The translations under genes were made by a program, and so were the position numbers. DNA of 64,000 nucleotides, from contig JABTUL010000002.1 in NCBI GenBank assembly GCA_015075425.1, positions 372,001 through 436,000 on the forward strand, in the 5' to 3' direction. Numbering within the stretch: the stretch's first letter is position 1; every line of letters starts with the position of its first letter. This DNA is from Spirochaetales bacterium (GTDB lineage: Bacteria > Spirochaetota > Leptospiria > Leptospirales > Leptonemataceae). The notes under the pieces are model-generated. The model worked only from the letters and a program-made list of their open reading frames with translations. It was not told the origin of the DNA and did not search any database. This document shows positions 1-64,000 of this stretch, one piece after another.

Positions 1-489
1 TTCCTTGAAGACCAGGGCAGCCACGTAGAGATCGCGCTCTCCTTTGATACTACTCCGCTCCGTCAGGATTTTCTCCAGGAAGAGGCTCCGGTGCTCCGCA
101 ACCCTGAAGCGGTGCTTCTCAATCGTTAAGTCCACTGGCTTGATGAGAGTGAGCGTGCCAAAGGCGAGAAAAGAGATGTGCCGTCCCCTGTGAAGGGAAA
201 TATCGTCCAGGTCTTGCGACCTGAAGTCCACACCAAGAAAGTTGATTTCCAATCGAGCATCGTCCCTGGGCAGCAGAATAGACGGTTCATCGGAGGATTG
301 TCTATAATGCTCAAAAAGCATGGGGATTTGCTCATCGGTCCGCTCAAGGTTCTCGATTGGAACGGCGAGATCTATATCCTGGGAGACGAAAAGGTCTGCT
401 CCAGAATGGATTCTTGATAGATTGGGAACTTCGGAACCGATTACGATCACCTGATCCGCAACCGGTCGCAAATCACGGAGCGTGTTCAT
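1..489 (-). CDS. Nucleotidyltransferase-fold protein, 3' end cut by window edge
   Basis: The frame is open on the minus strand from an ATG at 489 to the window edge (163 codons). AAGGAG lies about 7 nt upstream; an in-frame ATG at 510 is an alternative start. The protein shows a VIGSEV motif near residue 17 and SQDIDLAVP near residue 38, matching the GS...DxD signature of polymerase-beta-type nucleotidyltransferases of the AbiEii/MNT kind. Later residues (ARLEINFLG) fit the third acidic strand. Members act in toxin-antitoxin pairs or as stand-alone nucleotidyltransferases. No partner is visible on the upstream side, and the C-terminus lies outside the window, so the subfamily is undecided. 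Confidence 0.6.
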   Translation of the reverse strand, partial: MNTLRDLRPVADQVIVIGSEVPNLSRIHSGADLFVSQDIDLAVPIENLERTDEQIPMLFEHYRQSSDEPSILLPRDDARLEINFLGVDFRSQDLDDISLHRGRHISFLAFGTLTLIKPVDLTIEKHRFRVAEHRSLFLEKILTERSSIKGERDLYVAALVFKE

Positions 490-590
490 TAGTTTCTCCT
501 TGAATTCCATCGCGCAGCCCGATCCGTCATCTCAGTCTTTCGTCTGGTAGCAAGGAGAATCTTCCAGCAGCGGCCGCAGCCGGATAGGCC

Positions 591-649
591 AAGGCTTTTT
601 TCACAACAGCCAGATCATGAAAGTGGACCATGAAGGAAATGATCGGCTG
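591..649 (+). pseudogene. IS91-type transposase relic (short)
   Basis: Translation gives AFFHNSQIMKVDHEGN, which matches 12 of 16 residues of the IS91-like transposase remnant near 62,790-62,835 (GFFHNSQILKVDREKK). The DNA is identical over 15 bases at cacaacagccagatc. There is no start codon and the reading frame decays on both sides, so this is only a scrap. Together with the 62.5-kb copy it shows that the same element family visited both ends of the window. The rest of the 511-796 intergenic stretch shows nothing else I can name. Confidence 0.5.
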
Positions 650-761
650 GCCCGGCTCGCCCCCAATTCAAGCAACACAGAGTGCAGCTCTTTTCTCTGC
701 GCAGTAGTGGTTGGACAAGTACAAAGTCGACGCGTGCCCGGCGCGGCATCACCTATGGAGC

Positions 762-791
762 TTGACGTCCACTTAAGGACCATTATACTGG
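762..791 (+). promoter_or_regulatory. Promoter and operator of the VapBC-type operon
   Basis: TTGACG (762-767) and TATACT (784-789) are spaced by 16 bp. A near-palindrome, CCATTATACTGG (780-791, 10 of 12 symmetric positions), covers the -10 box and is a likely binding site for the antitoxin-toxin complex. Transcription would begin at about 796, directly at the ATG at 797. No Shine-Dalgarno sequence is present, so the transcript is probably leaderless. Confidence 0.5.
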
Positions 792-796
792 CCAGT

Positions 797-1042
797 ATGA
801 AGACCATTTCAGTAACCAGTTTAAAAACCCACTTGAGCCGTGAAATTCGCAAAGTCCAAATGGGTGAGTCTATTGTGGTCACAGACAGGCAAGTGCCTGT
901 GGCTGAGCTAATACCCTTTCGATCCACAGGCATCAGCGTCATAGCCGCAAAGGAGCCTCTAAAGCGTCTGAAAATAGAGCATTCCATCCGGATCAATATC
1001 GATCCGCATGATCTGCTCATGGAAGATCGTCAGCGCCGATGA
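797..1042 (+). CDS. Phd/YefM-family antitoxin
   Basis: An 81-residue protein. Its N-terminus (MKTISVTSLKTHLS) followed by VVTDRQVPVAELIPF is the typical Phd/YefM DNA-binding fold: an AxxFK-like helix, then a strand that reads through the 'xxVaxLvP' motif. It should bind and neutralise the PIN toxin encoded next and repress the operon. I chose ATG 797 because homologues begin here and the promoter ends just before it; the longer open frame from 617 runs through the transposase relic. The stop overlaps the next ATG (ATGA at 1039-1042). Confidence 0.8.
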   Translation: MKTISVTSLKTHLSREIRKVQMGESIVVTDRQVPVAELIPFRSTGISVIAAKEPLKRLKIEHSIRINIDPHDLLMEDRQRR

Positions 1043-1467
1043 TTGTCTACCTGGACTCATCCGCGCTGCTTCGCTACCTCCTGAAAACCCCTGGTGCCTA
1101 TGCTGACTTTGGTACCTGGGATAAAGCGGTATCTTCGGAACTACTCACCCTTGAATGCCGCCGCACTTTGCACCGATTGCGACTGATCGGTGAGCTTGGT
1201 GATGAAGACATGGCATACTTCAGCGCGCTGGTTTCTGAATTTATGGATACAATCGACATCATTCGAGTTACGAGTTCCCTGATGGATCAGGCTGGCATGG
1301 CTTTTCCAACCGTCATAGGAAGCCTCGATGCCATCCATCTGGTAAGTCTTCTGGCGTATCAAGGCGATATCAAGCGCCCCGTGGCCTTGCTTTCCCACGG
1401 CCGTCAGTTGGTCCTCGCGGCCCGGAGCCTGGGTGTTCAATCCATCACATTGCAGTCAAGGGACTGA
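1039..1467 (+). CDS. PIN-domain toxin, VapC type
   Basis: A 142-residue PIN domain, predicted to be an RNase. Acidic residues D6 (YLDSSAL), E39 (LTLECRR) and D97 (SLDAIHLVS) match the PIN active site. At the fourth acidic position, usually T-x-D-x-x-L, this protein reads S-H-G-R-Q-L, so that acid is missing; some active PIN proteins tolerate this. It is translationally coupled to the antitoxin through ATGA. Antitoxin first, toxin second, with a shared promoter, is the classic VapBC layout. Confidence 0.8.
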   Translation: MIVYLDSSALLRYLLKTPGAYADFGTWDKAVSSELLTLECRRTLHRLRLIGELGDEDMAYFSALVSEFMDTIDIIRVTSSLMDQAGMAFPTVIGSLDAIHLVSLLAYQGDIKRPVALLSHGRQLVLAARSLGVQSITLQSRD

Positions 1468-1572
1468 AACCTGGCGAGCGCGGCGCTTCACGGGCCGGGG
1501 GCCGAATACGCAAATCACAGACAAAATCCCGCCAGCCCTCTCCCGTAATCTGCCGCAGACTACCTCCTCGAT

Positions 1573-1616
1573 GAGCAGATTATCTGGTAGATACCGGGGA
1601 GGCTTTTTCAGGAAAC
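1573..1616 (+). terminator. Possible terminator after the toxin gene
   Basis: An imperfect stem between the CCTCC near 1561-1565 and the GGAGG near 1599-1603 is followed by a short T run. It lies about 130 bp after the toxin stop and just before the convergent Uma2 gene ends. The loop is long, so the call is weak. Confidence 0.25.
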
Positions 1617-2144
1617 AAAGTCCGGGAAAGACAGGGCAAGTCCCGGGACGACGTTTGATACAAATCGGTCCGACTCATAACTGTGAGCATAGCGTCCTGC
1701 CTGCAACTGCTGATGGACCTCGATAATCCGGTCATTTAGATTGAAGATCAGATACTCGGGAATTCCTCCTGAGGCATAGACGCCGGCCTTGCGGCGATCA
1801 AACGCAAGAGTTGTACTGGCCACTTCAATCACCAGCAAAGCCGTTTGAGGGTGGGCATGGGAATAGTCACCGGCCGGAAGGATTGCAATGTCTGGTTCCG
1901 GTTCCGAACTCCCGATGGTAAGGGGATTTTCTGAGCTGATCACCAAAGATTCCGGCAGCCGCCTGTATAGATGAGCAATGATCTTCCGGACCGTTTCAGC
2001 ATGCAGCGGATGCTTTGTCATTTTTGTGTAGATAGCTCCTTCGATAAGCTCGCATTGTTCGGGAATCAACCCCCGATCATAGAGCAAGTGATACGCATCA
2101 ACGGAAAGCGGAACGATATCCGGCAGCGTGGAGACCATATCCAT
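1608..2144 (-). CDS. Uma2-family (DUF820) nuclease-fold protein
   Basis: A 178-residue protein with the Uma2/DUF820 pattern: CELIEGAIY (about residues 32-40), PEPDIAIL (about 83), LLVIEVAST (about 104) and KAGVYASGGIPEYLIFN (about 120-136). The E, D and ExK-like positions correspond to a PD-(D/E)XK restriction-endonuclease fold. Family members are abundant in cyanobacteria and spirochetes; their biological role is not settled. ATG 2144 is the only sensible start. It is a single gene, convergent with the toxin operon. Confidence 0.85.
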   Translation of the reverse strand: MDMVSTLPDIVPLSVDAYHLLYDRGLIPEQCELIEGAIYTKMTKHPLHAETVRKIIAHLYRRLPESLVISSENPLTIGSSEPEPDIAILPAGDYSHAHPQTALLVIEVASTTLAFDRRKAGVYASGGIPEYLIFNLNDRIIEVHQQLQAGRYAHSYESDRFVSNVVPGLALSFPDFVS

Positions 2145-2210
2145 AGTATTGATTGGTGAGGAATCATTTCAATCAAAAAACGCACCTGGCAGCGAGGAAA
2201 TCCAGGGCCT

Positions 2211-2954
2211 TCAGGGCACTTCCTTACCGGCCGGCAGAATAAATATTTCCACTCTGCGATTTTCGCGCACATCGCCACTGCGGCTCTTGCCGGGCAGCGG
2301 GCGATCATTGGCCCAGCCTTTCATCTCCGCAATCCGCGAGGATTTCAAGTCCAGTTTGCGGGCCACCTCTGCGGCACGATTCTCACTGAGTGGTTGATTG
2401 ATGGCCCGACTTCCCGTACCGTCCGTGTGTCCCCAGATCCTGAGTTGAGTCTCCGGATACTTCTCCAGTGCTTCTTTTAAAGTCCCGACGTTCGTGGCTG
2501 CAACGCCGGAGAGATCCGCCTTCCCGGTATCAAAAGAAACATCTCCATCCATTTTTACCAGCAGCTCTTCCGTTGTTCCGCTGCGCGACTGAACTTTTTC
2601 CAGAGTGATGCCGCGTTCTTTGAACTGCCCTTCCATATCTGCGTGCATCAGATCCAGGTAGATCCCGGTGCCCAGTCCGGCCAGACAACCGGCGGCCAGT
2701 CCAACTATTTTGCCCTGGTTAAATTCTTTTGCTTTACGGAAAATTACAAAAACTTCTTTTTTCTTTTTCTCTGTATCTTTCTTGCGATTGTACTCATCGA
2801 TCACCGCTCCCAGGGCAAGACCAGCTCCGCAACCGATTCCTGTGGCCACCCCGGTCCGCCAGGTTACTTTCTGCCATGTTTCCTTTAGCGTCTGGCAGGA
2901 CAGGGTAAGAGCGGTGAGGGACAGGCAGAGAATGCGAACATGTGAATTAGCCAT
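2211..2954 (-). CDS. OmpA-family lipoprotein
   Basis: About 247 residues from ATG 2954; the frame continues upstream to 3062, but only this start places a signal peptide with lipobox (ALTLSC) at the N-terminus. A glycine-rich stretch (GVATGIGCGAGLALGAV) and a second hydrophobic stretch resemble glycine-zipper lipoproteins. The C-terminal half is an OmpA peptidoglycan-binding domain: DGDVSFDTGKADLS, then LRIWGHTDGTGS, NQPLSENRAAEVARKL and RENRRVEIFI. It should anchor the outer membrane to peptidoglycan. It is divergent from the next gene. Confidence 0.85.
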   Translation of the reverse strand: MANSHVRILCLSLTALTLSCQTLKETWQKVTWRTGVATGIGCGAGLALGAVIDEYNRKKDTEKKKKEVFVIFRKAKEFNQGKIVGLAAGCLAGLGTGIYLDLMHADMEGQFKERGITLEKVQSRSGTTEELLVKMDGDVSFDTGKADLSGVAATNVGTLKEALEKYPETQLRIWGHTDGTGSRAINQPLSENRAAEVARKLDLKSSRIAEMKGWANDRPLPGKSRSGDVRENRRVEIFILPAGKEVP

Positions 2955-3051
2955 AATAAGACCGATTTTTTTTAACAGACGCTCGGGACCAGCCTTAATC
3001 CCGGAGTCCCGGGATCCTTTTTTTGTGTTGCTTCCTTCTTGCGGCCCATGA

Positions 3052-4536
3052 ATGTGCAGCATGGCCCCTTCCGCTCCTTACCGATTTTCCCCCGTGATGG
3101 TCGGCATCATTCTTGGCGTCTTCTTAAATCCAGCGCTTTTGCTTGCAGACACGTCTGTGAGCCATGGTCGCATTCAGGTCACGCTCCCTGGAGACTGGCA
3201 GAAAAAATCGGGCAAAACTCTGGAATTGCGTCCCCGGGACCACGCAGATGCCCTGCTGATGATTGTTGAACCGGCCAGCGTAAGCACGGATCCAGCTACG
3301 TATCTCTCTGAGGGTGTTCAGAAAATGGAGGCGGGACGTAAGATATTGAAAGCGTTCCCGGCCCGCCCGCAGACAGGAAAGACCAAAAATGGAGTAGCTT
3401 ATACTTTCTGGGGGATCCGCTCCAGCGCTGCAGATGGCGAGCGTTTCAGCGGCTACTATGCCTTCCACCAGGGCGATGCTCGTCAGGTAGCGATTTTACT
3501 CTGTGGATCGCAGGAAACCTATACAAAATTGCTTAAGGAAGTGTCGGCGGCTTTTGAGCACTTGAGCTTTCAGGCCGACGATTCCGGAGCCAGCACGGCT
3601 ACAGCACCTCTCCGTCCGCTACGCGGCAGACCTTATTCTTATTTTAATTTTACCATGCATCTACCATCGGACTGGACCCAGGAAAAGGGTCGGACCGGAG
3701 GCGAGGCCTTCTTCCTGACTTCAGCAGGCCGTCTTCAACTGCGGGTTCCGGCTTCGGGCGATACAATGAGAACGGCGCTGATCCTTGAACCGGTTCAGGC
3801 TCGCAATGCTGCCGATGCCCTGCTGGGTATCCTGACCCGCCGCACCGACGTTGGCGTGCGTTACATTCAGGGCGTCCGCGGCTGGAAACCCTACTACCGC
3901 CACACCCAGAGCGTGAATGGCGGAGAACTGACAACCGTCGCTTGGACGGCAAAGGGAGACGATCAGTTTTATACAGGAGGAGCGTATTTACAGGGGAACG
4001 GCTATGCTCTGGCCATTGGAACGGGAATGCGTATCTATAAATATGACTTAATGTCTCATCCGGACCGCGTTCGCCATGATCACAATCGCTTTGCACAAAT
4101 TGTTCAGCTGCTTGCCTCCGCTGCAGCATCCCTCAGCTGGACCGGCGAAGGAAATCTGGATCAGGAAAAAATCAACTGGCTTACGACTAAAAAAACTCTG
4201 CGCTATTCCAATGAACGCAGTGCTTCATCGGGAAGCATGACGGCGTTTTTCAGCAAGCAGGCTTCCTGGGATTTTCATAACGATCGTACCGCAAATTATA
4301 AGATTGAAAGCCTGAATACTTTTCTGGATGTTTCTACCAATGCCTACGGGCGCCCGGATCACTCTTCCGGCTCCGGGGAATCCAACGCCCGGGGGAATCG
4401 AGCCGATTTTGAAGTGCGACAGAAAGGCAATCGCCACTATCTCATTTTGCGCTTTGCCAATGGATCGGGTTCAGTGCACGATATTGGTTTCCAACCATTC
4501 GTGATTGATAGCTATCAGGACGGATGCTGTTCCTGA
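3052..4536 (+). CDS. Secreted protein of unknown function
   Basis: 494 residues from 3052; an internal ATG at 3097 (MVGIILGVFLNPALLLADTS) gives a cleaner signal peptide ending at LLLAD, so mature protein begins near there. Two similar modules are visible: VSHGRIQVTLPGDWQKKSG and FNFTMHLPSDWTQEKG both open a 'TLPxDWxxxxG' strand followed by a ligand-like beta-rich segment. I do not recognise a catalytic motif. The last 73 bases of the gene lie in a 264-bp direct repeat that recurs at 6017-6280, so the C-terminal 24 codons exist twice in the window. Confidence 0.7.
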   Translation: MCSMAPSAPYRFSPVMVGIILGVFLNPALLLADTSVSHGRIQVTLPGDWQKKSGKTLELRPRDHADALLMIVEPASVSTDPATYLSEGVQKMEAGRKILKAFPARPQTGKTKNGVAYTFWGIRSSAADGERFSGYYAFHQGDARQVAILLCGSQETYTKLLKEVSAAFEHLSFQADDSGASTATAPLRPLRGRPYSYFNFTMHLPSDWTQEKGRTGGEAFFLTSAGRLQLRVPASGDTMRTALILEPVQARNAADALLGILTRRTDVGVRYIQGVRGWKPYYRHTQSVNGGELTTVAWTAKGDDQFYTGGAYLQGNGYALAIGTGMRIYKYDLMSHPDRVRHDHNRFAQIVQLLASAAASLSWTGEGNLDQEKINWLTTKKTLRYSNERSASSGSMTAFFSKQASWDFHNDRTANYKIESLNTFLDVSTNAYGRPDHSSGSGESNARGNRADFEVRQKGNRHYLILRFANGSGSVHDIGFQPFVIDSYQDGCCS

Positions 4537-4727
4537 AGGTGCGTCTCAAATCCACCGGATGCTTCAGCGAACAGGCACGTCCCCGGCCGCGATGATGGAG
4601 AGGCCCAGACCATCGCCTACATGGCTGGTATTCCCATAACCGAGCTTGCCTTCTGCGCCATCGCCCCAACAGCGTGTTGCCCCGGTTGTGAGAACGGCGC
4701 AGGTGTGGCTGCTGGCCGTTACCAGAG
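4464..4727. repeat. 264-bp direct repeat, copy 1
   Basis: This copy contains the 3' end of the 494-residue gene, the 28-bp gap, and the 3' end of an RCC1 gene on the minus strand. It matches 6017-6280 at all but two positions (C versus T in gcgtctYaaa, and C versus G in gcccSggttg). The copies are 1,553 bp apart. Confidence 0.97.
4564..4727 (-). pseudogene. Duplicated 3' fragment of the RCC1 lipoprotein gene
   Basis: This stretch encodes the last 54 or so residues of the RCC1 protein (ending AAGDVPVR) and has lost everything upstream, where unrelated sequence begins at 4728. One residue differs from the intact gene (TTGATRC here, TTRATRC in the intact copy). Other repeats of the RCC1 protein carry TGAVRC, so the fragment may preserve the older base. 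Confidence 0.9.
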
Positions 4728-4854
4728 ACCTGAGACCTGAGAGAGCATGCGCGGTCTGCGTACCATTAGCCCGCTTCCCGTCAAGCACGGGCGGGCCAGA
4801 GATCTATGATTGAATGGCGGTATTCATGTATTTAGTAAATAGATGAATACTTGG

Positions 4855-4886
4855 TATTTTCCACAGGGGCGCGGCTGTGGAAAATA
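4855..4886. repeat. Perfect 12-bp inverted repeat
   Basis: TATTTTCCACAG and CTGTGGAAAATA are exact inverse complements around an 8-nt GC-only spacer (GGGCGCGG). The repeat lies 72 bp before the DUF4160 start. It could be a regulatory hairpin, an operator, or an old element end. There is no trailing T run to support a terminator. Confidence 0.85.
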
Positions 4887-4958
4887 GGTTCTCCTGGAAG
4901 GCAATCTCGCTCCGGAAATGGCTTGCCTGCCTGGCGGAATCTCTGCATCTTGGGCCGT

Positions 4959-5219
4959 ATGCCAGTGGTATCCGAATTTTTCGGCATTCGTGTTGCGATG
5001 TTCTACGATGATCATTTGCCCGCCCACTTTCATGCAGTCTACGGAGAGCATGAGGTTATCGTGGATATAGCCGGCGCTCACATAATCAAGGGGATTTTTC
5101 CAGTCAATAAGCTCAAATTGGTTCTCGCCTGGTGTGAGCTCCATCGTGAAGAATTGATTCAGAATTGGGATCGTGCGCGGCAGCATGGGCCATTGCTCGG
5201 CATTGAGCCATTAAGATGA
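4959..5219 (+). CDS. DUF4160 protein
   Basis: 86 residues, the normal length of the family. The sequence MPVVSEFFGIRVAMFYDDH, then LPAHFHAVYGEHEVIVDI, follows the DUF4160 consensus, including the HFH pair. It ends WDRARQHGPLLGIEPLR, the usual 'i.PL' tail. The ATG at 4959 is where the family begins, although the frame is open from 4851. DUF4160 genes are nearly always followed by DUF2442 genes, and the pair has been proposed to be a toxin-antitoxin module; biochemical function is unknown. Confidence 0.85.
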   Translation: MPVVSEFFGIRVAMFYDDHLPAHFHAVYGEHEVIVDIAGAHIIKGIFPVNKLKLVLAWCELHREELIQNWDRARQHGPLLGIEPLR

Positions 5220-5527
5220 TGATGCAGATTGTTCAGGTTTACGCGCGACCAGACTGCAAAATCTACCTGTATTTTGCGAATGGTCAAGTCCGTTTGTACG
5301 ATGCGCGGCCTCTTCTGGAGAAAGGAGTCTTTCGGGTACTGAAAGACCCTGATTTCTTCATGAATAGGTGTACCGTCATGAATGGTACGCTGGCCTGGGA
5401 TATGACCGGAAATTATGATCCGACAAAATGCCTCGATCTGGATCCGGAAGTGCTTTACCAGAATTCCATTCTTGTCGGCGATCCGCTGGCGGAAAAGGAT
5501 AGCTTGCACCAGGGCGCGGGTCGCTGA
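5216..5527 (+). CDS. DUF2442 protein
   Basis: 103 residues; starts 4 bp before the upstream stop (ATGATGATG gives two or three possible starts). The core VYARPDCKIYLYFANGQVRLYD, written here as segments, then GVFRVLKDPDFF and GTLAWDMTGNYDPTKCLDLDPEVLY, matches DUF2442. The tail after VGDPLAEKD may be extended by rearrangement at the element end. Its coupling to DUF4160 implies the two proteins act together. Confidence 0.85.
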   Translation: MMMQIVQVYARPDCKIYLYFANGQVRLYDARPLLEKGVFRVLKDPDFFMNRCTVMNGTLAWDMTGNYDPTKCLDLDPEVLYQNSILVGDPLAEKDSLHQGAGR

Positions 5528-5732
5528 GGCGCAAGAACGCTGGCGCCGGCCCACTGCTCTTGACAGCACAAAAAGAATCGCAATCGATGGAGCACGCGCA
5601 CAATTGTTATTTCTGTATCTTTCAAACGCCAGCGCAGAGTCTCGGTATCGGGACCGGGAATTTTTTACCTTCTAAGAACTTACGGACCAGTTGGCCGCTT
5701 CCCGGTCCACCGAAAAACGGGACAACTGGTTC

Positions 5733-6017
5733 TTATCGGTAGTACTGGCACGGCAAAACCCCCGATTTGATGCCCCTTAAATTTGCGCCCCCCAGAAATC
5801 GGCGGGGATTGCGCATAACGGAATGGAAGGTTCGATTTCGCAGCCGCGCAAGGATCCAGCGCTGGACAACGAGGACCGCTGTTTCGACTTTCGCCTTGTC
5901 TCTTGGCCTGCGTACCCGGGCCGGGATCACGCAGGTATTGTAATGAATGGCCAGTTCCTGGTATGCTGGATTGATTTCTGGCTCATAAAGATCGGGACTC
6001 TTGACACCACTTTTCAA
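5733..6017 (-). pseudogene. IS21-family IstA transposase fragment
   Basis: The translation contains KSPDLYEPEINPAYQELAIHY, broken here only by my wording, followed by CVIPARVRRPRDKAKVETAV and RWILARLRNRTFHS. This is the C-terminal part of the IstA catalytic core, with the PRDKAKVE signature that carries the last acidic residue. Both the start of IstA and the C-terminal region after NRTF are missing, and no istB is present. The 5' end stops exactly where repeat copy 2 begins at 6017. Confidence 0.8.
5749..5785 (-). repeat. 37-bp IS21-associated repeat, copy A
   Basis: Read on the minus strand, this 37-bp stretch matches 63752-63788 on the plus strand at 35 of 37 positions. It abuts the IstA fragment here and unrelated sequence there, so it is likely an internal or terminal piece of one IS21 lineage. 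Confidence 0.75.
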
Positions 6018-6280
6018 TCGGGTTCAGTGCACGATATTGGTTTCCAACCATTCGTGATTGATAGCTATCAGGACGGATGCTGTTCCTGAAGGTGCGTCTT
6101 AAATCCACCGGATGCTTCAGCGAACAGGCACGTCCCCGGCCGCGATGATGGAGAGGCCCAGACCATCGCCTACATGGCTGGTATTCCCATAACCGAGCTT
6201 GCCTTCTGCGCCATCGCCCCAACAGCGTGTTGCCCGGGTTGTGAGAACGGCGCAGGTGTGGCTGCTGGCCGTTACCAGAG
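6017..6280. repeat. 264-bp direct repeat, copy 2
   Basis: The second copy of 4464-4727, with two mismatches. Here the intact RCC1 gene end is preserved, while the 73-bp end of the 494-residue gene is a detached tail. Confidence 0.97.
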
Positions 6281-7484
6281 CCACGTCAGCGCCCACAGGC
6301 ACGTCACCGGCATCGACAATGTTAGGATAGATTCCGGCACCTGACCCCACCGACTGTGTGCTGTTGTAACCCAGTTTGCCATTGGTCCCGTTACCCCAGC
6401 AGCGCACTTTTCTTGTTGAAAGAAGTGCACAGGTATGATTGACTCCTGCACTGATCTGCGAAACACTCCCGCCAACCGGAACATCGCCAGCACTTATGAT
6501 GGAAGTTCCACCGGCACCAACATCGTTTACGTTGCCATAACCCAGTTGACCCAGGGATCCCTGTCCCCAACAACGCACTGCACCCGTATCGAGCAAAGCA
6601 CAGGTGTGCGCCGCTCCCAGAGAAATTTGGACAGCGCGGCCGCCAAGAGGCACATCCCCGGCAGCCACAATCGATGTTCCGCTGTCACCAACAGTGACGG
6701 TATTGTTGTAGCCCAGCCGTCCGTTGGTCCCGTAACCCCAACAGCGAACATTTCCATCACTGAGAAGCGCGCAAGCATGCTGCGATCCCGTGGCTATCTG
6801 CACCACACTGCGAGAGCTGTCTACTGTCACATCGCCTTTGGAAATGATGGAGGGGCCAACACCATCGCCGACAGTATCTGTATCGCCATAGCCCAGGACG
6901 CGATTCATTCCATCTCCCCAGCAGCGCACTTTGCCACTTACCAGCAGCGCACAGGTAAAAAGGTCGGCTGCGGCCACGGAATCTACAGTTTCACCCACGG
7001 GCACATCACTTATATTTTCTATATTGGTTGTCACGCCGCCCATGGCTGTGGAAACTGTACTGTTGTCTCCCAGCTGACCATCGTCATTGAATCCCCAGCA
7101 ACGCAAAGCCTGGTTATATACAGCACAACTGAATTGGTGGCCGGCAGATACATGCCGGGGAGAAACGCCCAGGTTCACCGGGCCGGCCGCAAGGATGGAC
7201 GGGCCAATGCCATCGCCCACAGCAGTAGTATTGTTACGCCCCAGCCTGCCGTTGCTATTGGGCCCCCAGGAGACCAGAACTCCATCAGGAAAAAGCCTCA
7301 GATTGTGTCCGTCCCGACCAATGCTGAGCTCCCCGTAGAAGGAAGAATGAGCCCCTTTCACGGGAAAAAGGGCAAAGTAGCTCAAAGGATTGCAGGACAG
7401 GTCATAAGGCAGACATTCGGGGCTTACCAGCTGACAGCCCAGAGAAAGGGCCGGTAAACAGCAAAGGAGAAGGCGACGCATCAC
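6117..7484 (-). CDS. RCC1-repeat lipoprotein
   Basis: 455 residues. The N-terminus MRRLLLCCLPALSLGC is a lipoprotein signal with lipobox LSLGC. Seven RCC1-like blades follow, each about 50 residues, marked by W-G at SWGPNSNG, RCWGFNDDG, RCWGDGMN, RCWGYGTNG, RCWGQGSLG, RCWGNGTNG and RCWGDGAEG. Each is followed by a 'LGYGNTxxVGDG' loop and an 'HTCALL' strand. The fold should be a seven-bladed propeller exposed on the cell surface or in the periplasm, suited to protein binding. The chain stops right after the last blade. The 3' end lies in the 264-bp repeat. Confidence 0.9.
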   Translation of the reverse strand: MMRRLLLCCLPALSLGCQLVSPECLPYDLSCNPLSYFALFPVKGAHSSFYGELSIGRDGHNLRLFPDGVLVSWGPNSNGRLGRNNTTAVGDGIGPSILAAGPVNLGVSPRHVSAGHQFSCAVYNQALRCWGFNDDGQLGDNSTVSTAMGGVTTNIENISDVPVGETVDSVAAADLFTCALLVSGKVRCWGDGMNRVLGYGDTDTVGDGVGPSIISKGDVTVDSSRSVVQIATGSQHACALLSDGNVRCWGYGTNGRLGYNNTVTVGDSGTSIVAAGDVPLGGRAVQISLGAAHTCALLDTGAVRCWGQGSLGQLGYGNVNDVGAGGTSIISAGDVPVGGSVSQISAGVNHTCALLSTRKVRCWGNGTNGKLGYNSTQSVGSGAGIYPNIVDAGDVPVGADVALVTASSHTCAVLTTRATRCWGDGAEGKLGYGNTSHVGDGLGLSIIAAGDVPVR

Positions 7485-7636
7485 AGAACCTCCCGAAGGG
7501 ATAGCATTTCCCGGCCGATGGTGTTGTCAATTCTTCCAATATATCCGATATCCGGTATCGGCGCTTCAGCTTATGGAGTCCCGGGCGAGGGGGCCGACGC
7601 TTGCAGGGAGAGTCTTCGGCCGCCGGCGAGAAGCTT

Positions 7637-8114
7637 CTACCAGGAAATCGGCTGCCGGTCACGATAGAAAAGGCCGCCGGGCAGGTCCGGGACTGTGAGC
7701 GCCCAGACCGGAGTCTGTGCACCTTTCTCCACGGAACGCGGAGCACCTTCACCACCCATATCTGTCCGCACCCAGCCGGGGCAGATAGCCACGTACGTTT
7801 CTCCTTTAAGCTCCCTATGCCAGCAACGCACCAGCGTGTTGAGTGCTCCTTTGGAAGCACTGTAGGCATTGGAAGACAATCGCATCGAGCTTCACTCCCA
7901 GGGCGAGGAGATCCTTTGCCAGAATAGCAATGCTACCCGCTTCCGCGACATCAAGAGCTAAAACGGTCATCCGATCCGTTTCCTGCTGCGGCCGACGCGG
8001 CCCGTGCGGTTGGCGCATGGTTGCAAAGATATAGAAATCCGTTTTCTCAAGCAACTGGCGCACAATTTCCTGACCAATGCCCCGGCTGGTCCCTGTAATC
8101 AGGACTTTCTTCAT
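7637..8114 (-). pseudogene. Short-chain dehydrogenase with internal deletion
   Basis: The N-terminal part (MKKVLITGTSRGIGQEIV, ending near LGVKLDAIV) has the TGxxxGxG cofactor motif. The C-terminal part, in a different frame, begins SSNAYSASKGALNTLV with the catalytic YxxxK and runs through CPGWVRTDMGG to RDRQPISW. About 65 codons between the second part of the Rossmann fold and the active-site Tyr are missing, and the join near 7885 shifts the frame. The family resembles the C-factor type SDRs. The gene should be dead. Confidence 0.8.
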
Positions 8115-8120
8115 GGAAAT

Positions 8121-9137
8121 TTAAAGGCCCCGCAGCATGGCAAAAAATCTCTGCCGCTTTTCTCTGGTTACTTCGCGAGTGGTTATGTAGGGCAGATGCT
8201 GATCCGGTTTAGCCGGGTCCAGTCGCACTACCCATAGAGGCTCCAGGGAATGGGGCAGGAGCGAAAAGCGTAGATCGCCCAGTTCTGTACCAGGCGGATC
8301 CGCCGAATACAAATAGCCATCGGTAAAAAAATTGAATCGTAAAAGATCCTGATAAGCTGTGGATCCGGCCAGATGGGCAAAATCCTGCTCCGGTACAATC
8401 CGGCGCACGCGCTCACCCGGATACAGACGCGTCTGCATGAAGGGAAAGTTCCAGATAGCATCCACATAGAAATGCCCGTCGGTTTCATAGATACCGCGCC
8501 AGAGCCAGAGGTTTGCAAAGCCCGGTTTGACATTGAGGCGCACAGCCTCATGACCACGGCGGGCAATCTCAGTCCGGTAGAAATCCGTAGCCCGCTCGCG
8601 CTGCCACCAGCCCAGCAAAAGCACAAGGGCGCACCAGAGCAGCCCGATCTGTGCCCAGCCATGATTCTTCCTCCCGTAAGCAATCCATAACGAGACCAGG
8701 AGCGGAAGAGTAAAAAGGGGATCTATGACGCTTATGATATGCCAGGAAGTCCTCCCGGCAGAAAAAGGCCAGAGCAGATGGGTGCCGTAACTGGTGCAGG
8801 CATCAATGAATCCGTGAGTCAGAGCACCCAGCGTCGCCCAGCGCAGGAGGCGCAGGAAACTGTAAGACTTTGTCAGAAGACGGCAAGCACCGGCAACAAG
8901 AATGCCAATGACCGGAACAAACAGCAAAGAATGCGTAAAATGCCGGTGATACTCCGTAAGTAGCAGCGGATCTTCACTGGAACGAATCAAAATGTCCACG
9001 TCCGGCAGTGCTCCCGCAATGCCTCCCACAACCATAATTAAGCCGATTTCGCGAGCTGAAGACCTGCCAGAACGGGAAAACTTTTCCAGCGCCAGAGGCA
9101 GAGCAGCACCCAGGGCAACTTGGGAAACCGGATCCAG
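8121..9137 (-). CDS. YdjM-type membrane-bound metal-dependent hydrolase, CTG start
   Basis: The first ATG (9035) would remove the family's conserved N-terminus. Reading back in frame gives LDPVSQVALGAALPLALEKF, matching the MDP(L/V)THxLxG start of YdjM-like proteins. The frame closes at a TAA just upstream, and the only start-like codon is CTG at 9137, preceded by AAGGA at about 9 nt. Motifs: GALPDVDIL and EYHRHFTHSLLF (metal-binding Asp and His residues), then several membrane segments. The C-terminal soluble part is family specific. It lies right behind the LolC/E-like gene, whose stop it nearly touches, so it is likely cotranscribed. Confidence 0.75.
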   Translation of the reverse strand: MDPVSQVALGAALPLALEKFSRSGRSSAREIGLIMVVGGIAGALPDVDILIRSSEDPLLLTEYHRHFTHSLLFVPVIGILVAGACRLLTKSYSFLRLLRWATLGALTHGFIDACTSYGTHLLWPFSAGRTSWHIISVIDPLFTLPLLVSLWIAYGRKNHGWAQIGLLWCALVLLLGWWQRERATDFYRTEIARRGHEAVRLNVKPGFANLWLWRGIYETDGHFYVDAIWNFPFMQTRLYPGERVRRIVPEQDFAHLAGSTAYQDLLRFNFFTDGYLYSADPPGTELGDLRFSLLPHSLEPLWVVRLDPAKPDQHLPYITTREVTREKRQRFFAMLRGL

Positions 9138-9138
9138 T

Positions 9139-10455
9139 TTATAAATTCCTTATTGTTTCTACGGGATTTTCCAGAGCTGCCCTGCGTGAAGGAAAATACC
9201 CGGCCAGTCCGCTCAAAAAGAGCAATACCAGAGAAATCATCAGTAAAAAATCAGTTTCTATGCGGACCGGCAAATGATCAAAATAGTAGATATTGTCCGG
9301 CATGATCTGTACCGGACCGCAGCCAGCGTAAGAACAAACACCGTTGGCCAGAGCCTCCAGAATTTTGATAATACCGTCCAGGCTGGAGGAAAAAAAGACT
9401 CCAAGCATGGTGCCCAGAGCTGCAGCGATCAGGCCCGTTAACATCGCATGGACCGTAAAGATCAAAATGATGGAATCCACGGGAATCCCCATGGCGCGCA
9501 GGATGCCGATACTCCTGCGTTTCTGACGCACCAGAATGGTCACAGTGACCCAGATGCCCACCACTCCGGCCAGAAGGAGCAACCCGAGCACAATGGTGAT
9601 CAGCGTTTTTTCCAGCTGCATGGCAGCAATAAAATTTCCATACAGATCCATGATTGTATAGATATTGAATGAATACGGATTCTCCGGCAGATATTCCTGC
9701 ACACGTGATTTGACCCGCTGAAGATCGCTCAGGTTACGTACCTGCACAATCAAATCCGTGACCGCAGTGCGATTCCTCAGAAGTCGCTGGCCGGTTGGTA
9801 GGGAAAAATAGAGTAAATTCTGATCAAAATCATTGAACCCGGAACGAAAAAATCCGGCAATGCGAAACACAGTGCGATCAATATCGGGCCCGTCCGGGCC
9901 GGTCATATCAGAGCCGGGAATGATGATAGCTATGCGATCGCCTACTTCCCATTTGTTATCGCGGGCCAGCAATCGGCCCACAAGAACGGTATTCTCCTGG
10001 TTGAAGCGTTGCAGGTAGCGGGCGTCATAATGAATGAGATGCGGAACATGTTTGAGCTGGCCCGTTCTGAGTTCTTCGTCATCGGCAGGAATACCCATGA
10101 CTGTTTTACTTTCAAAGCGATCGGGCAACTCAAGAAGTGCATTCAGGGAAATGGCACCGTAAGCAGCGCTGACCATACGCGAAAGCTCCGGATCTTCGCG
10201 GATCTCCTCCAGAGCTACCTCAAAGGAACGGATGGCCGTACCGTTTTTCTTTTCCATGCTGATATGTGTGCCCGCAGATAGCAGGAGTTCATTCAGTCGC
10301 AATTGAAAACCGGTAAAGATGGCGATGGCCGTGACCATCAGAGCAACAATCACACTGAGAAAAAAAATGCAGAGCCGGTTACTCAAAGAAAAGAGCTGGG
10401 TCTGACTGTTGCCGTGCAGGTATCGCAGGGCGATCAACCACTCGAGTCTGCCCAT
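9139..10455 (-). CDS. LolC/LolE-like ABC transporter permease
   Basis: About 438 residues from ATG 10455 ([13 protein letters not shown]), the usual start of LolC/E proteins. One N-terminal membrane helix (FFLSVIVALMVTAIAIFTGF) is followed by a large periplasmic MacB-like domain. Three C-terminal helices follow, with an FtsX signature, ending PSRRAALENPVETIRNL. It should extract lipoproteins from the inner membrane with a LolD-type ATPase, which is not in the window. The start overlaps the previous stop (TGATG), indicating coupling. Confidence 0.85.
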   Translation of the reverse strand: MGRLEWLIALRYLHGNSQTQLFSLSNRLCIFFLSVIVALMVTAIAIFTGFQLRLNELLLSAGTHISMEKKNGTAIRSFEVALEEIREDPELSRMVSAAYGAISLNALLELPDRFESKTVMGIPADDEELRTGQLKHVPHLIHYDARYLQRFNQENTVLVGRLLARDNKWEVGDRIAIIIPGSDMTGPDGPDIDRTVFRIAGFFRSGFNDFDQNLLYFSLPTGQRLLRNRTAVTDLIVQVRNLSDLQRVKSRVQEYLPENPYSFNIYTIMDLYGNFIAAMQLEKTLITIVLGLLLLAGVVGIWVTVTILVRQKRRSIGILRAMGIPVDSIILIFTVHAMLTGLIAAALGTMLGVFFSSSLDGIIKILEALANGVCSYAGCGPVQIMPDNIYYFDHLPVRIETDFLLMISLVLLFLSGLAGYFPSRRAALENPVETIRNL

Positions 10456-11033
10456 CAGTCGCGCAGCGCCCTGCAGGATCTGGCAGAACCAAAAGAGCAA
10501 CCCAGACGCAGGTACTGCTGCGATTCGCTCCCGCGCGTAAGTTCCGCTAATAGATGACAGCCTTCACGCAAAGCCTGCAAGCAATGAGTCTCTTGCAGAG
10601 GAGTTGCTTCCTGGCCATTGCCGCGAGCCGTTTCTTGCATGATGTCCCGACAATGGTTGAGTTCCAGATGGCTGCAGAAGGGATAGCGGGCCTCATGAAG
10701 GGCCTCATTGAGCCTGTGGCAGGCTAAAAGATCGTGACGAAAACAGTTTTGCCGCAATTGCTCAAGGCCATCCCGACGCGTCTCCTCCGTTTTCATAAGG
10801 GCCATGGCCAGATGAAAGCAGGCTGGAAGATATTCCTTCCGACAGCCAGATTCAAGGTAATCCAGCTGACCCGTCGCCTGGCCCATGGTCAGGCAGGCTG
10901 GACTGTTGCCACTTGCGCACTCTTTTTCAAGGTGTTCTTTCTCCCGCTCCGACAGGGGCTTCCCGTGAAGAAGCAGAACGGCGCAGATGGTAAAGAATGC
11001 CGCTGAAAGGATGCGCTGACCGATACTAATCAC
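10455..11033 (-). CDS. Cys-rich secreted repeat protein
   Basis: About 192 residues from GTG 11033; a TTG at 11045 is also in frame but would overlap the divergent recombinase start. A signal-like stretch ([15 protein letters not shown]) leads into Cys pairs in a repeating pattern: [79 protein letters not shown]. The 'C(6-8)AC' spacing resembles Sel1-like repeats with disulfides. It is probably periplasmic and translated just before the permease gene. Confidence 0.65.
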
Positions 11034-11034
11034 G

Positions 11035-11982
11035 ATGTTAGACAATCTAACGGAAGCACTGGATAAATTTACAACCTTTTTACGCTATGAGCGCAATTTC
11101 TCCGAGCATACGGTTCGAGCCTACGTGGCTGATGTGGGCGAGCTGCTGGTCTTCGCCCGCGACAATGGCCTGGAACTATCAGCCCTGAATCTGTCCGATT
11201 TACGCGCCTTTTTCCGCCATCGATCGGGAATATCCGCAGCCCGCGCTGCCGGTGAGAGAAAGTCCTACCAGAACCAGCGCAAAATCAGCAGCCGCAGCCA
11301 GGGCCGCAAATTAGCCAGCTTGCGCTCATTCTTTCATTTTCTGGTCCGACAGAATCTCATTCCGGAAAATCCAGCAGCCCACTTACCCACTCCGCGATTT
11401 TTCAAAAGTCTTCCCCCTGTGCTCCAGCCTCTGGAAATGGAGCGTGTACTCCTCTCAGAGGAATCCCTGCCCGGCAGCCTGACCCAGGCTCTGCAACTAC
11501 GGGACCGGGCCATCATGGAAATGCTTTATTCATCGGGAATGCGCATATCAGAACTCCTGAGCCTGAAAACGTTAAACGGGGCCCCCACCGAGCTCAAAGT
11601 CACCGGAAAAGGCGGCAAAGATCGTATTGTTTTTTTAGGACAGGCAGCCCGGCAGGCTCTGGAGGCCTATCTTCTGGTCCGGCCCCGCTTCAAACCGCAA
11701 AGCGATGCTCTGTTTCTCAATCGTACGGGCAAGGCACTCGGGGATCGCGGAGTACGCTACCGTTTCCTGGACTACGGCCGCAGAAAAGGATTGCCCCGGC
11801 GTCTGACTCCCCATAAATTCCGTCATTCTTTTGCGACTGACCTCCTCACAGAGGGCGCAGACATTCGCGCCGTTCAGGAGATGCTCGGACATGCCAGCCT
11901 TTCCACAACGCAGATCTACACCGCAGTCAGCCGGGAAAGATTGCAGAATGTGTATCGAAACTGTCATCCTCACGGAAAGTAA
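11035..11982 (+). CDS. Xer-type tyrosine recombinase
   Basis: 315 residues with an N-terminal SAM-like core-binding domain and a C-terminal catalytic domain. All catalytic residues are visible: R170 (MRISELLSL), K192 (GKGGKD), H260 and R263 (HKFRHSFAT), H286 (LGHASLS) and Y295 (IYTAV). The length and the [10 protein letters not shown] and [13 protein letters not shown] motifs are those of XerC/XerD, which resolve chromosome dimers at dif. A 20-residue Ser/Arg-rich insertion near residues 68-90 is unusual. I cannot decide between XerC and XerD. Confidence 0.9.
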
Positions 11983-12030
11983 ACCTAAAAGAGCTGCGAA
12001 TCGTTTGCCAGCGGAATCAGTTTTATCCTG

Positions 12031-12723
12031 ATGGCCGCAATGGATAACTCTCTGAACCAGAAACGACAGCAAGAGTACACAGAATACTACGCTGCCCGGA
12101 TGAAAAAATATGAAAACAGCCCGATGTATAAAAACAGCTACGAGTCAGAAAAAGCGCTCTATGAACTGATGCGCGATGCAAAAAGTGAGGCTGAGTACAA
12201 AGAGAAATTTTTTGGAGAAAAACTCCATCTGAAAAACGCCATCGCTCTGGTCAAAGACCGCGAGCTGGCACGACTCAAACATTTACTGGATATCAAGGAA
12301 GTTGTCCGGGCCCGCGGACCGCAGCGCATTCTTGCAGAGGTGGATCAAATTGGCGATGTGGCCAGTCTTACGGAACGCTGCAATGAAATCAATCAGGCAA
12401 ATTCTATAGAGATCAGTGTGGACGAACTCACGGACCATTTTTACAGCGATTTTGTCTGGTTGGAAAACTATGAAGTCTGGGAAACGGCAGAGATTCCGTC
12501 ACGCTGGAAAGGCAAAGTAAAGAACTGGCTTAAAGAAGATCTAAAAGAGACACGCAAGCTCTGGCGCGAAGTCGATGTCCCGGCTGCAAAGCTTTATGAT
12601 CCGGACTGGCGACTCAACTATGAACTCCTGAAAGAAGATCGGCACCGCCGTAAGATTCCCGTACCAGATGAGGCTCTCAAAAAACGCATCGAAGAACACA
12701 AAAAATACATAGGGGAATACTGA
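12031..12723 (+). CDS. Charged helical protein of unknown function
   Basis: 230 residues, ATG 12031 or 12040. The protein is rich in K, E, R and aromatic residues and is largely helical by composition, with no signal peptide or membrane segment. It is coupled to the next gene (2-bp gap to ATG 12726), so the two are likely partners. I do not recognise the family. Confidence 0.65.
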   Translation: MAAMDNSLNQKRQQEYTEYYAARMKKYENSPMYKNSYESEKALYELMRDAKSEAEYKEKFFGEKLHLKNAIALVKDRELARLKHLLDIKEVVRARGPQRILAEVDQIGDVASLTERCNEINQANSIEISVDELTDHFYSDFVWLENYEVWETAEIPSRWKGKVKNWLKEDLKETRKLWREVDVPAAKLYDPDWRLNYELLKEDRHRRKIPVPDEALKKRIEEHKKYIGEY

Positions 12724-12725
12724 GT

Positions 12726-13826
12726 ATGCCTGTCGAAAAATCCTTTGTGGACAGTATGCTGGGCGTGTATCGCAACATGCTGGCAGAGCTAAAGGCTAAA
12801 GGTTCCAGCGGTCCCGTTTTTGAAAAAGCCGTCTCTGCAATGGTGCGCATGGAGCAACTGGCTCTGGAATTAGACGACGTCATGGAATTTTCCACAAGAC
12901 TGAGCACGGAAAATCTGCACCTCGATTTTAGCAATGCCTATGGCCGCGCTCTGGGCGAAATCATGGCAAAGTCCAGCGGCAACACAGACGAAGCCATGAT
13001 GGCCCAGACCCTGAAAGCTTACGAAGATGCCCTGGAAAAATTGAAGAAGGAACCTTCCCATGCACACATTGTGCCGGTGGTTCAAAAGGTAGTCGATCTG
13101 GGACGCCAGGGATTATCGTATCCGGTTTTTTTACGTACCTGCGAAGAACAGGGAGTCTTCCTGGGTCTGGAAAGCCCGCATGCCCGCCCCTCCCTCAGGT
13201 ATGAAATCGAATGTGCTGAAATTATGGGACTCAAACTGGAAAAAGAAAGAGCGGAAAAAATTCTGGCCGCTTTTGAAGCTATGGTGGCACGTTCCGCCTT
13301 TGGCTATCCTGACCCTGTGGAGTATGAAATTGTCCGCCAGAAGATCGAGTGGGAATTCGAGCCCCGGATCAACCGCTGGAATGCCATTGTCAGTCGCTGG
13401 GATAGAATGATTGAAATGCTGCAGGACTGGACGGATTCGTTTACCTCATTTGCTCCCACGGACTCACGCTGGGCCGGTGAAAACATATTGCAGACCAGAG
13501 AAAACATCGCTTTTACCCAGGAGTGCAACCCCGGTTTCTTCAAGGTAAGGGAAAAAATCTTTACTTCTTACTTTGGGTTCGACTTCGAGGGCGTTTTTGA
13601 ACATGAAACATTTTTGCACCAGCGCGAGGCCCGGCTCATCACCTATTCCGATGAACTCATCGACTTATGCCGAAAGGTCTATCCACATTGCAGACCCGGT
13701 CAAAAGCCACCGGCCGATCTCATACAAAAAGCTGAGGAACTGCACCACACCGGCCGCTGGCGTCGCGCAGATTACCGGAGCCTATCTATCCCCTCTTTCC
13801 CGGAGTGGCTGGCCCGCACTACATAG
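12726..13826 (+). CDS. Helical protein of unknown function, partner of the previous gene
   Basis: 366 residues, soluble, mostly helical (KLKKEPSHAHIVPVVQKVVDL, and long E/K/R runs around residues 170-190). No recognised motif. It follows the 230-residue gene with a 2-bp gap, so both should be made from one mRNA. Its last 45 bp overlap the end of the convergent membrane-protein gene. Confidence 0.65.
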   Translation: MPVEKSFVDSMLGVYRNMLAELKAKGSSGPVFEKAVSAMVRMEQLALELDDVMEFSTRLSTENLHLDFSNAYGRALGEIMAKSSGNTDEAMMAQTLKAYEDALEKLKKEPSHAHIVPVVQKVVDLGRQGLSYPVFLRTCEEQGVFLGLESPHARPSLRYEIECAEIMGLKLEKERAEKILAAFEAMVARSAFGYPDPVEYEIVRQKIEWEFEPRINRWNAIVSRWDRMIEMLQDWTDSFTSFAPTDSRWAGENILQTRENIAFTQECNPGFFKVREKIFTSYFGFDFEGVFEHETFLHQREARLITYSDELIDLCRKVYPHCRPGQKPPADLIQKAEELHHTGRWRRADYRSLSIPSFPEWLARTT

Positions 13827-14210
13827 TCGAATGTCAATCTGAATAGTGCGCAGGAGAAGATACCACTCCAGAATGCCCAGGCCACCCACAACCAGAACCT
13901 CAGCTGTGAAAAGCAGAACCCCCCACGCCGTGCAAACCGGAAAAAAGACGATCAGAAATACGGCTGCGAGAAGCGCATATGCCAGGTTTCCCCCTACGAG
14001 AACAAATAGCCCGATGCGCGGCTGGCCTCTTCGAGCCGCCAGAAAATAGGCGAAAGCTGCATAGACAAAATTGGCGCAGCCCTGAAAAACCAGAAGCCAG
14101 CGTGGCAGTCCGGTTAGCTCCGCCCAGAACGGATGAAAGGCAAGCAAAACGATGCCGGCAACCAGACCGGCGCTGCCATCAACCCACAAAATTCTTGAGC
14201 GGCCGACCAT
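13782..14210 (-). CDS. Small four-helix membrane protein
   Basis: 142 residues with about four hydrophobic segments (AGLVAGIVLLAF, LLVFQGCANFVYAAFAYFLA, LFVLVGGNLAYALLAAVFLI, GVLLFTAEVLVVGGLGILEW). The pattern is that of small integral membrane proteins of unknown role. ATG 14210 is the start. Its 3' end overlaps the upstream plus-strand gene by 45 bp. Confidence 0.65.
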   Translation of the reverse strand: MVGRSRILWVDGSAGLVAGIVLLAFHPFWAELTGLPRWLLVFQGCANFVYAAFAYFLAARRGQPRIGLFVLVGGNLAYALLAAVFLIVFFPVCTAWGVLLFTAEVLVVGGLGILEWYLLLRTIQIDIRLCSAGQPLRERGDR

Positions 14211-14290
14211 TACTGAGATCCCTTTACGAGAAGCCCGAGCGCAAACTCTTTTTTTCTTCTCTAATCCGGCATTGTAACCCTGATGGTTTT

Positions 14291-15340
14291 GTGAAGCAAC
14301 TTGAAGGCTTTTTCCTATTTTTGATTTGCCCTCTGCTGACAGATCTCGGAGCTGAAATTAAGATTTCGTCGGAGCCGGTCAAGGGCACCTATCCCTGGGC
14401 TGACTTGAGGCACCATGTGCCGGGCGGATTTCAAAATATCTGGGGACCCTACACAGAACCCTCGCAGTGGCGCGCTCTACGCTGGGCCCTGGGAAGGCTG
14501 GGCAGAGAAAGCCCCGAGCCCAATATTCCCTTTCAAGTCGTTGACGCCGCCAGCCTCAAGAAACCCTACCGGAAATACAGAGCCACCTGGCTCGGTCATG
14601 CCACGGTGCTTCTGCAAAGCCAGGGCAAAATCATCCTGACTGATCCGATATTTGGCCAGCGTGCCTCGCCGGTGGGTTTTGCCGGACCAGAGCGGCGGGT
14701 TCCTGTGCCCCTGGAACCACAGAACCTGCCCGGCCTGGATGTGGTGGTCCTGTCGCATAACCACTTTGACCATACGAATCTATCGTCTCTCCTTGAGCTG
14801 CAACGGTTGTATCACCCGTCCTTCCTGGTTCCGCTGGGCATGGCCGACTTGTTGCGCAAAGCCGGACTGGAGCGCGTCGTGGAGCTCGACTGGTGGCAGT
14901 ATGTCGATCTGCACGGCCATCGCTTTAGCGCCACACCGGTGCAGCATTTTTCCGCACGCAGCCTCACAGACCGCAATGAGACTCTCTGGACAGGCTGGTA
15001 CATTGCCGCAGAAAAGGGCGGAAGCTTCTACTTTGGCGGCGATACGGGCTACGGTCCCTTTTTCCGGGAAACGGCTGAACGGCTGGGCAAACCAGATCTG
15101 GCCATACTGCCCATTGGCGCCTATGAGCCACGCTGGTTCATGAAAATTGTCCACGTCGATCCCGCTGAGGCCTATCAGGCTTTCCTGGACCTGGGAGCAC
15201 GGAGGATGCTACCCATCCACTGGGGAACCTACAATCTGGCAGGGGAGCCACTCGATCGACCCATACAGGCATTGCGGGAAGTGTCCGCCGGAAAGCCTGG
15301 AATTCTGGATCTGCCTGTTGGCGGCATAGCGGAGGAATAG
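14291..15340 (+). CDS. Metallo-beta-lactamase-fold hydrolase, NAPE-PLD/UlaG-like
   Basis: About 349 residues from GTG 14291, giving MKQLEGFFLFLICPLL, a membrane anchor or signal; no ATG exists in the frame before the domain. The MBL signature is clear: ATWLGHATVLLQ, ILTDPIFGQ, VVLSHNHFDHTN (HxHxDH), a downstream VQHFSAR, FYFGGDTGYG and ILPIGAYEPRW, then MLPIHWGTY. This arrangement is that of N-acyl-phosphatidylethanolamine phospholipase D-like proteins. It should use two metal ions. Substrate unknown. Confidence 0.85.
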   Translation: MKQLEGFFLFLICPLLTDLGAEIKISSEPVKGTYPWADLRHHVPGGFQNIWGPYTEPSQWRALRWALGRLGRESPEPNIPFQVVDAASLKKPYRKYRATWLGHATVLLQSQGKIILTDPIFGQRASPVGFAGPERRVPVPLEPQNLPGLDVVVLSHNHFDHTNLSSLLELQRLYHPSFLVPLGMADLLRKAGLERVVELDWWQYVDLHGHRFSATPVQHFSARSLTDRNETLWTGWYIAAEKGGSFYFGGDTGYGPFFRETAERLGKPDLAILPIGAYEPRWFMKIVHVDPAEAYQAFLDLGARRMLPIHWGTYNLAGEPLDRPIQALREVSAGKPGILDLPVGGIAEE

Positions 15341-15343
15341 TCT

Positions 15344-16036
15344 ATGGCCCGGAAGTCGGTAAGTATCGCACTTACGCTCGTGATTCTGTGTTGCTCTGGA
15401 AGGAACGAACCCGCGCAGACGCCTGTTGAATCAGAGAACAAGAGATATGTAGATGCAGAGGGAGGACTGCGAATGCGGGCGTCTGCAGACGCGGCAGGTG
15501 AAATAATCGTAGTTATACCCACATCGTCGGAAGTCCTCGTAATCGAGGAATCAGGAAATGATATTTCGATTGGAGGCAAGAAAGGAAAATGGACAAAGGT
15601 ACGGTTTGAAGGTCATTCGGGTTGGGTATTCGGAGGATTTCTTTCTCTTGCGCCCAAACCAACCTGGTCTCTGAAAGGCGCGAAATTGGAAGAGGTCGAT
15701 TTTGATAACTGTGAGTCCGCTGGCATCAGGAATGTTCTTCATTTTGAAGATGAGACGAGGGTAAAGTATTCAAGTGATCCCAATTGGTCCGAGTCCCATG
15801 AAATCTTAGGAAAATACCAGCAAAATGGAAGCAACACAATCAAGATTCGTTGGACTTCTGAAACGCTATACCAGGCTACCAGTGATTATGAGAGAAAGCC
15901 CTATTTAACCAGAGCTGCTTTTCCCGATATGGTCTCTTTAACCCGCTGCGATTGCGGTGATACATTAGCCATTTGCGGCGAAAGAGGGAGCAGCTTTGGC
16001 CGTTTCAAAAAAATGGGGCGTACCCGCCAATCGTAG
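15344..16036 (+). CDS. SH3-domain lipoprotein, 3' end replaced by an IS end
   Basis: 230 residues. Signal and lipobox (LTLVILCC) are followed by an SH3b-like domain: GGLRMRASADAAGEIIVVIP and KWTKVRFEGHSGWVFGGFL. Its C-terminal half has four Cys that may pair. The last codons (about GRTRQS) and the stop come from the inverted repeat of the ISKra4 element starting at 16016, so the native C-terminus is lost or shortened. It probably sits at the cell envelope. Confidence 0.75.
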   Translation: MARKSVSIALTLVILCCSGRNEPAQTPVESENKRYVDAEGGLRMRASADAAGEIIVVIPTSSEVLVIEESGNDISIGGKKGKWTKVRFEGHSGWVFGGFLSLAPKPTWSLKGAKLEEVDFDNCESAGIRNVLHFEDETRVKYSSDPNWSESHEILGKYQQNGSNTIKIRWTSETLYQATSDYERKPYLTRAAFPDMVSLTRCDCGDTLAICGERGSSFGRFKKMGRTRQS

Positions 16037-16045
16037 CGCCGGGGT

Positions 16046-17190
16046 TCAGGCGGCCGACCGGCCCCATTGCTGGTCCCAAGATCCGTCGTAGAGCATCTGG
16101 CGGAGCCGGATAATAGCGGATGCGCCGTCGATGGTCCATTTCATTCCGGCCTGCTTGAGCCGGGATTGGACGAGGTACTTATGAGCGCTCTCGACCGCAC
16201 CGCTCCCAATGAAGAATCCCATGCGGCGGAAATGCGGATAGCGCATCTTATCCAGGCGACTTTTGTAATAGTTGTGTAATTCAATGATTGGGGTCTGGAC
16301 TCGGGGCCGGCGCTTGGCTTCGAAGAGTAGACGTTCGCAGACCGCTTCGGCCATTCCGTTCCATAACATTTCTCGAAGTGGCTCCACCCATTCCCTGACG
16401 CTTGCGGTTTCATTCTCCCCGAAGATGGCTTTCCCGCAATTCCAGAGGTGTTCACTTGCGTGGTACCAATCCAGAATGTGCACTGACCGGGGAAAAAGTC
16501 TTTCGCGCATATGGTCCAGCCAGTCCGCGCCATCGCTTATGAAGACGATCGTTTGCGCGCGCATGCTGCCGGCTTCCGCAGCCACTCGCTTCAGGAGTTG
16601 TGCGAAGTGCTCTACGCCCTTACCGATTGATGTTGCGAAGCGTTTTTTTGTAATACGGCATATTTCTTTTCCTTTTGCAGACTTTCTCCTGATGATATCC
16701 TCTGTACGAAAAACAACTCCAACTTTTACCTCCTTGTACTCGGTTTTGAGCCGATTTTCAGGGGTTTTTCCCCGAATCGGCACCATGCCACCGTCTGCCT
16801 GAACATAGAGAATTTCTGTCTTCTCAGCAGACACCGTACCGAACTCTTTGCTTCTGTATTCATCTGCAGCACAGAATGATGCTCCATACGCCTCGGCCGT
16901 TTCGCGCAGCATAGTCTCTGTGATATCGACTTTTTCAAAGCGTCCGAGATAATGACGCGCCTGATCAAAGGGGACGGCTGCGCCCAACCAGCACAATAGC
17001 TCAGCAAATTTTCCTGACGCCGAATGAGGTGTCAGTCCGAGGATTTTCTCCAGTGGGAATTCTGTGCAGCGGCAGGATTTGTTAGTGCACGTATAATATG
17101 CACGATGAATTCCAATAACACCAGTTCGGCCCAGATTTAGTTTGCGCTCTCGAGTTCCCTGGAATTTCTGCGGGCTTCCGCATTCAGGAC
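16046..17190 (-). CDS. ISKra4 transposase, catalytic part (orfB frame)
   Basis: The frame runs without a stop from the A9 run near 17193. It begins with a zinc ribbon (CPECGSPQKF, then CTNKSCRCTEFPLEKILGL). The catalytic core follows: ILYVQADGGMVPI (Asp), TIVFISDGADWLDHM (Asp), ILDWYHASEHLW, and the C-terminal GSGAVESAHKYLVQSRLKQAGMKW segments with the Glu (AVES). The DDE layout, the DWYH motif and the 'GSG.VES..K....R.K..GM.W' motif are those of ISKra4. No start codon is placed well, so it probably depends on frameshift or slippage from orfA. Confidence 0.85.
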
Positions 17191-17411
17191 ATTTTTTTTT
17201 CGCCGGCCTTCAGGCCCGGTCCTATTTTTCCCAGAATCTTCAGCAGAACTTCAGGATGGTCTACATGGTGACGGATCATCCAATCCTGAATTTCCGCCAG
17301 GTTTGGAGCCGTCCGGTCCGGGTGTTCCTCCCCCTTCCGGAGACTTTCCTTGAAACGCTCTCCCAACTCCTCGATTTCCGCATCTGTGAAAAACATCAGC
17401 ACCCCCTGCAA
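17184..17411 (-). CDS. ISKra4 transposase N-terminal ORF (orfA)
   Basis: 75 residues (MFFTDAEIEELGERFKESL onward from the internal Met). It ends GLKAGEKKMS just after a run of nine A on the coding strand. Reading on in the +1 frame gives KKKCPECGS, the zinc ribbon of the transposase. Slippage on the A9 run would join both parts into one protein of about 450 residues; a mutation is the other explanation. Confidence 0.65.
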   Translation of the reverse strand: MQGVLMFFTDAEIEELGERFKESLRKGEEHPDRTAPNLAEIQDWMIRHHVDHPEVLLKILGKIGPGLKAGEKKMS

Positions 17412-17615
17412 TTACAGGGAAGCTTGGGCCAGACGGCCGCCGGTACCAGCACTTTTTCCTACGATTGGCGGGTGCGCCCTCGGATTTGCTGGTGTCCCGT
17501 TTTCTTCCTAAATACATTGACAATGGGGGTGGCTCGGCCAAGCTTGCTCCAAAACTGCATTAACCTTTGACCTTTGAATGCCGACAAACGGTACGAGAGA
17601 ATCCAGTAGCATTAC

Positions 17616-18299
17616 ATGAACAAGCAGAACCGTGTCCTGTTGCATGCTGGGGTTAATTTTGTAATCGCCCCCGCCGCTGAGTATAATAAAGCGGATTCGT
17701 TGCGTTTTCAGGCTCAGCTTGAATCGCAAGGCGTCGAAACGAGCAACGTTGTCTACGCACCGAACCAAATCAGCATTATTAAGCAGTCACAAAAATCATC
17801 GCGCGAAATTCGCTTGGTGAACGCGGGACCACAAGTATCGCAACTTCTCATCATTCTAAATCAACCCGAATTCTCCACTGAACTCGTTGAAGAGGAAATG
17901 GACCGCGTATTAGCACTTCACAACAACATATGGCCGTCAACCGGGAAACAACTCCTTGCGTGCGACGCAACGATTCGCTCCTTGTATGATTCTAGTATGG
18001 CAAATGCTTTCCAAGAGATTTGGGAGCATAAGTTGGTCCAGCCTGCCGCAACCTTAGCGGTCTTTGGACGCCAAATTCAAGGGGGCGGCCTCCGCTTTGT
18101 CATGCCACCTTCAGATCCGAATGATGCGGTTGTTGAACTCAAATTGGAATCGTATTTGAGTGATCCCAAGAAGATATACGTCGATGTTCAATTTATCTGG
18201 AAAACGCCAACCGTGATAAATAATGCGCTAAGTGCATCAACGCGTATACAAGCCGTCGAGTCTTTTATTTCCGATAATGTCCTGAATTTCTTTGATTGA
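17616..18299 (+). CDS. Unknown protein in a three-gene cassette
   Basis: 227 residues, ATG 17616, soluble. The C-terminal third (LRFVMPP, VELKLESYLSDP, IYVDVQFIWKTP, then a final helix AVESFISDNVLNFF) vaguely recalls TIGR04255-type proteins, but I cannot confirm it. It is followed 17 bp later by a 65-residue gene and a mazF-like gene. It may be a third component of the toxin-antitoxin locus. Confidence 0.55.
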   Translation: MNKQNRVLLHAGVNFVIAPAAEYNKADSLRFQAQLESQGVETSNVVYAPNQISIIKQSQKSSREIRLVNAGPQVSQLLIILNQPEFSTELVEEEMDRVLALHNNIWPSTGKQLLACDATIRSLYDSSMANAFQEIWEHKLVQPAATLAVFGRQIQGGGLRFVMPPSDPNDAVVELKLESYLSDPKKIYVDVQFIWKTPTVINNALSASTRIQAVESFISDNVLNFFD

Positions 18300-18316
18300 A
18301 GCTAGGAGGATCGCAG

Positions 18317-18514
18317 ATGCTGACCATTGAAACCGAAAGGAATCTTGCGCAAACAGTCCTTAGTGTTCTCCCCCAGAATCGCGCGGAGCAACAAGAAAAC
18401 TTGGCTAATGAATATGCTGTCAATTCAGCGCAGCGTCCAGAGATAACTCTTGAGGATGAATTGAAAGCTTGGGAACTTGCTTCAGATATCGATTTTGCTG
18501 CTTCGGATTTTTGA
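18317..18514 (+). CDS. Putative antitoxin upstream of a MazF-like gene
   Basis: 65 residues from ATG 18317, preceded by AGGAGG at a good distance (18304-18309). The protein is acidic and ends in a D/E-rich tail (EDELKAWELASDIDFAASDF), the type of flexible acidic C-terminus used to block MazF. It lacks an obvious DNA-binding motif. The MazF-like gene begins 9 bp after the stop. Confidence 0.6.
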   Translation: MLTIETERNLAQTVLSVLPQNRAEQQENLANEYAVNSAQRPEITLEDELKAWELASDIDFAASDF

Positions 18515-18523
18515 CGGCGTGCC

Positions 18524-18861
18524 ATGGCCCGCGGGGATATTCTGCTCGTCCAACTGCCATTCCAAGGCACCCATGAACAGGCTGGAACGCGTCCTGCCAT
18601 CGAAAAGCCAGTGATGCGATTTCCGGCCGAATCCCGATGCGGATTGTCATACCGATAACGTCCAAATCATCGGCGTTGCGTATTCCACTAACCGTAACTC
18701 TACAACGAACACCTTTAAACAATCTTACTTCGGTATCTTACGCTTTGGTAGTGCATCTCCGTGCGTTGGACCCGGCGCGAATTATTCGGCCCATTGGATG
18801 CTTGGATGTCAATGACCTCGCCTCCGTAGAAGCTTCACTGCGCACATTACTCGGGCTTTAG
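18524..18861 (+). pseudogene. MazF/PemK-family toxin with one frameshift
   Basis: Frame 1 from ATG 18524 reads MARGDILLVQLPFQGTHEQAG, a canonical MazF start, then GTRPAI. The homology continues in another frame from about 18605: KASDAISGRIPMRIVIPITS, then NLTSVSYALVVHLRALDPARI and LASVEASLRTLLGL, to the stop at 18861. The single shift near 18600 (around the AAAA run) breaks the toxin. It is either inactive or a base-call error; the rest of both halves is well conserved. Confidence 0.8.
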
Positions 18862-19040
18862 GTGATTGCGTTGCCACTGCGTATAACTCACGGTTCTCCG
18901 CTGCGGGCCTGCACTCCCTTGCGGTCGTTCGGGCTCCTCGGGTCGGCGCACTCTGCGCGGAACGGCTCACCAGTTCGCCTTTTCCGCTCCGTGCGGATGC
19001 GCGCCGGGTTTTGTGGATTCGTCTGGCGCGCACCGCAACG
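18862..19040 (+). other. GC-rich folded intergenic sequence, possibly a decayed integron attC
   Basis: This stretch directly after the mazF stop has no ORF of merit. It starts GTATAAC (like an R'' box) and contains several short inverted arms (GCGCACTCTGCGC; CCGCTCCGTGCGG; GGCGCGC near 19020). It ends near GCAACGTGCTTG, where an R' box (GTTRRRY) would be expected but is not matched. The position right after a promoterless toxin-antitoxin cassette fits integron cassettes of spirochetes, but the boxes are too poor for a firm call. Confidence 0.25.
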
Positions 19041-19152
19041 TGCTTGACCACATTTGCCCAGCGGGCAAACGTCGGAGAACCTGGTCGTTTAGCGCCATTC
19101 CGCTGAAATTTCTTTTTGTGTCTCAGTTCTCCTTTTCCTCCTTGATATTCGT

Positions 19153-19184
19153 TTGACACACCTGAATATACCAATTATAATTGG
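19153..19184 (+). promoter_or_regulatory. Consensus promoter with palindromic operator for the HicAB locus
   Basis: TTGACA (19153-19158), a 17-bp spacer, and TATAAT (19176-19181) form a perfect sigma-70 promoter. The perfect 14-bp palindrome CCAATTATAATTGG (19171-19184) covers the -10 box, as expected for autorepression by a HicB with a DNA-binding domain. Confidence 0.75.
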
Positions 19185-19203
19185 TAATCATGCCCATGTC
19201 TGC

Positions 19204-19326
19204 ATGTCTGGTCTGGATATGATACGGCTCTATCAGAAGGCTGGCTGGGTTATACGGCTTCACAAAGAGTTGAAGAAGGGGCTGGAACGGATTCTGCAAA
19301 AGAAAATGAACAGGAAGGAGGAATAG
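19204..19326 (+). pseudogene. HicA toxin relic lacking its catalytic segment
   Basis: 40 residues: MSGLDMIRLYQKAGWVIR then LHKELKKGLERILQ. Intact HicA has, between these halves, about 20 residues with GSHH and the strand before the LHKEL motif. That piece, including the catalytic His, is cleanly missing in frame. The gene is followed 3 bp later by hicB. Its product should be non-toxic. Confidence 0.75.
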
Positions 19327-19329
19327 GAT

Positions 19330-19815
19330 ATGGAATACCACTTTCGGATTCACCGTGAAGGTTCGGGCTACTGGGCCGAATGCATAGAATTGTCGGGCTG
19401 TTTGACCCAGGCAGATTCACGCGAAGAATTGCGTATGAATATGGCCGAAGCGCTGGATCTATTTTTGGATGAGCCCCCGGATTCTTTGGTGAGTTTTCCT
19501 TTGCCACGTAGGAATGTATCCGGGAAGAGTATTCAAAAGGTTCCCGTTTCACCATCTATTGCCTTTGCTTTCCTTATGCGCCGCAGCCGTCTCCAGCATG
19601 GAATCACTCAGAAAGAAGCTTCCCGTAGGTTGGGATTCAAGAATTTATACAGCTATCAGAGACTGGAATCCGGGAAGACCGCTAATCCGGAGCTATCAAC
19701 GCTCCTGAAGATCCGTTCCATTTATCCAGAATTCTCTGTGGACCTGATTCTGGGAGGATCCGGTAGCAAAAAAATGCAAAGAAAAGGTAGTGCTTCTGCC
19801 TCTGGCCGTAGATAG
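19330..19815 (+). CDS. hicB: HicB-type antitoxin with HTH domain
   Basis: 161 residues. The N-terminal domain (YHFRIHREGSGYWAECIELSG, in segments, then DSREELRMNMAEALDLFLDE) is the HicB partial RNase-H fold. The C-terminal domain (AFLMRRSRLQHGITQKEASRRLG, then LYSYQRLESGKTANPELSTLLKI) is an XRE-type helix-turn-helix. AGGAGG before ATG 19330 is a strong ribosome site. It probably still represses the palindromic promoter although its HicA partner is broken. Confidence 0.85.
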   Translation: MEYHFRIHREGSGYWAECIELSGCLTQADSREELRMNMAEALDLFLDEPPDSLVSFPLPRRNVSGKSIQKVPVSPSIAFAFLMRRSRLQHGITQKEASRRLGFKNLYSYQRLESGKTANPELSTLLKIRSIYPEFSVDLILGGSGSKKMQRKGSASASGRR

Positions 19816-20184
19816 ACAAGATCTACCCATCAGCGGAATGACCTGGCCAAAAGAATCGTTGAAGAAGAGATTCGGAACTGATCTGATGTTATCATTGTAC
19901 CCATTCAAGTGATTGCCTGTTCTTCCTGCGGAGAACGTTACTACAGCCAGGGAGGCAGTCTCTTGCGTCGGTAAAGGATGAATCCGGCAAGGCACACGGG
20001 CCGGCGAATGGGAACCACGGCGGGCACGACGAACTGATGTTCCGAATGCGCGGTCTGAGGGTGTACGGAACCGCGAGATCGGCTGGAGGGGGCGCATAGC
20101 CCGGGTTGCTGTTATGCGAAACGGGTCGCGAGAAAATCCAGGCTTCTTCATTGACTGCTTCTGCCTCCCCGGGCAATCTTGCCC
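19816..20184. other. Intergenic stretch, nothing recognised
   Basis: 369 bp between hicB and the Rpn relic. Several short GC-rich stems can be drawn (for example GCGCGGT with ACCGCG near 20050-20080), but there is no ORF, tRNA or element end that I can support. Confidence 0.5.
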
Positions 20185-20501
20185 GTGCCCCGCTTCAAGC
20201 TGCGCTTCGATGAATTTTTCAAGCGAATGGCTGTGGCCTTTTTCGAGCTATTCGGGTTTCGCGTCACAACAGAGATAGAGATATTCAAGCTGCCCAAAAA
20301 GGCCGATGTGATTGTCGTCTCCACAGAGAGGCTCAACATTCAGGCCATTGAGACCTACTTCACCGTATTTGGCTACTTCCGGGAGCATAGGGAAAGTTGG
20401 AAACGGCGCGCCGCTTGCGCAAACGTGGCCTGGAACTTGAAATCATCGCAGAAGACGCCAACCTGACGCTGGAGGAGCTAAAGGCCGCAGGGATCGATTA
20501 G
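20185..20501 (+). pseudogene. Rpn-family (PD-(D/E)XK) transposase-like relic
   Basis: From GTG 20185 the frame reads VPRFKLRFDEFFKRMAVAFFE and continues FRVTTEIEIFKLPKKADVIVV, then AIETYFTVFGYFREH, the N-terminal part of the Rpn-like nuclease family. The frame then jumps: RLRKRGLELEIIAEDANLTLEELKAAGID to a TAG at 20501 is the family's C-terminal tail. The central nuclease part is deleted. The first 25 residues are almost identical to the minus-strand gene ending at 61810. Confidence 0.75.
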
Positions 20502-20639
20502 AGGCTGCGCGCCGCCGTGGTTACTACCTTTGCCCAGCAAAAAAGGTACGCCCCGGATCCCGAGCTGCGCAGCGAGTGCTGCATCCTGCGCCTATGAACT
20601 TGACTTGACAGTCTGCAGGGATTTTTCTTTTACTGAAGC

Positions 20640-21092
20640 GTGGCGCTTTTGACCATTCCGGAATCTTTGCGGCAGAAGCTGGGTGATGCAGCGTCACAGG
20701 ACCTTGCTGAACTCATCCGAATTTCCCAGGAAAATCAGCGCAGCATCATCCTGGAGTTGGTAGAAGATCGCTTTGCCCTGCGGCTCAAAGAAATGGAAAG
20801 TCGGCTGAATGAGCGCATGGATGCCAGATTTCTGGATGTCCAGAAACAGTTCGATGAAATCCAGAAACAGTTCGGTGAAGTCCAGAAGCAGTTCGGTGAA
20901 GTCCAGAAGCAGTTTGGTGAAATCCAGAAACAGTTTGGTGAAATCCCGAAGCAGTTTGGAGAAGTCCAGAAACAAATTACCGGTGTGCATGGTGCCATAG
21001 CGGCTCAAACTCGCTGGCTTTTGATACTGGCGCTCGGCGCTATTACGCTCTATCCATTGATCACGCGCCTGATTGATAGACTGCTACCGTAG
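20640..21092 (+). CDS. Coiled-coil protein with 7-residue tandem repeat and C-terminal membrane anchor
   Basis: 150 residues from GTG 20640. Residues 66-114 are seven heptads of the type (D/E)-(V/I)-Q-K-Q-F-G, forming a continuous coiled coil. A tail-anchor-like helix (LLILALGAITLYPLITRLI) follows. Similar DUF1640-like coiled-coil proteins exist in many spirochetes; function unknown. A TTGACA at 20605-20610 may drive it, but the -10 is poor. The repeat number could change by slippage. Confidence 0.65.
   Translation: MALLTIPESLRQKLGDAASQDLAELIRISQENQRSIILELVEDRFALRLKEMESRLNERMDARFLDVQKQFDEIQKQFGEVQKQFGEVQKQFGEIQKQFGEIPKQFGEVQKQITGVHGAIAAQTRWLLILALGAITLYPLITRLIDRLLP
20835..20981 (+). repeat. 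21-bp tandem repeat, seven units
   Basis: Units follow the pattern gaa-rtc-cag-aar-cag-tty-ggt. Six are close copies and the first and last are degenerate. The unit is in frame, so gain or loss changes the coiled coil by whole heptads. Confidence 0.9.
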
Positions 21093-21158
21093 CTGCACAA
21101 AGCGACTGGCCAGTGGCCTGTTTATGGTGTGATCTGCTGCCCGGAAATAGCTTGCAGC

Positions 21159-22526
21159 TCAGTGCGTGATGATGGTCAGCTCGGGGATTTCAAAGCGCGA
21201 CTTCAAATACAGTTCCAGTTTTTTGGTCGTGGCTAAAGTCGGCCTTCTGCGCCATTTCACAAGGACTGTGCGCTCAGATTTCTGGTCCTGGCTCTGGATT
21301 TCATTTACGTTTAAATCTCCAAAAGAAAACGATTCCACTTCCGGGAACAGAAAGCTGATCTCCCGGGAAACAACGGGCAGCAATTTGCTTCGATTGGTAT
21401 GCGCGGCCAGTTCTGCCTCAAGGAAGCGAATACGATCATCTTTATTTTTGATAGCTTCACGATTTTTGCTGTAGTAGGCTTCGATCTCTTTACTGTCCAT
21501 TCCCTGGCTGCTCAGTTGAGTGATGCGCAGATCCACGTTTTCCAGACGGTAAAGCTTTAGTTTTTGTTTCGCTGCTTCTATGTTTTCTGCATCGATTTCT
21601 CGTCCAAAAAAGCTCAATTCAATGACAGGCTTTTCCGGATTGTATTCCACGCTGGAGCTGATGATGCGAGTTCCGGGAAATATCAATGCTTCCTTAATGA
21701 AGCGCTGGGAATTGCGGCGAAACAATTGCTCCTGCACAAGATTAAAGCCAAAGTAGATACTCGGAATAATTGTAAGGACGGAAAAAGCAATCATGATATT
21801 ACGGACACGTTTGTGTGTCGCCGGGTCGACAAAAGTAACCTGCTTGAAATTCAGAAAGCGCACAAAGAAAATCGTGGCCAGTCCAATGAATATGCAATTT
21901 ATGAAAAATAAATATAAAGCTCCAAAGAAAAACTGGGCGTTGCCATTGGCCAGACCGTACCCGGCCGTGCACAGTGGCGGCATGAGTGCTGTGGCAATGG
22001 CAACTCCGGGGATGGCATTTGTTTTGTCTTTGCGCGAGCCGGCCACAATTCCCGCGCTGCCCCCGAATAGAGCGATCAGCACATCGTAAATCGTTGGCTG
22101 GGTTCTGGCCAGAAGTTCGGACTGGGCTTCGCTCAAGGGTGTGATAAAAAAATAAAGTGCGGAAGTGAGGACGCTTACTGTGGCGGCCACCACCAGGTTA
22201 CGAAACGACTTGCGCAGCAAAGGAAAATCAAAAATTCCGAGAGCCAGGCCAGCACCCATGATAGGACCCATAAGAGGAGAAATCAACATCGCTCCAATGA
22301 TGACTGCTGTGGAATTGACATTCAAACCGATCGAAGCGATAAAGATGGCAAAAACCAGGGACCAGAGATTGCCGCCGGCAAATTCGATTCCCCTTTTGAT
22401 GCTATCGACTGTCCCGGCCTCATCCGTATCCTGGGCCAGATTGAAAAGTCCAGCCAGGGCCTTCTTGATCAGCAAATAGATGCGTTCTTGGCCGGGATCT
22501 GGCGCCGGAGGGCTGCTGGGCGTCAT
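21159..22526 (-). CDS. DUF389 membrane protein
   Basis: About 455 residues from ATG 22526; a start at 22592 is possible and would add 22 residues. The membrane core has the DUF389 signature: SLVFAIFIASIGLNVNSTAVIIGAM in segments, then LISPLMGPIMGAGLALG, GGSAGIVAGS and ATALMPPLCTAGYGLA. The C-terminal third is soluble and charged. Family function is unknown; it is often linked to envelope stress or transport. Confidence 0.85.
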   Translation of the reverse strand: MTPSSPPAPDPGQERIYLLIKKALAGLFNLAQDTDEAGTVDSIKRGIEFAGGNLWSLVFAIFIASIGLNVNSTAVIIGAMLISPLMGPIMGAGLALGIFDFPLLRKSFRNLVVAATVSVLTSALYFFITPLSEAQSELLARTQPTIYDVLIALFGGSAGIVAGSRKDKTNAIPGVAIATALMPPLCTAGYGLANGNAQFFFGALYLFFINCIFIGLATIFFVRFLNFKQVTFVDPATHKRVRNIMIAFSVLTIIPSIYFGFNLVQEQLFRRNSQRFIKEALIFPGTRIISSSVEYNPEKPVIELSFFGREIDAENIEAAKQKLKLYRLENVDLRITQLSSQGMDSKEIEAYYSKNREAIKNKDDRIRFLEAELAAHTNRSKLLPVVSREISFLFPEVESFSFGDLNVNEIQSQDQKSERTVLVKWRRRPTLATTKKLELYLKSRFEIPELTIITH

Positions 22527-22655
22527 AAGGCAGGTTGAAAAAGCAGTCCCGGAAAGGCAATGTTTTTTAGGGAATGGGCAAATCCGGGTCATGAGTAAAA
22601 TTCACTTGACTGAACTTCACTCAAGAGCATAATTCAGTATGCTGAATCTTACCAG

Positions 22656-22847
22656 GACAAAAAGCCACTCTTTGCCGTGGAATGCAAAACAGGCGAAGGC
22701 CGACTGAGCAAACACATCCAGTATTTTCGCGATCGGACACCCATACCACAATTCTACCAGGTCCATCTGGGAGAGAAAGACTATCGGGATGGCAATGCGC
22801 GCGTTTTGCCTTTTGAGACCTTCTGGAAAGTGGCCGGAATTCCGTAG
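22656..22847 (+). pseudogene. C-terminal scrap of an AAA/DUF4143 ATPase
   Basis: 64 codons, open to the stop at 22847, with no start. The text DKKPLFAVECKTGEGRLSKH, then YFRDRTPIPQFYQVHLGEKDY and RVLPFETFWKVAGIP is the PD-(D/E)XK-like tail found at the end of DUF4143 ATPases (EVDF...ECK motif). Stops occur upstream in the frame, so the rest is lost. It overlaps nothing and ends just before ATG 22849. Confidence 0.65.
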
Positions 22848-22848
22848 G

Positions 22849-23835
22849 ATGCGGCGCCAGTATTTTTATACCATCAGGCGTTCGGGAGAGCTGGTCCACG
22901 ATGGAACCGTGCAACCGGATCCGGCCTTTCTGGATTTTTTCTTCCGGCGCCTGCACAACAATCCAGCCTGGGATGAGTCGGTCCTTTCCCCGGAAACGTC
23001 CGGTGGGCAGATCCGGAGCAGAGGGCGCGCGCTGACAGACCCGTCAGACTATCCCTTCGTTTCGCTTTGCGCGGGAGAAGAAAACTTTGTGTATTGTGAG
23101 GACGTGCCAGTGGTTTACCGCGCCCTGCGCGAAGGCCACCTCCACTATGCCGGCAGCCTGTGTGTTCCTTTCCAACCGGATGAGCTCTGGCTGTCGGCAA
23201 CGGGCCAGCTGTATCATCCAGCACCAATTGGTGCCTTGGGTCGATTGGCTAACCGCCTTTTAACGGAATTGTCCGCAAGCATCGTTTGTGAAGGAAACGG
23301 TTACGTGCTCAAGCGGGACGGGCAGCTAAACGTGATATGCTCCGGGCCAGTAGGCCCTGGCAGTCAGATGGCCGCCGTGCAGATCAAATCTTACAGCCCT
23401 CATCTGGCCGCAGCTGTTGCTTCCTTGTTTACGCTGAGTGTGCAGGCGATTGACGAGCGCTATTATACGGCGGCACAGAAAGTGGCCTGGGCGCCCGATC
23501 CGCCGGACGTGAACTACTGGGATACAAGGCTGGCCCGGAGCCTTCCCTTCCTGGCCTATTGCGACAGGCGCCTTGCGGGCTTCATGGAGCTGGAGACCGA
23601 CGGGCATATCGACTGCTTTTATGTGCATCCGGATTTTCAAGGTTGTGGAGTCGGTTCGGCGCTCCTGCATTTAGCACAGAGCCGCGCACGCCCCGGGTCC
23701 GGGCGCCTGTATCTGGAAGCGTCTCTGGTGGCCCGCCAATTTTTTGAAGAGCGCGGCTTTGTTACTCTGCATGAGAACAGGGTCATTCGCGGTGGACAAT
23801 CACTGGTAAATTTTTCCATGGAGAAAATTTTATGA
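22849..23835 (+). CDS. DUF4505 (UPF0598) - GNAT fusion protein
   Basis: 328 residues from ATG 22849. The N-terminal half matches DUF4505/UPF0598: RRQYFYTIRRSGELVHDG, FLDFFFRRLHNN, YPFVSLCAGEENFVYCED, VPFQPDELW and GQLYHPAP. The C-terminal half is a GNAT acetyltransferase fold with FMELETDGHIDCFYVHPDFQ, in segments, and the acetyl-CoA loop QGCGVGSALLHLA. DUF4505 is usually a stand-alone protein (human C8orf82). The fusion suggests that the two parts act on the same substrate. It starts 1 bp after the ATPase relic. Confidence 0.8.
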   Translation: MRRQYFYTIRRSGELVHDGTVQPDPAFLDFFFRRLHNNPAWDESVLSPETSGGQIRSRGRALTDPSDYPFVSLCAGEENFVYCEDVPVVYRALREGHLHYAGSLCVPFQPDELWLSATGQLYHPAPIGALGRLANRLLTELSASIVCEGNGYVLKRDGQLNVICSGPVGPGSQMAAVQIKSYSPHLAAAVASLFTLSVQAIDERYYTAAQKVAWAPDPPDVNYWDTRLARSLPFLAYCDRRLAGFMELETDGHIDCFYVHPDFQGCGVGSALLHLAQSRARPGSGRLYLEASLVARQFFEERGFVTLHENRVIRGGQSLVNFSMEKIL

Positions 23836-24357
23836 TTCTTTGAGAGGCCGGTACGGGTATCTCATGAGCAAGTAAATTGTTAATAGCAAACCCACCAGAA
23901 AAACACCGCCCATGTAGCCAAAAATGGCAAAAGACTCTTTAGCGGCAGTCCGGCCCATGATCGGGCCATAGATCCCCGCAAAGAGCCAGACAAAAGGATA
24001 CAGAAATCCACCCACAGCTATCATATAGGAAGCAAGCATGCTCAGCCTGCGGGGAGCAGCCACGAAGGAGAGTAGCAGCAGGATGCCCAGAGACATGGCT
24101 CCAATGCCGGTCGAATGAAAATGAAACCTCTGGTAGTAGCGCCAGTTCTTATCCGCTTCACCCGCCAGAAATTTTTCCAGTGCTCCATCAGATTCAGGAG
24201 TTTTTGTCCCCCGAAGTTCCATAACCCGGGGATGCCTTTCCAGCCCGGCTGAGATCCGGCTTTTGAACATGTCTTCATTGGCGCCGAACAAAATCGCAAT
24301 GAACACACCCAGCAGCATTCCGAACAATGCAATGAAAAAGGGAATTTTTTGCGCCAT
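23830..24357 (-). CDS. Four-helix membrane protein of unknown function
   Basis: 175 residues from ATG 24357 (GAGGAGC upstream). Four membrane segments are seen: FFIALFGMLLGVFIAILFG, GAMSLGILLLLSFVAA, MLASYMIAVGGFLYPFVWLF and FAIFGYMGGVFLVGLLLTIYL. A soluble helical stretch containing WRYYQRFHFHSTG lies between the first two. The family is not recognised. It overlaps the convergent GNAT fusion by 6 bp. Confidence 0.7.
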   Translation of the reverse strand: MAQKIPFFIALFGMLLGVFIAILFGANEDMFKSRISAGLERHPRVMELRGTKTPESDGALEKFLAGEADKNWRYYQRFHFHSTGIGAMSLGILLLLSFVAAPRRLSMLASYMIAVGGFLYPFVWLFAGIYGPIMGRTAAKESFAIFGYMGGVFLVGLLLTIYLLMRYPYRPLKES

Positions 24358-24458
24358 AGAGTGCTCCTCAAAGAAAAATAATTCGATGGGGGAATTGCCT
24401 CCTGTCGCTGCGAGTGTTATTGTTATTTGAATGGACATTTTTTTCCGGACTCTAATGT

Positions 24459-25649
24459 ATGCTTGTGCTCGGGCGCTTTTCAGGAATGCTTCTCTGGCCT
24501 GCAATTCTGGCAGCTGACACCCTGTATCTCAAGTCAGGTGAGAAAATCGAAGATGTGCAGATTACGGGGCAGACGCAGACCCATGTTGAGTATCGGGAAG
24601 AAAGATCCGGCCCCACCCGGCGCGTGGCCAAAAGTAGCCTGTCGCGACTGACCTACGGCCCCGTCGATTGGGAAATGAAGAGAATCAAACTGGAAAAGGA
24701 AAAGCTTCGTAAAGAGGAGCAGGAACTCCTGGCAATGCAGGCACGGCGGGATGATCCGGCCCGGATTTTAGCTGCAGCCAGAGAATCGCTGGCAGAAATT
24801 CAGGAGCGCATCAATGAAAAGCGGAGCGGCGGAAACCGTGAAGCCGCGCGGCAGTGCAATGTAGCGGCGCTGGAAAAGCAGGGGCGTAATTTAGAAGAGC
24901 AAAAAAGAAAAAAGAGCCAGGAGTTGTCTCTGGCCATCGAGCAGGACGAGGCCAGAATTCGTCAGGATATTAGCGGTATTGAGCAGGCTTTGCAAGAAAT
25001 AGAACAAAAGAAAAAGGCTGCGGCCGCAGCCTGCCGGGGACTTGATAGTGTGCCCTTGCAGTTGTCGGCCGGTGAATCCGCCCGTTTACAAAACGATCTC
25101 TCCGCCCTGAAATCCCGGCTGGAACGGGCGCAGCAGCAACTCGACCAGGAAAGAGAAATCGGCTCAAATTCGAGCAAGATTGGACGCAGCAGCGCTGCTC
25201 TGGAAGTGGCCGAGTGGCAGCATCGCTACCGCACTTTACAGGAGCGCCAGCGCGCAGCGCTCTGGCGCAATCTGGTTCTTCCAGGCTGGGGGCACAGACA
25301 CCTGGGTGCCAGGACCCGGGGCTGGGGCTGGACGGCCGCGGCCGCAACGTCACTTGCCGCCTTTTACACGGCCGAGCAGGAGTTGGCTCGCCGCAAAGCA
25401 GAGTATCTGGACCCGCTGCCCCTGTTCTTTTTACAGCCCATTGATAATCAGGATTTCTTTTTGGGGCGTTATATCTATGGTCAGCGTGCAGCTCGTTTAC
25501 AGCAGGCGCACAACCAGTATCAGCTCGCAGCATTAGTCCTTGGAGCAGTCTGGATTGGCTCTTCATTTGATCTTACTTTGCTCCCGCCCGCTTCCGGTAC
25601 GCGGACTGGCTGGGGACAGATGAGCATCGCCTACAAAAGTCGGTTTTAA
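24459..25649 (+). CDS. Secreted coiled-coil protein of spirochete type
   Basis: 396 residues. A signal peptide (MLLWPAILAADTLYL) is followed by a short beta domain (LKSGEKIEDVQITGQ, VAKSSLSRLTYG) common in leptospiral exported proteins. Residues about 70-250 are a long coiled coil rich in E, K, Q and R. The end has a hydrophobic domain (WRNLVLPGWGHRHLG, then a tail of helices) like DUF5683. It is probably envelope associated. A 2-bp gap leads to the ABC1 kinase gene. Confidence 0.65.
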   Translation: MLVLGRFSGMLLWPAILAADTLYLKSGEKIEDVQITGQTQTHVEYREERSGPTRRVAKSSLSRLTYGPVDWEMKRIKLEKEKLRKEEQELLAMQARRDDPARILAAARESLAEIQERINEKRSGGNREAARQCNVAALEKQGRNLEEQKRKKSQELSLAIEQDEARIRQDISGIEQALQEIEQKKKAAAAACRGLDSVPLQLSAGESARLQNDLSALKSRLERAQQQLDQEREIGSNSSKIGRSSAALEVAEWQHRYRTLQERQRAALWRNLVLPGWGHRHLGARTRGWGWTAAAATSLAAFYTAEQELARRKAEYLDPLPLFFLQPIDNQDFFLGRYIYGQRAARLQQAHNQYQLAALVLGAVWIGSSFDLTLLPPASGTRTGWGQMSIAYKSRF

Positions 25650-25651
25650 GA

Positions 25652-26905
25652 ATGGCCGATGACTTGATCAGTTCCCATGCCGGTCGGGCGCTGCGCATTG
25701 GCGGAATCCTTGCTGTGGCCGGGACAACTTTTCTACGCGATAGCATCCGTACCCTGACCGGTCGCGATCCGCTCAGCTGGGCTGGTGCCGGTGAACGCAT
25801 TGCTGAAACCCTGGGTCGCCTGAAGGGCGGCGCCATGAAAATCGGTCAGATGCTCAGCGTGCAGAGCGATTTTCTGCCACCAGAGCTGGCCGATGCCCTG
25901 GCCGTGCTCCAGAATTCTGCACCGCCCGTGGATTTTTCTTTGATTCAGGCTCAGATTGAAAAAGGACCGGGGCTTGCCGTATTTGCCCGCATAGATCCCG
26001 AGCCCTACCGGGCAGCATCCATTGGCCAGGTGCATCGGGCCACGCTTCTTGATAGGCGTGAAGTCATTGTGAAAGTCCAGTATCCGGATATTGCGCGCAT
26101 TGTAAAAACGGATCTGGAGAATCTGCGTTTCCTCTTCCGCGGTATTCTTTCCATGATCAGTGCCATGGATTTTGACAGCGTCTGGCAGGAGATCAAAGCC
26201 CGACTGGAAGAAGAGCTGGACTATGAGACGGAAATTCGCAACGCTCAACGATTCGCCGCTCTGTATCAGGATCATCCCGATATCTATGTCCCGGAAGTAT
26301 TTCCGCAATTCTCCTCACGGGAAGTCCTCACCATGGAGTATGTGCCAGGACTTGCTCTTGAGGAAGGCATTGCCGATGAAGATGAGCGCAGCCGGCGGGG
26401 AAGACTTCTTTTTGAATTTCTTTTTGAGGGAATTTTTCACAAGCAAACTATTCATGCGGACCCGCACCCGGGCAATTTCAGCTTTCAGGAGAAACTCATT
26501 GTCTATGATTACGGTTGCATCAAAGAGCTTGAGGCCGATTTTATCGCTGAGTACAGGGGGTTACTCCACGCGGCTCTGGATAAGGATACAGAACGCATTG
26601 AACGGCAATTGACTCGCATTGGCATCCGTATGCAGGACGGCCCCATCCCCCAGGCGATGATAGAGAGCTTTGCCGATCTTTTCCACAAGCATATCAAACC
26701 CGGTGTGTTTCGTCTGGGGGATGATGCAGATTTTATGGCCCATGTGATGCAACTCAAAAATCAATTTATAAAAGAAACTTTATCGATCCAGTTTCCCGCC
26801 GATCTCATTTTCTTGCAGCGGGCTTTGACCGGACACTTTGGCAATTTGCATCGCTTGAAGCCCAGTGGTGCCTGGCAGGACTTTTTACGCAGATTTCTTG
26901 GATAA
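25652..26905 (+). CDS. ABC1/UbiB-family atypical kinase
   Basis: 417 residues. The UbiB/ADCK signatures are present: GGAMKIGQMLSVQSDFLP (KxGQ motif), YRAASIGQVHRA (A-rich loop), VIVKVQYP (lysine), EELDYETEIRNAQRF, LTMEYVPG, and HADPHPGNF with the following DYGCIKEL (metal-binding D). These proteins are ATPases that support lipid and quinone metabolism. It is the middle gene of a three-gene operon. Confidence 0.9.
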   Translation: MADDLISSHAGRALRIGGILAVAGTTFLRDSIRTLTGRDPLSWAGAGERIAETLGRLKGGAMKIGQMLSVQSDFLPPELADALAVLQNSAPPVDFSLIQAQIEKGPGLAVFARIDPEPYRAASIGQVHRATLLDRREVIVKVQYPDIARIVKTDLENLRFLFRGILSMISAMDFDSVWQEIKARLEEELDYETEIRNAQRFAALYQDHPDIYVPEVFPQFSSREVLTMEYVPGLALEEGIADEDERSRRGRLLFEFLFEGIFHKQTIHADPHPGNFSFQEKLIVYDYGCIKELEADFIAEYRGLLHAALDKDTERIERQLTRIGIRMQDGPIPQAMIESFADLFHKHIKPGVFRLGDDADFMAHVMQLKNQFIKETLSIQFPADLIFLQRALTGHFGNLHRLKPSGAWQDFLRRFLG

Positions 26906-26944
26906 TTGCTTGCTCTCTGGCGGGGCCCGGCTCAGGTTCAGGCC

Positions 26945-28129
26945 ATGGATAACTCTCCTGTTGCTTTTTACAAGAACCTGCCCGCCGCACCGGATTTAGC
27001 CCAGGTCTTCTCCAGTGATTTCTTTCGTGATTTGCCGGAGGACTGGCATGTCGTCATTACAGATGTGGTGGGTTCAACCAGGGCGATTGAGGCCGGTCGC
27101 TACAAGGATGTAAATATGGCTGGTGGTCTGTCCGCCATCGCTCTGGCCAATGCATTTGCCGATCTTGAATTTCCTTTCATTTTTGGCGGCGATGGAGTTA
27201 CTTTTCTGATTCCGGGCAGCATGATGCAAAAGGCCGGTGATGTCCTTTTTTCCACAGCCCTTAAGGTCCGGGAGCTTTTCGATTTAGAACTGCGCGTGGG
27301 TCAGGTGTCCATGCGGGAACTACGCAAGCATGGCAAGGCAGTACGCGTGGCACGCATGACGGTTTCTCCGCACTATTCCCAGGCCATCGTTCAAGGGGAA
27401 GGCATTGATGAGGCCGAGGCACTCATCAAAACTCCAGGCAGCCCCTATCTCATCAGCGAGCAACAGGATAAAAATGTTCAGGCCGATTTTACCGGATTCA
27501 CCTGTCGCTGGCGGGACATTCCTTCTGATCGCGGCGAGACTGTGGCCCTGATTGTGAAGATCAGAGAAACGGAAGGAGACGCCCGGCGAAAACTCTATGA
27601 AACTTTGCTGGATCTCATTGGCAATTCTTACGGGAAAGAAAAAGAATACCATCCGGTCAAGCCAGAGACCTTAAATATTACGGATGATTCAGGTGCCCGC
27701 GACCGTGAAGCCCGCGCCATTTCCGGACAGAAAAGTGGTTTTTTTTATAGATTTCAGAGGATCAATATTGCCGTGCAATCCTTTTTTGTCAATCTGGCCA
27801 TGAGGTATCGCATACCGCTGCGCTGGGGGCATTACAATCTTAAAGACCTTAAACATTACAATATTATTTCCTGTGATTTTAAAAAATACGACGGCACATT
27901 GAAAATGGTTCTGGCCGGTCCTCCGCGTAGCCGCGAGCTGCTGGTCGCGGAGCTCGAGCGGCTCTTCAAGGCCGGAAAAATCTATTACGGATTGCATCGC
28001 ACGGACCGGGCTCTTTTAACCTGCATTCTGCACGCTGGTAGTGAGCAGGAGGTACATTTTGTGGATGGCGCAGATGGTGGGTATGCCATGGCCGCCAGGA
28101 CTCTCAAGGCCCAGATGAAGGGAAGCTAA
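26945..28129 (+). CDS. DUF3095 protein
   Basis: 394 residues from ATG 26945; the family starts at this FYKNLP. The motifs WHVVITDVVGSTRAIEAGRYKDVN in segments, FIFGGDGVTFLIP and CRWRDIPSDRGE define DUF3095. The TDVVGST and GGDG segments resemble the metal- and nucleotide-binding parts of class III cyclases, so a nucleotidyl cyclase-like role is possible but untested. It follows the ABC1 kinase with a 39-bp gap. Confidence 0.8.
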   Translation: MDNSPVAFYKNLPAAPDLAQVFSSDFFRDLPEDWHVVITDVVGSTRAIEAGRYKDVNMAGGLSAIALANAFADLEFPFIFGGDGVTFLIPGSMMQKAGDVLFSTALKVRELFDLELRVGQVSMRELRKHGKAVRVARMTVSPHYSQAIVQGEGIDEAEALIKTPGSPYLISEQQDKNVQADFTGFTCRWRDIPSDRGETVALIVKIRETEGDARRKLYETLLDLIGNSYGKEKEYHPVKPETLNITDDSGARDREARAISGQKSGFFYRFQRINIAVQSFFVNLAMRYRIPLRWGHYNLKDLKHYNIISCDFKKYDGTLKMVLAGPPRSRELLVAELERLFKAGKIYYGLHRTDRALLTCILHAGSEQEVHFVDGADGGYAMAARTLKAQMKGS

Positions 28130-28132
28130 GGA

Positions 28133-28996
28133 TTATGGGGATGTGGCCAGGTACAACTGCTGGCGGGCCAGAGTTGCGCTTTTGATCTGCCCGGAATCCA
28201 CCTGCACCACGCGTCCGCTTTCCCAGTCGTCAAAAGATTGCAAATACAGAATTTTATCCCTGCCGATCACCGCGAGTTCACCGCCGGCGGTCCACAGCAA
28301 TTTGTGTGCTGGCGGTAAATCCGTGGCCACAGCAACGGGCCGGAAATTGAATGGGTTGCCAACAGGAATGCGGTAGAGCCTGCCCGTCGATAGCTGACTG
28401 GCCAGAAGATAGTTACCGCGAGCAAAAACAATACCACCCAGGGCCAGGCCATTGCGCAAAAAGTGGGAATTCTCAATCAGGATTTCCGGAGGCCGATTGC
28501 CGGAGACGGAGGCAATCAGAGGCCTGTTACGATCGCTCAGGTAAAGGGTATTCCAGTGGCCGGTTATGGCTAGAGGTGCTCTCATCTCCGGAGGAAGTGT
28601 GATAGAGCGCGTCTGGCCCCCGGAAAAAGCGAGAAGCTCAGAAGTTTGAATTTCAGGCTCCGATTCTTCCGGGGACCCTTCCCGGGGAGCTTCCCGTGGC
28701 TCTTCGCGTGATCCCACCAGCAGGAAAAGTTGGCCGGTTAAATTGTGCATGTAGAGCGCGTGAAGGGCGCGATTTTCGGGAAGCGTAAGGAGCGGCCGAC
28801 TGCGTCCGGATGGTCCCAGGGAATGCACACCTTCCCCTGTTCCTACCAGAAACTCGCGCAAACGGATATCATAATCCAGATCTACTACCCCCGGCAGGGA
28901 TAGTTTGGTTCGCGGCGGCCGCGCAGAACAATGCAGGAGTAGCAGGATAATAAGCAAGAAGCGCACGATACAGAATCGACGTCCGGGCCCCGTCAA
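28133..28996 (-). CDS. Lipoprotein with predicted propeller-like C-terminal domain
   Basis: 287 residues from TTG 28996, or 277 from GTG 28966. Signal and lipobox (LLIILLLLHC) are clear. Repeating strands such as RPLLTLPENRALHALY, FSGGQTRSITLPPEM, LYLSDRNRPLIASV and LYRIPVGNPFNFRPV suggest a beta propeller. An acidic, low-complexity stretch (SREEPREAPREGSPEESEPE) lies near residue 100. Function unknown. Confidence 0.65.
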   Translation of the reverse strand: MTGPGRRFCIVRFLLIILLLLHCSARPPRTKLSLPGVVDLDYDIRLREFLVGTGEGVHSLGPSGRSRPLLTLPENRALHALYMHNLTGQLFLLVGSREEPREAPREGSPEESEPEIQTSELLAFSGGQTRSITLPPEMRAPLAITGHWNTLYLSDRNRPLIASVSGNRPPEILIENSHFLRNGLALGGIVFARGNYLLASQLSTGRLYRIPVGNPFNFRPVAVATDLPPAHKLLWTAGGELAVIGRDKILYLQSFDDWESGRVVQVDSGQIKSATLARQQLYLATSP

Positions 28997-29035
28997 TTTA
29001 CTTGTCGGCTCTTTGACTTCCGTTCCCCTGCCTTT

Positions 29036-29656
29036 GTGTTCACGGGAATCATTGAAAGTCAGGCAGACGTCATCGCTCTGGAAGAAGCCGGAGGGTCACG
29101 GCGGTTCTATCTACAAAGTGAACTGGCAAACGAGTTCCAAGTGGATCAGAGCGTATGCCATGATGGGGTCTGTCTGACTGTTGAGGAACAACGATCCGGA
29201 CAGTACCGGGTAACAGCCATTCCGCAAACTCTGGAACGTACCACCCTGGGTAGCTGGAAAAAAAATCAGCGCATCAATCTGGAACGGAGCCTGCTTGCCA
29301 CGTCCAGGCTGGATGGCCATTTTGTTCAGGGGCACGTGGATCAGGTGGCTTCTGTGCTTGCTGTGGAAGAGAGAGGAGGGGAGTGGCGCTACACCCTGGA
29401 GCTTTCCCCGGACTCTGCGCATCTTGTTGTGGGACGCGGAAGTATCGCTGTAAACGGGATCAGTTTGACTGTTGCCGATCTAAAACCCCATGAGTTTACT
29501 GTTGCTATCATTCCGTACACGTACCAGCACACGAATATGTCTGCACTGCAAGTGGGTTCAAAGGTGAACCTGGAATTCGATATATTGGGCAAATACCTGG
29601 ATCGCTGGATTTCTCTGCGTTCCGCGGGCAGCCCGCCTTTGCGCGAAGAAACATAG
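29036..29656 (+). CDS. ribE: Riboflavin synthase, alpha subunit
   Basis: 206 residues, GTG start (GTG-TTC-ACG giving MFTGIIES). The double lumazine-binding fold is shown by MFTGIIE and HDGVCLTVEEQ in the first domain and FVQGHVDQVA, VNGISLTV, and PYTYQHTNMS in the second. It converts two 6,7-dimethyl-8-ribityllumazine to riboflavin. It is a stand-alone rib gene here, with no visible FMN riboswitch upstream. Confidence 0.92.
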   Translation: MFTGIIESQADVIALEEAGGSRRFYLQSELANEFQVDQSVCHDGVCLTVEEQRSGQYRVTAIPQTLERTTLGSWKKNQRINLERSLLATSRLDGHFVQGHVDQVASVLAVEERGGEWRYTLELSPDSAHLVVGRGSIAVNGISLTVADLKPHEFTVAIIPYTYQHTNMSALQVGSKVNLEFDILGKYLDRWISLRSAGSPPLREET

Positions 29657-30328
29657 TTGCTTTTTCTGCCTGCATTGGGAAATACAAGCGTGCGATTGTA
29701 TCACAGCGTTCTATATTTTGGGCTGGGCATCACTTACATCATACTGAGCATGTCCGGCTACAGTTGGCCGGCCCTTGCGGTCAAGGCCCTGCCCATCTGG
29801 TTACTGGCTGCCCTTGTCTGGAAGGCCCGGCTGTCGGATGCCGTTCGCCGGGCGATGACCTTAGCCTTGATCTGTGGGTCAATGGGAGACATTTTGCTTT
29901 CTCTGCCTGTGGCCGGAATGTTTATCCCCGGACTCGTTGCCTTTCTTATAGGTCATATACTCTATGGTTATGCTTTTTTTCAGTTAAGGAGTTTCAGTGC
30001 CCTGGGCGTGGCCGGGAGTGCCCTGATTATCGGCTTTGCCGTGACGATGGGGATACTGATTGCTCCCCGACTGCCGGCCGGACTCATTGCACCGGTTCTG
30101 CTCTACATTGCGGCCATTGCTGCCATGGGAGTGCAGGCGTCTTTTAAAAAGGGAAGCCACCTTTCCACGGCCGGTGCCGTTCTCTTTCTGGTATCTGACA
30201 GTTTGATTGCCATCAATCGATTTGTAGAACCTGTGATGTATTCTACTTTATTTATTATGGTAACATACTATCCGGCTCAGTATCTGCTTTCCCGATCTGT
30301 CCTGGAGATTTCTCCTGAAGTCGCTTAG
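29657..30328 (+). CDS. YhhN/TMEM86-family membrane protein
   Basis: 223 residues from TTG 29657, directly after the ribE stop; GTG 29690 (MRLYHSVLYF) is equally good. Seven or eight membrane helices with the YhhN signature: AVKALPIWLLAALV, CGSMGDILLSLP, LVAFLIGHILYGYAF, and SDSLIAINRF. Family members are lysoplasmalogenases in animals and some bacteria. The substrate here is not known. Confidence 0.85.
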   Translation: MLFLPALGNTSVRLYHSVLYFGLGITYIILSMSGYSWPALAVKALPIWLLAALVWKARLSDAVRRAMTLALICGSMGDILLSLPVAGMFIPGLVAFLIGHILYGYAFFQLRSFSALGVAGSALIIGFAVTMGILIAPRLPAGLIAPVLLYIAAIAAMGVQASFKKGSHLSTAGAVLFLVSDSLIAINRFVEPVMYSTLFIMVTYYPAQYLLSRSVLEISPEVA

Positions 30329-31199
30329 GTTTCCCGGCCTCGCATCCCTGCTGGCTTTGATTTTACTGCTGTCGCTGCAGGCTGAGGGACAGCGTACCTT
30401 TCCGGAAAGTCGGGGAATCGCCTTTGCTCGCGATCAGTTGCGCATCTATTTCACGGCTGGCGGAACAGGGGAACGGGCGCTCATTTTCATTCATGGCTGG
30501 ACCTGCAATCGCACCAACTGGGCCTTTCAGATGAAGAGTTTTGCACCGCAGTACCGGGTGGTCAGTATTGATCTGGGCGGTCATGGAGAATCGGACCAGG
30601 ATCGCTCTGCGTATTCCATCCCCGGTTTTGGAGCGGATGTCGTCGCTGTTCTGGAGCTGCTGGATATTCGCCGCGCTGTTCTGGTGGCCCATTCGATGGG
30701 GGGATCTGTGGCCCTGGAGGCCGCCACCCAGGCCCCGGATCGCATTGTTTCTATCGTTGGAGTCGATAATTTCAAGGACCGTGGCTTTCGATTCACGGAA
30801 AAGCAAATCCAGGAATTCAATCGGCCGCTGGAGGAGGAGCACTACGAAACATCCATTCGCGAGATGAGTCGCAGGATGTTTCATCCGGGAACGGACCGAC
30901 GTCTGGTGCAGCGCATCGTGGAAGAAATGGCTCAGACACCGCAGAGTGTTGCTGTGGCCGCTTTTACTGCCGCCAACCGCTATACCTCTGAGGGGCTGGA
31001 TGGGGCCCTGGGCCGCCTTAAGCGGCCCCTGTACCTCATCAATAGCGACCGCTCTCCCACGCAGGCCCACAAGTTCCGGCCGCTTGTTGCAGAGTTTCAT
31101 CCCCGGATTATGCGTGCAACCGGCCACTTTCCCATGCTGGAAAAACCCCAGGAGTTTGATCGGGAGTTGCGATCCATCCTGAACGAGCTGGATTTCTGA
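30315..31199 (+). CDS. Secreted alpha/beta hydrolase, CTG start
   Basis: With a CTG at 30315 the protein starts MKSLRFPGLASLLALILLL, a textbook signal peptide, and GGAG lies 7 nt upstream. The TTG at 30357 would give a signal without a positive end. The stop of yhhN overlaps the signal sequence. The hydrolase motifs are FIHGWTCNRTNW (oxyanion His-Gly), VSIDLGGHGESD, VAHSMGGSVAL (Ser nucleophile) and ATGHFPMLEKP (His). The Asp lies at LINSDRSP. It is likely a periplasmic esterase or thioesterase. Confidence 0.8.
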   Translation: MKSLRFPGLASLLALILLLSLQAEGQRTFPESRGIAFARDQLRIYFTAGGTGERALIFIHGWTCNRTNWAFQMKSFAPQYRVVSIDLGGHGESDQDRSAYSIPGFGADVVAVLELLDIRRAVLVAHSMGGSVALEAATQAPDRIVSIVGVDNFKDRGFRFTEKQIQEFNRPLEEEHYETSIREMSRRMFHPGTDRRLVQRIVEEMAQTPQSVAVAAFTAANRYTSEGLDGALGRLKRPLYLINSDRSPTQAHKFRPLVAEFHPRIMRATGHFPMLEKPQEFDRELRSILNELDF

Positions 31200-31233
31200 T
31201 TGCCTTTCTGGCCGGAGGGAAAAGTTTCGCAGA

Positions 31234-31620
31234 ATGAAAAAAGCTGCTCTTCTCCTCATCGTTCTGTTTCTGGCCTGTGCCAGTAAGCCTGTAGTTGAAC
31301 CCGGTGGACCCAATGAAGCTCAATCCTCCCAGGATGTGAAAGAGTGTATGGCCGAGGGCAAAGCTGCCGTGGGCACTGGAACAGGTAAAGCTTCTGCCAA
31401 AGGCGGGCTTACCGGGGGTGCCATGGGGGCTGTGGGCGGCCTGGTCTCCGGTATCTTCAGCGGCAATGCCGTTTCCGGTGCCATTCAGGGCGGTGCCACG
31501 GGAGCAGCAATGGGTGCTGCCGGCGGGGCTGTTTACGGGGCCGGTGGTGATTCGCTCTACCAGAATTATGTTAACATGTGCCTGCAGCGCCGCGGTCATA
31601 AAGTCCTTGGCTGGCGTTGA
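31234..31620 (+). CDS. Glycine-zipper lipoprotein
   Basis: 128 residues. Signal and lipobox (LLLIVLFLAC) are followed by repeated G/A patterns (GGLTGGAMGAVGGLVSG, GGATGAAMGAAGGAVYGAGG), the typical glycine zipper of outer-membrane-associated lipoproteins. The start of the next gene overlaps its stop (TTGA). Confidence 0.8.
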   Translation: MKKAALLLIVLFLACASKPVVEPGGPNEAQSSQDVKECMAEGKAAVGTGTGKASAKGGLTGGAMGAVGGLVSGIFSGNAVSGAIQGGATGAAMGAAGGAVYGAGGDSLYQNYVNMCLQRRGHKVLGWR

Positions 31621-32597
31621 CTCCGACGAAAATCTCCTTTATCATTCCGATTCCCCCGGAAGGTGAATGTGATCTGAGCCTGGCATCCATTCGGCGCCAG
31701 AACTATGATCCGGGGCTGATAGAAGTTCTGGTAACCGTGGGACGACATCGGTCCATCCAGCGCAATGAGGCCATAGCTGCCGCCAGCGGAGAGATTCTGT
31801 TTTTTTTAGATAATGATGTGATTATCAAAGATCCAGAGTACATACACAAACATCTATCGCTCTACCAGGCGGATCCGTTGCTCGCTTCCATAGGTGGTCC
31901 GTCTCTGACTCCGGAATCGGACACTGCCCTGCAGCATGCTTTTGGTCAGATCTTTGCTTCCTCTTTTGCCACACAGAGCATACGGGCTCGCTACTGGCCC
32001 GTTGGGGAGAAGCGACAGGCTGGAGAGAAGGAATTGATTCTCTGCAATCAGAGTATACGTGCTTCTGTCGTCAAAGCGCTGGGTGGATTCAATTCCCACT
32101 TCCATTCAGGAAATGAAGAAAACGAACTCATCAATCGCATTCAGAAGGCCGGCTACTATTTGCTGTATGATCCGCAAATGTCGGTGGAGCGTAGCCAGCG
32201 CAAATCTCTGCGTGCCTTTGCCATCCAGATCGCCAAGTATGGCAAGAGCAGGATCGAGCATTTCCTGATCAAACCGGACTCTTTTGAACCAAAATTTCTG
32301 GTGCCGCTGGCCTTTCTTTTCTATCTTGGCTTGATACCGCCCGTTCTCCTTTTTACGTCCGGCCTCCTCCAGAGCTTTTTTTTGGCGCCGTTTTTTTTGT
32401 ACAGCTTACTGGCCCTTTTTTCCGCCGGCGGTGCCTTTCTGCGCTCCCGGAAGTTGCTCGTTGCCTTCCTAACGTTTTGTTTGTATCCCATCCATCATGC
32501 GTCTTACGGGCTGGGCAATTTGATCGGCCTGTACCGTTTTTACTTTCCGGGAAAAGATCGGGAAATCCCTGTAGAAATTCGAAAGATCCGCCCTTGA
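31617..32597 (+). CDS. Glycosyltransferase family 2 with C-terminal membrane segments
   Basis: 326 residues from a TTG at 31617 overlapping the previous stop. The GT-A fold appears as ISFIIPIPPEGECDLSLAS, ILFFLDNDVII (DxD-like metal motif), KELILCNQSIRASVV and HSGNEENELINRI (the 'ED' catalytic region). Two or three hydrophobic segments follow (LAFLFYLGLIPPVLLFT). It likely adds a sugar to a lipid carrier. It opens the glycan operon. Confidence 0.85.
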   Translation: MTPTKISFIIPIPPEGECDLSLASIRRQNYDPGLIEVLVTVGRHRSIQRNEAIAAASGEILFFLDNDVIIKDPEYIHKHLSLYQADPLLASIGGPSLTPESDTALQHAFGQIFASSFATQSIRARYWPVGEKRQAGEKELILCNQSIRASVVKALGGFNSHFHSGNEENELINRIQKAGYYLLYDPQMSVERSQRKSLRAFAIQIAKYGKSRIEHFLIKPDSFEPKFLVPLAFLFYLGLIPPVLLFTSGLLQSFFLAPFFLYSLLALFSAGGAFLRSRKLLVAFLTFCLYPIHHASYGLGNLIGLYRFYFPGKDREIPVEIRKIRP

Positions 32598-33061
32598 ACC
32601 CCCGAACAGTCTCACTGGCACACGCCATCCGCTTTTTGCTCTACGTGCTCGTGGGAGCATCGGGCACCATCGTCAATCTGGTCTTTTTCTATCTGGGTGA
32701 AGAGTTCCTGGGACTGCCGCAGCTAAAGACCGGCCTTGGCTTCCTGGATCCGTTGTATCTTTCCGTCCCTTTTGGCTATCAGATTGCCATTGTCTGGAAC
32801 TATTTTTTGAATAATCGTATTACCTTTCGCCAGCAGGCACACCGTGGCCGGGAGATGCTGCGGGGATTTCTCTGGTTTGAGGCATTTGCCTTGCTTTCGC
32901 TGGTGCTATTCTGGTTTTTGTTTCAGTGGATGCAGGCGCTGGATTTTCTTGATTCCATTCTTCCACACAAGCAGGCGCTGCTCGTTTACAATGCGCTCAG
33001 TGTGATCCTTTCTTTTGTGGGAAAATTCCTGCTCAATGTCCGGGTAACATGGAAAACGTGA
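32594..33061 (+). CDS. GtrA-family membrane protein
   Basis: About 155 residues from TTG 32594, which overlaps the stop of the GT2 gene (TTGA). Four membrane segments are seen: IRFLLYVLVGASGTIVNLVFFY, QIAIVWNYFLNNRITF, FEAFALLSLVLFWFLFQWM and LLVYNALSVILSFVGKFLLN. The G(A/V)SGTIVN and WNYFLNNRITF motifs define GtrA, which helps move polyprenyl-linked sugars across the membrane. ATG 33049 of the next gene lies inside its 3' end. Confidence 0.88.
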   Translation: MNPRTVSLAHAIRFLLYVLVGASGTIVNLVFFYLGEEFLGLPQLKTGLGFLDPLYLSVPFGYQIAIVWNYFLNNRITFRQQAHRGREMLRGFLWFEAFALLSLVLFWFLFQWMQALDFLDSILPHKQALLVYNALSVILSFVGKFLLNVRVTWKT

Positions 33062-34902
33062 ACTGGCCGCGCTGGCATCGGCTTGCCGGACTTATGCTGA
33101 CACTCCTGGCTGCCGGAATTGCTGTTTACTCGGTCATTCAATCGCTATATTTTTTCTGGAACACCTGCCATTCGCGTGATGTCCTCAACTGGGATGCTAA
33201 CATTCGTTATGTCATAACGTTCGATCAGTGGCAGGATATTAAAGCGGGCCGGTGGACGGCGGCCCTGGCGGTTTTTTTTGAGGGAAGCACCTGGCCGCCG
33301 CTCTACTCTTTTTTCACGCTGGTGCTTTTCTTTGCCTGGCCGGGTGGTCCCCATCCGGTGCTGGCCGTGGTCCCTGCCTTTCTCTTTTTTGTGGCTCTTT
33401 TCCCGTCCGCATTCTATATGGCCCTGCGGCTTACGGATAAACTCTGGAAAGCCAGTCTGATTTTTCTGGTGTTCAGCGTCTTTCTGGTGCATACCCGCGA
33501 ACTGCAGGCCTATGCATTAAGCGGGATGTTAGAGACGATGGGCATGTTCTTTTTGCTCTGGACCCTCTACTTTACGGGGCGTTCCTTTGAAGCGCCCGAT
33601 GCCCGCTCCACGCGAATCGGACTCTTGCTTTCCGGCAGCGGTCTTTTCCTGACCAAATATCCTTTTGGTATCATGCTTCTCTTTGCCTGGGTGCTTTTGC
33701 TCTGCGTGACCCGCCCGGCCATGATCCGGGATTTTATTGTTTTCCTGTGGGACCATTACCTTCGCGCTGCGGGACCCGTGCAGAAGGCCTATCGTCTGGC
33801 TCTGCCCGTTCTGACGGCGCTCGCACTGGTCACACTTCTGGGCATGGGAATGGTCGGCGCCGGAGCGATCAATAAAAAGATTTATAAATACATAATATAC
33901 GTCTTTAGTTTTCTGTTCTTCCTGGATTTGATGCTCTTCCTGTGGCGGCAAAAGGGCCATCTGCCTGTTGAGCGTCCTTTGTATCAGCAATTTCGCCTGT
34001 CCTTTTTGCCAGGGCTGGTCTGGATTTTTCTGCATCCAGACCGGTTCAGTGGCGTAATTGGCGGTCAGTTCTGGATCATCAAACAAACCAGCTCGTTTTT
34101 TAAAAGCCTGGCCATGGATGTATTTTCACATTCCGTCCTCTTTTTATTTCTGCTGCTTTTAGCGTTCGCCTCTTTTTTGTTGAATTTTTTTCTGTCGCGC
34201 AGCAAGAACAACAATCGGATTGCCCCATTTTTTCAAAGAGTGGACGTCTGGTTAACACTCTTGATATTTTTGCAGATACTTGTTCAGGAAATATTCAGTC
34301 CCAACAAGCAGCACCGGCACATCTACTATCTGATACCCTCTGTGCTTTTTTTTACCGGTTACTGGCTGATCAATTTGAATCTATTACAAAGAAATGTAAT
34401 TCTGCGCAGTTTGCTTGTGCTCTTTGTGCTGTTCACGACGGCAACGCAGCTCTGGGCGGCGGGCGGGCTCCTTCTGGATTATGGTAGCAGGCATTTCTGC
34501 TATGCCGGACGGGATCCGGGGCGCTATGAACCCGTCCGTGCGCTTGCGGAAAATCTCAAGGTCGATGGCCGCTACATATTGATCAATCGCCTGCATCTGG
34601 CAGCTCCGGGAGAGCTGAGTCTGGCTACAGAAGTGGACGTAGTGTTTCGTAACCGGATCACCCCGGCGGGCTTCATCGAGAATGACGCAAGGCGGATAAA
34701 ATTGTGGGATCCACGAGCAAGTGAGCTTCTCTACGTAGATAAAGATTGCTCGGATCGGAATGCCATCGATCAAGAGCTGGTGGCCATGGTGCAGGCAAAG
34801 ACGGGTGGAAGGACCATTGTCTTCCAGAGGGAAGCTTCTGCGCTGGGGCACTGTCTGCGGGTTTACTCCCTGAAAACAAATTCCGGGGAGTCCCCTCTTT
34901 GA
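33049..34902 (+). CDS. GT39-like polyprenyl-phosphate mannosyl/arabinosyltransferase-type protein
   Basis: 617 residues with about 10-12 membrane helices and a soluble C-terminal end. The first loop has WDANIRYVITFDQWQDIKAG in segments, with an acidic DxxxxxD pattern as in protein O-mannosyltransferases (the catalytic D/E motif). The later loop STWPPLYSF is also typical. It should transfer a sugar from a polyprenyl carrier to a glycan or protein on the outside. It overlaps the GtrA gene by 13 bp. Confidence 0.75.
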   Translation: MENVNWPRWHRLAGLMLTLLAAGIAVYSVIQSLYFFWNTCHSRDVLNWDANIRYVITFDQWQDIKAGRWTAALAVFFEGSTWPPLYSFFTLVLFFAWPGGPHPVLAVVPAFLFFVALFPSAFYMALRLTDKLWKASLIFLVFSVFLVHTRELQAYALSGMLETMGMFFLLWTLYFTGRSFEAPDARSTRIGLLLSGSGLFLTKYPFGIMLLFAWVLLLCVTRPAMIRDFIVFLWDHYLRAAGPVQKAYRLALPVLTALALVTLLGMGMVGAGAINKKIYKYIIYVFSFLFFLDLMLFLWRQKGHLPVERPLYQQFRLSFLPGLVWIFLHPDRFSGVIGGQFWIIKQTSSFFKSLAMDVFSHSVLFLFLLLLAFASFLLNFFLSRSKNNNRIAPFFQRVDVWLTLLIFLQILVQEIFSPNKQHRHIYYLIPSVLFFTGYWLINLNLLQRNVILRSLLVLFVLFTTATQLWAAGGLLLDYGSRHFCYAGRDPGRYEPVRALAENLKVDGRYILINRLHLAAPGELSLATEVDVVFRNRITPAGFIENDARRIKLWDPRASELLYVDKDCSDRNAIDQELVAMVQAKTGGRTIVFQREASALGHCLRVYSLKTNSGESPL

Positions 34903-35822
34903 AACGAGTCATGGTTACCGGGGCCAACGGGTTTCTGGGCACCTGGCTGTGTCGGACCCTGAAAGAGGCGGGCCATATCACCCAGGGGGTGGACCGGACG
35001 GATCGTTCTTCGCCGTGGCTGGATGAGGTGCATGTAAATAATCTTTCCGATGCTGAAGCCGTGGATTCTCTTATCCAGGATTGCGCTCCGGATGTCATTT
35101 TTCATCTGGCAGGAATTTCTTTTCCACCAACAGCTCGGGAGAAACCGGCCTTTGTTTTACAGACCAATACGGTGTACACCGTGCAAATTCTTGAAATTCT
35201 GAGGAGCCGCGGCTGGAAAGGCCACTTTGTATTCGCCAGTTCCAGTGATGTGTATGGTGCACCGGATCCCGCCGATCTACCCCTGACGGAGGAGGCGCCC
35301 TTACGTGCGATCACTCCTTACGCGGCCACCAAAATAGCCGCAGAAAATTTTATTCGATTTTTTCAGAACGATCTCAACATAACAGTTGTGCGTCCCTTTA
35401 ACAACATCGGTCCGGGCCAGGCCCGACAATTTGTTTTGCCCGCCTTTCTTGGTCGCATAGCCCTGGCCGTAAAGGAGCAGCAGAAAGAGATTGAAGTGGG
35501 AGATCTGAGTGCGGTTCGTGATTTTATTGATGTCCGCGATCTGGCGCGCGCCCTGCTTTGCATCATGGAGTATCCGGGTGAACTTCCGTTCGTACTCAAT
35601 GTCTGTCGCGGAGTGCCCGTCACCATTGCCGAGCTTCTGGAACTCTGTTGCTCTGTAGCTACCGTCCAGCTTTCCTTTCGCGTGGATCCGGCCCTGCTGC
35701 GGCCTGAAGGTCCGGATCGCCGCTACGGATCTCCCCGGAGGCTTCAATCTCTGGGCTGGCATCCGGTGTATTCTCTGGAGCAGACGATCCGCGATTGCTG
35801 GCAGGAGCAGACCCGGTCATGA
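34899..35822 (+). CDS. NAD(P)-dependent epimerase/dehydratase, SDR extended type
   Basis: 307 residues from TTG 34899, overlapping the previous stop. MKRVMVTGANGFLGTWL is the GxxGxxG cofactor motif. FASSSDVYGAP with the later YAATKIAAENF (YxxxK) forms the active site, and VVRPFNNIGPGQ is the substrate-binding stretch. Length and pattern match GDP-4-keto-6-deoxy-mannose reductase or similar sugar epimerases. It supplies activated sugars to the glycan operon. Confidence 0.85.
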   Translation: MKRVMVTGANGFLGTWLCRTLKEAGHITQGVDRTDRSSPWLDEVHVNNLSDAEAVDSLIQDCAPDVIFHLAGISFPPTAREKPAFVLQTNTVYTVQILEILRSRGWKGHFVFASSSDVYGAPDPADLPLTEEAPLRAITPYAATKIAAENFIRFFQNDLNITVVRPFNNIGPGQARQFVLPAFLGRIALAVKEQQKEIEVGDLSAVRDFIDVRDLARALLCIMEYPGELPFVLNVCRGVPVTIAELLELCCSVATVQLSFRVDPALLRPEGPDRRYGSPRRLQSLGWHPVYSLEQTIRDCWQEQTRS

Positions 35823-36592
35823 AAAGAATCGCATTCTTTGATCTGGATTACACGCTCATTCCCTATGATACATTGCTTTTATTTACAAATTACATTTTAC
35901 AAAAAAACCGCTGGCGCACCTTTTACTTGCTCTATCTGCCGCTTCTACTTCCCCTGGCTTTGCTGCGCATCCTGAATTCCGGTCAGCTCAAACGGCGCTT
36001 CCTGTGCTTTCTTTTTAGAATGCAGTCGGAATATCTGATTCGCCTCAGCCAGTCGTTTGTGGAAACCGAAGTTCTGCCCCGCCTGTACCCGGAGGTCCTG
36101 GAAGAACTGAAAGCACACCAGCAGGCAGGAGATCTGACCGTTCTCAATACGGCCAGCCCGGAATTCTATGTGCAGTTCATTGCCCGCGCCCTGAAATTCG
36201 ATCATTGCTTTGCCACCAGGATTGCCTTGCCGCCGAGGCTGCCTTTTCACCAAACGCTTCTGCGAGCCAATAACAAGCATATTCAGAAACTCCGTTCCAT
36301 GCCTGCAGAGCTTTTATCTCCGGCGCTTACAGCCAGAGTCGATCAGCCTTTTGATTACGCCGCCATCCATGAGCATTGCCTGAAAGACGCCGTGACCTAC
36401 ACGGATTCAGCAGCAGATCTGCCCTTACTGGCCATTGCCGGGAACGGAGTACTGATTCATCCGTCCCCCGCTCTGGAGAAACGCGGTCAGGGTAAATGGA
36501 AGGTGCTCCGTCCCAAACGACCCTACAGGGGTTCAGCGGGTCGGCTCCTGCGCAGCATGCTTATGGCTCTCGGAGTTTTCTATGGTCGTTAG
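35819..36592 (+). CDS. HAD-superfamily hydrolase (subfamily IB)
   Basis: 257 residues from ATG 35819, overlapping the epimerase stop (ATGA). FFDLDYTLIPYD is motif I with both Asp residues, LTVLNTASPEFY gives motif II, and DAVTYTDSAADLPLL gives motif IV. A long hydrophobic helix (LLYLPLLLPLALL) points to membrane association. It likely removes phosphate from a lipid-linked sugar precursor. The 3' end overlaps the next ATG. Confidence 0.85.
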   Translation: MKRIAFFDLDYTLIPYDTLLLFTNYILQKNRWRTFYLLYLPLLLPLALLRILNSGQLKRRFLCFLFRMQSEYLIRLSQSFVETEVLPRLYPEVLEELKAHQQAGDLTVLNTASPEFYVQFIARALKFDHCFATRIALPPRLPFHQTLLRANNKHIQKLRSMPAELLSPALTARVDQPFDYAAIHEHCLKDAVTYTDSAADLPLLAIAGNGVLIHPSPALEKRGQGKWKVLRPKRPYRGSAGRLLRSMLMALGVFYGR

Positions 36593-37034
36593 ATCAGCGT
36601 ATTGCCTTTTCCTGTTTTCCCTGATCCGTTGTTTTCATTATTCTACCAGTGAACAGACCGTAAATGCTCCGGTACTTCTGGGTATTGAACGCATTGCCAG
36701 CGGGCATCGCTTGAAGGTGGCGGCCCAGAATCTGGAAATTGGCTTTGCCGGGTACAGACTTTATGAAGGCGCTTCCGAAAGTGAGGCTCGCAGTCTGGAT
36801 GCGCCCACTCAGAAAGATTGTGGGCCATTCGGGACCCTGCCGGCCCAGGGAGTCGAATATGCTATGGACATTCGGGCGGATCGGACAACAGTGGAGGACG
36901 GGAGCGTCAATCATCTGTGTGTGTTTACCCATGCAGCAACTCCAGGTAACTATGTGGTGGTGCGCGCACTGCTGCTCCGGGACCTGCAGTCGCAGGCGAC
37001 GTCCATTGCCTCCAATGCACTGATTGCTCCTTGA
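36582..37034 (+). CDS. Lipoprotein of unknown function
   Basis: 150 residues from ATG 36582, 11 bp before the HAD stop. Signal and lipobox (LFLFSLIRC) are present with an unusual Arg at -1. The rest looks like one FN3-like or jelly-roll domain (APVLLGIERIASGHRLKVAA, AGYRLYEGASE, GNYVVVRALLLRD). The role is unknown. Confidence 0.65.
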   Translation: MVVRSAYCLFLFSLIRCFHYSTSEQTVNAPVLLGIERIASGHRLKVAAQNLEIGFAGYRLYEGASESEARSLDAPTQKDCGPFGTLPAQGVEYAMDIRADRTTVEDGSVNHLCVFTHAATPGNYVVVRALLLRDLQSQATSIASNALIAP

Positions 37035-37063
37035 CAGAGAGACTCGGGCTTAAAAGAAAAGAT

Positions 37064-37603
37064 ATGTTAAGAACTTCTCTGTTTCTGTGTTTGCTATTTT
37101 TCATGGCCTGCAGTACCCGCGAAGACCGCGCCCAGAAAGAAGCTGCTCTGGCTTTTGAACGGCTGGAAAATCAGTTACGCGGTGAGCTGCAGAAGGCTAT
37201 GAAAGAAGGTGGCCCCGTTCATGCCATTTCTGTTTGCGGCAGTATATCACCTGCACTCGCAGAATCCAGTAGCACTGCGGGGATGCAATTGCGTCGGGTT
37301 ACGGACAGGCCGCGTAATATCGGCAACCGGGCGGATTCCTATGAAATGACTGTCATCGCGGAATGGAAGAAAATGATTGATGCCGGACAGAAGCCTGGTT
37401 TGCACATGGGGGAAGAGGAAGGTCAGTTGCGTATCATGAAACCGATTCGCATCCAGGGTCAGTGCCTGGCCTGCCATGGCCCGGTGGCTTCACTGGGAAA
37501 GGAGCTAAAAGCGGCTCTCGCGGAAAAGTATCCTGAAGATAAGGCCACCGGTTACGAACCCGATGAATTGCGCGGCGCTTTCTCCGCTACCTTCAAGCAA
37601 TAG
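37064..37603 (+). CDS. DUF3365/Tll0287-like c-type heme lipoprotein
   Basis: About 179 residues from ATG 37064. Signal and lipobox (FLCLLFFMAC) lead into a helical domain with ISVCGSISPALAESS and TDRPRNIGNRAD, then GQCLACHGPVAS: one CxxCH heme-binding site. This is the pattern of DUF3365 sensor or cytochrome domains. It would receive heme on the outside of the inner membrane. The 3' end overlaps the next gene by 11 bp. Confidence 0.8.
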   Translation: MLRTSLFLCLLFFMACSTREDRAQKEAALAFERLENQLRGELQKAMKEGGPVHAISVCGSISPALAESSSTAGMQLRRVTDRPRNIGNRADSYEMTVIAEWKKMIDAGQKPGLHMGEEEGQLRIMKPIRIQGQCLACHGPVASLGKELKAALAEKYPEDKATGYEPDELRGAFSATFKQ

Positions 37604-38318
37604 GGGGGATCGCTTTTAAGCGGACCAGCACCGGAAGATGGTCGGAAGCAATGCTTGAGAGCCGCGTTTTGATCACCCTGTATTCCTGAACTTCCAGGCG
37701 CTGGTTGAAAAAGATTTTATCGAGCCGGATGAGCGGTGCGTAGGCGGGAAATGTCCGATTCCGCGGCGACTTCTCCGCTCCCGCGTCCGATAATCCGGCC
37801 AGGCCCAGCGTGCCGTTGATTTTGTTTTTACGGTCATTTGTGTCGCCAAGCATGACCAGCGGTATGTTCTTATACATGGTATAGAAATGCGAGTGGATGA
37901 TCTTTTTAATTTGCCGGTTGCGTTCCAGAGATGCCAGGCCCAGATGAAAATTCATCACGGCCAGATCGCCGGCGGGAGTTTCAAAGATCGAATTGAGGCA
38001 ACCCCGTTTTTTTTTGATCGACCAGGTGATGTCCAGATTGCTGCTTTTGCGCACGGGAAATCGCGAAAGTGTGGCGTTGCCGTATGCTCCTTTGCGCAAT
38101 TTTACATTGATTCCCAGGGTGTAGTGGTAGCCCAGCTCTTCCGCCAGAACATGGGCAATGTCATCATTGCGCGAGCGGGGAACACCTTTATCCACTTCCT
38201 GCAGCGCCAGGAAATCTGGATTAAGTTCTCGACAGATTTCAACAATGCGCTGCAGTCGATACAGGCGATCGTTTCCGATTCCTTTATGAATGTTGTACGT
38301 TACAAAGCTGAAAGTCAT
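37593..38318 (-). CDS. Endonuclease/exonuclease/phosphatase family protein
   Basis: 241 residues from ATG 38318. EEP-fold motifs are FVTYNIHKGIG, FLALQEVDKG (Glu), GLASLERNRQ, LVMLGDTNDRKN and IASDHLPVLV (catalytic His-Asp). No signal peptide. The substrate may be a nucleic acid or a phospholipid. It sits divergent from the VWA gene. Confidence 0.88.
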   Translation of the reverse strand: MTFSFVTYNIHKGIGNDRLYRLQRIVEICRELNPDFLALQEVDKGVPRSRNDDIAHVLAEELGYHYTLGINVKLRKGAYGNATLSRFPVRKSSNLDITWSIKKKRGCLNSIFETPAGDLAVMNFHLGLASLERNRQIKKIIHSHFYTMYKNIPLVMLGDTNDRKNKINGTLGLAGLSDAGAEKSPRNRTFPAYAPLIRLDKIFFNQRLEVQEYRVIKTRLSSIASDHLPVLVRLKAIPPIA

Positions 38319-38329
38319 GGAAGGCTCGT

Positions 38330-40006
38330 ATGATAACTTATCGTTACCTGCCCTACGAGCCTGAAGAAGAGAATCGCTGGGATCTGGATCGTTTGATGGG
38401 TCTGGTTTCTGAAATCATTATGCGCTACAACACCAATCTGGACGAAACCCTACAGTACCTTCTGGACCGGGGACTGCCGGCAAATCTTTTTTTGAAAGAA
38501 GGTGGAATGGGAAATCTGGTAGAGCAGTTTCAGGCCCGGCTCCGCCAGCAGATGGAAGAAATTAGGTCCACCTTTGAGATCCAGTCAGCCATCTCTGAGA
38601 CGGAAGGATTAATGAATGAGGAATTGCAGTCGCTTTCAGATTCGCTGACCGCTTCCGATTATGAGCAAATCCAGAACATTGTAAAGGAATTGTCTCTGGA
38701 TCGGTTGCTCAAACATGGCTGGGAAAAGGCGGCGCCTTCTCAAAAAATATCCGCCCTGCGTTCTCTGCTGGAAGACCACGAAACGCTTAAGGAAGGTCAG
38801 GAGCGTTATCAGTTTCACGGACAGCGCCCGCTGTCCCGCAAGGAAGCCCTCCAGTTGCTCAAAAATATGGCGGAACTGGAAGGCCTGGATCAGGCCCTCA
38901 GCGCCGGCCTGGAAAATGGAGATCTCCTCAATCTGGATCTGGAGGAACTGGCACGCTACCTGGGGCCGGAGTCCTATCAGGAGTATCTGGAAAAAAGAGA
39001 AGAAATCATTCAAAAATTAAAGAAAATTCTCGAGGAAAAAGGTAAAATCATTCGTGACCCGCAGTCGGAAGACGAATTCAATCTATCTCCGCAGAGCATT
39101 CGCCGCATTGGCCAGCGGGCCCTTGCGGAGATCTTCAGCGATCTGAAAAGCGACAGCACCGGCAGCCATGATTCCAGCGAAGAAGGGCAGAGCGAAAATC
39201 TCTCATCACTGACCCGTCCGGTTGAGTTTGGCGATTCCCTCAGCGCCATGGACCTTTCTGCTTCATTTTTGAACGCCATCATTCGTCGCGGCCAGATGCG
39301 GCCGCATTTTCAGGACATTGAAATCTTTCGCGGACGCGGGTCGGCACGCAGTGCCACGGTGATCCTTCTGGATATGTCCGGTTCCATGCAACGCTCGGGT
39401 CGATTTTATCATGCCAAAAGGGTTGTTATGGCTCTTGATGCATTGATACGGGAGGAATTTCGCGATGATCGGCTCATCATAGTGGGCTTTGGTAGCCTGG
39501 CCAGACGCTATCATGCCCATGAAGTACCCGCCCTGCAACCTTTTGAAGTTACTATGTTCGAACCACATATCCGGCTTCGCCTTGACATGCGCAAAGGCGA
39601 GCATAAATTCCTGCCCCGTTACTTTACCAATCTGGAGCGTGGCCTGGCTCTCAGCCGCCAACTGTTGGGTTCCGGGGAGACAAGGAACCGTCAGATCATC
39701 TTAATCACCGATGGTGTGCCCACGGCGCACATGGAAGGCCATACCCTGCATATCAACTATCCCCCTTCGCCGGATGATTTTGCCGCAGCTTTGCGTGAAG
39801 TCCGGGCCTGTGCTGAGAATCAGATTGTAATCAATACATTTCTTTTGACGTCTGATTGGGAAATGAGCTATTTTGGAGAGGAATCTTTCATCCAGCAATT
39901 TGCCCGGGAGTCTGAGGGCCGTATCTTCTATCCCCATCCCACGGAAATGAACAAATTGATTCTGATGGATTTCATAGCGGGCAAGAAAAAGCTGCTCTCG
40001 GCTTGA
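38330..40006 (+). CDS. VWA-domain protein with MIDAS motif
   Basis: 558 residues. A long N-terminal helical part (residues 1-310) is rich in E and L. The C-terminal VWA domain has TVILLDMSGSMQRSGRF (MIDAS DxSGS), IVGFGS and LITDGVPTAHM. Such proteins usually pair with a MoxR-type AAA ATPase, which is not seen nearby. ATG 38330 follows the divergent EEP gene by 11 bp. Confidence 0.82.
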   Translation: MITYRYLPYEPEEENRWDLDRLMGLVSEIIMRYNTNLDETLQYLLDRGLPANLFLKEGGMGNLVEQFQARLRQQMEEIRSTFEIQSAISETEGLMNEELQSLSDSLTASDYEQIQNIVKELSLDRLLKHGWEKAAPSQKISALRSLLEDHETLKEGQERYQFHGQRPLSRKEALQLLKNMAELEGLDQALSAGLENGDLLNLDLEELARYLGPESYQEYLEKREEIIQKLKKILEEKGKIIRDPQSEDEFNLSPQSIRRIGQRALAEIFSDLKSDSTGSHDSSEEGQSENLSSLTRPVEFGDSLSAMDLSASFLNAIIRRGQMRPHFQDIEIFRGRGSARSATVILLDMSGSMQRSGRFYHAKRVVMALDALIREEFRDDRLIIVGFGSLARRYHAHEVPALQPFEVTMFEPHIRLRLDMRKGEHKFLPRYFTNLERGLALSRQLLGSGETRNRQIILITDGVPTAHMEGHTLHINYPPSPDDFAAALREVRACAENQIVINTFLLTSDWEMSYFGEESFIQQFARESEGRIFYPHPTEMNKLILMDFIAGKKKLLSA

Positions 40007-40030
40007 CCGATTTTCCTTTTTGGGGCGTCC

Positions 40031-41074
40031 ATGAACATCCGAGTTTCGCAGTTAGTGCAAAACCATCCAGACCTGCTGACGGGCTACAAAGGACCTGATC
40101 AAGAGATCGGGTCTCTGACAGCGCTGGAAGATGCAAAGCCCGGTGCGCTGATTTTCCTTACCAACCCGGATCAGCTGGAGCATTTTCTCAAAGCTACTCC
40201 GGCGGCCATCGTCATTGATGAGAAGCATATGCCGGAGGCCCCTCCAGAGAATACCGCATTGATTGGCGCTTCCCACGTGGCCCTGGCCCATGCGATCATC
40301 AAGAGTCAATACGCAGACCGTAATTTGCGGACCGGTGAATGGCCCGACATACATCCTTCCAGCGTCATCCATCCGTCGGCGACGCTGGGGCAGCGAGTGC
40401 AGGTTGGGCCATGCACTGTAATTGGTGCCGGTGTCAGTCTGGCTGATGATGTGATTGTGATGGCCGGTTGCGTGGTGGAAAGCGGTGCCCGCGTGGGTCG
40501 GGGTACGGTCATCCATCCCCGAGTGGTGATTGGATACGATTGTGAAATCGGTGCCGATTGCATCATCAAATCCGGGACAGTCATTGGTTCAGAAGGATAC
40601 GGTTTTGCTCAGGACAATCAAAAGAAAAGCTATCGCATTCCACAGACGGGTCGTGTGGTACTTGAAGACCGGGTTCTGGTGGGCGCCAATTGCTGCATTG
40701 ATCGGGCTACCTATAAAGAAACGCGGATCGGAGCGGGCACAAAATTTGATAATCTCTGTCACGTTGCGCATAACGTTCAGATTGGCGAAGATTGTTTACT
40801 TACCGCTATGCTCTGCGTTGCCGGCAGTACGCGAATTGGCAATCGTGTGATTGCCAGCGGTCAGACAGGGATACTGGATCATAAGGCCATTGCTGACGAT
40901 GTGATCCTGTTACACCGTGCGGGGGTTGTGGAAGATATTGATAAACCTGGTATGTACGCCGGCCTTCCCACCCAGCCTTTACAAACCTATTTGAGAAACA
41001 CATCCGTTTTACGGAGTCTGGTTGAACTCCGGAAAAAGGTTATCGCTCTCGAAAAGGGACAGAAGGAAGCTTGA
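40031..41074 (+). CDS. lpxD: UDP-3-O-acylglucosamine N-acyltransferase
   Basis: 347 residues. The N-terminal uridine-binding domain (GSLTALEDAKPGALIFLTNP) is followed by a left-handed beta helix of hexapeptide repeats from about residue 105. FDNLCHVAHNVQIG, near residue 240, carries the catalytic His. It adds the second acyl chain to lipid A, which shows that the organism makes LPS. The 3' end overlaps the next gene by 35 bp. Confidence 0.95.
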   Translation: MNIRVSQLVQNHPDLLTGYKGPDQEIGSLTALEDAKPGALIFLTNPDQLEHFLKATPAAIVIDEKHMPEAPPENTALIGASHVALAHAIIKSQYADRNLRTGEWPDIHPSSVIHPSATLGQRVQVGPCTVIGAGVSLADDVIVMAGCVVESGARVGRGTVIHPRVVIGYDCEIGADCIIKSGTVIGSEGYGFAQDNQKKSYRIPQTGRVVLEDRVLVGANCCIDRATYKETRIGAGTKFDNLCHVAHNVQIGEDCLLTAMLCVAGSTRIGNRVIASGQTGILDHKAIADDVILLHRAGVVEDIDKPGMYAGLPTQPLQTYLRNTSVLRSLVELRKKVIALEKGQKEA

Positions 41075-41729
41075 AGCCCAGGGCCATGCCATCGCCGCAG
41101 GTCAGCAGGGCAGAAAAATAGGCTGGATGACCGGCCAGCGCAGAATTGAAGGATTCGATAGCCTCCACACTGCGATAATCGGGATCGGAAGGGGAAAGCC
41201 GGGCACCTATCTTACCAAAAGCCAGCGCATTATCAGCGCAGAAAACGCCACCTTCGTGCAGAAGCGGTGTCGCCAGATCCAGATAGCGCCGGTAGTTCTG
41301 CTTATCGGCATCTACAAAAATAAAATCATAGCGCGGTTTGGGTTGCATTCGTTCCAGAAAAGAGAGGCCACTTTCGCAAAGGACTTCTGCGCGGTCGGCG
41401 AGCCCGGCGGCGGCGATCCGGGCCCGCGCAAAATCGGCGTGTTTGCGCGACACTTCCACGGAAAGAAGCCGCCCGTCAGGCGGTAGAGCCCGGGCCATGG
41501 CGATGGCAGAGTACCCGGCCAGGGTTCCGATTTCCAGAACAAAGCGGGCGCGAATGCTTCTCAGGAATAATTGTAGAAAGCGAGCCTGGTCCGCGCTGAT
41601 GCAGATTTCCGGGATCCCTTCCTTGCGCGCATCTTCGCGCAATTGCTGTAGAAAAGGATCTTCTGCGCTCCAGTTGCTCTCCAGATACTGCCAGATGGAT
41701 TCACTGACGGCTGTAGGGCGGGAGGACAC
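41040..41729 (-). CDS. Class I SAM-dependent O-methyltransferase (catechol type)
   Basis: 229 residues from GTG 41729. It has the SAM motif VLEIGTLAGYSAIAMARAL and the acidic SVEVSRKHAD, then FIFVDADKQNYRRYLD (metal-binding DADK), GGVFCADNALAFG and GDGMALGFKL. This is the caffeoyl-CoA or catechol O-methyltransferase family that uses a divalent metal. The exact substrate is not known. Confidence 0.88.
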   Translation of the reverse strand: MSSRPTAVSESIWQYLESNWSAEDPFLQQLREDARKEGIPEICISADQARFLQLFLRSIRARFVLEIGTLAGYSAIAMARALPPDGRLLSVEVSRKHADFARARIAAAGLADRAEVLCESGLSFLERMQPKPRYDFIFVDADKQNYRRYLDLATPLLHEGGVFCADNALAFGKIGARLSPSDPDYRSVEAIESFNSALAGHPAYFSALLTCGDGMALGFKLPSVPFRER

Positions 41730-41781
41730 GATCGCAGAAGAGTTGATCGATCAAAGTCGACAAGTCTTTTTCGAAAGTTCT

Positions 41782-42267
41782 TTAGAAGGTTTTGACATGT
41801 TCTATGAGCTGATCGAGCGCAGTGCCCCAGCCAGAGTGGAAGCCCATCTCTTCATGCTTCTTACGATTCTCTTCTGTGGCGTGGATTGCGATCGCAGTAT
41901 ACTTGGTTCCCTGCCCGGAAGGTTCCAGCAAAAGCATGGCGGTCATGAAGGGTTCGCGGTTGGGACGATATCCACCGGCAAGTGCATCGGTAAAAACGAG
42001 TTTCGCGCCGGGAACCACTTCCAGGATACAGCCGTGGCCGGGATAATCCTCCCCTTCAGGCGAGCGCATAACGGTCTTAAAGGACCCACCAGGGCGTAAG
42101 TCTATTTCACATTCGGTCGTCATCCATGGACGCGGGGCAAACCACTTCTTAAGGTGTTGCGGTTCCGTCCAGGCCCTCCAGACTAAATCAGGAGGAACAT
42201 CAATGATTCTCTCGAGGACCAGATCCAGTTCCGGGTCCGGTTGAAATCTCAATTTGTTTGGGTTCAT
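41782..42267 (-). CDS. SRPBCC/AHSA1-family protein
   Basis: 161 residues from ATG 42267, overlapping the regulator's stop (ATGA). The motifs [20 protein letters not shown] and [10 protein letters not shown], then [20 protein letters not shown] and [17 protein letters not shown] are typical of AHSA1-like (START-fold) proteins. They are often encoded behind ArsR-type repressors, as here. The role is unknown, perhaps lipid or small-molecule binding. Confidence 0.85.
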
Positions 42268-42602
42268 TTTTCTTTTTCCTTTAACTCCAGAAGATATGCA
42301 TCCATCTGGTCCAGCCGCGTTTCCCATAGTGTTCTTTGTCGTTCCAGCCATCCTTCCGCGGCCTCCAGGGGCTGCGGTGTAAGGTAGTACACACGCACTC
42401 TACCCGATTTCTCAGACCGTACCAGCTTGCAGTTTTCAAGGACAGAAAGATGCTGCATGAAGGAGGGCAGGGCCATGTCGAACGGCTTTGCCAGGTTTGA
42501 AACCGATGCCGGACCCCTGCTCAAGCGCTTGAGCACGGCGCGACGGGTTCCATCAGTAAGCGCCTGAAACACCAGATCGAGTTGCTCCAATTGGTTAGGC
42601 AT
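42264..42602 (-). CDS. ArsR-family transcriptional repressor
   Basis: 112 residues from ATG 42602. The winged helix is visible in [40 protein letters not shown] and [19 protein letters not shown]. No metal-binding Cys is seen, so it belongs to the group paired with AHSA1 genes. It should bind the palindrome across its own start. Confidence 0.88.
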
Positions 42603-42610
42603 TTGCCTAA
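42595..42610. promoter_or_regulatory. Palindrome at the ArsR start, probable operator
   Basis: TTAGGCATTTGCCTAA has two perfect 6-bp arms around 4 bp and overlaps the repressor's start codon. It fits autorepression at the level of transcription or of ribosome access. Confidence 0.6.
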
Positions 42611-42706
42611 GTAAAGGCCGTGGCAGAAGAGTCAATCGATTTTCTTAATATAGCTCAGAATAAAGACCTTCACTTGACCCGGGCTCAGGCCCGGCATCGC
42701 TGACTT

Positions 42707-43933
42707 ATGAGTGATTTCCAGCAACCCTTGCCCCTTGAGACCATCAAGGAAAAATACCGCCGTTACATGCTGCCCAATTACAGCCCGGCCAATGTTGCTT
42801 TCTACTTTGGCCAGGGTGAGCTCCTGTATGATACAGAAAATAAACAGTATATAGACTTCCTGAGTGGTATATCCGTCACCAATCTGGGGCACGGAGAAGC
42901 AGACATTGTGGAGGCCATCCGTGAACAGGCCGAAAGGATATTGCACTCCAGTAATCTTTTTTACAATCAAGAGCAGGCCCTGCTTGCTGAGGCCCTGATC
43001 CAGCACTCCTTTCCCGGTCGTGTATTCTTCTGTAATTCCGGCACGGAGGCCAATGAAGCGGCATTCAAGCTGGCCCGCAGCCACGGCCAGAAGCGCAAAG
43101 GCGGTGCCAGTGAATTCGCAGTTCTTGAGAATAGTTTTCATGGCCGAACCATGGCGTCGATGAGTCTCACGGCCCAGTCCAAAGTTCAGTCGGGGTTTGG
43201 CCCGCTCCTTGAAGGTATCCATCGGATTGTACCGAATGATAAAGAAGGACTGGAGAAACTTTTTGAAGAACGCGGACCATCGCTTTGCGGGATGATCATT
43301 GAACTCATTCAGGGTGAAGCGGGCATCCGCCCGCTGGATCTGGCTTTTGTGAAACTCGTCCGGGAGCTATGTACGGAGCATGCTGTTCTTTTGATTGTGG
43401 ATGAAATCCAGACGGGCTTCGGGCGTACCGGTAAATTGTTCTGCTATGAACATGCAGGTATCCTTCCCGATGCTATGACCCTGGCCAAGGCTCTGGCCAA
43501 CGGCCTGCCGATGGGTGCTCTGGTGGTAGCTCTGGGCCATGAAGAATTGCTGACCGGAGGAATGCACGGTTCGACCTTTGGTGGCAACCACCTGGTTGCA
43601 CGTGTCGCTTATGAAACTTTGCGAATCATCGTGGGTCGGGATTTGATCAGCCATGCCAATGCTCTTTCGGAATATTTCTTCCGGCGATTGCGGTTGATCC
43701 AGGCGGAACTTCCGGAACTGATCAAAGAAGTGCGCGGTCTGGGTTTGCACATTGGTGTTGAGCTCAGTCGGCCGGGAAAAGAGATTGTGGGCGCCTGCCT
43801 TACTCAGGGCCTTGTGCTCAATTGTACAGCGGAAAAAGTTCTGCGCATTATGCCACCCCTCAATCTGTCTCTGGAAAATGCAGACACCGGCCTTTCGATT
43901 CTGGAACGAGTTTTTAAAGATCAGCCAACTTAA
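42707..43933 (+). CDS. argD: Acetylornithine/class III aminotransferase
   Basis: 408 residues. PLP class III motifs are DFLSGISVTNLGHG, VFFCNSGTEANEAAFKLAR, ENSFHGRTMASMSLT, LIVDEIQTGFGRTG and TLAKALANGLPMGA with the lysine, then GSTFGGNHLV. The length matches ArgD/AstC. It should transaminate N-acetylglutamate semialdehyde in arginine synthesis, but a related diamine substrate is possible as no other arg gene is near. Confidence 0.88.
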   Translation: MSDFQQPLPLETIKEKYRRYMLPNYSPANVAFYFGQGELLYDTENKQYIDFLSGISVTNLGHGEADIVEAIREQAERILHSSNLFYNQEQALLAEALIQHSFPGRVFFCNSGTEANEAAFKLARSHGQKRKGGASEFAVLENSFHGRTMASMSLTAQSKVQSGFGPLLEGIHRIVPNDKEGLEKLFEERGPSLCGMIIELIQGEAGIRPLDLAFVKLVRELCTEHAVLLIVDEIQTGFGRTGKLFCYEHAGILPDAMTLAKALANGLPMGALVVALGHEELLTGGMHGSTFGGNHLVARVAYETLRIIVGRDLISHANALSEYFFRRLRLIQAELPELIKEVRGLGLHIGVELSRPGKEIVGACLTQGLVLNCTAEKVLRIMPPLNLSLENADTGLSILERVFKDQPT

Positions 43934-44525
43934 AAATTAAGAATGACTGATCTTCAAGAAAACTATGTTCAGCAGTCAGGGCAAATCCGGCGCTTCGCAA
44001 ATCTGCCTGGATCCGTTCAGGCTCTGTGTGATGACCGGTCCAGATAGCAAAATTCGAGCCAGATTTCTTATAGTCAATGATTGCCAGAAGACCATTTCTT
44101 TTGAGAGCCGGTCGGAGGCCTGCAAAGTAGGCGCTGCGATCCTCCGGCAGGTGGTGGTAGACATTGCGACAGAATGCCAGATCAAGGGAAGCGGGAGCCA
44201 GGCCGGAGTTATCCGGGCTGGCCTGCACCGTTTGAATCCAGGTGAGGCCACGGCTTTCTGCCTGGCTGGCCACAAAAGCCAGGTATTCGGCATTCACATC
44301 CACGGCCAGAACCTGCCCTGTGGGACCGGTCGCTTCAGCAAACCGGTAGGAAAAGTAGCCTCCGCCGGAGCCGATGTCCGCAACGTTCCATCCCGGCTGG
44401 ATTTGCAGCACCCGGAGGATTTCTTCAGGCTGGCTATCAGCGCTCTGTGCTTCCCAGTTGAATATCCGGGGCATTATGGCTGAACACTGAATCGTGAAAA
44501 TGGCGGAAAGGAGCAGGAAGCGCAT
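43914..44525 (-). CDS. SAM-dependent methyltransferase with lipoprotein signal
   Basis: 203 residues. The N-terminus (MRFLLLSAIFTIQC) looks like a lipoprotein signal. The rest is a class I methyltransferase: WNVADIGSGGGYFSYRFAE (SAM-binding GxGxG), VLAVDVNAEYL, LDLAFCRNVYHHLPED and GLLAIIDYKKS. The lipobox is odd for an enzyme that needs cytosolic SAM, but similar families with predicted export are known. The 3' end overlaps argD by 20 bp. Confidence 0.8.
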   Translation of the reverse strand: MRFLLLSAIFTIQCSAIMPRIFNWEAQSADSQPEEILRVLQIQPGWNVADIGSGGGYFSYRFAEATGPTGQVLAVDVNAEYLAFVASQAESRGLTWIQTVQASPDNSGLAPASLDLAFCRNVYHHLPEDRSAYFAGLRPALKRNGLLAIIDYKKSGSNFAIWTGHHTEPERIQADLRSAGFALTAEHSFLEDQSFLIFKLADL

Positions 44526-44609
44526 GGATCAGTGCAAAAAGGTACTGTTATCTGTCAAAAAGAAATGCCGATCCTGTTTATGATTCGTCCAATAAGGTTG
44601 GAGGCTTCC

Positions 44610-45245
44610 ATGGGAACCTGGAGAGAAACCTTTCGCAAGCAGATCATCGATCTGGAGCGTTTTTTGGTCCAGAGACACCTGCATTTTTCTCCCGAGCAGG
44701 CCGTGTATTTGGCCGGAATGCTTTCCCGGTTGCAGGACAGGGAATGGATACAGGGTATCCAGCCGTATTTGCTTGAGTCCCCGCAGGCAATGGCAGAAAG
44801 AATCCGTCTCCACGAGCCTTATTTGGGACAGAACGCCCCCGTCTTTTTTGTTGCCCGGATCAACGGTGAATACTTAACCTTACGTATTATTACCGGACAG
44901 GCTCTGGTGATTGATCTGGAAAAAAATGTACCCCGCCGCTATTTCCTGATCGCCGCGCGTTACGCCGACAGGGCGGGACAGAATCACATGGCCGGTATCT
45001 ACCGCTTTGTAGGTTATCACTATGATGAAATCATATATTCTCTGATGCACTATTTGGATTTTCTTTCCCGTCAGGGAGACCGCATAGAAATTCCGCCGGA
45101 GCTCTGGCAACGGTTTGGCAAGCCGGATAACGAGCGCAACAATCGCAAAGAGGGCTGGGAGCGGATGGGCGTGCAGCCTTCACGGCGCACTCACATTAAC
45201 AGAGCAGAGTTCAATGATATGATTAACTTTGGTGGAGTCAATTGA
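44610..45245 (+). CDS. Unknown soluble protein
   Basis: 211 residues from ATG 44610 (MGTWRETFRKQII), where GGAGG sits about 6 nt upstream; the frame is open from 44532 but the longer start has no such site. No membrane segment or known motif; aromatic and charged residues are spread evenly. Its stop and that of the next gene are separated by 1 bp. Confidence 0.65.
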   Translation: MGTWRETFRKQIIDLERFLVQRHLHFSPEQAVYLAGMLSRLQDREWIQGIQPYLLESPQAMAERIRLHEPYLGQNAPVFFVARINGEYLTLRIITGQALVIDLEKNVPRRYFLIAARYADRAGQNHMAGIYRFVGYHYDEIIYSLMHYLDFLSRQGDRIEIPPELWQRFGKPDNERNNRKEGWERMGVQPSRRTHINRAEFNDMINFGGVN

Positions 45246-45246
45246 A

Positions 45247-45990
45247 TCAGGCCGGTTGAAAGAGTGCGTCGTACCAGTGCAGCTCAATGGCATTTACACC
45301 CTGATGCACGGCCTGGATTTGTTCATCACTGAGCTGGTTGAACAAGTCCAGCCCCGCCTTCATAATGCCCAGGCCGTGGTCAATGCCGGCCAGTTCAGAA
45401 GCAGAAAAAAGATCGGTCCTTTCCGCCATACGATTCCTTGCATCTTCCATAATACCCAGCGTGGTTCGGAGCAATTCCCGATTGGCCAGATCCAAAAATA
45501 GTTTATTGAGTTCTTTGCGGAATCGTTCAATCTCACGCCGGGGTATGCGCCGGACCAGCTCCTTGAATAAGTCGGTGTCCTGCACCTGTGCTACCGTCCA
45601 GCCAAGTTTCCGGGCTTCCTCTGTGAGTCTGTTTTCCAGCTTGCGTATGTCCACCACAGCCTCTGCTGTATGCAGTCCGGCGGACAGCGCTGAGGGAATG
45701 AGGGTGCCCAGCTTAAAAAGGGAGCGGCCCGCTGTCCCAATCAAGGCCAGCAATTTTCGTGGAGAAGCGATTACGTTTTTGAGTTCGGCAAAGGCACCGT
45801 CCAGGGCGGCACGTTCTGATGCTTCCGGATAGAGATGATTGAGAAAGAAAGCGCGCAACTGATAGACCGTGGCTTCTTCAATGGCAGCCAGTTGCAGTCC
45901 GGGAATCTTTTCCAGGTAGGCCAGATCATAGCGTTCGAGCAGCGATTGCCTGTAGGCCTGGATGACGGCTGCACGCAGGGACTCCTCCAT
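45247..45990 (-). CDS. Unknown helical protein with a central hydrophobic stretch
   Basis: 247 residues from ATG 45990. The middle (PRKLLALIGTAGRSLFKLGTLIPSALSAG) is hydrophobic and may enter a membrane; the rest is helical and charged. No recognised motif. It is convergent with the previous gene. Confidence 0.6.
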   Translation of the reverse strand: MEESLRAAVIQAYRQSLLERYDLAYLEKIPGLQLAAIEEATVYQLRAFFLNHLYPEASERAALDGAFAELKNVIASPRKLLALIGTAGRSLFKLGTLIPSALSAGLHTAEAVVDIRKLENRLTEEARKLGWTVAQVQDTDLFKELVRRIPRREIERFRKELNKLFLDLANRELLRTTLGIMEDARNRMAERTDLFSASELAGIDHGLGIMKAGLDLFNQLSDEQIQAVHQGVNAIELHWYDALFQPA

Positions 45991-46029
45991 GCGGTCTGAT
46001 CATTATCCGGGGCGAATCGGTCAAGAAAA

Positions 46030-47319
46030 TCACAGTCCGTAAATGGCCACTGCTTCCTTGCGGCCTTTCACTGTAGTTTCTGCCAGGAAGCGGCAATTCT
46101 TCTGGATGTCCCCGGCAAGGCTTAAGTAAACTTCCTGGCTGAAAAGAAGTCCGTTGCCATATTCCTTGCACAACGATTCGATACGGGCGGCAACATTGAC
46201 GGCGTCTCCGATTACAGTGTAATCTTTACGCTCAGCGCTACCAATGGAGCCGATAAAGACTTCTCCATAATGCAGCCCGATTCCATTGCGAATGGGCGGC
46301 ATCCCTCTTGCCGCACGATTTTCATTGAGTCTTTTAAGATTTCTTTGCATGTGGATGGCAGCGTTCAAAGCATTCTGGCAGGGATTCTCCAGTGGAATGG
46401 CCCCGCCAAAGACAGCCATCACAGCATCGCCAATGAATTTATCGATGGTCCCGGATTCAAAAACGATCGCTTCTGCCATGGAAGTGAAGTATTCATTCAG
46501 TTCTGCCACAAGGTCTTCCGGTGGTTTATTTTCTGAGTGGGAGGTAAAGTCGCGGATGTCGCAAAAAAGCACGGCCAGTTTCTTCTTTTCCCCGGCGGAA
46601 TCGGTGCTGGCAGTTACTTTTTCGCGAATTTCCGGTGATACATACAGACCAAACAAACGGTTGATCGTATTTTTTTCCTGTTCTTTTTGAATGGAGTCGA
46701 TGATGAGCTGCTTTACATGCAGACCGATGTAACCCACAGTCAGGCCCGTCATAACTATCATGAGGGGCCGGAAAAAATAGAACATGGGTTCAGTCAGATC
46801 CTGTTTGAAATAGGGATCCGGATGCGCAATCAGGGCAACTTGAGGTAGACTCAGAAAGATTGCCAGCAGGTACTGGGTTGCTGCAAAAATGCCAGTCCAT
46901 AAAGATAATCTAAAATCAAAGGAGAATCCCGTAATGACGATTAAAAAGAAATACAAATACCCGGCCGGTCCGTTCAGATAGGTGGCAGTTCCGGCAGGAA
47001 GGAGAAAGAAGGCCATTACGTAGATAGTTGTGGGAATGGTGGCAAAACCCATCATGGCTGCGTACTTCCAGATTCCCTGAATTTTGCCTCTGCGGGCCAG
47101 GATATACACCAGTAGAGAATAGATCCCTCCGATCATCGTCCAGAGGATCGGAACTTCAATACCGTGCGATATTCCCAGTTGCATCGATAGATAGAGAGGA
47201 ATGGTGCTACCAAAGGCCATAAGCGCAGCAGCCAGGCTCCCTTTCTTTAAGGTGGCGTTGACCTGTATGGCAATGAGATGTTCGATTTCTGTAGCGGTGG
47301 ATTCAGAATTCGTTTTCAT
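46030..47319 (-). CDS. Membrane-bound class III adenylate/guanylate cyclase
   Basis: 429 residues. Six hydrophobic segments fill residues 30-200. The catalytic domain follows: LAVLFCDIRDFTSHSE (first metal Asp), FIGDAVMAVFGG (second metal Asp), GIGLHYGEVFIGSIGS and VIGDAVNVAARIESL (Asn and Arg). A short linker helix (RLFGLYVSPEIREKV) precedes it. It makes cAMP or cGMP in the cytosol in response to a membrane or lipid signal. This cyclase type is common in Leptospira. Confidence 0.92.
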   Translation of the reverse strand: MKTNSESTATEIEHLIAIQVNATLKKGSLAAALMAFGSTIPLYLSMQLGISHGIEVPILWTMIGGIYSLLVYILARRGKIQGIWKYAAMMGFATIPTTIYVMAFFLLPAGTATYLNGPAGYLYFFLIVITGFSFDFRLSLWTGIFAATQYLLAIFLSLPQVALIAHPDPYFKQDLTEPMFYFFRPLMIVMTGLTVGYIGLHVKQLIIDSIQKEQEKNTINRLFGLYVSPEIREKVTASTDSAGEKKKLAVLFCDIRDFTSHSENKPPEDLVAELNEYFTSMAEAIVFESGTIDKFIGDAVMAVFGGAIPLENPCQNALNAAIHMQRNLKRLNENRAARGMPPIRNGIGLHYGEVFIGSIGSAERKDYTVIGDAVNVAARIESLCKEYGNGLLFSQEVYLSLAGDIQKNCRFLAETTVKGRKEAVAIYGL

Positions 47320-47366
47320 GGGTTAACAACCGGGGCGGCCGGTCCGCAGGCTGTCAAGAGCTTAGA

Positions 47367-48428
47367 ATGGCTTTGCGCACCCGGGAAAATGATTGCCCTG
47401 GACAGGCAGGTCCATCAACTGGAAGTGTGATTGTCCGGGCTGATTTACCCGATGAAAAGCTGGATCAGGCGCTCAGACCACAGCTGCTTGCGGATTTCAC
47501 CGGGCAGCGGGACCTGCGTCGGCGGCTCAAGGTTTCCATTGATGCAGCGCGGATCCGTAAGTCGCCGCTGGATCATGTGCTCTTTTCCGGCCCGCCGGGA
47601 CTCGGTAAGACTACGCTCGCTGCTATCATCGCTCGTGAGATGGGCAGCCATTTTCATTCAACCAGCGCTCCGGCGCTCAGCAGGCCCGGAGATCTGGCAA
47701 AAATCCTGACCACCCTGGAAACGGGCGATGTCCTTTTCATAGATGAAATCCATCGGCTTAACCGGATCTGTGAAGAGATCCTTTATCCTGCCATGGAGGA
47801 TGGCTTTATTGATTTGATTGTTGGTGAAGGTGCTCTGGCGCAGAGTATCAAATTGCAACTCAAGCCATTTACTCTGGTCGGGGCAACAACACGTGTGGGC
47901 ATGCTTACCTCACCGCTCAAAAGCCGCTTTGGAATAGAACTGAAACTGGAATTCTATCCTCCGGAGGATTTAAGCTCAATATTGCATCGCTCAGCGTCCC
48001 TGCTTGAGCTGCAACTTGATCCAGAGGCCAGTCTGATCCTTGCCCGTCGTGCGCGAATGACTCCCCGTATCGCCAACCGTTTGCTCAAGCGTGTGCGCGA
48101 CTATGCCACTGTGGCCGGGCTGAATCGGATAACGGCAGAATTTGCCGGTGAATGTCTGGAGCAACTTGGCGTGGATGAAATGGGTCTTATCGAAACGGAT
48201 CGCCGGTTGCTTTCTTTGATGCTGGACCGCTACGGTGGAGGACCTGTAGGATTGCGCACTCTGGCAGCTCTGGTGGATGAGGACGAACGGACAATTGAGG
48301 AAGATCACGAACCGTTCATGCTGCGCGCCGGACTCTGGGAGAAAACGCCGCAGGGACGCCGGGCCACGGAGCTGGCTGCCCGCCATCTGGGCCTTGAATT
48401 CCCATTGCTACAAAAGCAGCTTTTCTAA
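47367..48428 (+). CDS. ruvB: Holliday junction branch migration ATPase RuvB
   Basis: 353 residues. Walker A is FSGPPGLGKTTLA near residue 75, Walker B LFIDEIHRLNR near 128, and sensor 1 is LVGATTRVGML; sensor 2 lies in ARMTPRIANRLLKRVRD. The winged-helix C-terminal domain contains GGGPVGLRTLA. It pulls DNA through RuvA at Holliday junctions. Its ruvA and ruvC partners are not in the window. It lies apart from any recombination operon. Confidence 0.95.
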   Translation: MALRTRENDCPGQAGPSTGSVIVRADLPDEKLDQALRPQLLADFTGQRDLRRRLKVSIDAARIRKSPLDHVLFSGPPGLGKTTLAAIIAREMGSHFHSTSAPALSRPGDLAKILTTLETGDVLFIDEIHRLNRICEEILYPAMEDGFIDLIVGEGALAQSIKLQLKPFTLVGATTRVGMLTSPLKSRFGIELKLEFYPPEDLSSILHRSASLLELQLDPEASLILARRARMTPRIANRLLKRVRDYATVAGLNRITAEFAGECLEQLGVDEMGLIETDRRLLSLMLDRYGGGPVGLRTLAALVDEDERTIEEDHEPFMLRAGLWEKTPQGRRATELAARHLGLEFPLLQKQLF

Positions 48429-48456
48429 AAAGAAAGCTCTGACTGAAAGCAAATTT

Positions 48457-48804
48457 TTACTCAGTTTTTCCGTGGATGGCTTTCTGCAAATGCTGCAGAC
48501 GTTGAACAGCACGCCGGCATTCTTCCTCCGATCTTCCGGAAGCCTGCGCCTGAAAAAGGATCGAGCCGTCTTCCTTACGGCGATTGCAGACCAGAAGGCT
48601 GCCGGCCCCGACCTGATCGCGGACCAGACAGCTGAGTCCCTGCTTTTCCAGTCGAGTTTTCAAATTCTGCGGGGAATGTTCCTCTCCTGCCTCCTTGAGC
48701 GGGATGCAATTTCCGCGACCGGTCCCGGGTGCTGTGGCAAAAACATAAGATCCTGAGGCACAGCTCAGCATAAAAAAAACAGGCAAAAATCTTACGATAT
48801 TCAT
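48457..48804 (-). CDS. Small Cys-rich lipoprotein
   Basis: 115 residues. Signal and lipobox (LPVFFMLSC) are followed by three or four further Cys (RGNCIPL, GLSCLVRD, LLVCNRR, EEECRRA), likely disulfide-paired in the periplasm. It starts at ATG 48804, overlapping the sixA-type gene's stop (ATGA). Function unknown. Confidence 0.7.
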   Translation of the reverse strand: MNIVRFLPVFFMLSCASGSYVFATAPGTGRGNCIPLKEAGEEHSPQNLKTRLEKQGLSCLVRDQVGAGSLLVCNRRKEDGSILFQAQASGRSEEECRRAVQRLQHLQKAIHGKTE

Positions 48805-49286
48805 ATTTTTTTTCCTCTGGCAACTTGACGCAACATTCGCGGTGGAAAAAGTCCGGTAAGCACAGACCGTTTTTCATCATACTCCAGCATGGCCACGGAT
48901 GCTTTTTTGATTTCGATGCGGATTTCGCCACCGGTGAAGCTCTGGATAGCCCGTGACAGGTCCGGTTCATGACCTACAATGGCGATGGCCGAGTCATGCA
49001 GATTGCGCAGGGTACGCTGGTATTCCAGCGGCTCGGCACCAGGATTTAAGGCAGCCATTGTCTGAGCTTCTTTTCCATAGTAGCCGGCTAAAATCTCGGC
49101 GGTCATCCTTGACCGTCGGGCCGCAGAACTGATAATCCGGTCAAGGTTTCCGACCAGCACCCGCAAGCCCTGGAATGTCCGGTGTGCTTTAGAGATTCCC
49201 TCCTCTGTAAGAGGCCGTTCAAGGTCCGGGCCGGCAAAAGCGGCTGCATCCTCTGCAATACCGTGTCGAATCAGATAGAGCTCCAT
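48801..49286 (-). CDS. SixA-type histidine phosphatase
   Basis: 161 residues. LYLIRHGIAEDAAAF (RHG, residues 7-9) and SSAARRSRMTAEILA, then IVGHEPDLSRAIQ (second His) give the phosphoglycerate mutase-like fold of SixA. It may dephosphorylate phosphohistidine in a phosphotransfer protein such as PTS Npr, as E. coli SixA does. It is coupled to the lipoprotein gene. Confidence 0.87.
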   Translation of the reverse strand: MELYLIRHGIAEDAAAFAGPDLERPLTEEGISKAHRTFQGLRVLVGNLDRIISSAARRSRMTAEILAGYYGKEAQTMAALNPGAEPLEYQRTLRNLHDSAIAIVGHEPDLSRAIQSFTGGEIRIEIKKASVAMLEYDEKRSVLTGLFPPRMLRQVARGKKI

Positions 49287-49300
49287 CCCTGTCGCAGTAT

Positions 49301-50056
49301 TTGACTGGAAAGCCAGAATGTCATCAGTTTTTGTGCGATATGTGGCAAAAAATCAAGGCCAGCGTCGACACGCACCTGATAAAACCCTTCAGGGAATCGC
49401 AGGCGCCGGTTCGGGAAATCTGTCTGGGGTCTTCCGTTGGTTTCTTCTGGGGGTTAACTCCACTGGTTGGCGCGCAGATGGCACTGGTTTTTGGAAACTG
49501 GGTCCTTTTCCGCATGTTGCGCCTGCGCTTCAGTTTACCCATCGGTCTTGCCCTTGTCTGGCTCACCAATCCTGTGACCATGCCCCTTTTTTATTATACT
49601 TTTTATATTACAGGTGTTTTCTTTTTCCGGACTCTGGGATTTGAGACGGAATTGATCTCCAGAGCTGTTTTTACCAGACAGATAGAGGTGGCTTCAGCCA
49701 TGGACACGATCGACGGTTTGATGCACTGGATCCGTTTTATGATCGTTGACCTGGGATGGCCCATGTTGATTGGCAGCTTCGTGTTTGGCGCTCCGTTTAC
49801 TATCGGTTCGTATCCAGTAACAAAAATTCTGGTGAATCGCTACCGGACTGCGAAGGCAAGGGCTATGGGCCTGAGTCTGGCAGAATGGGAAACCAGATAT
49901 GTCCATGCGGAAAAAATGGAAGATCTGGTTGCGAGCCCCGGACACCAGATCGAGGAACCGGTGGCGCAAATCCACACAGCCCTGGTCCCCGAGCGGAAGT
50001 CCCGGCGACGGCGGTTGCGCAAAACTACGGCAGGACGGCGTTCAAGTCGTCGATGA
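49301..50056 (+). CDS. DUF2062 membrane protein
   Basis: 251 residues from TTG 49301, or about 238 from ATG 49340 (MWQKIKASVDTHL). DUF2062 motifs: FWGLTPLVGAQMALVFG, LVWLTNPVTMPLFYYTFYITG in segments, and a final helix (WPMLIGSFVFGAPFTIG). A basic tail (RKSRRRRLRKTTAGRRSSRR) ends the protein. The function of the family is unknown. It overlaps the next gene by 32 bp. Confidence 0.82.
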   Translation: MTGKPECHQFLCDMWQKIKASVDTHLIKPFRESQAPVREICLGSSVGFFWGLTPLVGAQMALVFGNWVLFRMLRLRFSLPIGLALVWLTNPVTMPLFYYTFYITGVFFFRTLGFETELISRAVFTRQIEVASAMDTIDGLMHWIRFMIVDLGWPMLIGSFVFGAPFTIGSYPVTKILVNRYRTAKARAMGLSLAEWETRYVHAEKMEDLVASPGHQIEEPVAQIHTALVPERKSRRRRLRKTTAGRRSSRR

Positions 50057-51890
50057 AAGCCCGTGCTTCGGAACGGCTGAATTCTTTTTCTGGCCGGTCG
50101 TTCCGTTCAAGGAGGGTGAGCCGGCGTGCCGGTGCGGAATAGATCCATTTACGTTTCCCGTAGATGAGTCCTGTGTAATCGGTATTGGTCCAGCTGCGCA
50201 GAACAAGGTTCAGGTTGTAAGCCGGGTCAAAGAGGCTGCGTCCGTGTAGCGGAGCTTCCAGGGGCAGTCCAAAGAGATCGGCCAGTGTGGGCCATACATC
50301 AAGTATTGTGCCTTCATCCGGCAGATCGCCAAAAAGATGACGGAACTGCGGGCTGTACATAGCAAAAGGAATCTGAATTTCTGTATTGTAGAGGGAAAAA
50401 TCGTGCATGATGAAACCATGTTCACCAAAGGACTCTCCGTGGTCGGAAAGTAGAATAGCAAAGGTGCTTTCGTTTCGCTCTTTCAGGAAATCCAGCAATT
50501 CATCAGAAAGTTCCATGGCGTAATCGATGGCATTGCGATGTCTGCCCCGGCCATCCTCAGTCGAAAACCGATTCATCTGCCGCCCGGGCAGGGCCGGATA
50601 GGGATGATGCGAGTTGGTGTATACAATGGTTAAAAAGACAGGCTTTCTTTCCTGCTCAACGATTTCTCTGGCCTCCTGGATGAGCAGGCGATCGTCCATG
50701 CCCCACCAGAAGAGTTTATCGCGCTTGTATTTCCGTTTGAGGCGCGCCATGTCCATATTTTCCATTTGCAGTGCATCCAGCATGGTATGTTCTTTATCAA
50801 ATCGCGAGTCTCCGCCGTACAGGTAGATCGTCCGGAATCCCTTTTTAGCCAGACTTCCGGGAAGGGAACTTTGCACATCAATGGCCGGAAAATTTTCCTG
50901 AGCACGTCGACTGCTATGAAGTCCGGTGAACAGGCTGTAGTGTGAATTAGAACTGTGCGGCACGGGAACAAAGAAATCTTTAATGCTCAGCGATTCCTTA
51001 CTTTTGCCAAAATAGCGACTCCGGTTTACATCTACGAATTCCTGCCTTGCCGATTCAAGTATAAAGATGACGAAAACGCGGGGCAGGGGAAGCTGAAACC
51101 CGAATCTCTTTTGAAAGAAAAACTCCGGTCGTTTCTTTTGCGGACGGATGTCTTCACGTCCTGGCCAATCGGCTGGATGTGCAGAATCTTCCTCCTTACC
51201 TGTCCTGAGCAGTGCGGCGTGCAGGTCCAGCTGAACTGCAAGAAAGAGTAAAACCGCAGCTGCGGTCTGGAAAGCCCGGGCCTGCCAGGTGGAGAATCGG
51301 AGCGGCCGGCTTTCCTTTTTTTCCAGCACCAGAAAGAAGAGCGGAATGAAAGCGCCGGCGGCAAAAACCCAGGCGGCCGCTGCCACTTCTCGTAGAACGG
51401 ACGGTGCCTGCGATAGCAAAGACAGGTGTTCCATGAGGAAAAGGAGGACCTGCCCGTCCGTCTGGATCTGCAACGTGTGCCAGACAATAAATCGCAGCAG
51501 AAAAAAAAGGGTAACTGCGCCCGTGAGGATGGCAGCCGCCCACCGGCCGTAGGGGACTCTGGACAAAAAGGTCTGTTGTGTATGCCAGAGGACGCGGGCA
51601 AAAAGAAGTAACCCCGTCAGGTTCATGAGGGATGCAAGGGTGAGGTCGAGATCGTGCCAGCCGCGTAAGAAAAAGTACTGTAGTGAAGGGGATAGATAGG
51701 CCCTGTAGCAGAGGTCGGCACCGCTATGGCTGTAAGCCAGCAGTGCAAGTAGCCACATACTGCTCTTTACCGGGGTGAGGCTGTTTTTCCCGGCAATGGA
51801 AGTCCCGGGCCGGGTCCGATTCATTCCGGCCTGGTTTTGCTTTTGCCTCAGCCGGGCCCGGTTCTTTCTCTCCCGCCGTTTGGATCCCAC
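50025..51890 (-). CDS. Membrane-anchored sulfatase/phosphoglycerol transferase-like protein
   Basis: 621 residues from GTG 51890; ATG 51824 is an alternative. Five hydrophobic segments fill the first 230 residues. The extracellular alkaline phosphatase-like domain has FVIFILESARQEFVD, with a Ser at the nucleophile position, PHSSNSHYSLFTG, SHHPYPALPG and ILLSDHGESFGEHGF (metal-binding Asp-His). The layout matches LtaS/EptA-like transferases that modify envelope lipids or polysaccharides. Substrate unknown. Confidence 0.85.
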   Translation of the reverse strand: MGSKRRERKNRARLRQKQNQAGMNRTRPGTSIAGKNSLTPVKSSMWLLALLAYSHSGADLCYRAYLSPSLQYFFLRGWHDLDLTLASLMNLTGLLLFARVLWHTQQTFLSRVPYGRWAAAILTGAVTLFFLLRFIVWHTLQIQTDGQVLLFLMEHLSLLSQAPSVLREVAAAAWVFAAGAFIPLFFLVLEKKESRPLRFSTWQARAFQTAAAVLLFLAVQLDLHAALLRTGKEEDSAHPADWPGREDIRPQKKRPEFFFQKRFGFQLPLPRVFVIFILESARQEFVDVNRSRYFGKSKESLSIKDFFVPVPHSSNSHYSLFTGLHSSRRAQENFPAIDVQSSLPGSLAKKGFRTIYLYGGDSRFDKEHTMLDALQMENMDMARLKRKYKRDKLFWWGMDDRLLIQEAREIVEQERKPVFLTIVYTNSHHPYPALPGRQMNRFSTEDGRGRHRNAIDYAMELSDELLDFLKERNESTFAILLSDHGESFGEHGFIMHDFSLYNTEIQIPFAMYSPQFRHLFGDLPDEGTILDVWPTLADLFGLPLEAPLHGRSLFDPAYNLNLVLRSWTNTDYTGLIYGKRKWIYSAPARRLTLLERNDRPEKEFSRSEARAFIDDLNAVLP

Positions 51891-51927
51891 AGGCCAGTTC
51901 TAAAGGCCCCGTTCAAAATACAATTTT

Positions 51928-51956
51928 TTCACAACTGTGTCATAATTCTGTAACCT
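51928..51956 (+). promoter_or_regulatory. Possible promoter of the OlsB-like gene
   Basis: TTCACA (51928-51933), 17 bp, then TAACCT (51951-51956). GGAGGT sits just before the ATG at 51995. The -10 is weak, so the call is tentative. Confidence 0.35.
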
Positions 51957-51994
51957 CACTCTGGTAGGTTCGGACCAACATACGGAGGTAACAG

Positions 51995-52753
51995 ATGAAT
52001 GTTACGTTGAAGAAGCCCCGGCAGCTTGTGGTACGGCTGGCGGAAAATCAGCTTGAAATTGAAAAAGCCCTCTCTTTGCGCTACCATGTTTTCAATCAGG
52101 AAATGGAGCTGGGGCTTGCTGCTTCTCATGCTACCGGAAAGGATCGTGATGAATTTGATCTTTACTGTGACCACCTGATCGTTCTGGATGAGGCCCGGGA
52201 CGGGGAAGTTGTAGGAACGTACCGTTTGCTCAAGGGAGCAGTCGCGCGTCGCTACAGTGGATTCTATTCTTCCAGTGAATTCGACCTGTCGGCGATCCCC
52301 ACACTTGACGGTGAAGCGGCGGAGATTGGTCGCTCCTGTGTGCATATGGAGTACCGGGATGGATCAGTGATCAGCATGCTCTGGAACGGGCTTGCCAATT
52401 ACATGATCGAACAAGATGTCCATTACCTGATGGGCTGTGGAAGCGTTACTTCCATAGATCCGGCAGTGGTTTCCGCCACTGGCGCCTACATCCTGAGTAA
52501 AGATGCGGTTCTTGATCTGCCCATCAGACCCCGGGCCGGTAAGGAGCTTCCTGGCTATGATCCTTATGCCGTGGATTTTGACAAAGCGGCCCAAAAACTG
52601 GTTCCTGCTCTGGTGAAAGGTTATGTGCGTGCGGGATCGCGGCTTGCGCTCTACCCATCGGTGGACAGAGAGTTCGGCACTACAGACTTTTTCATCCTCT
52701 TTGAGCGTAAAGCTATCACAGAACGCTACTCTCAGAAATTCATGGAGAAGTAA
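51995..52753 (+). CDS. OlsB/hemolysin-like GNAT acyltransferase
   Basis: 252 residues. The motif ALSLRYHVFNQEMELGLA followed by DEFDLYCDHLIVLDE is the N-acyl-amino acid synthase/OlsB-type signature (LRYxVFxxE...D.fD..cDHL.V). GEAAEIGRSCVHMEYRDGSV continues it. Such enzymes use acyl-ACP to make ornithine lipids or related N-acylated lipids. It has its own promoter and overlaps the convergent M14 gene by 14 bp. Confidence 0.87.
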   Translation: MNVTLKKPRQLVVRLAENQLEIEKALSLRYHVFNQEMELGLAASHATGKDRDEFDLYCDHLIVLDEARDGEVVGTYRLLKGAVARRYSGFYSSSEFDLSAIPTLDGEAAEIGRSCVHMEYRDGSVISMLWNGLANYMIEQDVHYLMGCGSVTSIDPAVVSATGAYILSKDAVLDLPIRPRAGKELPGYDPYAVDFDKAAQKLVPALVKGYVRAGSRLALYPSVDREFGTTDFFILFERKAITERYSQKFMEK

Positions 52754-53681
52754 GCGACCAGTCGACAACGCTGGCAAGAAGCTCCGTATGCTTTTCCAGA
52801 GCATCGCGACGCTTCTTGCGCGGCGGGTTGAATAATTTTTTTTTGCTGAGCAATCGCCGTGGCCGCTCGCGCAATTCAGTCCAGGTGCCAATCTCCAGAG
52901 TTAGAGGTAGCAAGCGCGCTGCGTTTTTTGCATTCCGAATCTGATAAGAATCGTAGATTCGATCCCACAAATCTCCATGGATCATGTAACTTTCGCTCTG
53001 CGGCGTATAGCTGTAATCGGGATGCTTGCTTTTCAATTCCCCGGTCAGGCGTTCAAATAGTGGCAGGTCAACAGGTGCGTCGCTTTTTCCGGCATAGGGC
53101 CACCAGATCTGATCGCGCGTTCCAAAACCGGAATGGACATCAAAGACAGGCATGAATCCTTTTTTATGCCCGTAGAACGATTCATGGATAAAGCGCAGCA
53201 ATGTCCGGGCCTCCGGTTGTAAAGCTTTTCCTCTATAATATGGAAGATGGGGAGAAATGAAATGGCCGCCAAAGAAAAACGGGGCATGCTCCGCATCCTG
53301 CCCGGCATTGCGCATCAGGTCCACGCCAGCCGGATTGGAGCGCGATCGCAGGGCAAATCCTCCTGGATTGAGCAGTGGCAGAAAGGAGAGGTTCAACTGG
53401 CCTTTTTCGATTTGTTTTTTGTATCTGCCCAGAGCGTTTTCCATGAAATGAAGAAGTACCTGGACGCCAATCACCTCAAGACCATGAACGCCGGCTATGA
53501 AGCCCGCCCTTGCAGGTGCCTTCTTTTTACCGGCAATCAGTGCATAGATGGGGAAACGAAAGCCCTGTTTGCTGCGGCTGGAAAAGCCCACCTGATCAAT
53601 GCTGGCAATGGACCGATACGTTTCGGCGATTCGGAACATGCGATCTTCAATTTTTCGCAGGCGCTTCAAAGACCCGAACAT
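52740..53681 (-). CDS. M14-family zinc carboxypeptidase-like protein
   Basis: 313 residues. The zinc site is visible in IAGVHGLEVIG (His66, Glu69) and a later His in MPVFDVHSGFG. LLNPGGFALRSRSNPAGVDLMRN is the substrate-binding pattern (N-P-x-G...R), and PLTLEIGTWTELRE gives the catalytic Glu. No signal peptide is present, so it probably acts in the cytosol on peptides or amidated amino acids, like the DUF2817 group. Confidence 0.85.
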   Translation of the reverse strand: MFGSLKRLRKIEDRMFRIAETYRSIASIDQVGFSSRSKQGFRFPIYALIAGKKKAPARAGFIAGVHGLEVIGVQVLLHFMENALGRYKKQIEKGQLNLSFLPLLNPGGFALRSRSNPAGVDLMRNAGQDAEHAPFFFGGHFISPHLPYYRGKALQPEARTLLRFIHESFYGHKKGFMPVFDVHSGFGTRDQIWWPYAGKSDAPVDLPLFERLTGELKSKHPDYSYTPQSESYMIHGDLWDRIYDSYQIRNAKNAARLLPLTLEIGTWTELRERPRRLLSKKKLFNPPRKKRRDALEKHTELLASVVDWSLTSP

Positions 53682-53734
53682 GATTGCAGCAAAATTCAGG
53701 CAGCACTCTGTGGCAAATTCAAAGTGGAAGGATC

Positions 53735-54706
53735 ATGCTAAAGTTGAAGTTCAGCCGGTTCTGGCAGGCATTGCTGGCCAGGTTGCATCTCCGTCCCTAC
53801 TTCAGGGAGATTGTGCCCCTGTCCCGTGTCTCTCTCTGCTTGGGACGCTATCCCGGCTTTGGCCAGCGAGTGCTACTCATCCACGGACTGACCGGAAACC
53901 ACCTGGCATGGCAACCTGTTGTGACTGCGCTGAAAGGCTTTGACGTGCATGCGCCGGATTTGCGCGGGCGGGGGCGCTCCGATCATCCATCCGGTCCCTA
54001 TGGAATTAAAGTACATGCTGCAGACATGGCGGAGTATTTGCGTAGAGTGGGTTCAGCCGTGGTTATCGGTCACTCATACGGAGCCATGATAGCTCTGCAA
54101 CTGGCCTGCGATAACCCCGAGCTGGTTACGAAGCTCATTTTGCTCGACGGCGGCGCACCCATGACAACGGTTCAAAGGTTAAAAGTTATGCGCTTTCTCC
54201 TGGAAAGCCTGGAACGGGTTGGCCCGCTGTATTCGTCCGCGCAAGCTTACCTGAACGCAGCTCGTCGCTCCCCCATTATCCAGGAGTGGAGTACCGCCCT
54301 CGAGGAGCACCTTCTGTACGAGCTGGTTCCAGAGGGAAGAAAAGTACGCTGTGCCATCCTGCCGGCGGTTATGGAGCAGGAACTGAGCGGCCTGGGAGGA
54401 TCTTTGCGCCCCTCCCGAATTGTGAGCCGATTTTTACGATCGCCTGTCAGAAGTGTTCAGCGCCTGCGCGCGATTTTTCCCTACGAACGAATTCGTTGTC
54501 CCGTGCTGATCCTTAAGGCCGGTCAGAGCAACCTGCGTCCAGGTGATGAACTGGTGAGCTACAGCGGCCTTGCCTTTATGCTGGAAAAAATACCCCGCGC
54601 CAGCGCTGCGGTCCTCCGTGATCTCAATCACTATGAGCTGGTCCTGAAAGAGCATGCCTGGCGCAATGATCTGATCCGCAATTTTCTCCTGACCGCACAG
54701 GATTGA
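53735..54706 (+). CDS. Alpha/beta hydrolase
   Basis: 323 residues from ATG 53735, preceded by GGAAGGATC. Motifs are VLLIHGLTGNHLAW (oxyanion HG), APDLRGRGRSDHPSG, VVIGHSYGAMIALQLA (Ser nucleophile) and DLNHYELVLKE (His). The Asp is likely in LILKAGQSNLRPG, which carries no Asp in the usual place; a Glu or Asp elsewhere may serve. It is an esterase or lipase of unknown substrate. Confidence 0.85.
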   Translation: MLKLKFSRFWQALLARLHLRPYFREIVPLSRVSLCLGRYPGFGQRVLLIHGLTGNHLAWQPVVTALKGFDVHAPDLRGRGRSDHPSGPYGIKVHAADMAEYLRRVGSAVVIGHSYGAMIALQLACDNPELVTKLILLDGGAPMTTVQRLKVMRFLLESLERVGPLYSSAQAYLNAARRSPIIQEWSTALEEHLLYELVPEGRKVRCAILPAVMEQELSGLGGSLRPSRIVSRFLRSPVRSVQRLRAIFPYERIRCPVLILKAGQSNLRPGDELVSYSGLAFMLEKIPRASAAVLRDLNHYELVLKEHAWRNDLIRNFLLTAQD

Positions 54707-54716
54707 ATCATCCGAC

Positions 54717-55796
54717 TTAGCCTGTCTTTCTCCCCCGGAGTGATAATATCAGGGAGGCTATGACTGTCAGCAGAGTCAGAGGCAGGATCAGATAGAATAC
54801 CAGATTCTGGTACGCCTGCAGGGAATCCGATTCTGAACTTTTTAAGACCAGGAATACCGTATAAAGAACATAGTAGAGCAAAAACAGAATTCCTTCCCAG
54901 CGACTCAGCTCAAAGCCGGTGTAGAAGAGGGGCAAACAGAGTAAAGAAACCGCAATCATAACCGGAATATCAAATTGCAGCGCTTCCATAGAAACAGCAA
55001 TCCCTTTCCCGGATACTGCTGAGGAGGCACCCAGAACAAAAAGAATATTAAAAATATTACTACCAACGACATTGCCGACGGCAATATCACGTTCACCGCG
55101 CAGGGCAGCAACAACGGAAGCTGCCACTTCCGGCAGAGAGGTTCCCCCGGCCACAATCGTTAAGCCGATGACCAGTTCACTCAGACCGGCCAGACGGGCA
55201 ATGACCACAGCTCCGTCAATGAGCCAGCGCGATCCCAACACAAGCATGCCCAGTCCCAGCACGATAAGGAAGAGATTGAGCAGAATTTCTTTCACTGCCA
55301 GAGTGGGCGGTGCTTCTTCTTTTTCCTTTGCCAGGGCTTTCATCTCCCGCCGGCTTTGCCGGACCACGAACCAGGTGTACAGGATGGCCCCGGCAAAGAG
55401 AACCATGCCTTCCAGAGGAGAAATGAAGCCGGACCAGCTCATCAGAAAAACGGCCAGGGCGGTAACAATCATGATCGGAGCGTCCAGTCTTATGATCTGA
55501 TAGGATATACTCAGCGGAGTTATGCAGGCTGAAATACCCAGAATCAGTAAAATATTAAAAATATTACTACCAACTACATTTCCGAGGGCCAGATCCGGTT
55601 TGCCATCCAGTGAGCTCAGCAGACTTACGGAAAACTCTGGAAAACTGGTTCCGTAGGCCACAACCGTAAGCCCGATCACCAGCGGTGAAACGCCCATCCC
55701 CAGAGCCAGCTTTGAGGCCCCCCGAACCAGAAGTTCAGCCCCGCCCACAAGAAGACCCAGGCCCAGGACAAAGAAAAGAAAAGTCATAAGATCCAT
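54717..55796 (-). CDS. CaCA-superfamily Na+/Ca2+ (cation) exchanger
   Basis: 359 residues from ATG 55796, the family's natural start (LMTFLFFVLGLGLLVGGAELL in segments). The two inverted alpha repeats are plain: GTSFPEFSVSLLSSLDG with GNVVGSNIFNILLILG, and GGTSLPEVAASVVAALRG with GNVVGSNIFNILFVLG. These hold the ion-binding Glu and Asn residues. Ten membrane helices with a short cytosolic loop (RREMKALAKEKEE) between halves. It exports calcium or imports sodium. Confidence 0.9.
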   Translation of the reverse strand: MDLMTFLFFVLGLGLLVGGAELLVRGASKLALGMGVSPLVIGLTVVAYGTSFPEFSVSLLSSLDGKPDLALGNVVGSNIFNILLILGISACITPLSISYQIIRLDAPIMIVTALAVFLMSWSGFISPLEGMVLFAGAILYTWFVVRQSRREMKALAKEKEEAPPTLAVKEILLNLFLIVLGLGMLVLGSRWLIDGAVVIARLAGLSELVIGLTIVAGGTSLPEVAASVVAALRGERDIAVGNVVGSNIFNILFVLGASSAVSGKGIAVSMEALQFDIPVMIAVSLLCLPLFYTGFELSRWEGILFLLYYVLYTVFLVLKSSESDSLQAYQNLVFYLILPLTLLTVIASLILSLRGRKTG

Positions 55797-55855
55797 GCGG
55801 CAGCCCCGGAATATCCACTCCGGATGTCGATCTATAAAATCCAATTGCCTGTAGA

Positions 55856-57454
55856 ATGCGGCTTGATTTAGCTATGACCGGGATGCAAAAACGCATTGAA
55901 ATCATGGACACGACTCTGCGGGACGGAGAGCAGACGGACGGAGTCAGTTTCTCTTCTTTTGAAAAACTGCAGATTGCCCGCTACCTGCTGGATCAATTGA
56001 ATGTCGATCGAATAGAAGTGGCCAGCGCCCGCGTTTCCCGCGGTGAGTTCGAGTCGGTTCGCGAAATCTTTAACTGGGCCAGGGAAAAAGACAAAACCGA
56101 TCGTATTGAGATACTGGGCTTTGTGGACTACAACCGATCTGTTGACTGGATCGGGGAAGCAGGCGGGTCCGTGATCAATTTACTTACCAAAGGTTCACGA
56201 AAGCATTGCGAGCAGCAACTGGGCAAAAGTCTTTCCCAGCATCTTGTGGATATTGAAAAGACCATTGTTTATGCTCGAAGTGCTCGGTTACAGGTTCACG
56301 TTTACCTGGAAGACTGGTCCAATGGTATGCTGTCCTCTCCGGACTATGTTTTTGAGCTCCTTTCGGGGCTGACGGGTATGGAGATTCGGCGCTTCCTTTT
56401 ACCCGATACACTGGGCATATTAGCTCCCCATGAGGTGAGCGCATTTATTGGGGAAATCACGCGGACTTTTCCGGATCGGCATTTTGATTTCCACGGTCAC
56501 AATGACTATGGCCTGGCAACAGCCAATTGTCTGGCTGCGGTGCAGGCTGGCGTCAGCGGTTTGCACGTGGCTGTGAATGGTCTGGGGGAGCGCGCCGGGA
56601 ATTCTCCACTGGAGACAGTGGTAACGGCTCTTCACGATAAACTGGGAGTAAGAACCGGAGTCAATGAAAAGGCCATTATGGACGCTTCCCGGCTGGTGGA
56701 GACCTTTAGCGGCAAGCGCATCGCCAGCAATCGGCCCGTTGTGGGTCAGGACGTTTATACGCAGACAGCAGGTATCCATGCCGATGGTGATAAAAAAAAT
56801 AATCTATATGCAAATCCCATTTCTCCGGAGCGGTTTGGCCGCGAACGTGTATATGCCCTGGGAAAACTGTCCGGTAAAGCATCACTCAGTCAGAATTTGA
56901 AAGCGCTGGGTATTGAATTGTCCGCGGAGAGGGAAGCCTTGCTGCTCAAACGAATTATTGAACTGGGTGAGCAAAAGAATCTGGTAACCCGTGATGATTT
57001 ACCTTTCCTCATGCTCGATTTGTTTGGTAAGGACCAGCAGGCCGGGACCATTCAGATCGTTGATGCAGAAATCCGCACCAGTTTGCATGAAAGGCCGCAG
57101 GCCCGCTTGACCATCGCCTATGAGGGTCAGACGCTTGAGGCCCAGGCCAGCGGCGATGGTGGCTACAATGCCTTCATGAATGCGCTGGCTCTGATCCTGC
57201 CACGGATTGGCCAGGAATGTGCGGAGCTCATTGATTATGAGGTGCGCATTCCACCTGGAGGGCAGACGGACGCCCTGGTGGAAACCGTTATCACCTGGCG
57301 TTACAGCGGGGAAAGCAAAACCTTCCGGACAGTCGGAGTCGACCCCGATCAGATCCGTGCGGCCATCAAGGCCACAGAAAGAATGCTCAACCACCGCATT
57401 GCTTTACAGACTGTGGAAAGAGATGTCCTGGGCAACTTGCGGCCGTTTGCCTGA
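55856..57454 (+). CDS. cimA: (R)-citramalate synthase
   Basis: 532 residues. The DRE-TIM barrel has MDTTLRDGEQTDGVSFSS, RIEVASARVSRGE, FVDYNRSVDWI, FDFHGHNDYGLATAN (metal-binding HxH) and NGLGERAGNSPLETVV. The C-terminal LeuA-dimer regulatory domain contains FMNALALILP and IDYEVRIPPGGQTDALVETVI in segments. The pattern follows Leptospira CimA closely. It condenses pyruvate and acetyl-CoA to citramalate, the first step of the threonine-independent isoleucine route. ATG 55856 is used; internal Met codons at 55874 and 55883 are possible. Confidence 0.93.
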   Translation: MRLDLAMTGMQKRIEIMDTTLRDGEQTDGVSFSSFEKLQIARYLLDQLNVDRIEVASARVSRGEFESVREIFNWAREKDKTDRIEILGFVDYNRSVDWIGEAGGSVINLLTKGSRKHCEQQLGKSLSQHLVDIEKTIVYARSARLQVHVYLEDWSNGMLSSPDYVFELLSGLTGMEIRRFLLPDTLGILAPHEVSAFIGEITRTFPDRHFDFHGHNDYGLATANCLAAVQAGVSGLHVAVNGLGERAGNSPLETVVTALHDKLGVRTGVNEKAIMDASRLVETFSGKRIASNRPVVGQDVYTQTAGIHADGDKKNNLYANPISPERFGRERVYALGKLSGKASLSQNLKALGIELSAEREALLLKRIIELGEQKNLVTRDDLPFLMLDLFGKDQQAGTIQIVDAEIRTSLHERPQARLTIAYEGQTLEAQASGDGGYNAFMNALALILPRIGQECAELIDYEVRIPPGGQTDALVETVITWRYSGESKTFRTVGVDPDQIRAAIKATERMLNHRIALQTVERDVLGNLRPFA

Positions 57455-57473
57455 AACGGCGCGGAGCCCCGCA

Positions 57474-57501
57474 GCGGGGCGGTGACCCCCGCCTATTTTT
57501 T
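57474..57501 (+). terminator. Terminator of cimA
   Basis: GCGGGG (57474-57479) pairs with CCCCGC (57487-57492) around a 7-nt loop, followed by CTATTTTTT. The T run lies inside the 3' end of ilvC on the other strand. An overlapping alternative stem, GCCCCGC with GCGGGGC, starts at 57466. Confidence 0.6.
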
Positions 57502-58494
57502 CAGGAATTTCATCATGCTGCGCAGCTTCTTGCCCGTTTCTTCAATGGGATGGGCCAGTCCTTGCTGTCGTAGCTTTTCGAAGTTCGGGTAGCCGGCTCT
57601 GGTTTCTGCCACCCATTCTTTAGCGAATTTGCCGCCCTTGTCTTTTTGAATCTCAGAAAGAACTTCCTTCATGCGCGCTTTCACAGAGGCATCAATCAAC
57701 CGCGGACCGCGGGTCAGGTCACCGTATTCGGCTGTATCGGAAATGGAGTAGCGCATACGGGCGATGCCGCCTTCATAAATGAGGTCTGTAATGAGTTTAA
57801 CTTCATGCAGGCATTCAAAGTAGGCTATGTCCGGATCGTAGCCGGCCTCTGTCAGTGTTTCAAAGCCCGCCATGATGAGAGCAGTCAGGCCCCCGCAGAG
57901 AACCGATTGTTCTCCAAACAGATCTGTTTCTGTTTCATCTTTAAAAGTAGTTTCTAGAATTCCAGCCCGGCCACCGCCCACGCCGGAAGCATGGGCCAGG
58001 GCCCGCTGCCGGGCTTTGCCGGTAGCGTCCTGGTGAATGGCAATCAAGGCTGGCACTCCACCGCCTTCTGCGAATACGCGGCGAACCAGATGGCCCGGAC
58101 CTTTAGGAGCAACCATGTAAACATCAACGTCTGCCGGAGGAGCAATCAAATCGTAATGGATATTAAAACCATGGGAAAATACCAGGGCATTTCCGGCTTT
58201 CAGGCCTGGTTTGATGGATTCGTTGTAAAGGTCTGCCTGCACGGTATCGGGAGCCAAAATCTGGATGATGTCCGCTCTGGCCGCTGCATCGGCCGGGCTT
58301 AAAACTTCAAAACCGTCCTGACGGGCCTGTTCTGCGGAATCGGATTTGGGACGCAGGCCAATGACAACATTCAAGCCGCTATCGCGCATATTCTGTGCCT
58401 GCGCATGGCCCTGGCTGCCATAACCGAGGACTGCAATGGTCGAATCTTTCAGAACGGAAAGATCACAGGAATCATCATAATATATCTTGGCCAT
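57493..58494 (-). CDS. ilvC: Ketol-acid reductoisomerase
   Basis: 333 residues, class I length. NADPH site: [20 protein letters not shown] near residues 21-40. [13 protein letters not shown] and [16 protein letters not shown], then [19 protein letters not shown] carry the metal-binding Asp and Glu. It converts acetolactate and acetohydroxybutyrate to the dihydroxy acids of valine and isoleucine synthesis. Convergent with cimA, both in the same pathway. Confidence 0.96.
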
Positions 58495-58527
58495 AGGTTA
58501 AACTTCCAGGAGTGGGCGTGGGTGCAA

Positions 58528-59295
58528 CTAAAAAGCCTGTCGGCCTGTGGAAATACCGCGGGCATCCATGCGTCGGGCCAGTTCCGGTAAACTGCGGGTG
58601 GGAACGGCCGGATAGGCATGATGTTCATGGTGGTAGAACATATGAAATGTGAGGATGCGTTTCCAGCCGGAACGGATGGTCCGCGAGGGATTGCTGTGCT
58701 CAGGACAGTCATGGTGCACCATCCATACCGCAAAAAAACTTACAACCCACTGGGCACAGACCATGGCCATCAGATGCGGAATCACGATCCGCGGTTGAAG
58801 GACGCTTCCCAGTAAATAAAAAGTAACAATACATAAAGCTTCTGCCTTCATCCAGTTGCGCGTGGTCGTATTTCCTTTTTGCCACGCTTCGCGGTGGCTT
58901 TGCCAGGGATAGCGCGGTCCCAGAAGCAGCGCCTGGATCCAGCTTTGTTGAGCTGCGCGGCCTTCAATATCGTCAGACCGCAAAAGAAAGCGATGGTGGC
59001 GCAGATGGATGAATCGGGTAGCATGCAGGCAGGATAGCATCAAAGGAGACAGGAAGAGTAGCAAAACTTCATTGGCCGCCCGGGGGATTCCCATGGTTCG
59101 ATGAAATGCCTCATGGGCCTGCCGCAGGCCGGTCAGAAAGAAGAAAAACCAGCAAAGGATGGCCAGCGGCCAGAATTCAAACCACACAAAGAGCCAGGCT
59201 AAGAACAGATAGGGTGTCCAGATCAAAACATCAGACCAGATCTGCAGACGGCGTGGCTTGAGCAAATCGGCATAAAAAAGCTTTTTGTCTGTCAT
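58528..59295 (-). CDS. Membrane fatty-acid desaturase/hydroxylase
   Basis: 255 residues from ATG 59295 (GAGGATGT upstream). Three His boxes are visible: HEAFH (near residue 70), HLRHH (near 101) and HHEHH (near 234), which hold a di-iron centre. Four or five hydrophobic segments surround them. It is short, and may act on a fatty acid or a carotenoid. Located 34 bp before ilvC on the same strand. Confidence 0.85.
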   Translation of the reverse strand: MTDKKLFYADLLKPRRLQIWSDVLIWTPYLFLAWLFVWFEFWPLAILCWFFFFLTGLRQAHEAFHRTMGIPRAANEVLLLFLSPLMLSCLHATRFIHLRHHRFLLRSDDIEGRAAQQSWIQALLLGPRYPWQSHREAWQKGNTTTRNWMKAEALCIVTFYLLGSVLQPRIVIPHLMAMVCAQWVVSFFAVWMVHHDCPEHSNPSRTIRSGWKRILTFHMFYHHEHHAYPAVPTRSLPELARRMDARGISTGRQAF

Positions 59296-59369
59296 ACATC
59301 CTCGCTTAAGCCGGATTCCAGGCCTTGGGTCACTGTCGGGAATGGTGTCTGGACCGTGCAAATAGGAGA

Positions 59370-60590
59370 TTAAATCATCCAGTAGGGAATGGCCAGAACT
59401 TCTTCCGCAAGAAGACGTGGTTCCGGTATGGCACAAATCAGGAGGCCAGGAGCGATCCGTTCGGCGCCATGCAATTCGCGGAAGGCCCGGAGGGACCGGG
59501 CGTCGCTGCGCGTGGGTTGAGCCTTCATCTTGATTTCGATCGGAAACAGGGTGCCGTCCCTTTCCAGTATCAGATCCACTTCCGTACCGGAATGAAGGCG
59601 GAAATGGTAGAATTCAGGTCGCACCGGAAGCTCTTGAACGACTTTCAAGATTTCCAGAAAGACATAGGTTTCGAAAATACGACCTCTTTGTGGATGGGAA
59701 AGGAGAGCGTCGGGCGAACTAATCTTCTGGAGACTGCAAATCAGTCCTGTATCCGCGAAAAATCCCTTGTTTTTCAGAGCTGTTTTTTTGGTCGAATTGC
59801 GCGAGAAGGCGCGGACCGGAAACCACTGGTAGCTATTATGGGCCAGAGCCAACCATTTAAGCGCTGTTTTGCGGTCGATGCCCAGTTCCCGTCCGATGTG
59901 TGCCGGATTGATTTCGGTCGCAGTCAGACCTGCCAGAATGCCAAAGAATCGGCCGAAATCCTGCAGAGACCCCAGGTCTGCCAGAACGCGTACATCGCGC
60001 TCAATGTAGGTGCTCACATAAGAATCATAAAAGTACGGAACTACCTCGTCGGTCTTTTCAAGGAGTCCGGGCATGGATCCGCGCCACAGCATACGTGGAA
60101 GATCCGGCGGCGATCGCACGTCCATGTTCTGCAAAGCCCGCCCCTCAAGGTGGGCCTGGATCCACGAGGGCCCCGCTTCACCCGCAAGCTCGCCTGCGGA
60201 CATCGCATACAAATCAAGGATAGCCACCCGACCGGCGAGGGACTCGGAAATCTGGCCAATAACGGCAAGGTTCTGCGATCCACTGAGGATATACTGCCCA
60301 TTGGACCGCACACGATCGACTCGTCTTTTGATAGCACCGAGAACTTCGGGAGCATATTGGATTTCGTCCAAAAATAAGGGTGCCGGGTGGTTCTGGAGAA
60401 AGAAATCCGGGTCCAGGCGCGCATCCTCAAGATCCAGCACAGGATCAAAGGTCACCGTGCGAATTCGATCCCGGAACGTTTCCTGAATGAGCGTAGATTT
60501 TCCGACCTGGCGGGCACCCAGAACACAGACCACAGGGAACTGGTCAAAAAGCAGCTGGATTTTGGCCTCGAGGAGGCGCCGCCGGTACAT
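59370..60590 (-). CDS. AAA ATPase with DUF4143 C-terminal domain
   Basis: 406 residues from ATG 60590; a TTG at 60626 is also in frame. Walker A (CVLGARQVGKSTLIQE), Walker B (APLFLDEIQYAPE), a sensor in ILSGSQNL, then WRGSMPGLLEK and VSTYIERDVRVLADLG of DUF4143, and a C-terminal PD-(D/E)XK-like piece (GTEVDLILERDGTLFPIEIKM). The family is widespread as mobile or accessory genes of unknown role. It differs clearly from the scrap at 22656-22847. Confidence 0.88.
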   Translation of the reverse strand: MYRRRLLEAKIQLLFDQFPVVCVLGARQVGKSTLIQETFRDRIRTVTFDPVLDLEDARLDPDFFLQNHPAPLFLDEIQYAPEVLGAIKRRVDRVRSNGQYILSGSQNLAVIGQISESLAGRVAILDLYAMSAGELAGEAGPSWIQAHLEGRALQNMDVRSPPDLPRMLWRGSMPGLLEKTDEVVPYFYDSYVSTYIERDVRVLADLGSLQDFGRFFGILAGLTATEINPAHIGRELGIDRKTALKWLALAHNSYQWFPVRAFSRNSTKKTALKNKGFFADTGLICSLQKISSPDALLSHPQRGRIFETYVFLEILKVVQELPVRPEFYHFRLHSGTEVDLILERDGTLFPIEIKMKAQPTRSDARSLRAFRELHGAERIAPGLLICAIPEPRLLAEEVLAIPYWMI

Positions 60591-60701
60591 AACTTGATAT
60601 TCGGGATCCAGAGTCCCATTTTTCAAGGAAAATTTGACAGAAAAAAGCCTGGGTTTCTTTTAGCCGCATTAGCCGCAGCCCCCGGCGTTTGCGGGCTTAT
60701 A

Positions 60702-61745
60702 TCATGGCCGTATCACATAGCGAATCGGATTGCCGCGCCGCTCTGCCAGATCCTCAAGACTTTCGTTGATCGCTTCCAGCGGCCGGATGGCGGTGATCGA
60801 TCGGCTAAGGTTAAGCTGCCCGGCCGCGTAAAGCTGCAAAAGTTCCGGGATGGCTGTGTGGTCTGATCCATAGGAACCGAGGATCGAAATCTGGCGTTCA
60901 ATCAAAAGAAAGGGCAAACCAAAGCTAAGGCCTTCGCGGCCGATGCCCACAAGGACCATACGCCCGCCGACTTCCATGGCCCGCACAGCAGCCTCAATGT
61001 TTTGCATGCGGCCTGAGAAATCGAGCACAAGATCCACGCCATCTGTCTTTTCTTTCAGAAGCTTTCCGGCATTTTTGACGCCACGCAGATCGAGGGCCTG
61101 ATTGGCACCGTAGGCCAGAGCATTCTCCAGAGCTCCAGGGTCCACATCCAGAGCGATCACAGGTCCTCTCGTCATCAGCCGGGCCAGAGCCACAGCATGG
61201 ACACCCAGCCCTCCGCAGCCAAAAATCGCAATCGTATCTTCCGGGCCAGGTGAGCCCCGCTTGAGAGCTGCGTAAGGCGTGGAGACGGCATCTGCCAGTA
61301 TGGCCGCTTCTGCCAGCGGAATGCCATCGGGAACCGGGAAAAGAAAACGCTCGGGAACCACATTGTACCGGGCAAAACTGCCAGGCCTGTCAAAACCAAA
61401 GACACCCAGATCAGGGCAGTAGTTTTCGCGGCCAGCCTTGCAAGCCGCACAGGTACCACAGCTTGTTCCCGCCGAAAGCACAACGCGCTGGCCGGGCCTG
61501 AGGCTGGTCCCTGGCCCGCACTCGGTAACAATGCCCGCTGCTTCATGGCCGGGGATCTGCGGGTAACTGCGGCACTTAAGGCTGCCATGCAATACCAGAT
61601 GGACATCCGATCCACAAACACCGCAGGCCTGAATCTCCACCTGGATTTCGCCCGGACCCGGCCGGGGCACCGGAACCTCACGCACTTCAAGCCGATTCCG
61701 GCCGGCATCAAGCATGGCAGCGGGCATGGTTCCAAGAGCTACCAT
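60702..61745 (-). CDS. Zinc-dependent medium-chain alcohol dehydrogenase
   Basis: 347 residues. Catalytic zinc: QACGVCGSDVHLV (Cys) and IPGHEAAG (His-Glu). Structural zinc: CGTCAACKAGRENYC (four Cys). The NAD-binding motif is IFGCGGLGVHAVALARL with an acidic residue in ALDVDPG, so NAD is likely preferred. The substrate is unknown. Confidence 0.9.
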   Translation of the reverse strand: MVALGTMPAAMLDAGRNRLEVREVPVPRPGPGEIQVEIQACGVCGSDVHLVLHGSLKCRSYPQIPGHEAAGIVTECGPGTSLRPGQRVVLSAGTSCGTCAACKAGRENYCPDLGVFGFDRPGSFARYNVVPERFLFPVPDGIPLAEAAILADAVSTPYAALKRGSPGPEDTIAIFGCGGLGVHAVALARLMTRGPVIALDVDPGALENALAYGANQALDLRGVKNAGKLLKEKTDGVDLVLDFSGRMQNIEAAVRAMEVGGRMVLVGIGREGLSFGLPFLLIERQISILGSYGSDHTAIPELLQLYAAGQLNLSRSITAIRPLEAINESLEDLAERRGNPIRYVIRP

Positions 61746-61809
61746 AAGACGGTGTCAGAGTGGGCCAGTATGCCCGCAGGTCAATTTCTTACAGAGGCCG
61801 GCGGGCGAG

Positions 61810-62271
61810 TCAATCGATGAGACCCACCTTGCGCAGATCAAGTACGGTTAGGCCCGTTGAGCGCAAGATCAGGTCGAGCGGCAAGCCCTCTTTGAGGAGT
61901 TGCGTGGCGGTGTCAAGCTTGCCCTTGAGTTCGCCCTCGAGCTTCCCCTCTGCCTTGATTTTTTCATAGTAAGGCATGATAAGATCTGTGATGTCGGCTT
62001 CCATGGCTGTTGGCATAATTCCCTCCCACAAATCCTCTGGCTCAAAACTCTTGATCCGTATATACAGCGATTCCTTGAGTTTGTCGAGGATATTTTTCTC
62101 GAGCCCGGAAGGCTCCGGACGCTGGACTATCTGCGCGAGAGCAGGCAGGCGCTCCGGCGGAGCGTACGTGAAGATTTCGACTTCTGTTGTGACGCGAAAC
62201 CCGAAAAGCTCAAAAAAGGCTACTGCCATTCGCTTGAAGAATTCATCGAAGCGCAGCTTGAAGCGGGGCAC
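61810..62271 (-). CDS. Shortened Rpn-family (PD-(D/E)XK) protein
   Basis: 153 residues from GTG 62271. The first 30 residues (PRFKLRFDEFFKRMAVAFFE...) equal those of the relic at 20185. After residue 33 (VEIF) the usual nuclease core (DVVVVS and the following ExK strand) is missing, and a helical C-terminal part follows with a KAEGKLEGELKGKLDTA coil and TVLDLRKVGLID end. The frame is intact, but the active site is probably lost. It may be an internal deletion product. Confidence 0.6.
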   Translation of the reverse strand: MPRFKLRFDEFFKRMAVAFFELFGFRVTTEVEIFTYAPPERLPALAQIVQRPEPSGLEKNILDKLKESLYIRIKSFEPEDLWEGIMPTAMEADITDLIMPYYEKIKAEGKLEGELKGKLDTATQLLKEGLPLDLILRSTGLTVLDLRKVGLID

Positions 62272-62371
62272 AGGAAAGAGGTCGCTGTGGATGGAGTAGG
62301 GTCAATCAGAATCCGCGATAAATTCTTCTTGCTCACCGGAATGGAGGATCCAGACGGAAAATCATGGCAAT

Positions 62372-62521
62372 CGAATCATTTCCTACGTCTCCTTGCTTGG
62401 TCTGTCCCTTTTCACATTTGGCTACCATCGTTCAGGAATCCCTGTAACCGGCTCTGCCCATGGTGGTGGATTCGTTTTTGATTGCCGTTGCCTTCCGAAT
62501 CCCGGCCAGGAGGCGCGCTTC
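62372..62521 (+). pseudogene. RapZ C-terminal-like fragment
   Basis: The frame reads IISYVSLLGLSLFTFGYHRS, then GGGFVFDCRCLPNPGQEARF. The FTFGY...GIP...FVFDxRxLPNP order is that of the RapZ C-terminal domain. The rest of the protein is absent and the frame runs into transposase-like sequence. It is probably a chimeric remnant. Confidence 0.45.
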
Positions 62522-62936
62522 GCTATGATTGCCACGCGGGATCTGGTGAACGTAGCGACCGGTGAGATTCGGGAAATCAATTTTATCGAGTCCCGCTCTT
62601 CCTTTATTCAATGGCGAGAAGCGGTCCTCCGCCACCTGGTCCGCAAGAAGATCCTCAGCCCGACAGAATCTTCATCCTTTCGCAAAGCCTACCGCAAGGG
62701 TTTCCACTGCTACTTCCAGCCCATCAACGGTAAAGAAAATGATGTACTCTTTCCGTACCGCTGAGTATCTGGCCAGCGGATTTTTCCACAACAGCCAGAT
62801 CCTGAAGGTTGATCGTGAAAAGAAGACGGTGACTTTCCAATACCGCAGCTGGATGGAGCCGGGCAGCCGCAAGAAGCACTATACCACACTCACCATAAGC
62901 GTCTTTGAATTCATAGCCAGGATGCTGTATTACTTT
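62522..62936 (+). pseudogene. IS91-type (Y2) transposase C-terminal remnant, frameshifted
   Basis: In one frame, SSSFRKAYRKGFHCYFQPINGK (in segments) then KENDVLF; after a +1 shift near 62752 the match continues RTAEYLASGFFHNSQILKVD, then VTFQYRSWME and EFIARMLYYF. The order corresponds to the end of the IS91/IS801 transposase. The N-terminal two-thirds, with the catalytic Tyr pair, is missing. The middle part recurs as a short relic at 591-649. Confidence 0.65.
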
Positions 62937-62945
62937 GCATATAAT

Positions 62946-62966
62946 CGCGCCCCTGGACGGGGCGCG
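62946..62966. repeat. Perfect 8-bp GC-rich hairpin
   Basis: CGCGCCCC and GGGGCGCG flank a 5-nt loop (TGGAC). No T run follows, so it is more likely an element end or a folded spacer than a terminator. Confidence 0.6.
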
Positions 62967-63098
62967 ACACTTAGCCTAACTTACTTTTCCCCCGTCTCCC
63001 GCCACCACAGCCTTTTCCTCCCGGTGGATCTTTCACGGCACCGTCCAATAATTTGTAAACCTCTGCGGCGCTTCCATGTCGGCGGTGCAAGCTCGATC

Positions 63099-63605
63099 CT
63101 ACCGGTTATCTGGTGCCCAGATCTCTCCGTCCGGGCTAACACCAGCGTATGCCCATCCGGCAGCAGCGGCCAGCTTTTGAACTGCTCTGGCTCTGATCGG
63201 CTCTTGTTTCTGCAGGTCATGGCCAGAAATGTGGCATGGGTAGTAGAGTGGAATCATCGTTGCCCACAGACTTAACGTGACCCAGACCAAAGGCATTTGT
63301 GGCCAGCAATACACTTTACGCCATGGCTCATTGTATGGGTAAAACCCAAGACCCCAAGGTTTTTTATGGGCACTCGCTACAAATGTAGCCTTTCCGGTTG
63401 GACGAGGTACGGGGTCACCGGCTATCTGTTCACCAGTAGTAATCCCATCTCCATCTCGCGATATGATGAAAATCGGGATATGGGCATAATCGTCTTCGGA
63501 TAGACGTTTTTGCTCTTCTGCAATCCGTTTCTGCTCTTGGAGGGGAATGCGAGCTGCGTGTTGCTGAAATTCGATACTATAGGCTGCCGTGGCGCATTGT
63601 ACCAA
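63099..63605 (-). CDS. Possible membrane protein, uncertain
   Basis: 168 residues from TTG 63605. A charged helix (LQEQKRIAEEQKRLSEDDY) precedes a region with one membrane segment (MPLVWVTLSLWATMIPLYY), then KLAAAAGWAYAGVSPDGEIWAPDNR. Two frames are open across the 3' half, so the coding frame is uncertain and no family is recognised. A CCAAGAA triplet repeat sits at its 5' end (63602-63622). Confidence 0.35.
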   Translation of the reverse strand: MVQCATAAYSIEFQQHAARIPLQEQKRIAEEQKRLSEDDYAHIPIFIISRDGDGITTGEQIAGDPVPRPTGKATFVASAHKKPWGLGFYPYNEPWRKVYCWPQMPLVWVTLSLWATMIPLYYPCHISGHDLQKQEPIRARAVQKLAAAAGWAYAGVSPDGEIWAPDNR

Positions 63606-63622
63606 GAACCAAGAACCAAGAA
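63602..63622. repeat. CCAAGAA tandem repeat, three units
   Basis: ccaagaa occurs three times in a row. It is too short for a defined role. Confidence 0.8.
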
Positions 63623-63751
63623 CGGACTATTCTATTTTTTAGGTAACTTGTTTTCCAATTTGTGTACATGATTGATCTCCTTGTTTTTCAAACAAACCCC
63701 ACACGGACAACTGGCCACTGTGGCAAGAGAAAAAATCCATCTGGAGGAAAA

Positions 63752-63788
63752 CAAATTTAAGGGGCCCCAAATCGGGGGTTTTGCCGTG
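63752..63788 (+). repeat. 37-bp IS21-associated repeat, copy B
   Basis: Matches the minus strand of 5749-5785 at 35 of 37 bases. No IstA fragment lies next to it. It shows that the IS21 lineage also touched this end of the window. Confidence 0.75.
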
Positions 63789-63881
63789 ATAACACTCGAA
63801 TTGACTCATTAAATTTCGCACTGAAATTTTTAGCCGCAGCCGTCCCGAAATATTGCTTGCACAGATGTATTCGCATGTCCA

Positions 63882-64000
63882 TCAAACCGATTTTTCTTCC
63901 CGCAGAGCCCAGACCTTTTTGAGATCGGCATGATAATTGAATTGGTTTAGTTTTTCCATGAACGGGTTGGCATATGAATCGTTGTGGAGTCTCCTTCGTG
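63882..64000 (-). CDS. 3' end of an unknown gene cut by window edge
   Basis: The minus-strand frame from the edge to the TGA at 63882 reads NPFMEKLNQFNYHADLKKV then WALREEKSV. The composition is protein-like, but the fragment is too short to identify, and two other frames are partly open. Confidence 0.3.
   Translation of the reverse strand, partial: RRRLHNDSYANPFMEKLNQFNYHADLKKVWALREEKSV

Follow-up and report, generated by a model that had tools for sequence, protein, structure and literature searches.

The window analysed here, a 64-kb stretch of a Spirochaetales genome, contains two convergent genes, gene A and an RCC1-repeat gene, which are separated by an insert lying between two direct repeats. 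The features of the locus, in window coordinates, are as follows:

3052-4536, plus strand: gene A, encoding a family-restricted protein of 494 aa; the native last 24 codons, from 4464 onwards, fall within repeat copy 1
4464-4727: copy 1 of the 264-bp direct repeat, with the native end of gene A and a displaced remnant of the RCC1 end
4728-4958: hairpin-rich, non-coding leader of the insert (DNA fold z-score of -4.9 for 4728-4900)
4959-5219, plus strand: DUF4160 protein of 86 aa, a putative toxin of the DhiT type (PF13711, 67.5 bits, cut-off 23)
5216-5527, plus strand: DUF2442 protein of 103 aa, a putative antitoxin of the DhiA type (PF10387, 34.5 bits, cut-off 23.9)
5528-5593: 66-bp stretch after the DUF2442 gene, with no match in the organism's own genome or in the fetched DNA
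5594-5666: perfect 73-bp copy of an internal stretch of an MscS-type channel gene (source C1:513678-513750, 100% over 73 bp; C1 and C2 denote contigs)
about 5667-5819, minus strand: decayed, internally deleted segment of an insertion sequence (IS) end
5820-6016, minus strand: scrap of the IS21 transposase IstA, truncated at both ends (NF033546 positions 186-252, E 4e-18)
6017-6280: copy 2 of the 264-bp direct repeat, with the native RCC1 end and a displaced piece of gene A's end
6117-7484, minus strand: intact RCC1-repeat gene of 455 aa (Pfam WD40_RLD/RCC1); its last 164 bp lie in repeat copy 2

The two repeat copies, of 264 nt each, are 99.2% identical and differ at two positions, 4547 (C, with T in copy 2) and 4683 (C, with G in copy 2). 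They are spaced by 1,553 bp and enclose an insert of 1,289 bp (4728-6016), whose ends coincide exactly with the repeat ends at both junctions. Both copies contain gene A's final 24 codons and the last 164 bp of the convergent RCC1-repeat gene. Gene A's stop codon (4534-4536) lies 27 bp from the stop of the RCC1 gene, which is at 4564 in copy 1 and at 6117 in copy 2. A first-pass annotation had described two near-identical repeats around a 1.29-kb insert and both gene ends within each copy, and we reproduced its coordinates, the two mismatches and the gene ends. The Blast E-value of the repeat pair, about 1e-132, rules out chance. We also sampled 40 stretches of 20 kb from all four contigs, which together with the window amount to 864 kb or 21% of the genome. 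Gapped direct repeats were defined by a length of at least 80 bp, an identity of at least 94% and a gap between the copies. Within the window, no long near-identical direct repeat other than the 264-bp pair occurs, and the 864-kb sample contained no further gapped one; a single overlapping tandem repeat was seen. Thus, the repeat-insert-repeat structure is real and unusual for the Spirochaetales genome studied.

Gene A has seven homologues within the same family, with identities of 27-30% and alignments that reach residue 493. Its C-terminal residues, FVIDSYQDGCCS, show the same terminal motif, F.IDGF..GCCR, in which all seven homologues end. The 24 codons in copy 1 are therefore gene A's own end. 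Since the C-terminus of gene A is conserved among the homologues and copy 2 holds the complete end of the RCC1 gene, one 264-bp copy is ancestral. Gene integrity and the homologues together point to an ancestral order of gene A, a single 264-bp stretch and the RCC1 gene. The RCC1 part of copy 1 and the gene A part of copy 2 would then be by-products, and one 264-bp copy was in all probability added together with the insert. In the fetched flanks that were examined, none of the seven gene A homologues had an RCC1 gene beside it. In searches of 40 relatives, DNA matches to the locus were limited to short stretches of RCC1 or IS sequence, and a scan of genome contigs for gene A, made for the empty-site comparison, yielded no match. 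No relative keeping the gene A-RCC1 neighbourhood was found among them, so that there is no empty site for comparison.

The first-pass annotation had also recognized a toxin-antitoxin-like DUF4160/DUF2442 pair in the insert, and both domains indeed score above their Pfam cut-offs. The putative toxin gene comes first; its stop at 5219 and the antitoxin start at 5216 result in an overlap of 4 bp. The DUF4160 start at 4959 aligns with the starts of homologues. Against the NCBIfam model toxin_DhiT (NF048015), the DUF4160 protein reached 71.4 bits, under the cut-off of 100, and PADLOC made no call for the DUF4160/DUF2442 pair. Judged by its domains, the pair belongs to the DhiTA kind, outside NCBI's narrow sense of DhiT. 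The DUF2442 protein is 54-62% identical to partners that adjoin DUF4160 at four loci. The best relatives of the two proteins (51-52% and 61-62% identity) are likewise paired and belong to other members of the family or order and to Chlorobiaceae. Relatives of the DUF4160 protein are also found on Thermus and clostridial plasmids, with 51% identity to the Thermus plasmid homologues.

Two characterized systems have the same composition. DhiTA of Dickeya dadantii 3937 is a DUF4160/DUF2442 type II toxin-antitoxin system with a toxic and a neutralizing component, autoregulation and an intergenic distance of -3 bp (PMC8198452). The spirochaete pair shares with it the two domains, the unusual toxin-first order and the overlap of a few bases, whereas it differs in its protein lengths (86/103 aa), in its DhiT score (71 vs 100 bits), in its location within a mosaic of scraps and in its activity, which is putative. 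The Persistence-Enhancing Module of Thermus thermophilus plasmids consists of DUF4160 and DUF2442, its first ORF being tolerated only with the second, and prevents plasmid loss (PMC12724237). Both systems have the two genes in tandem, the first ORF being toxic and the second protective in Thermus; unlike the Thermus module, the spirochaete pair is chromosomal, lies between direct repeats and has no replication gene nearby.

The remainder of the insert is a patchwork. Its leader contains a perfect 12-bp inverted repeat (4855-4866/4875-4886), found as the first-pass annotation had reported, and the left junction shows a short tandem, ACCTGAG ACCTGAG (4721-4747). Rfam gave no match in 4000-7000. 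The ORF from which the 73-bp MscS copy derives is of the MscS type according to Pfam; it is intact and still in place on C1. The IS-end segment is 94% identical to C1:679136-679255, 73% identical to C1:172697-172848 and 91-95% identical to C2:437326-437388 and C2:435752-435788. On C2, these relatives are the two ends of an element that encodes an rve transposase of 443 aa; on C1, they are segments beside IS91-like transposase remnants. Both the MscS copy and the decayed IS end had been overlooked in the first reading. The IstA scrap, by contrast, had been noticed there and is real, as shown by the IS21 profile match and by 68% identity to the annotated IstA of Acidithiobacillus caldus. Its frame is broken off precisely where repeat copy 2 begins, and no DNA copy of it was found elsewhere in the genome. 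The insert is a mosaic of foreign and copied DNA with one intact toxin-antitoxin pair. We found no recombinase, transposase or replication gene in it, in agreement with the earlier statement that it lacks a recombinase of its own. Likewise, we detected neither an inverted repeat joining the insert ends nor another occurrence of the unit in the genome. In a search of 72,556 plasmids, neither a circle nor a unit of this kind turned up, and the best DNA matches covered the IstA part of the insert alone.

Several known types of element were considered and rejected. An insertion sequence or composite transposon does not account for the insert, which has no matched inverted ends, contains only truncated IstA and IS-end pieces and is flanked by a duplication of 264 bp instead of a short one. 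As a whole it is not an integron gene cassette either, as whole-genome searches gave no match between the insert and the attC repeats of the resident array; the only attC-like trace in the insert is GTTATGCGCAAT, 12 bases resembling a core site, on the minus strand (5819-5808). For rolling-circle (IS91-like) mobilization, the order of the insert pieces gives no consistent model, and no ori or ter ends can be defined.

The structure is most likely a one-off scar, left by the faulty repair of a chromosome break rather than by a new mobile element. Our preferred reading, to which we give somewhat better than even chances, is a single duplication-with-insertion event in which break repair joined overlapping ends of sister chromosomes through captured fragments. 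The sister chromosomes would have been broken at the convergent intergenic site, the first near position 4727, the second near 4464. Captured DNA, that is, the piece with the DhiTA-type pair, the 73-bp MscS copy, the IS-end fragment and the IstA fragment, would then have bridged the broken ends, and their 264-bp overlap would have left this stretch present twice. As both neighbouring genes would stay whole, the event would have been tolerated. End joining or template switching may have produced the structure in this single event.

Two features of the locus guide this choice. The insert ends are the repeat ends, and a later insertion would have had to hit the boundary by chance; a single event or the recombination of a circle is therefore preferred. 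The mosaic includes a recent, perfect copy of part of an ordinary, non-mobile chromosomal gene that itself remains where it was, which favours break repair with captured pieces over a circle. The divergences agree, with 2/264 differences between the repeats and 0/73 in the MscS copy; at the rate of the repeats, the probability of observing 0/73 is 0.57. Dispersed copies of 45-400 bp with at least 97% identity amounted to three pairs in the 864-kb sample, one of them being the finding itself, and owing to this rarity a fragment of this sort within the insert is unlikely to be unrelated to the event. The genome encodes Ku (264 bits) and LigD (494 bits) in adjacent genes, both scoring above the curated cut-offs. 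Their presence is not proof of their use in the event. In a 2019 study cited in PMC7719229, Dupuy and coworkers reportedly linked bacterial end joining to the acquisition of heterologous DNA. Further points count against the preferred reading. The joints show no clear microhomology, save a possible TTT at 5664-5666 (the joint between the MscS copy and the IS end) and the short tandem at the left junction, and for the insert pieces other than the MscS copy no source was found as an identical copy. The pieces could also have been assembled over several older events, because the IS end is no more than 91-95% identical to its relatives, and the genome contains no DNA copy of the IstA piece. Like duplication-with-insertion rearrangements with filler DNA, the locus has a directly duplicated target, with captured fragments patched together precisely in the space between the two copies. 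Unlike the known cases, the filler in the spirochaete holds a complete toxin-antitoxin operon, the joints lack clear microhomology, and the event is known from its finished structure alone.

The first-pass annotation had proposed single-crossover (Campbell-type) integration of a 1,553-bp circle carrying 264 bp of host homology. Such a circle might, for instance, have left this same site in a different cell at an earlier time, or be a small replicon into which host DNA had been taken up. We regard this origin as rather unlikely. The geometry does fit, as direct repeats of host homology flank the insert in exactly the order repeat-insert-repeat, but it fits any one-step duplication with insertion equally well. 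The pair's relatives are carried by small plasmids in Thermus and others and act as a plasmid persistence module (PMC12724237). The circle itself, however, is poorly compatible with the 264-bp homology and the mosaic: the acquisition of 264 bp of exactly this locus is left unexplained, MscS and IstA scraps are unexpected on a small circle under selection, the insert has neither a replication gene nor a recombinase, and the 72,556 plasmids contained neither circle nor unit. Thus, the locus resembles a Campbell-type integration in its geometry and differs from it in showing no replicon or circle, in its mosaic contents and in the unexplained origin of the homology. To say that the pair "moved", as had been done, is too strong, since nothing indicates that the unit moves or has moved as a unit. 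The alternative of a duplication followed by insertion had been raised as well. In such a case, a 264-bp tandem duplication would have come first and mobile or captured DNA would later have entered exactly at its junction, or have taken the place of the middle of a larger tandem duplication. Small tandem duplications are common in bacteria, and the IS pieces give the insert a history of its own; we nevertheless consider such a two-step origin improbable, because the insertion must land on the exact boundary of both copies and the 264-bp ends have no microhomology to explain the duplication itself.

A similarly low probability attaches to the uptake of linear DNA with one-sided homology, by homology-facilitated illegitimate recombination or by interchromatid pairing in transformation. 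In pneumococcus, transformation creates duplications by interchromatid integration (PMC3784515), and illegitimate insertion driven by homology on one side is known from several species (PMC3240628). A donor fragment would, however, already have to join the locus to the insert, and the resident MscS copy would have to come from another source. An artefact in which a misjoined contig duplicates 264 bp is very unlikely. The assembly consists of four contigs and is 96.3% complete with 2% contamination, which leaves some room for error, but the two mismatches between the copies, the great distance of the locus from either end of its 1.07-Mb contig and the fact that the same assembly resolves near-identical IS copies (about 1.46 kb) all speak against it. 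We find it barely credible that a transposition mechanism of a new sort made a 264-bp target duplication. The target is directly and exactly duplicated at both insert ends, as such a mechanism would predict; against it, the insert lacks matched ends and a transposase, the unit has no further copy in the genome, and nothing similar was seen in the 864-kb sample.

Direct repeats of 264 bp are expected to recombine. Under the preferred break-repair reading, the insert would be removable by recombination between the repeats, and the toxin-antitoxin pair may keep it in place by penalizing its loss. Such retention is plausible, given that neither the pair nor the two genes beside it are damaged and that the related module of Thermus protects plasmids against loss. 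A more far-reaching version, in which the locus is a repeat-bounded "addiction island" that leaves as a 1,553-bp circle by homologous recombination and re-enters the same or similar loci, appears decidedly improbable; if true, a toxin-antitoxin pair could spread and persist solely by host recombination and its own addiction effect. On the break-repair reading, the locus would show that a toxin-antitoxin pair can become chromosomally fixed without mobility genes of its own, and that both neighbouring genes survive at the site because their ends were duplicated. As the repeats should ease the loss of the insert, its retention allows a direct test of whether chromosomal toxin-antitoxin pairs stabilize unstable DNA. 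We conclude that the locus offers a good case, provided by nature, of a toxin-antitoxin pair that was probably lodged by duplication-with-insertion, with no evidence for a new kind of mobile element.

Elsewhere in the genome, we noticed a very large integron-like (attC-like) array, with dozens of repeats in the same orientation that are related to window positions 18873-19101. It was followed in the fetched parts of C1:2326466-2455388, which exclude C1:2360000-2384999, and lies downstream of a 347-aa tyrosine recombinase that scores 168 bits, under the integron-integrase cut-off of 265. In a 2013 survey, Treponema were held to be the only spirochaetes with integrons (PMC3607928). The array deserves a study of its own. 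The citramalate synthase encoded in the window is closest to the Leptospira model, and this single protein suggests a Leptospira-related spirochaete.

On contig C1 of the source genome lies a very large integron-like array (C1:2324382-2455388, fetched as stretches L073-L078) with a span of about 129 kb. In the fetched portions of this span, dozens of attC-like repeats follow one another about 0.7-1.2 kb apart, all in one orientation. A 347-aa tyrosine recombinase is encoded upstream of the repeats. It scored 168 bits against the integron integrase model, which is below the cut-off of 265, and the match was split, with profile positions of about 167-232 absent. This array and the following features were located in the genome:

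Window 18873-19101: single stray attC-like repeat
Window 5808-5819, L067 about 3138-3152, and L069 (L067 and L069, fetched stretches): dispersed IS-end-like segments
G000:C1:2438288-2438506 (L077:13288-13506): the second DUF4160 gene of the source genome (G000), within the array
G000:C1:1831628-1834787 (L080): Ku and LigD genes, side by side
Window 617-1467: ORF pair, 3 kb left of the repeat-flanked insert
Window 16014-17492: insertion sequence, roughly 1.46 kb long and present in multiple copies

A few further stray attC-like repeats were found at the end of contig C3. The dispersed IS-end-like segments start with GTTATGCGC(A/C)ATCC, which is similar to the core site of the attC repeats in the array, and they may be stray cassette starts. 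The array-borne DUF4160 gene shares about 40% identity with that of the insert.

Ku comprises 332 aa and LigD 758 aa, the latter with the domain order polymerase-phosphoesterase-ligase. Judged from its sequence alone, the ORF pair looks like a Phd/VapB-type antitoxin with a VapC-type PIN toxin.

Seven more copies of the insertion sequence, nearly full-length and near-identical (97-100%), are present on C1-C4, besides fragments. Among other repeats, window 20177-20287 and 62169-62279 are inverted copies (111 bp, 89% identity), and window 62525-62749 matches C1 about 678651-678875 with 98% identity across 225 bp.

Follow-up and report, generated by a model that had tools for sequence, protein, structure and literature searches.

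The window analysed here, a stretch of 64,000 nucleotides from a Spirochaetales bacterium (contig JABTUL010000002.1, positions 372,001 to 436,000), carries at 22849-23835 on the forward strand one uninterrupted open reading frame of 328 aa, running from ATG to TGA. It is the sole DUF4505 gene of the source genome (4.1 Mb). A start at the in-frame ATG at 22789 would lengthen the protein by 20 residues, which have no likeness to DUF4505. The features of the gene are as follows.

22849..23343, + strand: DUF4505 (UPF0598) domain, residues 1-165 (Pfam PF14956, AF2 model, Foldseek, VIA-align)
22972..23046, + strand: private insertion, about residues 42-66 (alignments; low pLDDT)
23344..23367, + strand: linker GPVGPGSQ, residues 166-173 (codon listing, three-frame translation)
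23368..23832, + strand: GNAT N-acetyltransferase domain, YafP-like, residues 174-328 (Pfam, YafP identity, PDB 2fiw)
23638..23655, + strand: QGCGVG, acetyl-CoA pyrophosphate-binding signature, residues 264-269 (sequence; alignment with a relative)

An operon context for the gene was considered and rejected, as the flanking genes on both sides lie on the opposite strand and are unrelated. An open tail without a start codon (22616-22847, + strand; TSLKSIIQYAESYQ...FETFWKVAGIP) ends just before the gene; by eye it is similar to the C-terminus of an ATPase-type protein, it has no Pfam match, and it is probably a gene remnant. Elsewhere in the window, a 316-aa frame (16049-16996, - strand) gave a weak UPF0236 match just below cut-off (2.3e-5) and looks like a transposase.

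A preliminary description of the locus had proposed that DUF4505 is fused here to a GNAT acetyltransferase. This was confirmed: profile searches matched each half to its own family model, both above Pfam cut-offs and within one frame, and the motifs that had been quoted (YPFVSLC..ENFVYCED, GQLYHPAP and QGCGVG) are all present in the protein. The N-terminal half matched PF14956 with an E-value of 4.3e-18 and 66.2 bits against a curated cut-off of 27.3, the best stretch being residues 66-146 (hmmscan). Invariance of residues was judged on 15 aligned family members, the window protein included. In that alignment the family motifs R-x-YFY, D-x-x-FL-x-FF and S-x-C-x-x-E-x-N, together with G131, are all found in the window protein, which keeps R3, Y5-Y7, G13, D24, F27, L28, F30, F31, N38, S72, C74, E77, N79 and G131. 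It differs from the rest of the DUF4505/UPF0598 family, which includes human C8orf82, in being fused to a GNAT domain and in carrying a private insertion of ~22 residues (about 42-66) that replaces the 'NDTG' turn of its relatives. The insertion region is poorly predicted, with pLDDT of about 49-69 at residues 41-60.

Residues 207-325 of the C-terminal half matched Acetyltransf_10 (4.8e-16), Acetyltransf_1 (1.1e-11) and Acetyltransf_7 (1.4e-10), all above the Pfam cut-off. The Q/R-x-x-G-x-G/A acetyl-CoA motif of GNATs is present as QGCGVG, and aligns with Q-x-x-G-V-G of a stand-alone relative. The closest solved relative is PDB 2fiw (E 2.4e-19). The half is 32% identical over 152 aa to Escherichia coli YafP, which is encoded in the dinB-yafNOP operon and, unlike the window domain, stands alone. 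The YafP equivalog NF007338 was the best NCBIfam family, but its score of 69.6 bits fell under the cut-off of 146. Judged from these comparisons, the GNAT half is YafP-like but is not YafP itself. When YafP was over-expressed in an E. coli strain without the known acetylation routes, growth was inhibited (PMC6199490). A stand-alone homologue of the GNAT half, 44% identical to it, is encoded in a related genome (G005), where DUF4505 likewise stands alone, in a gene of its own.

DUF4505 homology extends to the last strand of the domain, at about residue 165; homology to GNATs begins at Met174 (23368), which leaves an in-frame linker of 8 residues, GPVGPGSQ. Stand-alone DUF4505 relatives terminate near the position of the join, and the GNAT half retains its own start codon, Met174. 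Two neighbouring genes thus appear to have been fused through loss of a stop codon. The preliminary description had named an assembly frameshift merging two genes as the result that would undo the proposed fusion. Three-frame translation revealed a TAG inside the 24-base linker, in another frame, so that two adjacent genes might conceivably have been merged by an error of one base; moreover, the GNAT fusion is known from one genome, and none of the 22 genomes sampled from the window's family is congeneric with it. However, the frame is unbroken, homology reaches to within about ten residues of the join on both sides, GC3 is 0.63 in both halves, and the nearby DUF389, UbiB-like kinase and riboflavin synthase genes are intact full-length frames. 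We therefore regard a sequencing or assembly error at the join as very unlikely. The gene most likely encodes a genuine two-domain protein.

Comparison of DUF4505 with the PDB by sequence gave no match up to E 10. The AF2 model of the DUF4505 half was predicted with a pLDDT of 89.3 and a pTM of 0.82, and a Foldseek search of 350,542 solved chains with this model returned significant matches only to the DUF1285 structures 2re3 (6e-7) and 2ra9 (3.9e-5). VIA-align gave Z-scores of 10.0 and 10.4 for the two DUF1285 structures, against 2.2 for the next row. DUF4505 is thus predicted to share the two-part, two-repeat fold of DUF1285 (PF06938/PF21028), its sole clear fold match. Sequence identity between the DUF1285 structures and the DUF4505 half is 14-17%, and the DUF1285 Pfam models (PF06938) found no match in the window protein or its genome. 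Comparison of the two family profiles gave a weak but collinear alignment (hhalign E 7.6e-4, probability 25%; hotdog control 0.47). DUF1285 and UPF0598 were stated to form one superfamily in 2010 (PMC2954204), so the fold kinship is not new, and the earlier label of DUF4505 as an orphan family is not quite right. DUF1285 differs further from the window protein in not being fused to a GNAT.

Within the phylum of the window, DUF4505 was confined to the window's own family (15 of 392 sampled genomes). A scan of genome contigs, which used a conserved block from an alignment of the subset of closer relatives, found five further loci, all in the Kapaibacteria/Ignavibacteria. In surveys of that group, DUF4505 was present in 19 of 395 genomes of the phylum and 40 of 391 of the class. 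An origin of DUF4505 in phages or plasmids was rejected, as no match was found in phages, plasmids or viral contigs.

The survey of domain architectures revealed a second fusion of DUF4505, to a thioesterase. In three genomes of one Leptospirales genus, itself a member of the window's family, a 4HBT hotdog domain follows DUF4505, and the same architecture was found in 33 of the 34 loci inspected in the Kapaibacteria/Ignavibacteria class, the exception being truncated by the end of its contig. The HGG(x)D/E active-site signature is kept in 35 of 36 hotdog fusions overall (32 of 33 within the class). One fused hotdog domain (locus L046, 1411-2358; the same gene is found in L034) is degenerate, with a weak score (5.9e-6) and no HGG motif, and is likely to be a non-catalytic thioesterase remnant, to judge by its sequence. 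The nearest solved relative of the fused hotdog domain is human THEM4 (2e-16 by sequence, and the predicted fold agrees). THEM4 and THEM5 are human mitochondrial acyl-CoA thioesterases. They are the closest solved relatives of the hotdog domain that is joined to DUF4505 in these other bacteria; the solved human chains, however, lack a DUF4505 part, and the window protein lacks the hotdog. As nearly all relatives have hotdog genes that stand alone, the mere presence of such genes is uninformative.

Stand-alone DUF4505 genes of the Leptospirales adjoin a rhodanese gene, SufB and others, with no CoA genes among them. The rhodanese protein, which has a DUF1858-like start, is often accompanied by a small lipoprotein (L017-L021, L025), and SufB lies near the DUF4505 gene at L016, L024 and L029. 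Directly upstream of DUF4505-thioesterase genes, a gene resembling D-aminoacyl-tRNA deacylase is found at L035 and L037 (both 5457-6894), where the two genes overlap, and at L040 (5365-6873). At seven other loci (L113, L115, L117, L118, L121, L123 and L124), an arginyl-tRNA synthetase gene recurs upstream of the thioesterase fusion and a metallophosphoesterase-like membrane protein recurs downstream.

A branch with 97/93 support divided a tree of 36 DUF4505 domains into all 24 hotdog-fused rows on the one hand and the window row with 11 stand-alone rows on the other. This separation indicates that the GNAT and thioesterase fusions are separate events; on this tree, DUF4505 appears to have acquired two CoA-using partners independently. 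The copy in the Leptospirales genus with the hotdog fusion probably came from the Kapaibacteria/Ignavibacteria side.

The window fusion might nevertheless be accidental, the DUF4505 stop codon having been lost beside a GNAT gene, with the two domains functionally unconnected. Both GNAT and hotdog domains often occur in fusions. Because GNATs in particular are common and promiscuous, a GNAT fusion seen in one genome says little by itself, and the two fusions of DUF4505 could be coincidental. The position of the join, where stand-alone DUF4505 proteins end, the retention of Met174 and the separate homologues of both halves in a relative all fit an accident of this kind. Conserved residues have, however, been kept in both halves, and the independent fusion likewise pairs DUF4505 with an enzyme acting on CoA thioesters. 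We consider a chance fusion improbable.

The DUF1285 family offers clues to the ligand. Its members have a conserved inter-domain cleft, for which a nucleotide-type ligand has been predicted (PMC2954208). As the cleft lacks strictly conserved residues, binding rather than catalysis is indicated (PMC2954208). In most genomes, Nudix hydrolases are encoded beside DUF1285 (PMC2954208). The present analysis identified the Nudix gene as a CoA pyrophosphatase, scoring over the cut-off of NF007980, and in 17 of 26 plasmid or chromid records, covering 7 alphaproteobacterial genera, DUF1285 lies directly upstream of a homologue of this enzyme. The two genes share an overlap of 4 bases in Rhizobium and Sphingomonas, where a gene for CCA tRNA nucleotidyltransferase comes next. 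DUF1285 and the CoA pyrophosphatase thus form an apparent operon. By tblastn, no CoA pyrophosphatase was found adjacent to DUF1285 in five records from Paracoccus and four from Acinetobacter; at one Acinetobacter locus (L142, 1557-4067), electron transfer flavoprotein-ubiquinone oxidoreductase adjoins DUF1285 in its place.

The CCA-adding enzyme at the end of the DUF1285 operons, and the genes for D-aminoacyl-tRNA deacylase or arginyl-tRNA synthetase that commonly lie upstream of the thioesterase fusion, would suit a module of tRNA quality control, the GNAT acting on aminoacyl-tRNA. Yet the upstream tRNA genes are not the same from group to group and appear to reflect local synteny, and thioesterases have no usual role in tRNA quality control. 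We think it most improbable that the module serves this process.

The preliminary description had taken the GNAT fusion as a link between DUF4505 and acyl-CoA chemistry. That fusion is weak evidence when taken alone, and it is the thioesterase fusion and the CoA pyrophosphatase beside DUF1285 that now lend substance to the link. CoA is common to both fusions and to the DUF1285 operon, and the simplest reading is one in which the domain of this superfamily binds either CoA or acyl-CoA. As the likeliest reading, we suggest that DUF4505/DUF1285 is a non-catalytic module that binds CoA or acyl-CoA and is tethered, in the window protein, to a GNAT. The YafP-type GNAT half would transfer acetyl from acetyl-CoA to an acceptor. 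The DUF4505 half would hold CoA, an acyl-CoA or a nucleotide derived from CoA within the cleft that separates its two sub-domains, and would either sense CoA status or position substrate for the tethered enzyme, acting on the attached GNAT in a regulatory manner. In other bacteria, the same module is attached to an acyl-CoA thioesterase resembling THEM4, and genes of the related DUF1285 family share an apparent operon with CoA pyrophosphatase. Since both kinds of enzyme domain are common in fusions and no CoA genes adjoin the DUF4505 genes that stand alone, we hold this reading tentatively, at slightly less than an even chance.

Alternatively, the fusion is real and DUF4505 serves in redox or stress signalling by binding another nucleotide or cofactor (a signalling nucleotide, NAD or FAD, for example), with the GNAT and the thioesterase as effectors. 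The DUF1285 structure paper, which proposed a nucleotide ligand and a role in oxidative-stress signalling, makes no mention of CoA (PMC2954208). Among the sites matched by the cleft of 2re3 in a similarity search were those of FAD, NAD, heme and cobalamin, as well as the acetyl-CoA site of thiolase 1dm3 (PMC3892921). The SufB (Fe-S assembly) and rhodanese genes beside stand-alone DUF4505 copies are likewise consistent with a redox-related ligand. Against this, the substrates of both fused enzyme classes, and of the Nudix enzyme encoded next to DUF1285, are CoA or its thioesters. We regard a ligand other than CoA as rather unlikely.

The DUF4505 and GNAT domains are each known. In the literature searched, no paper named DUF4505 and only five named UPF0598; in the papers found, neither the DUF4505-GNAT nor the DUF4505-THEM4-like combination has been described, nor has the CoA pyrophosphatase partner of DUF1285 been put forward in support of CoA binding. 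C8orf82, the human member of DUF4505/UPF0598, is a protein of no known function that has been catalogued in the mitochondrial matrix (PMC7066081). Three separate associations, namely the GNAT fusion, the THEM4-like fusion in two phyla and the CoA pyrophosphatase beside DUF1285, point to one class of ligand, and this idea is directly testable by binding assay, for human C8orf82 too. It is possible, if doubtful, that DUF4505/DUF1285 is a hitherto unrecognised sensor of CoA, joined on several occasions to enzymes using, cleaving or destroying CoA or its thioesters, or expressed together with them; C8orf82 would then be its stand-alone form in animals.
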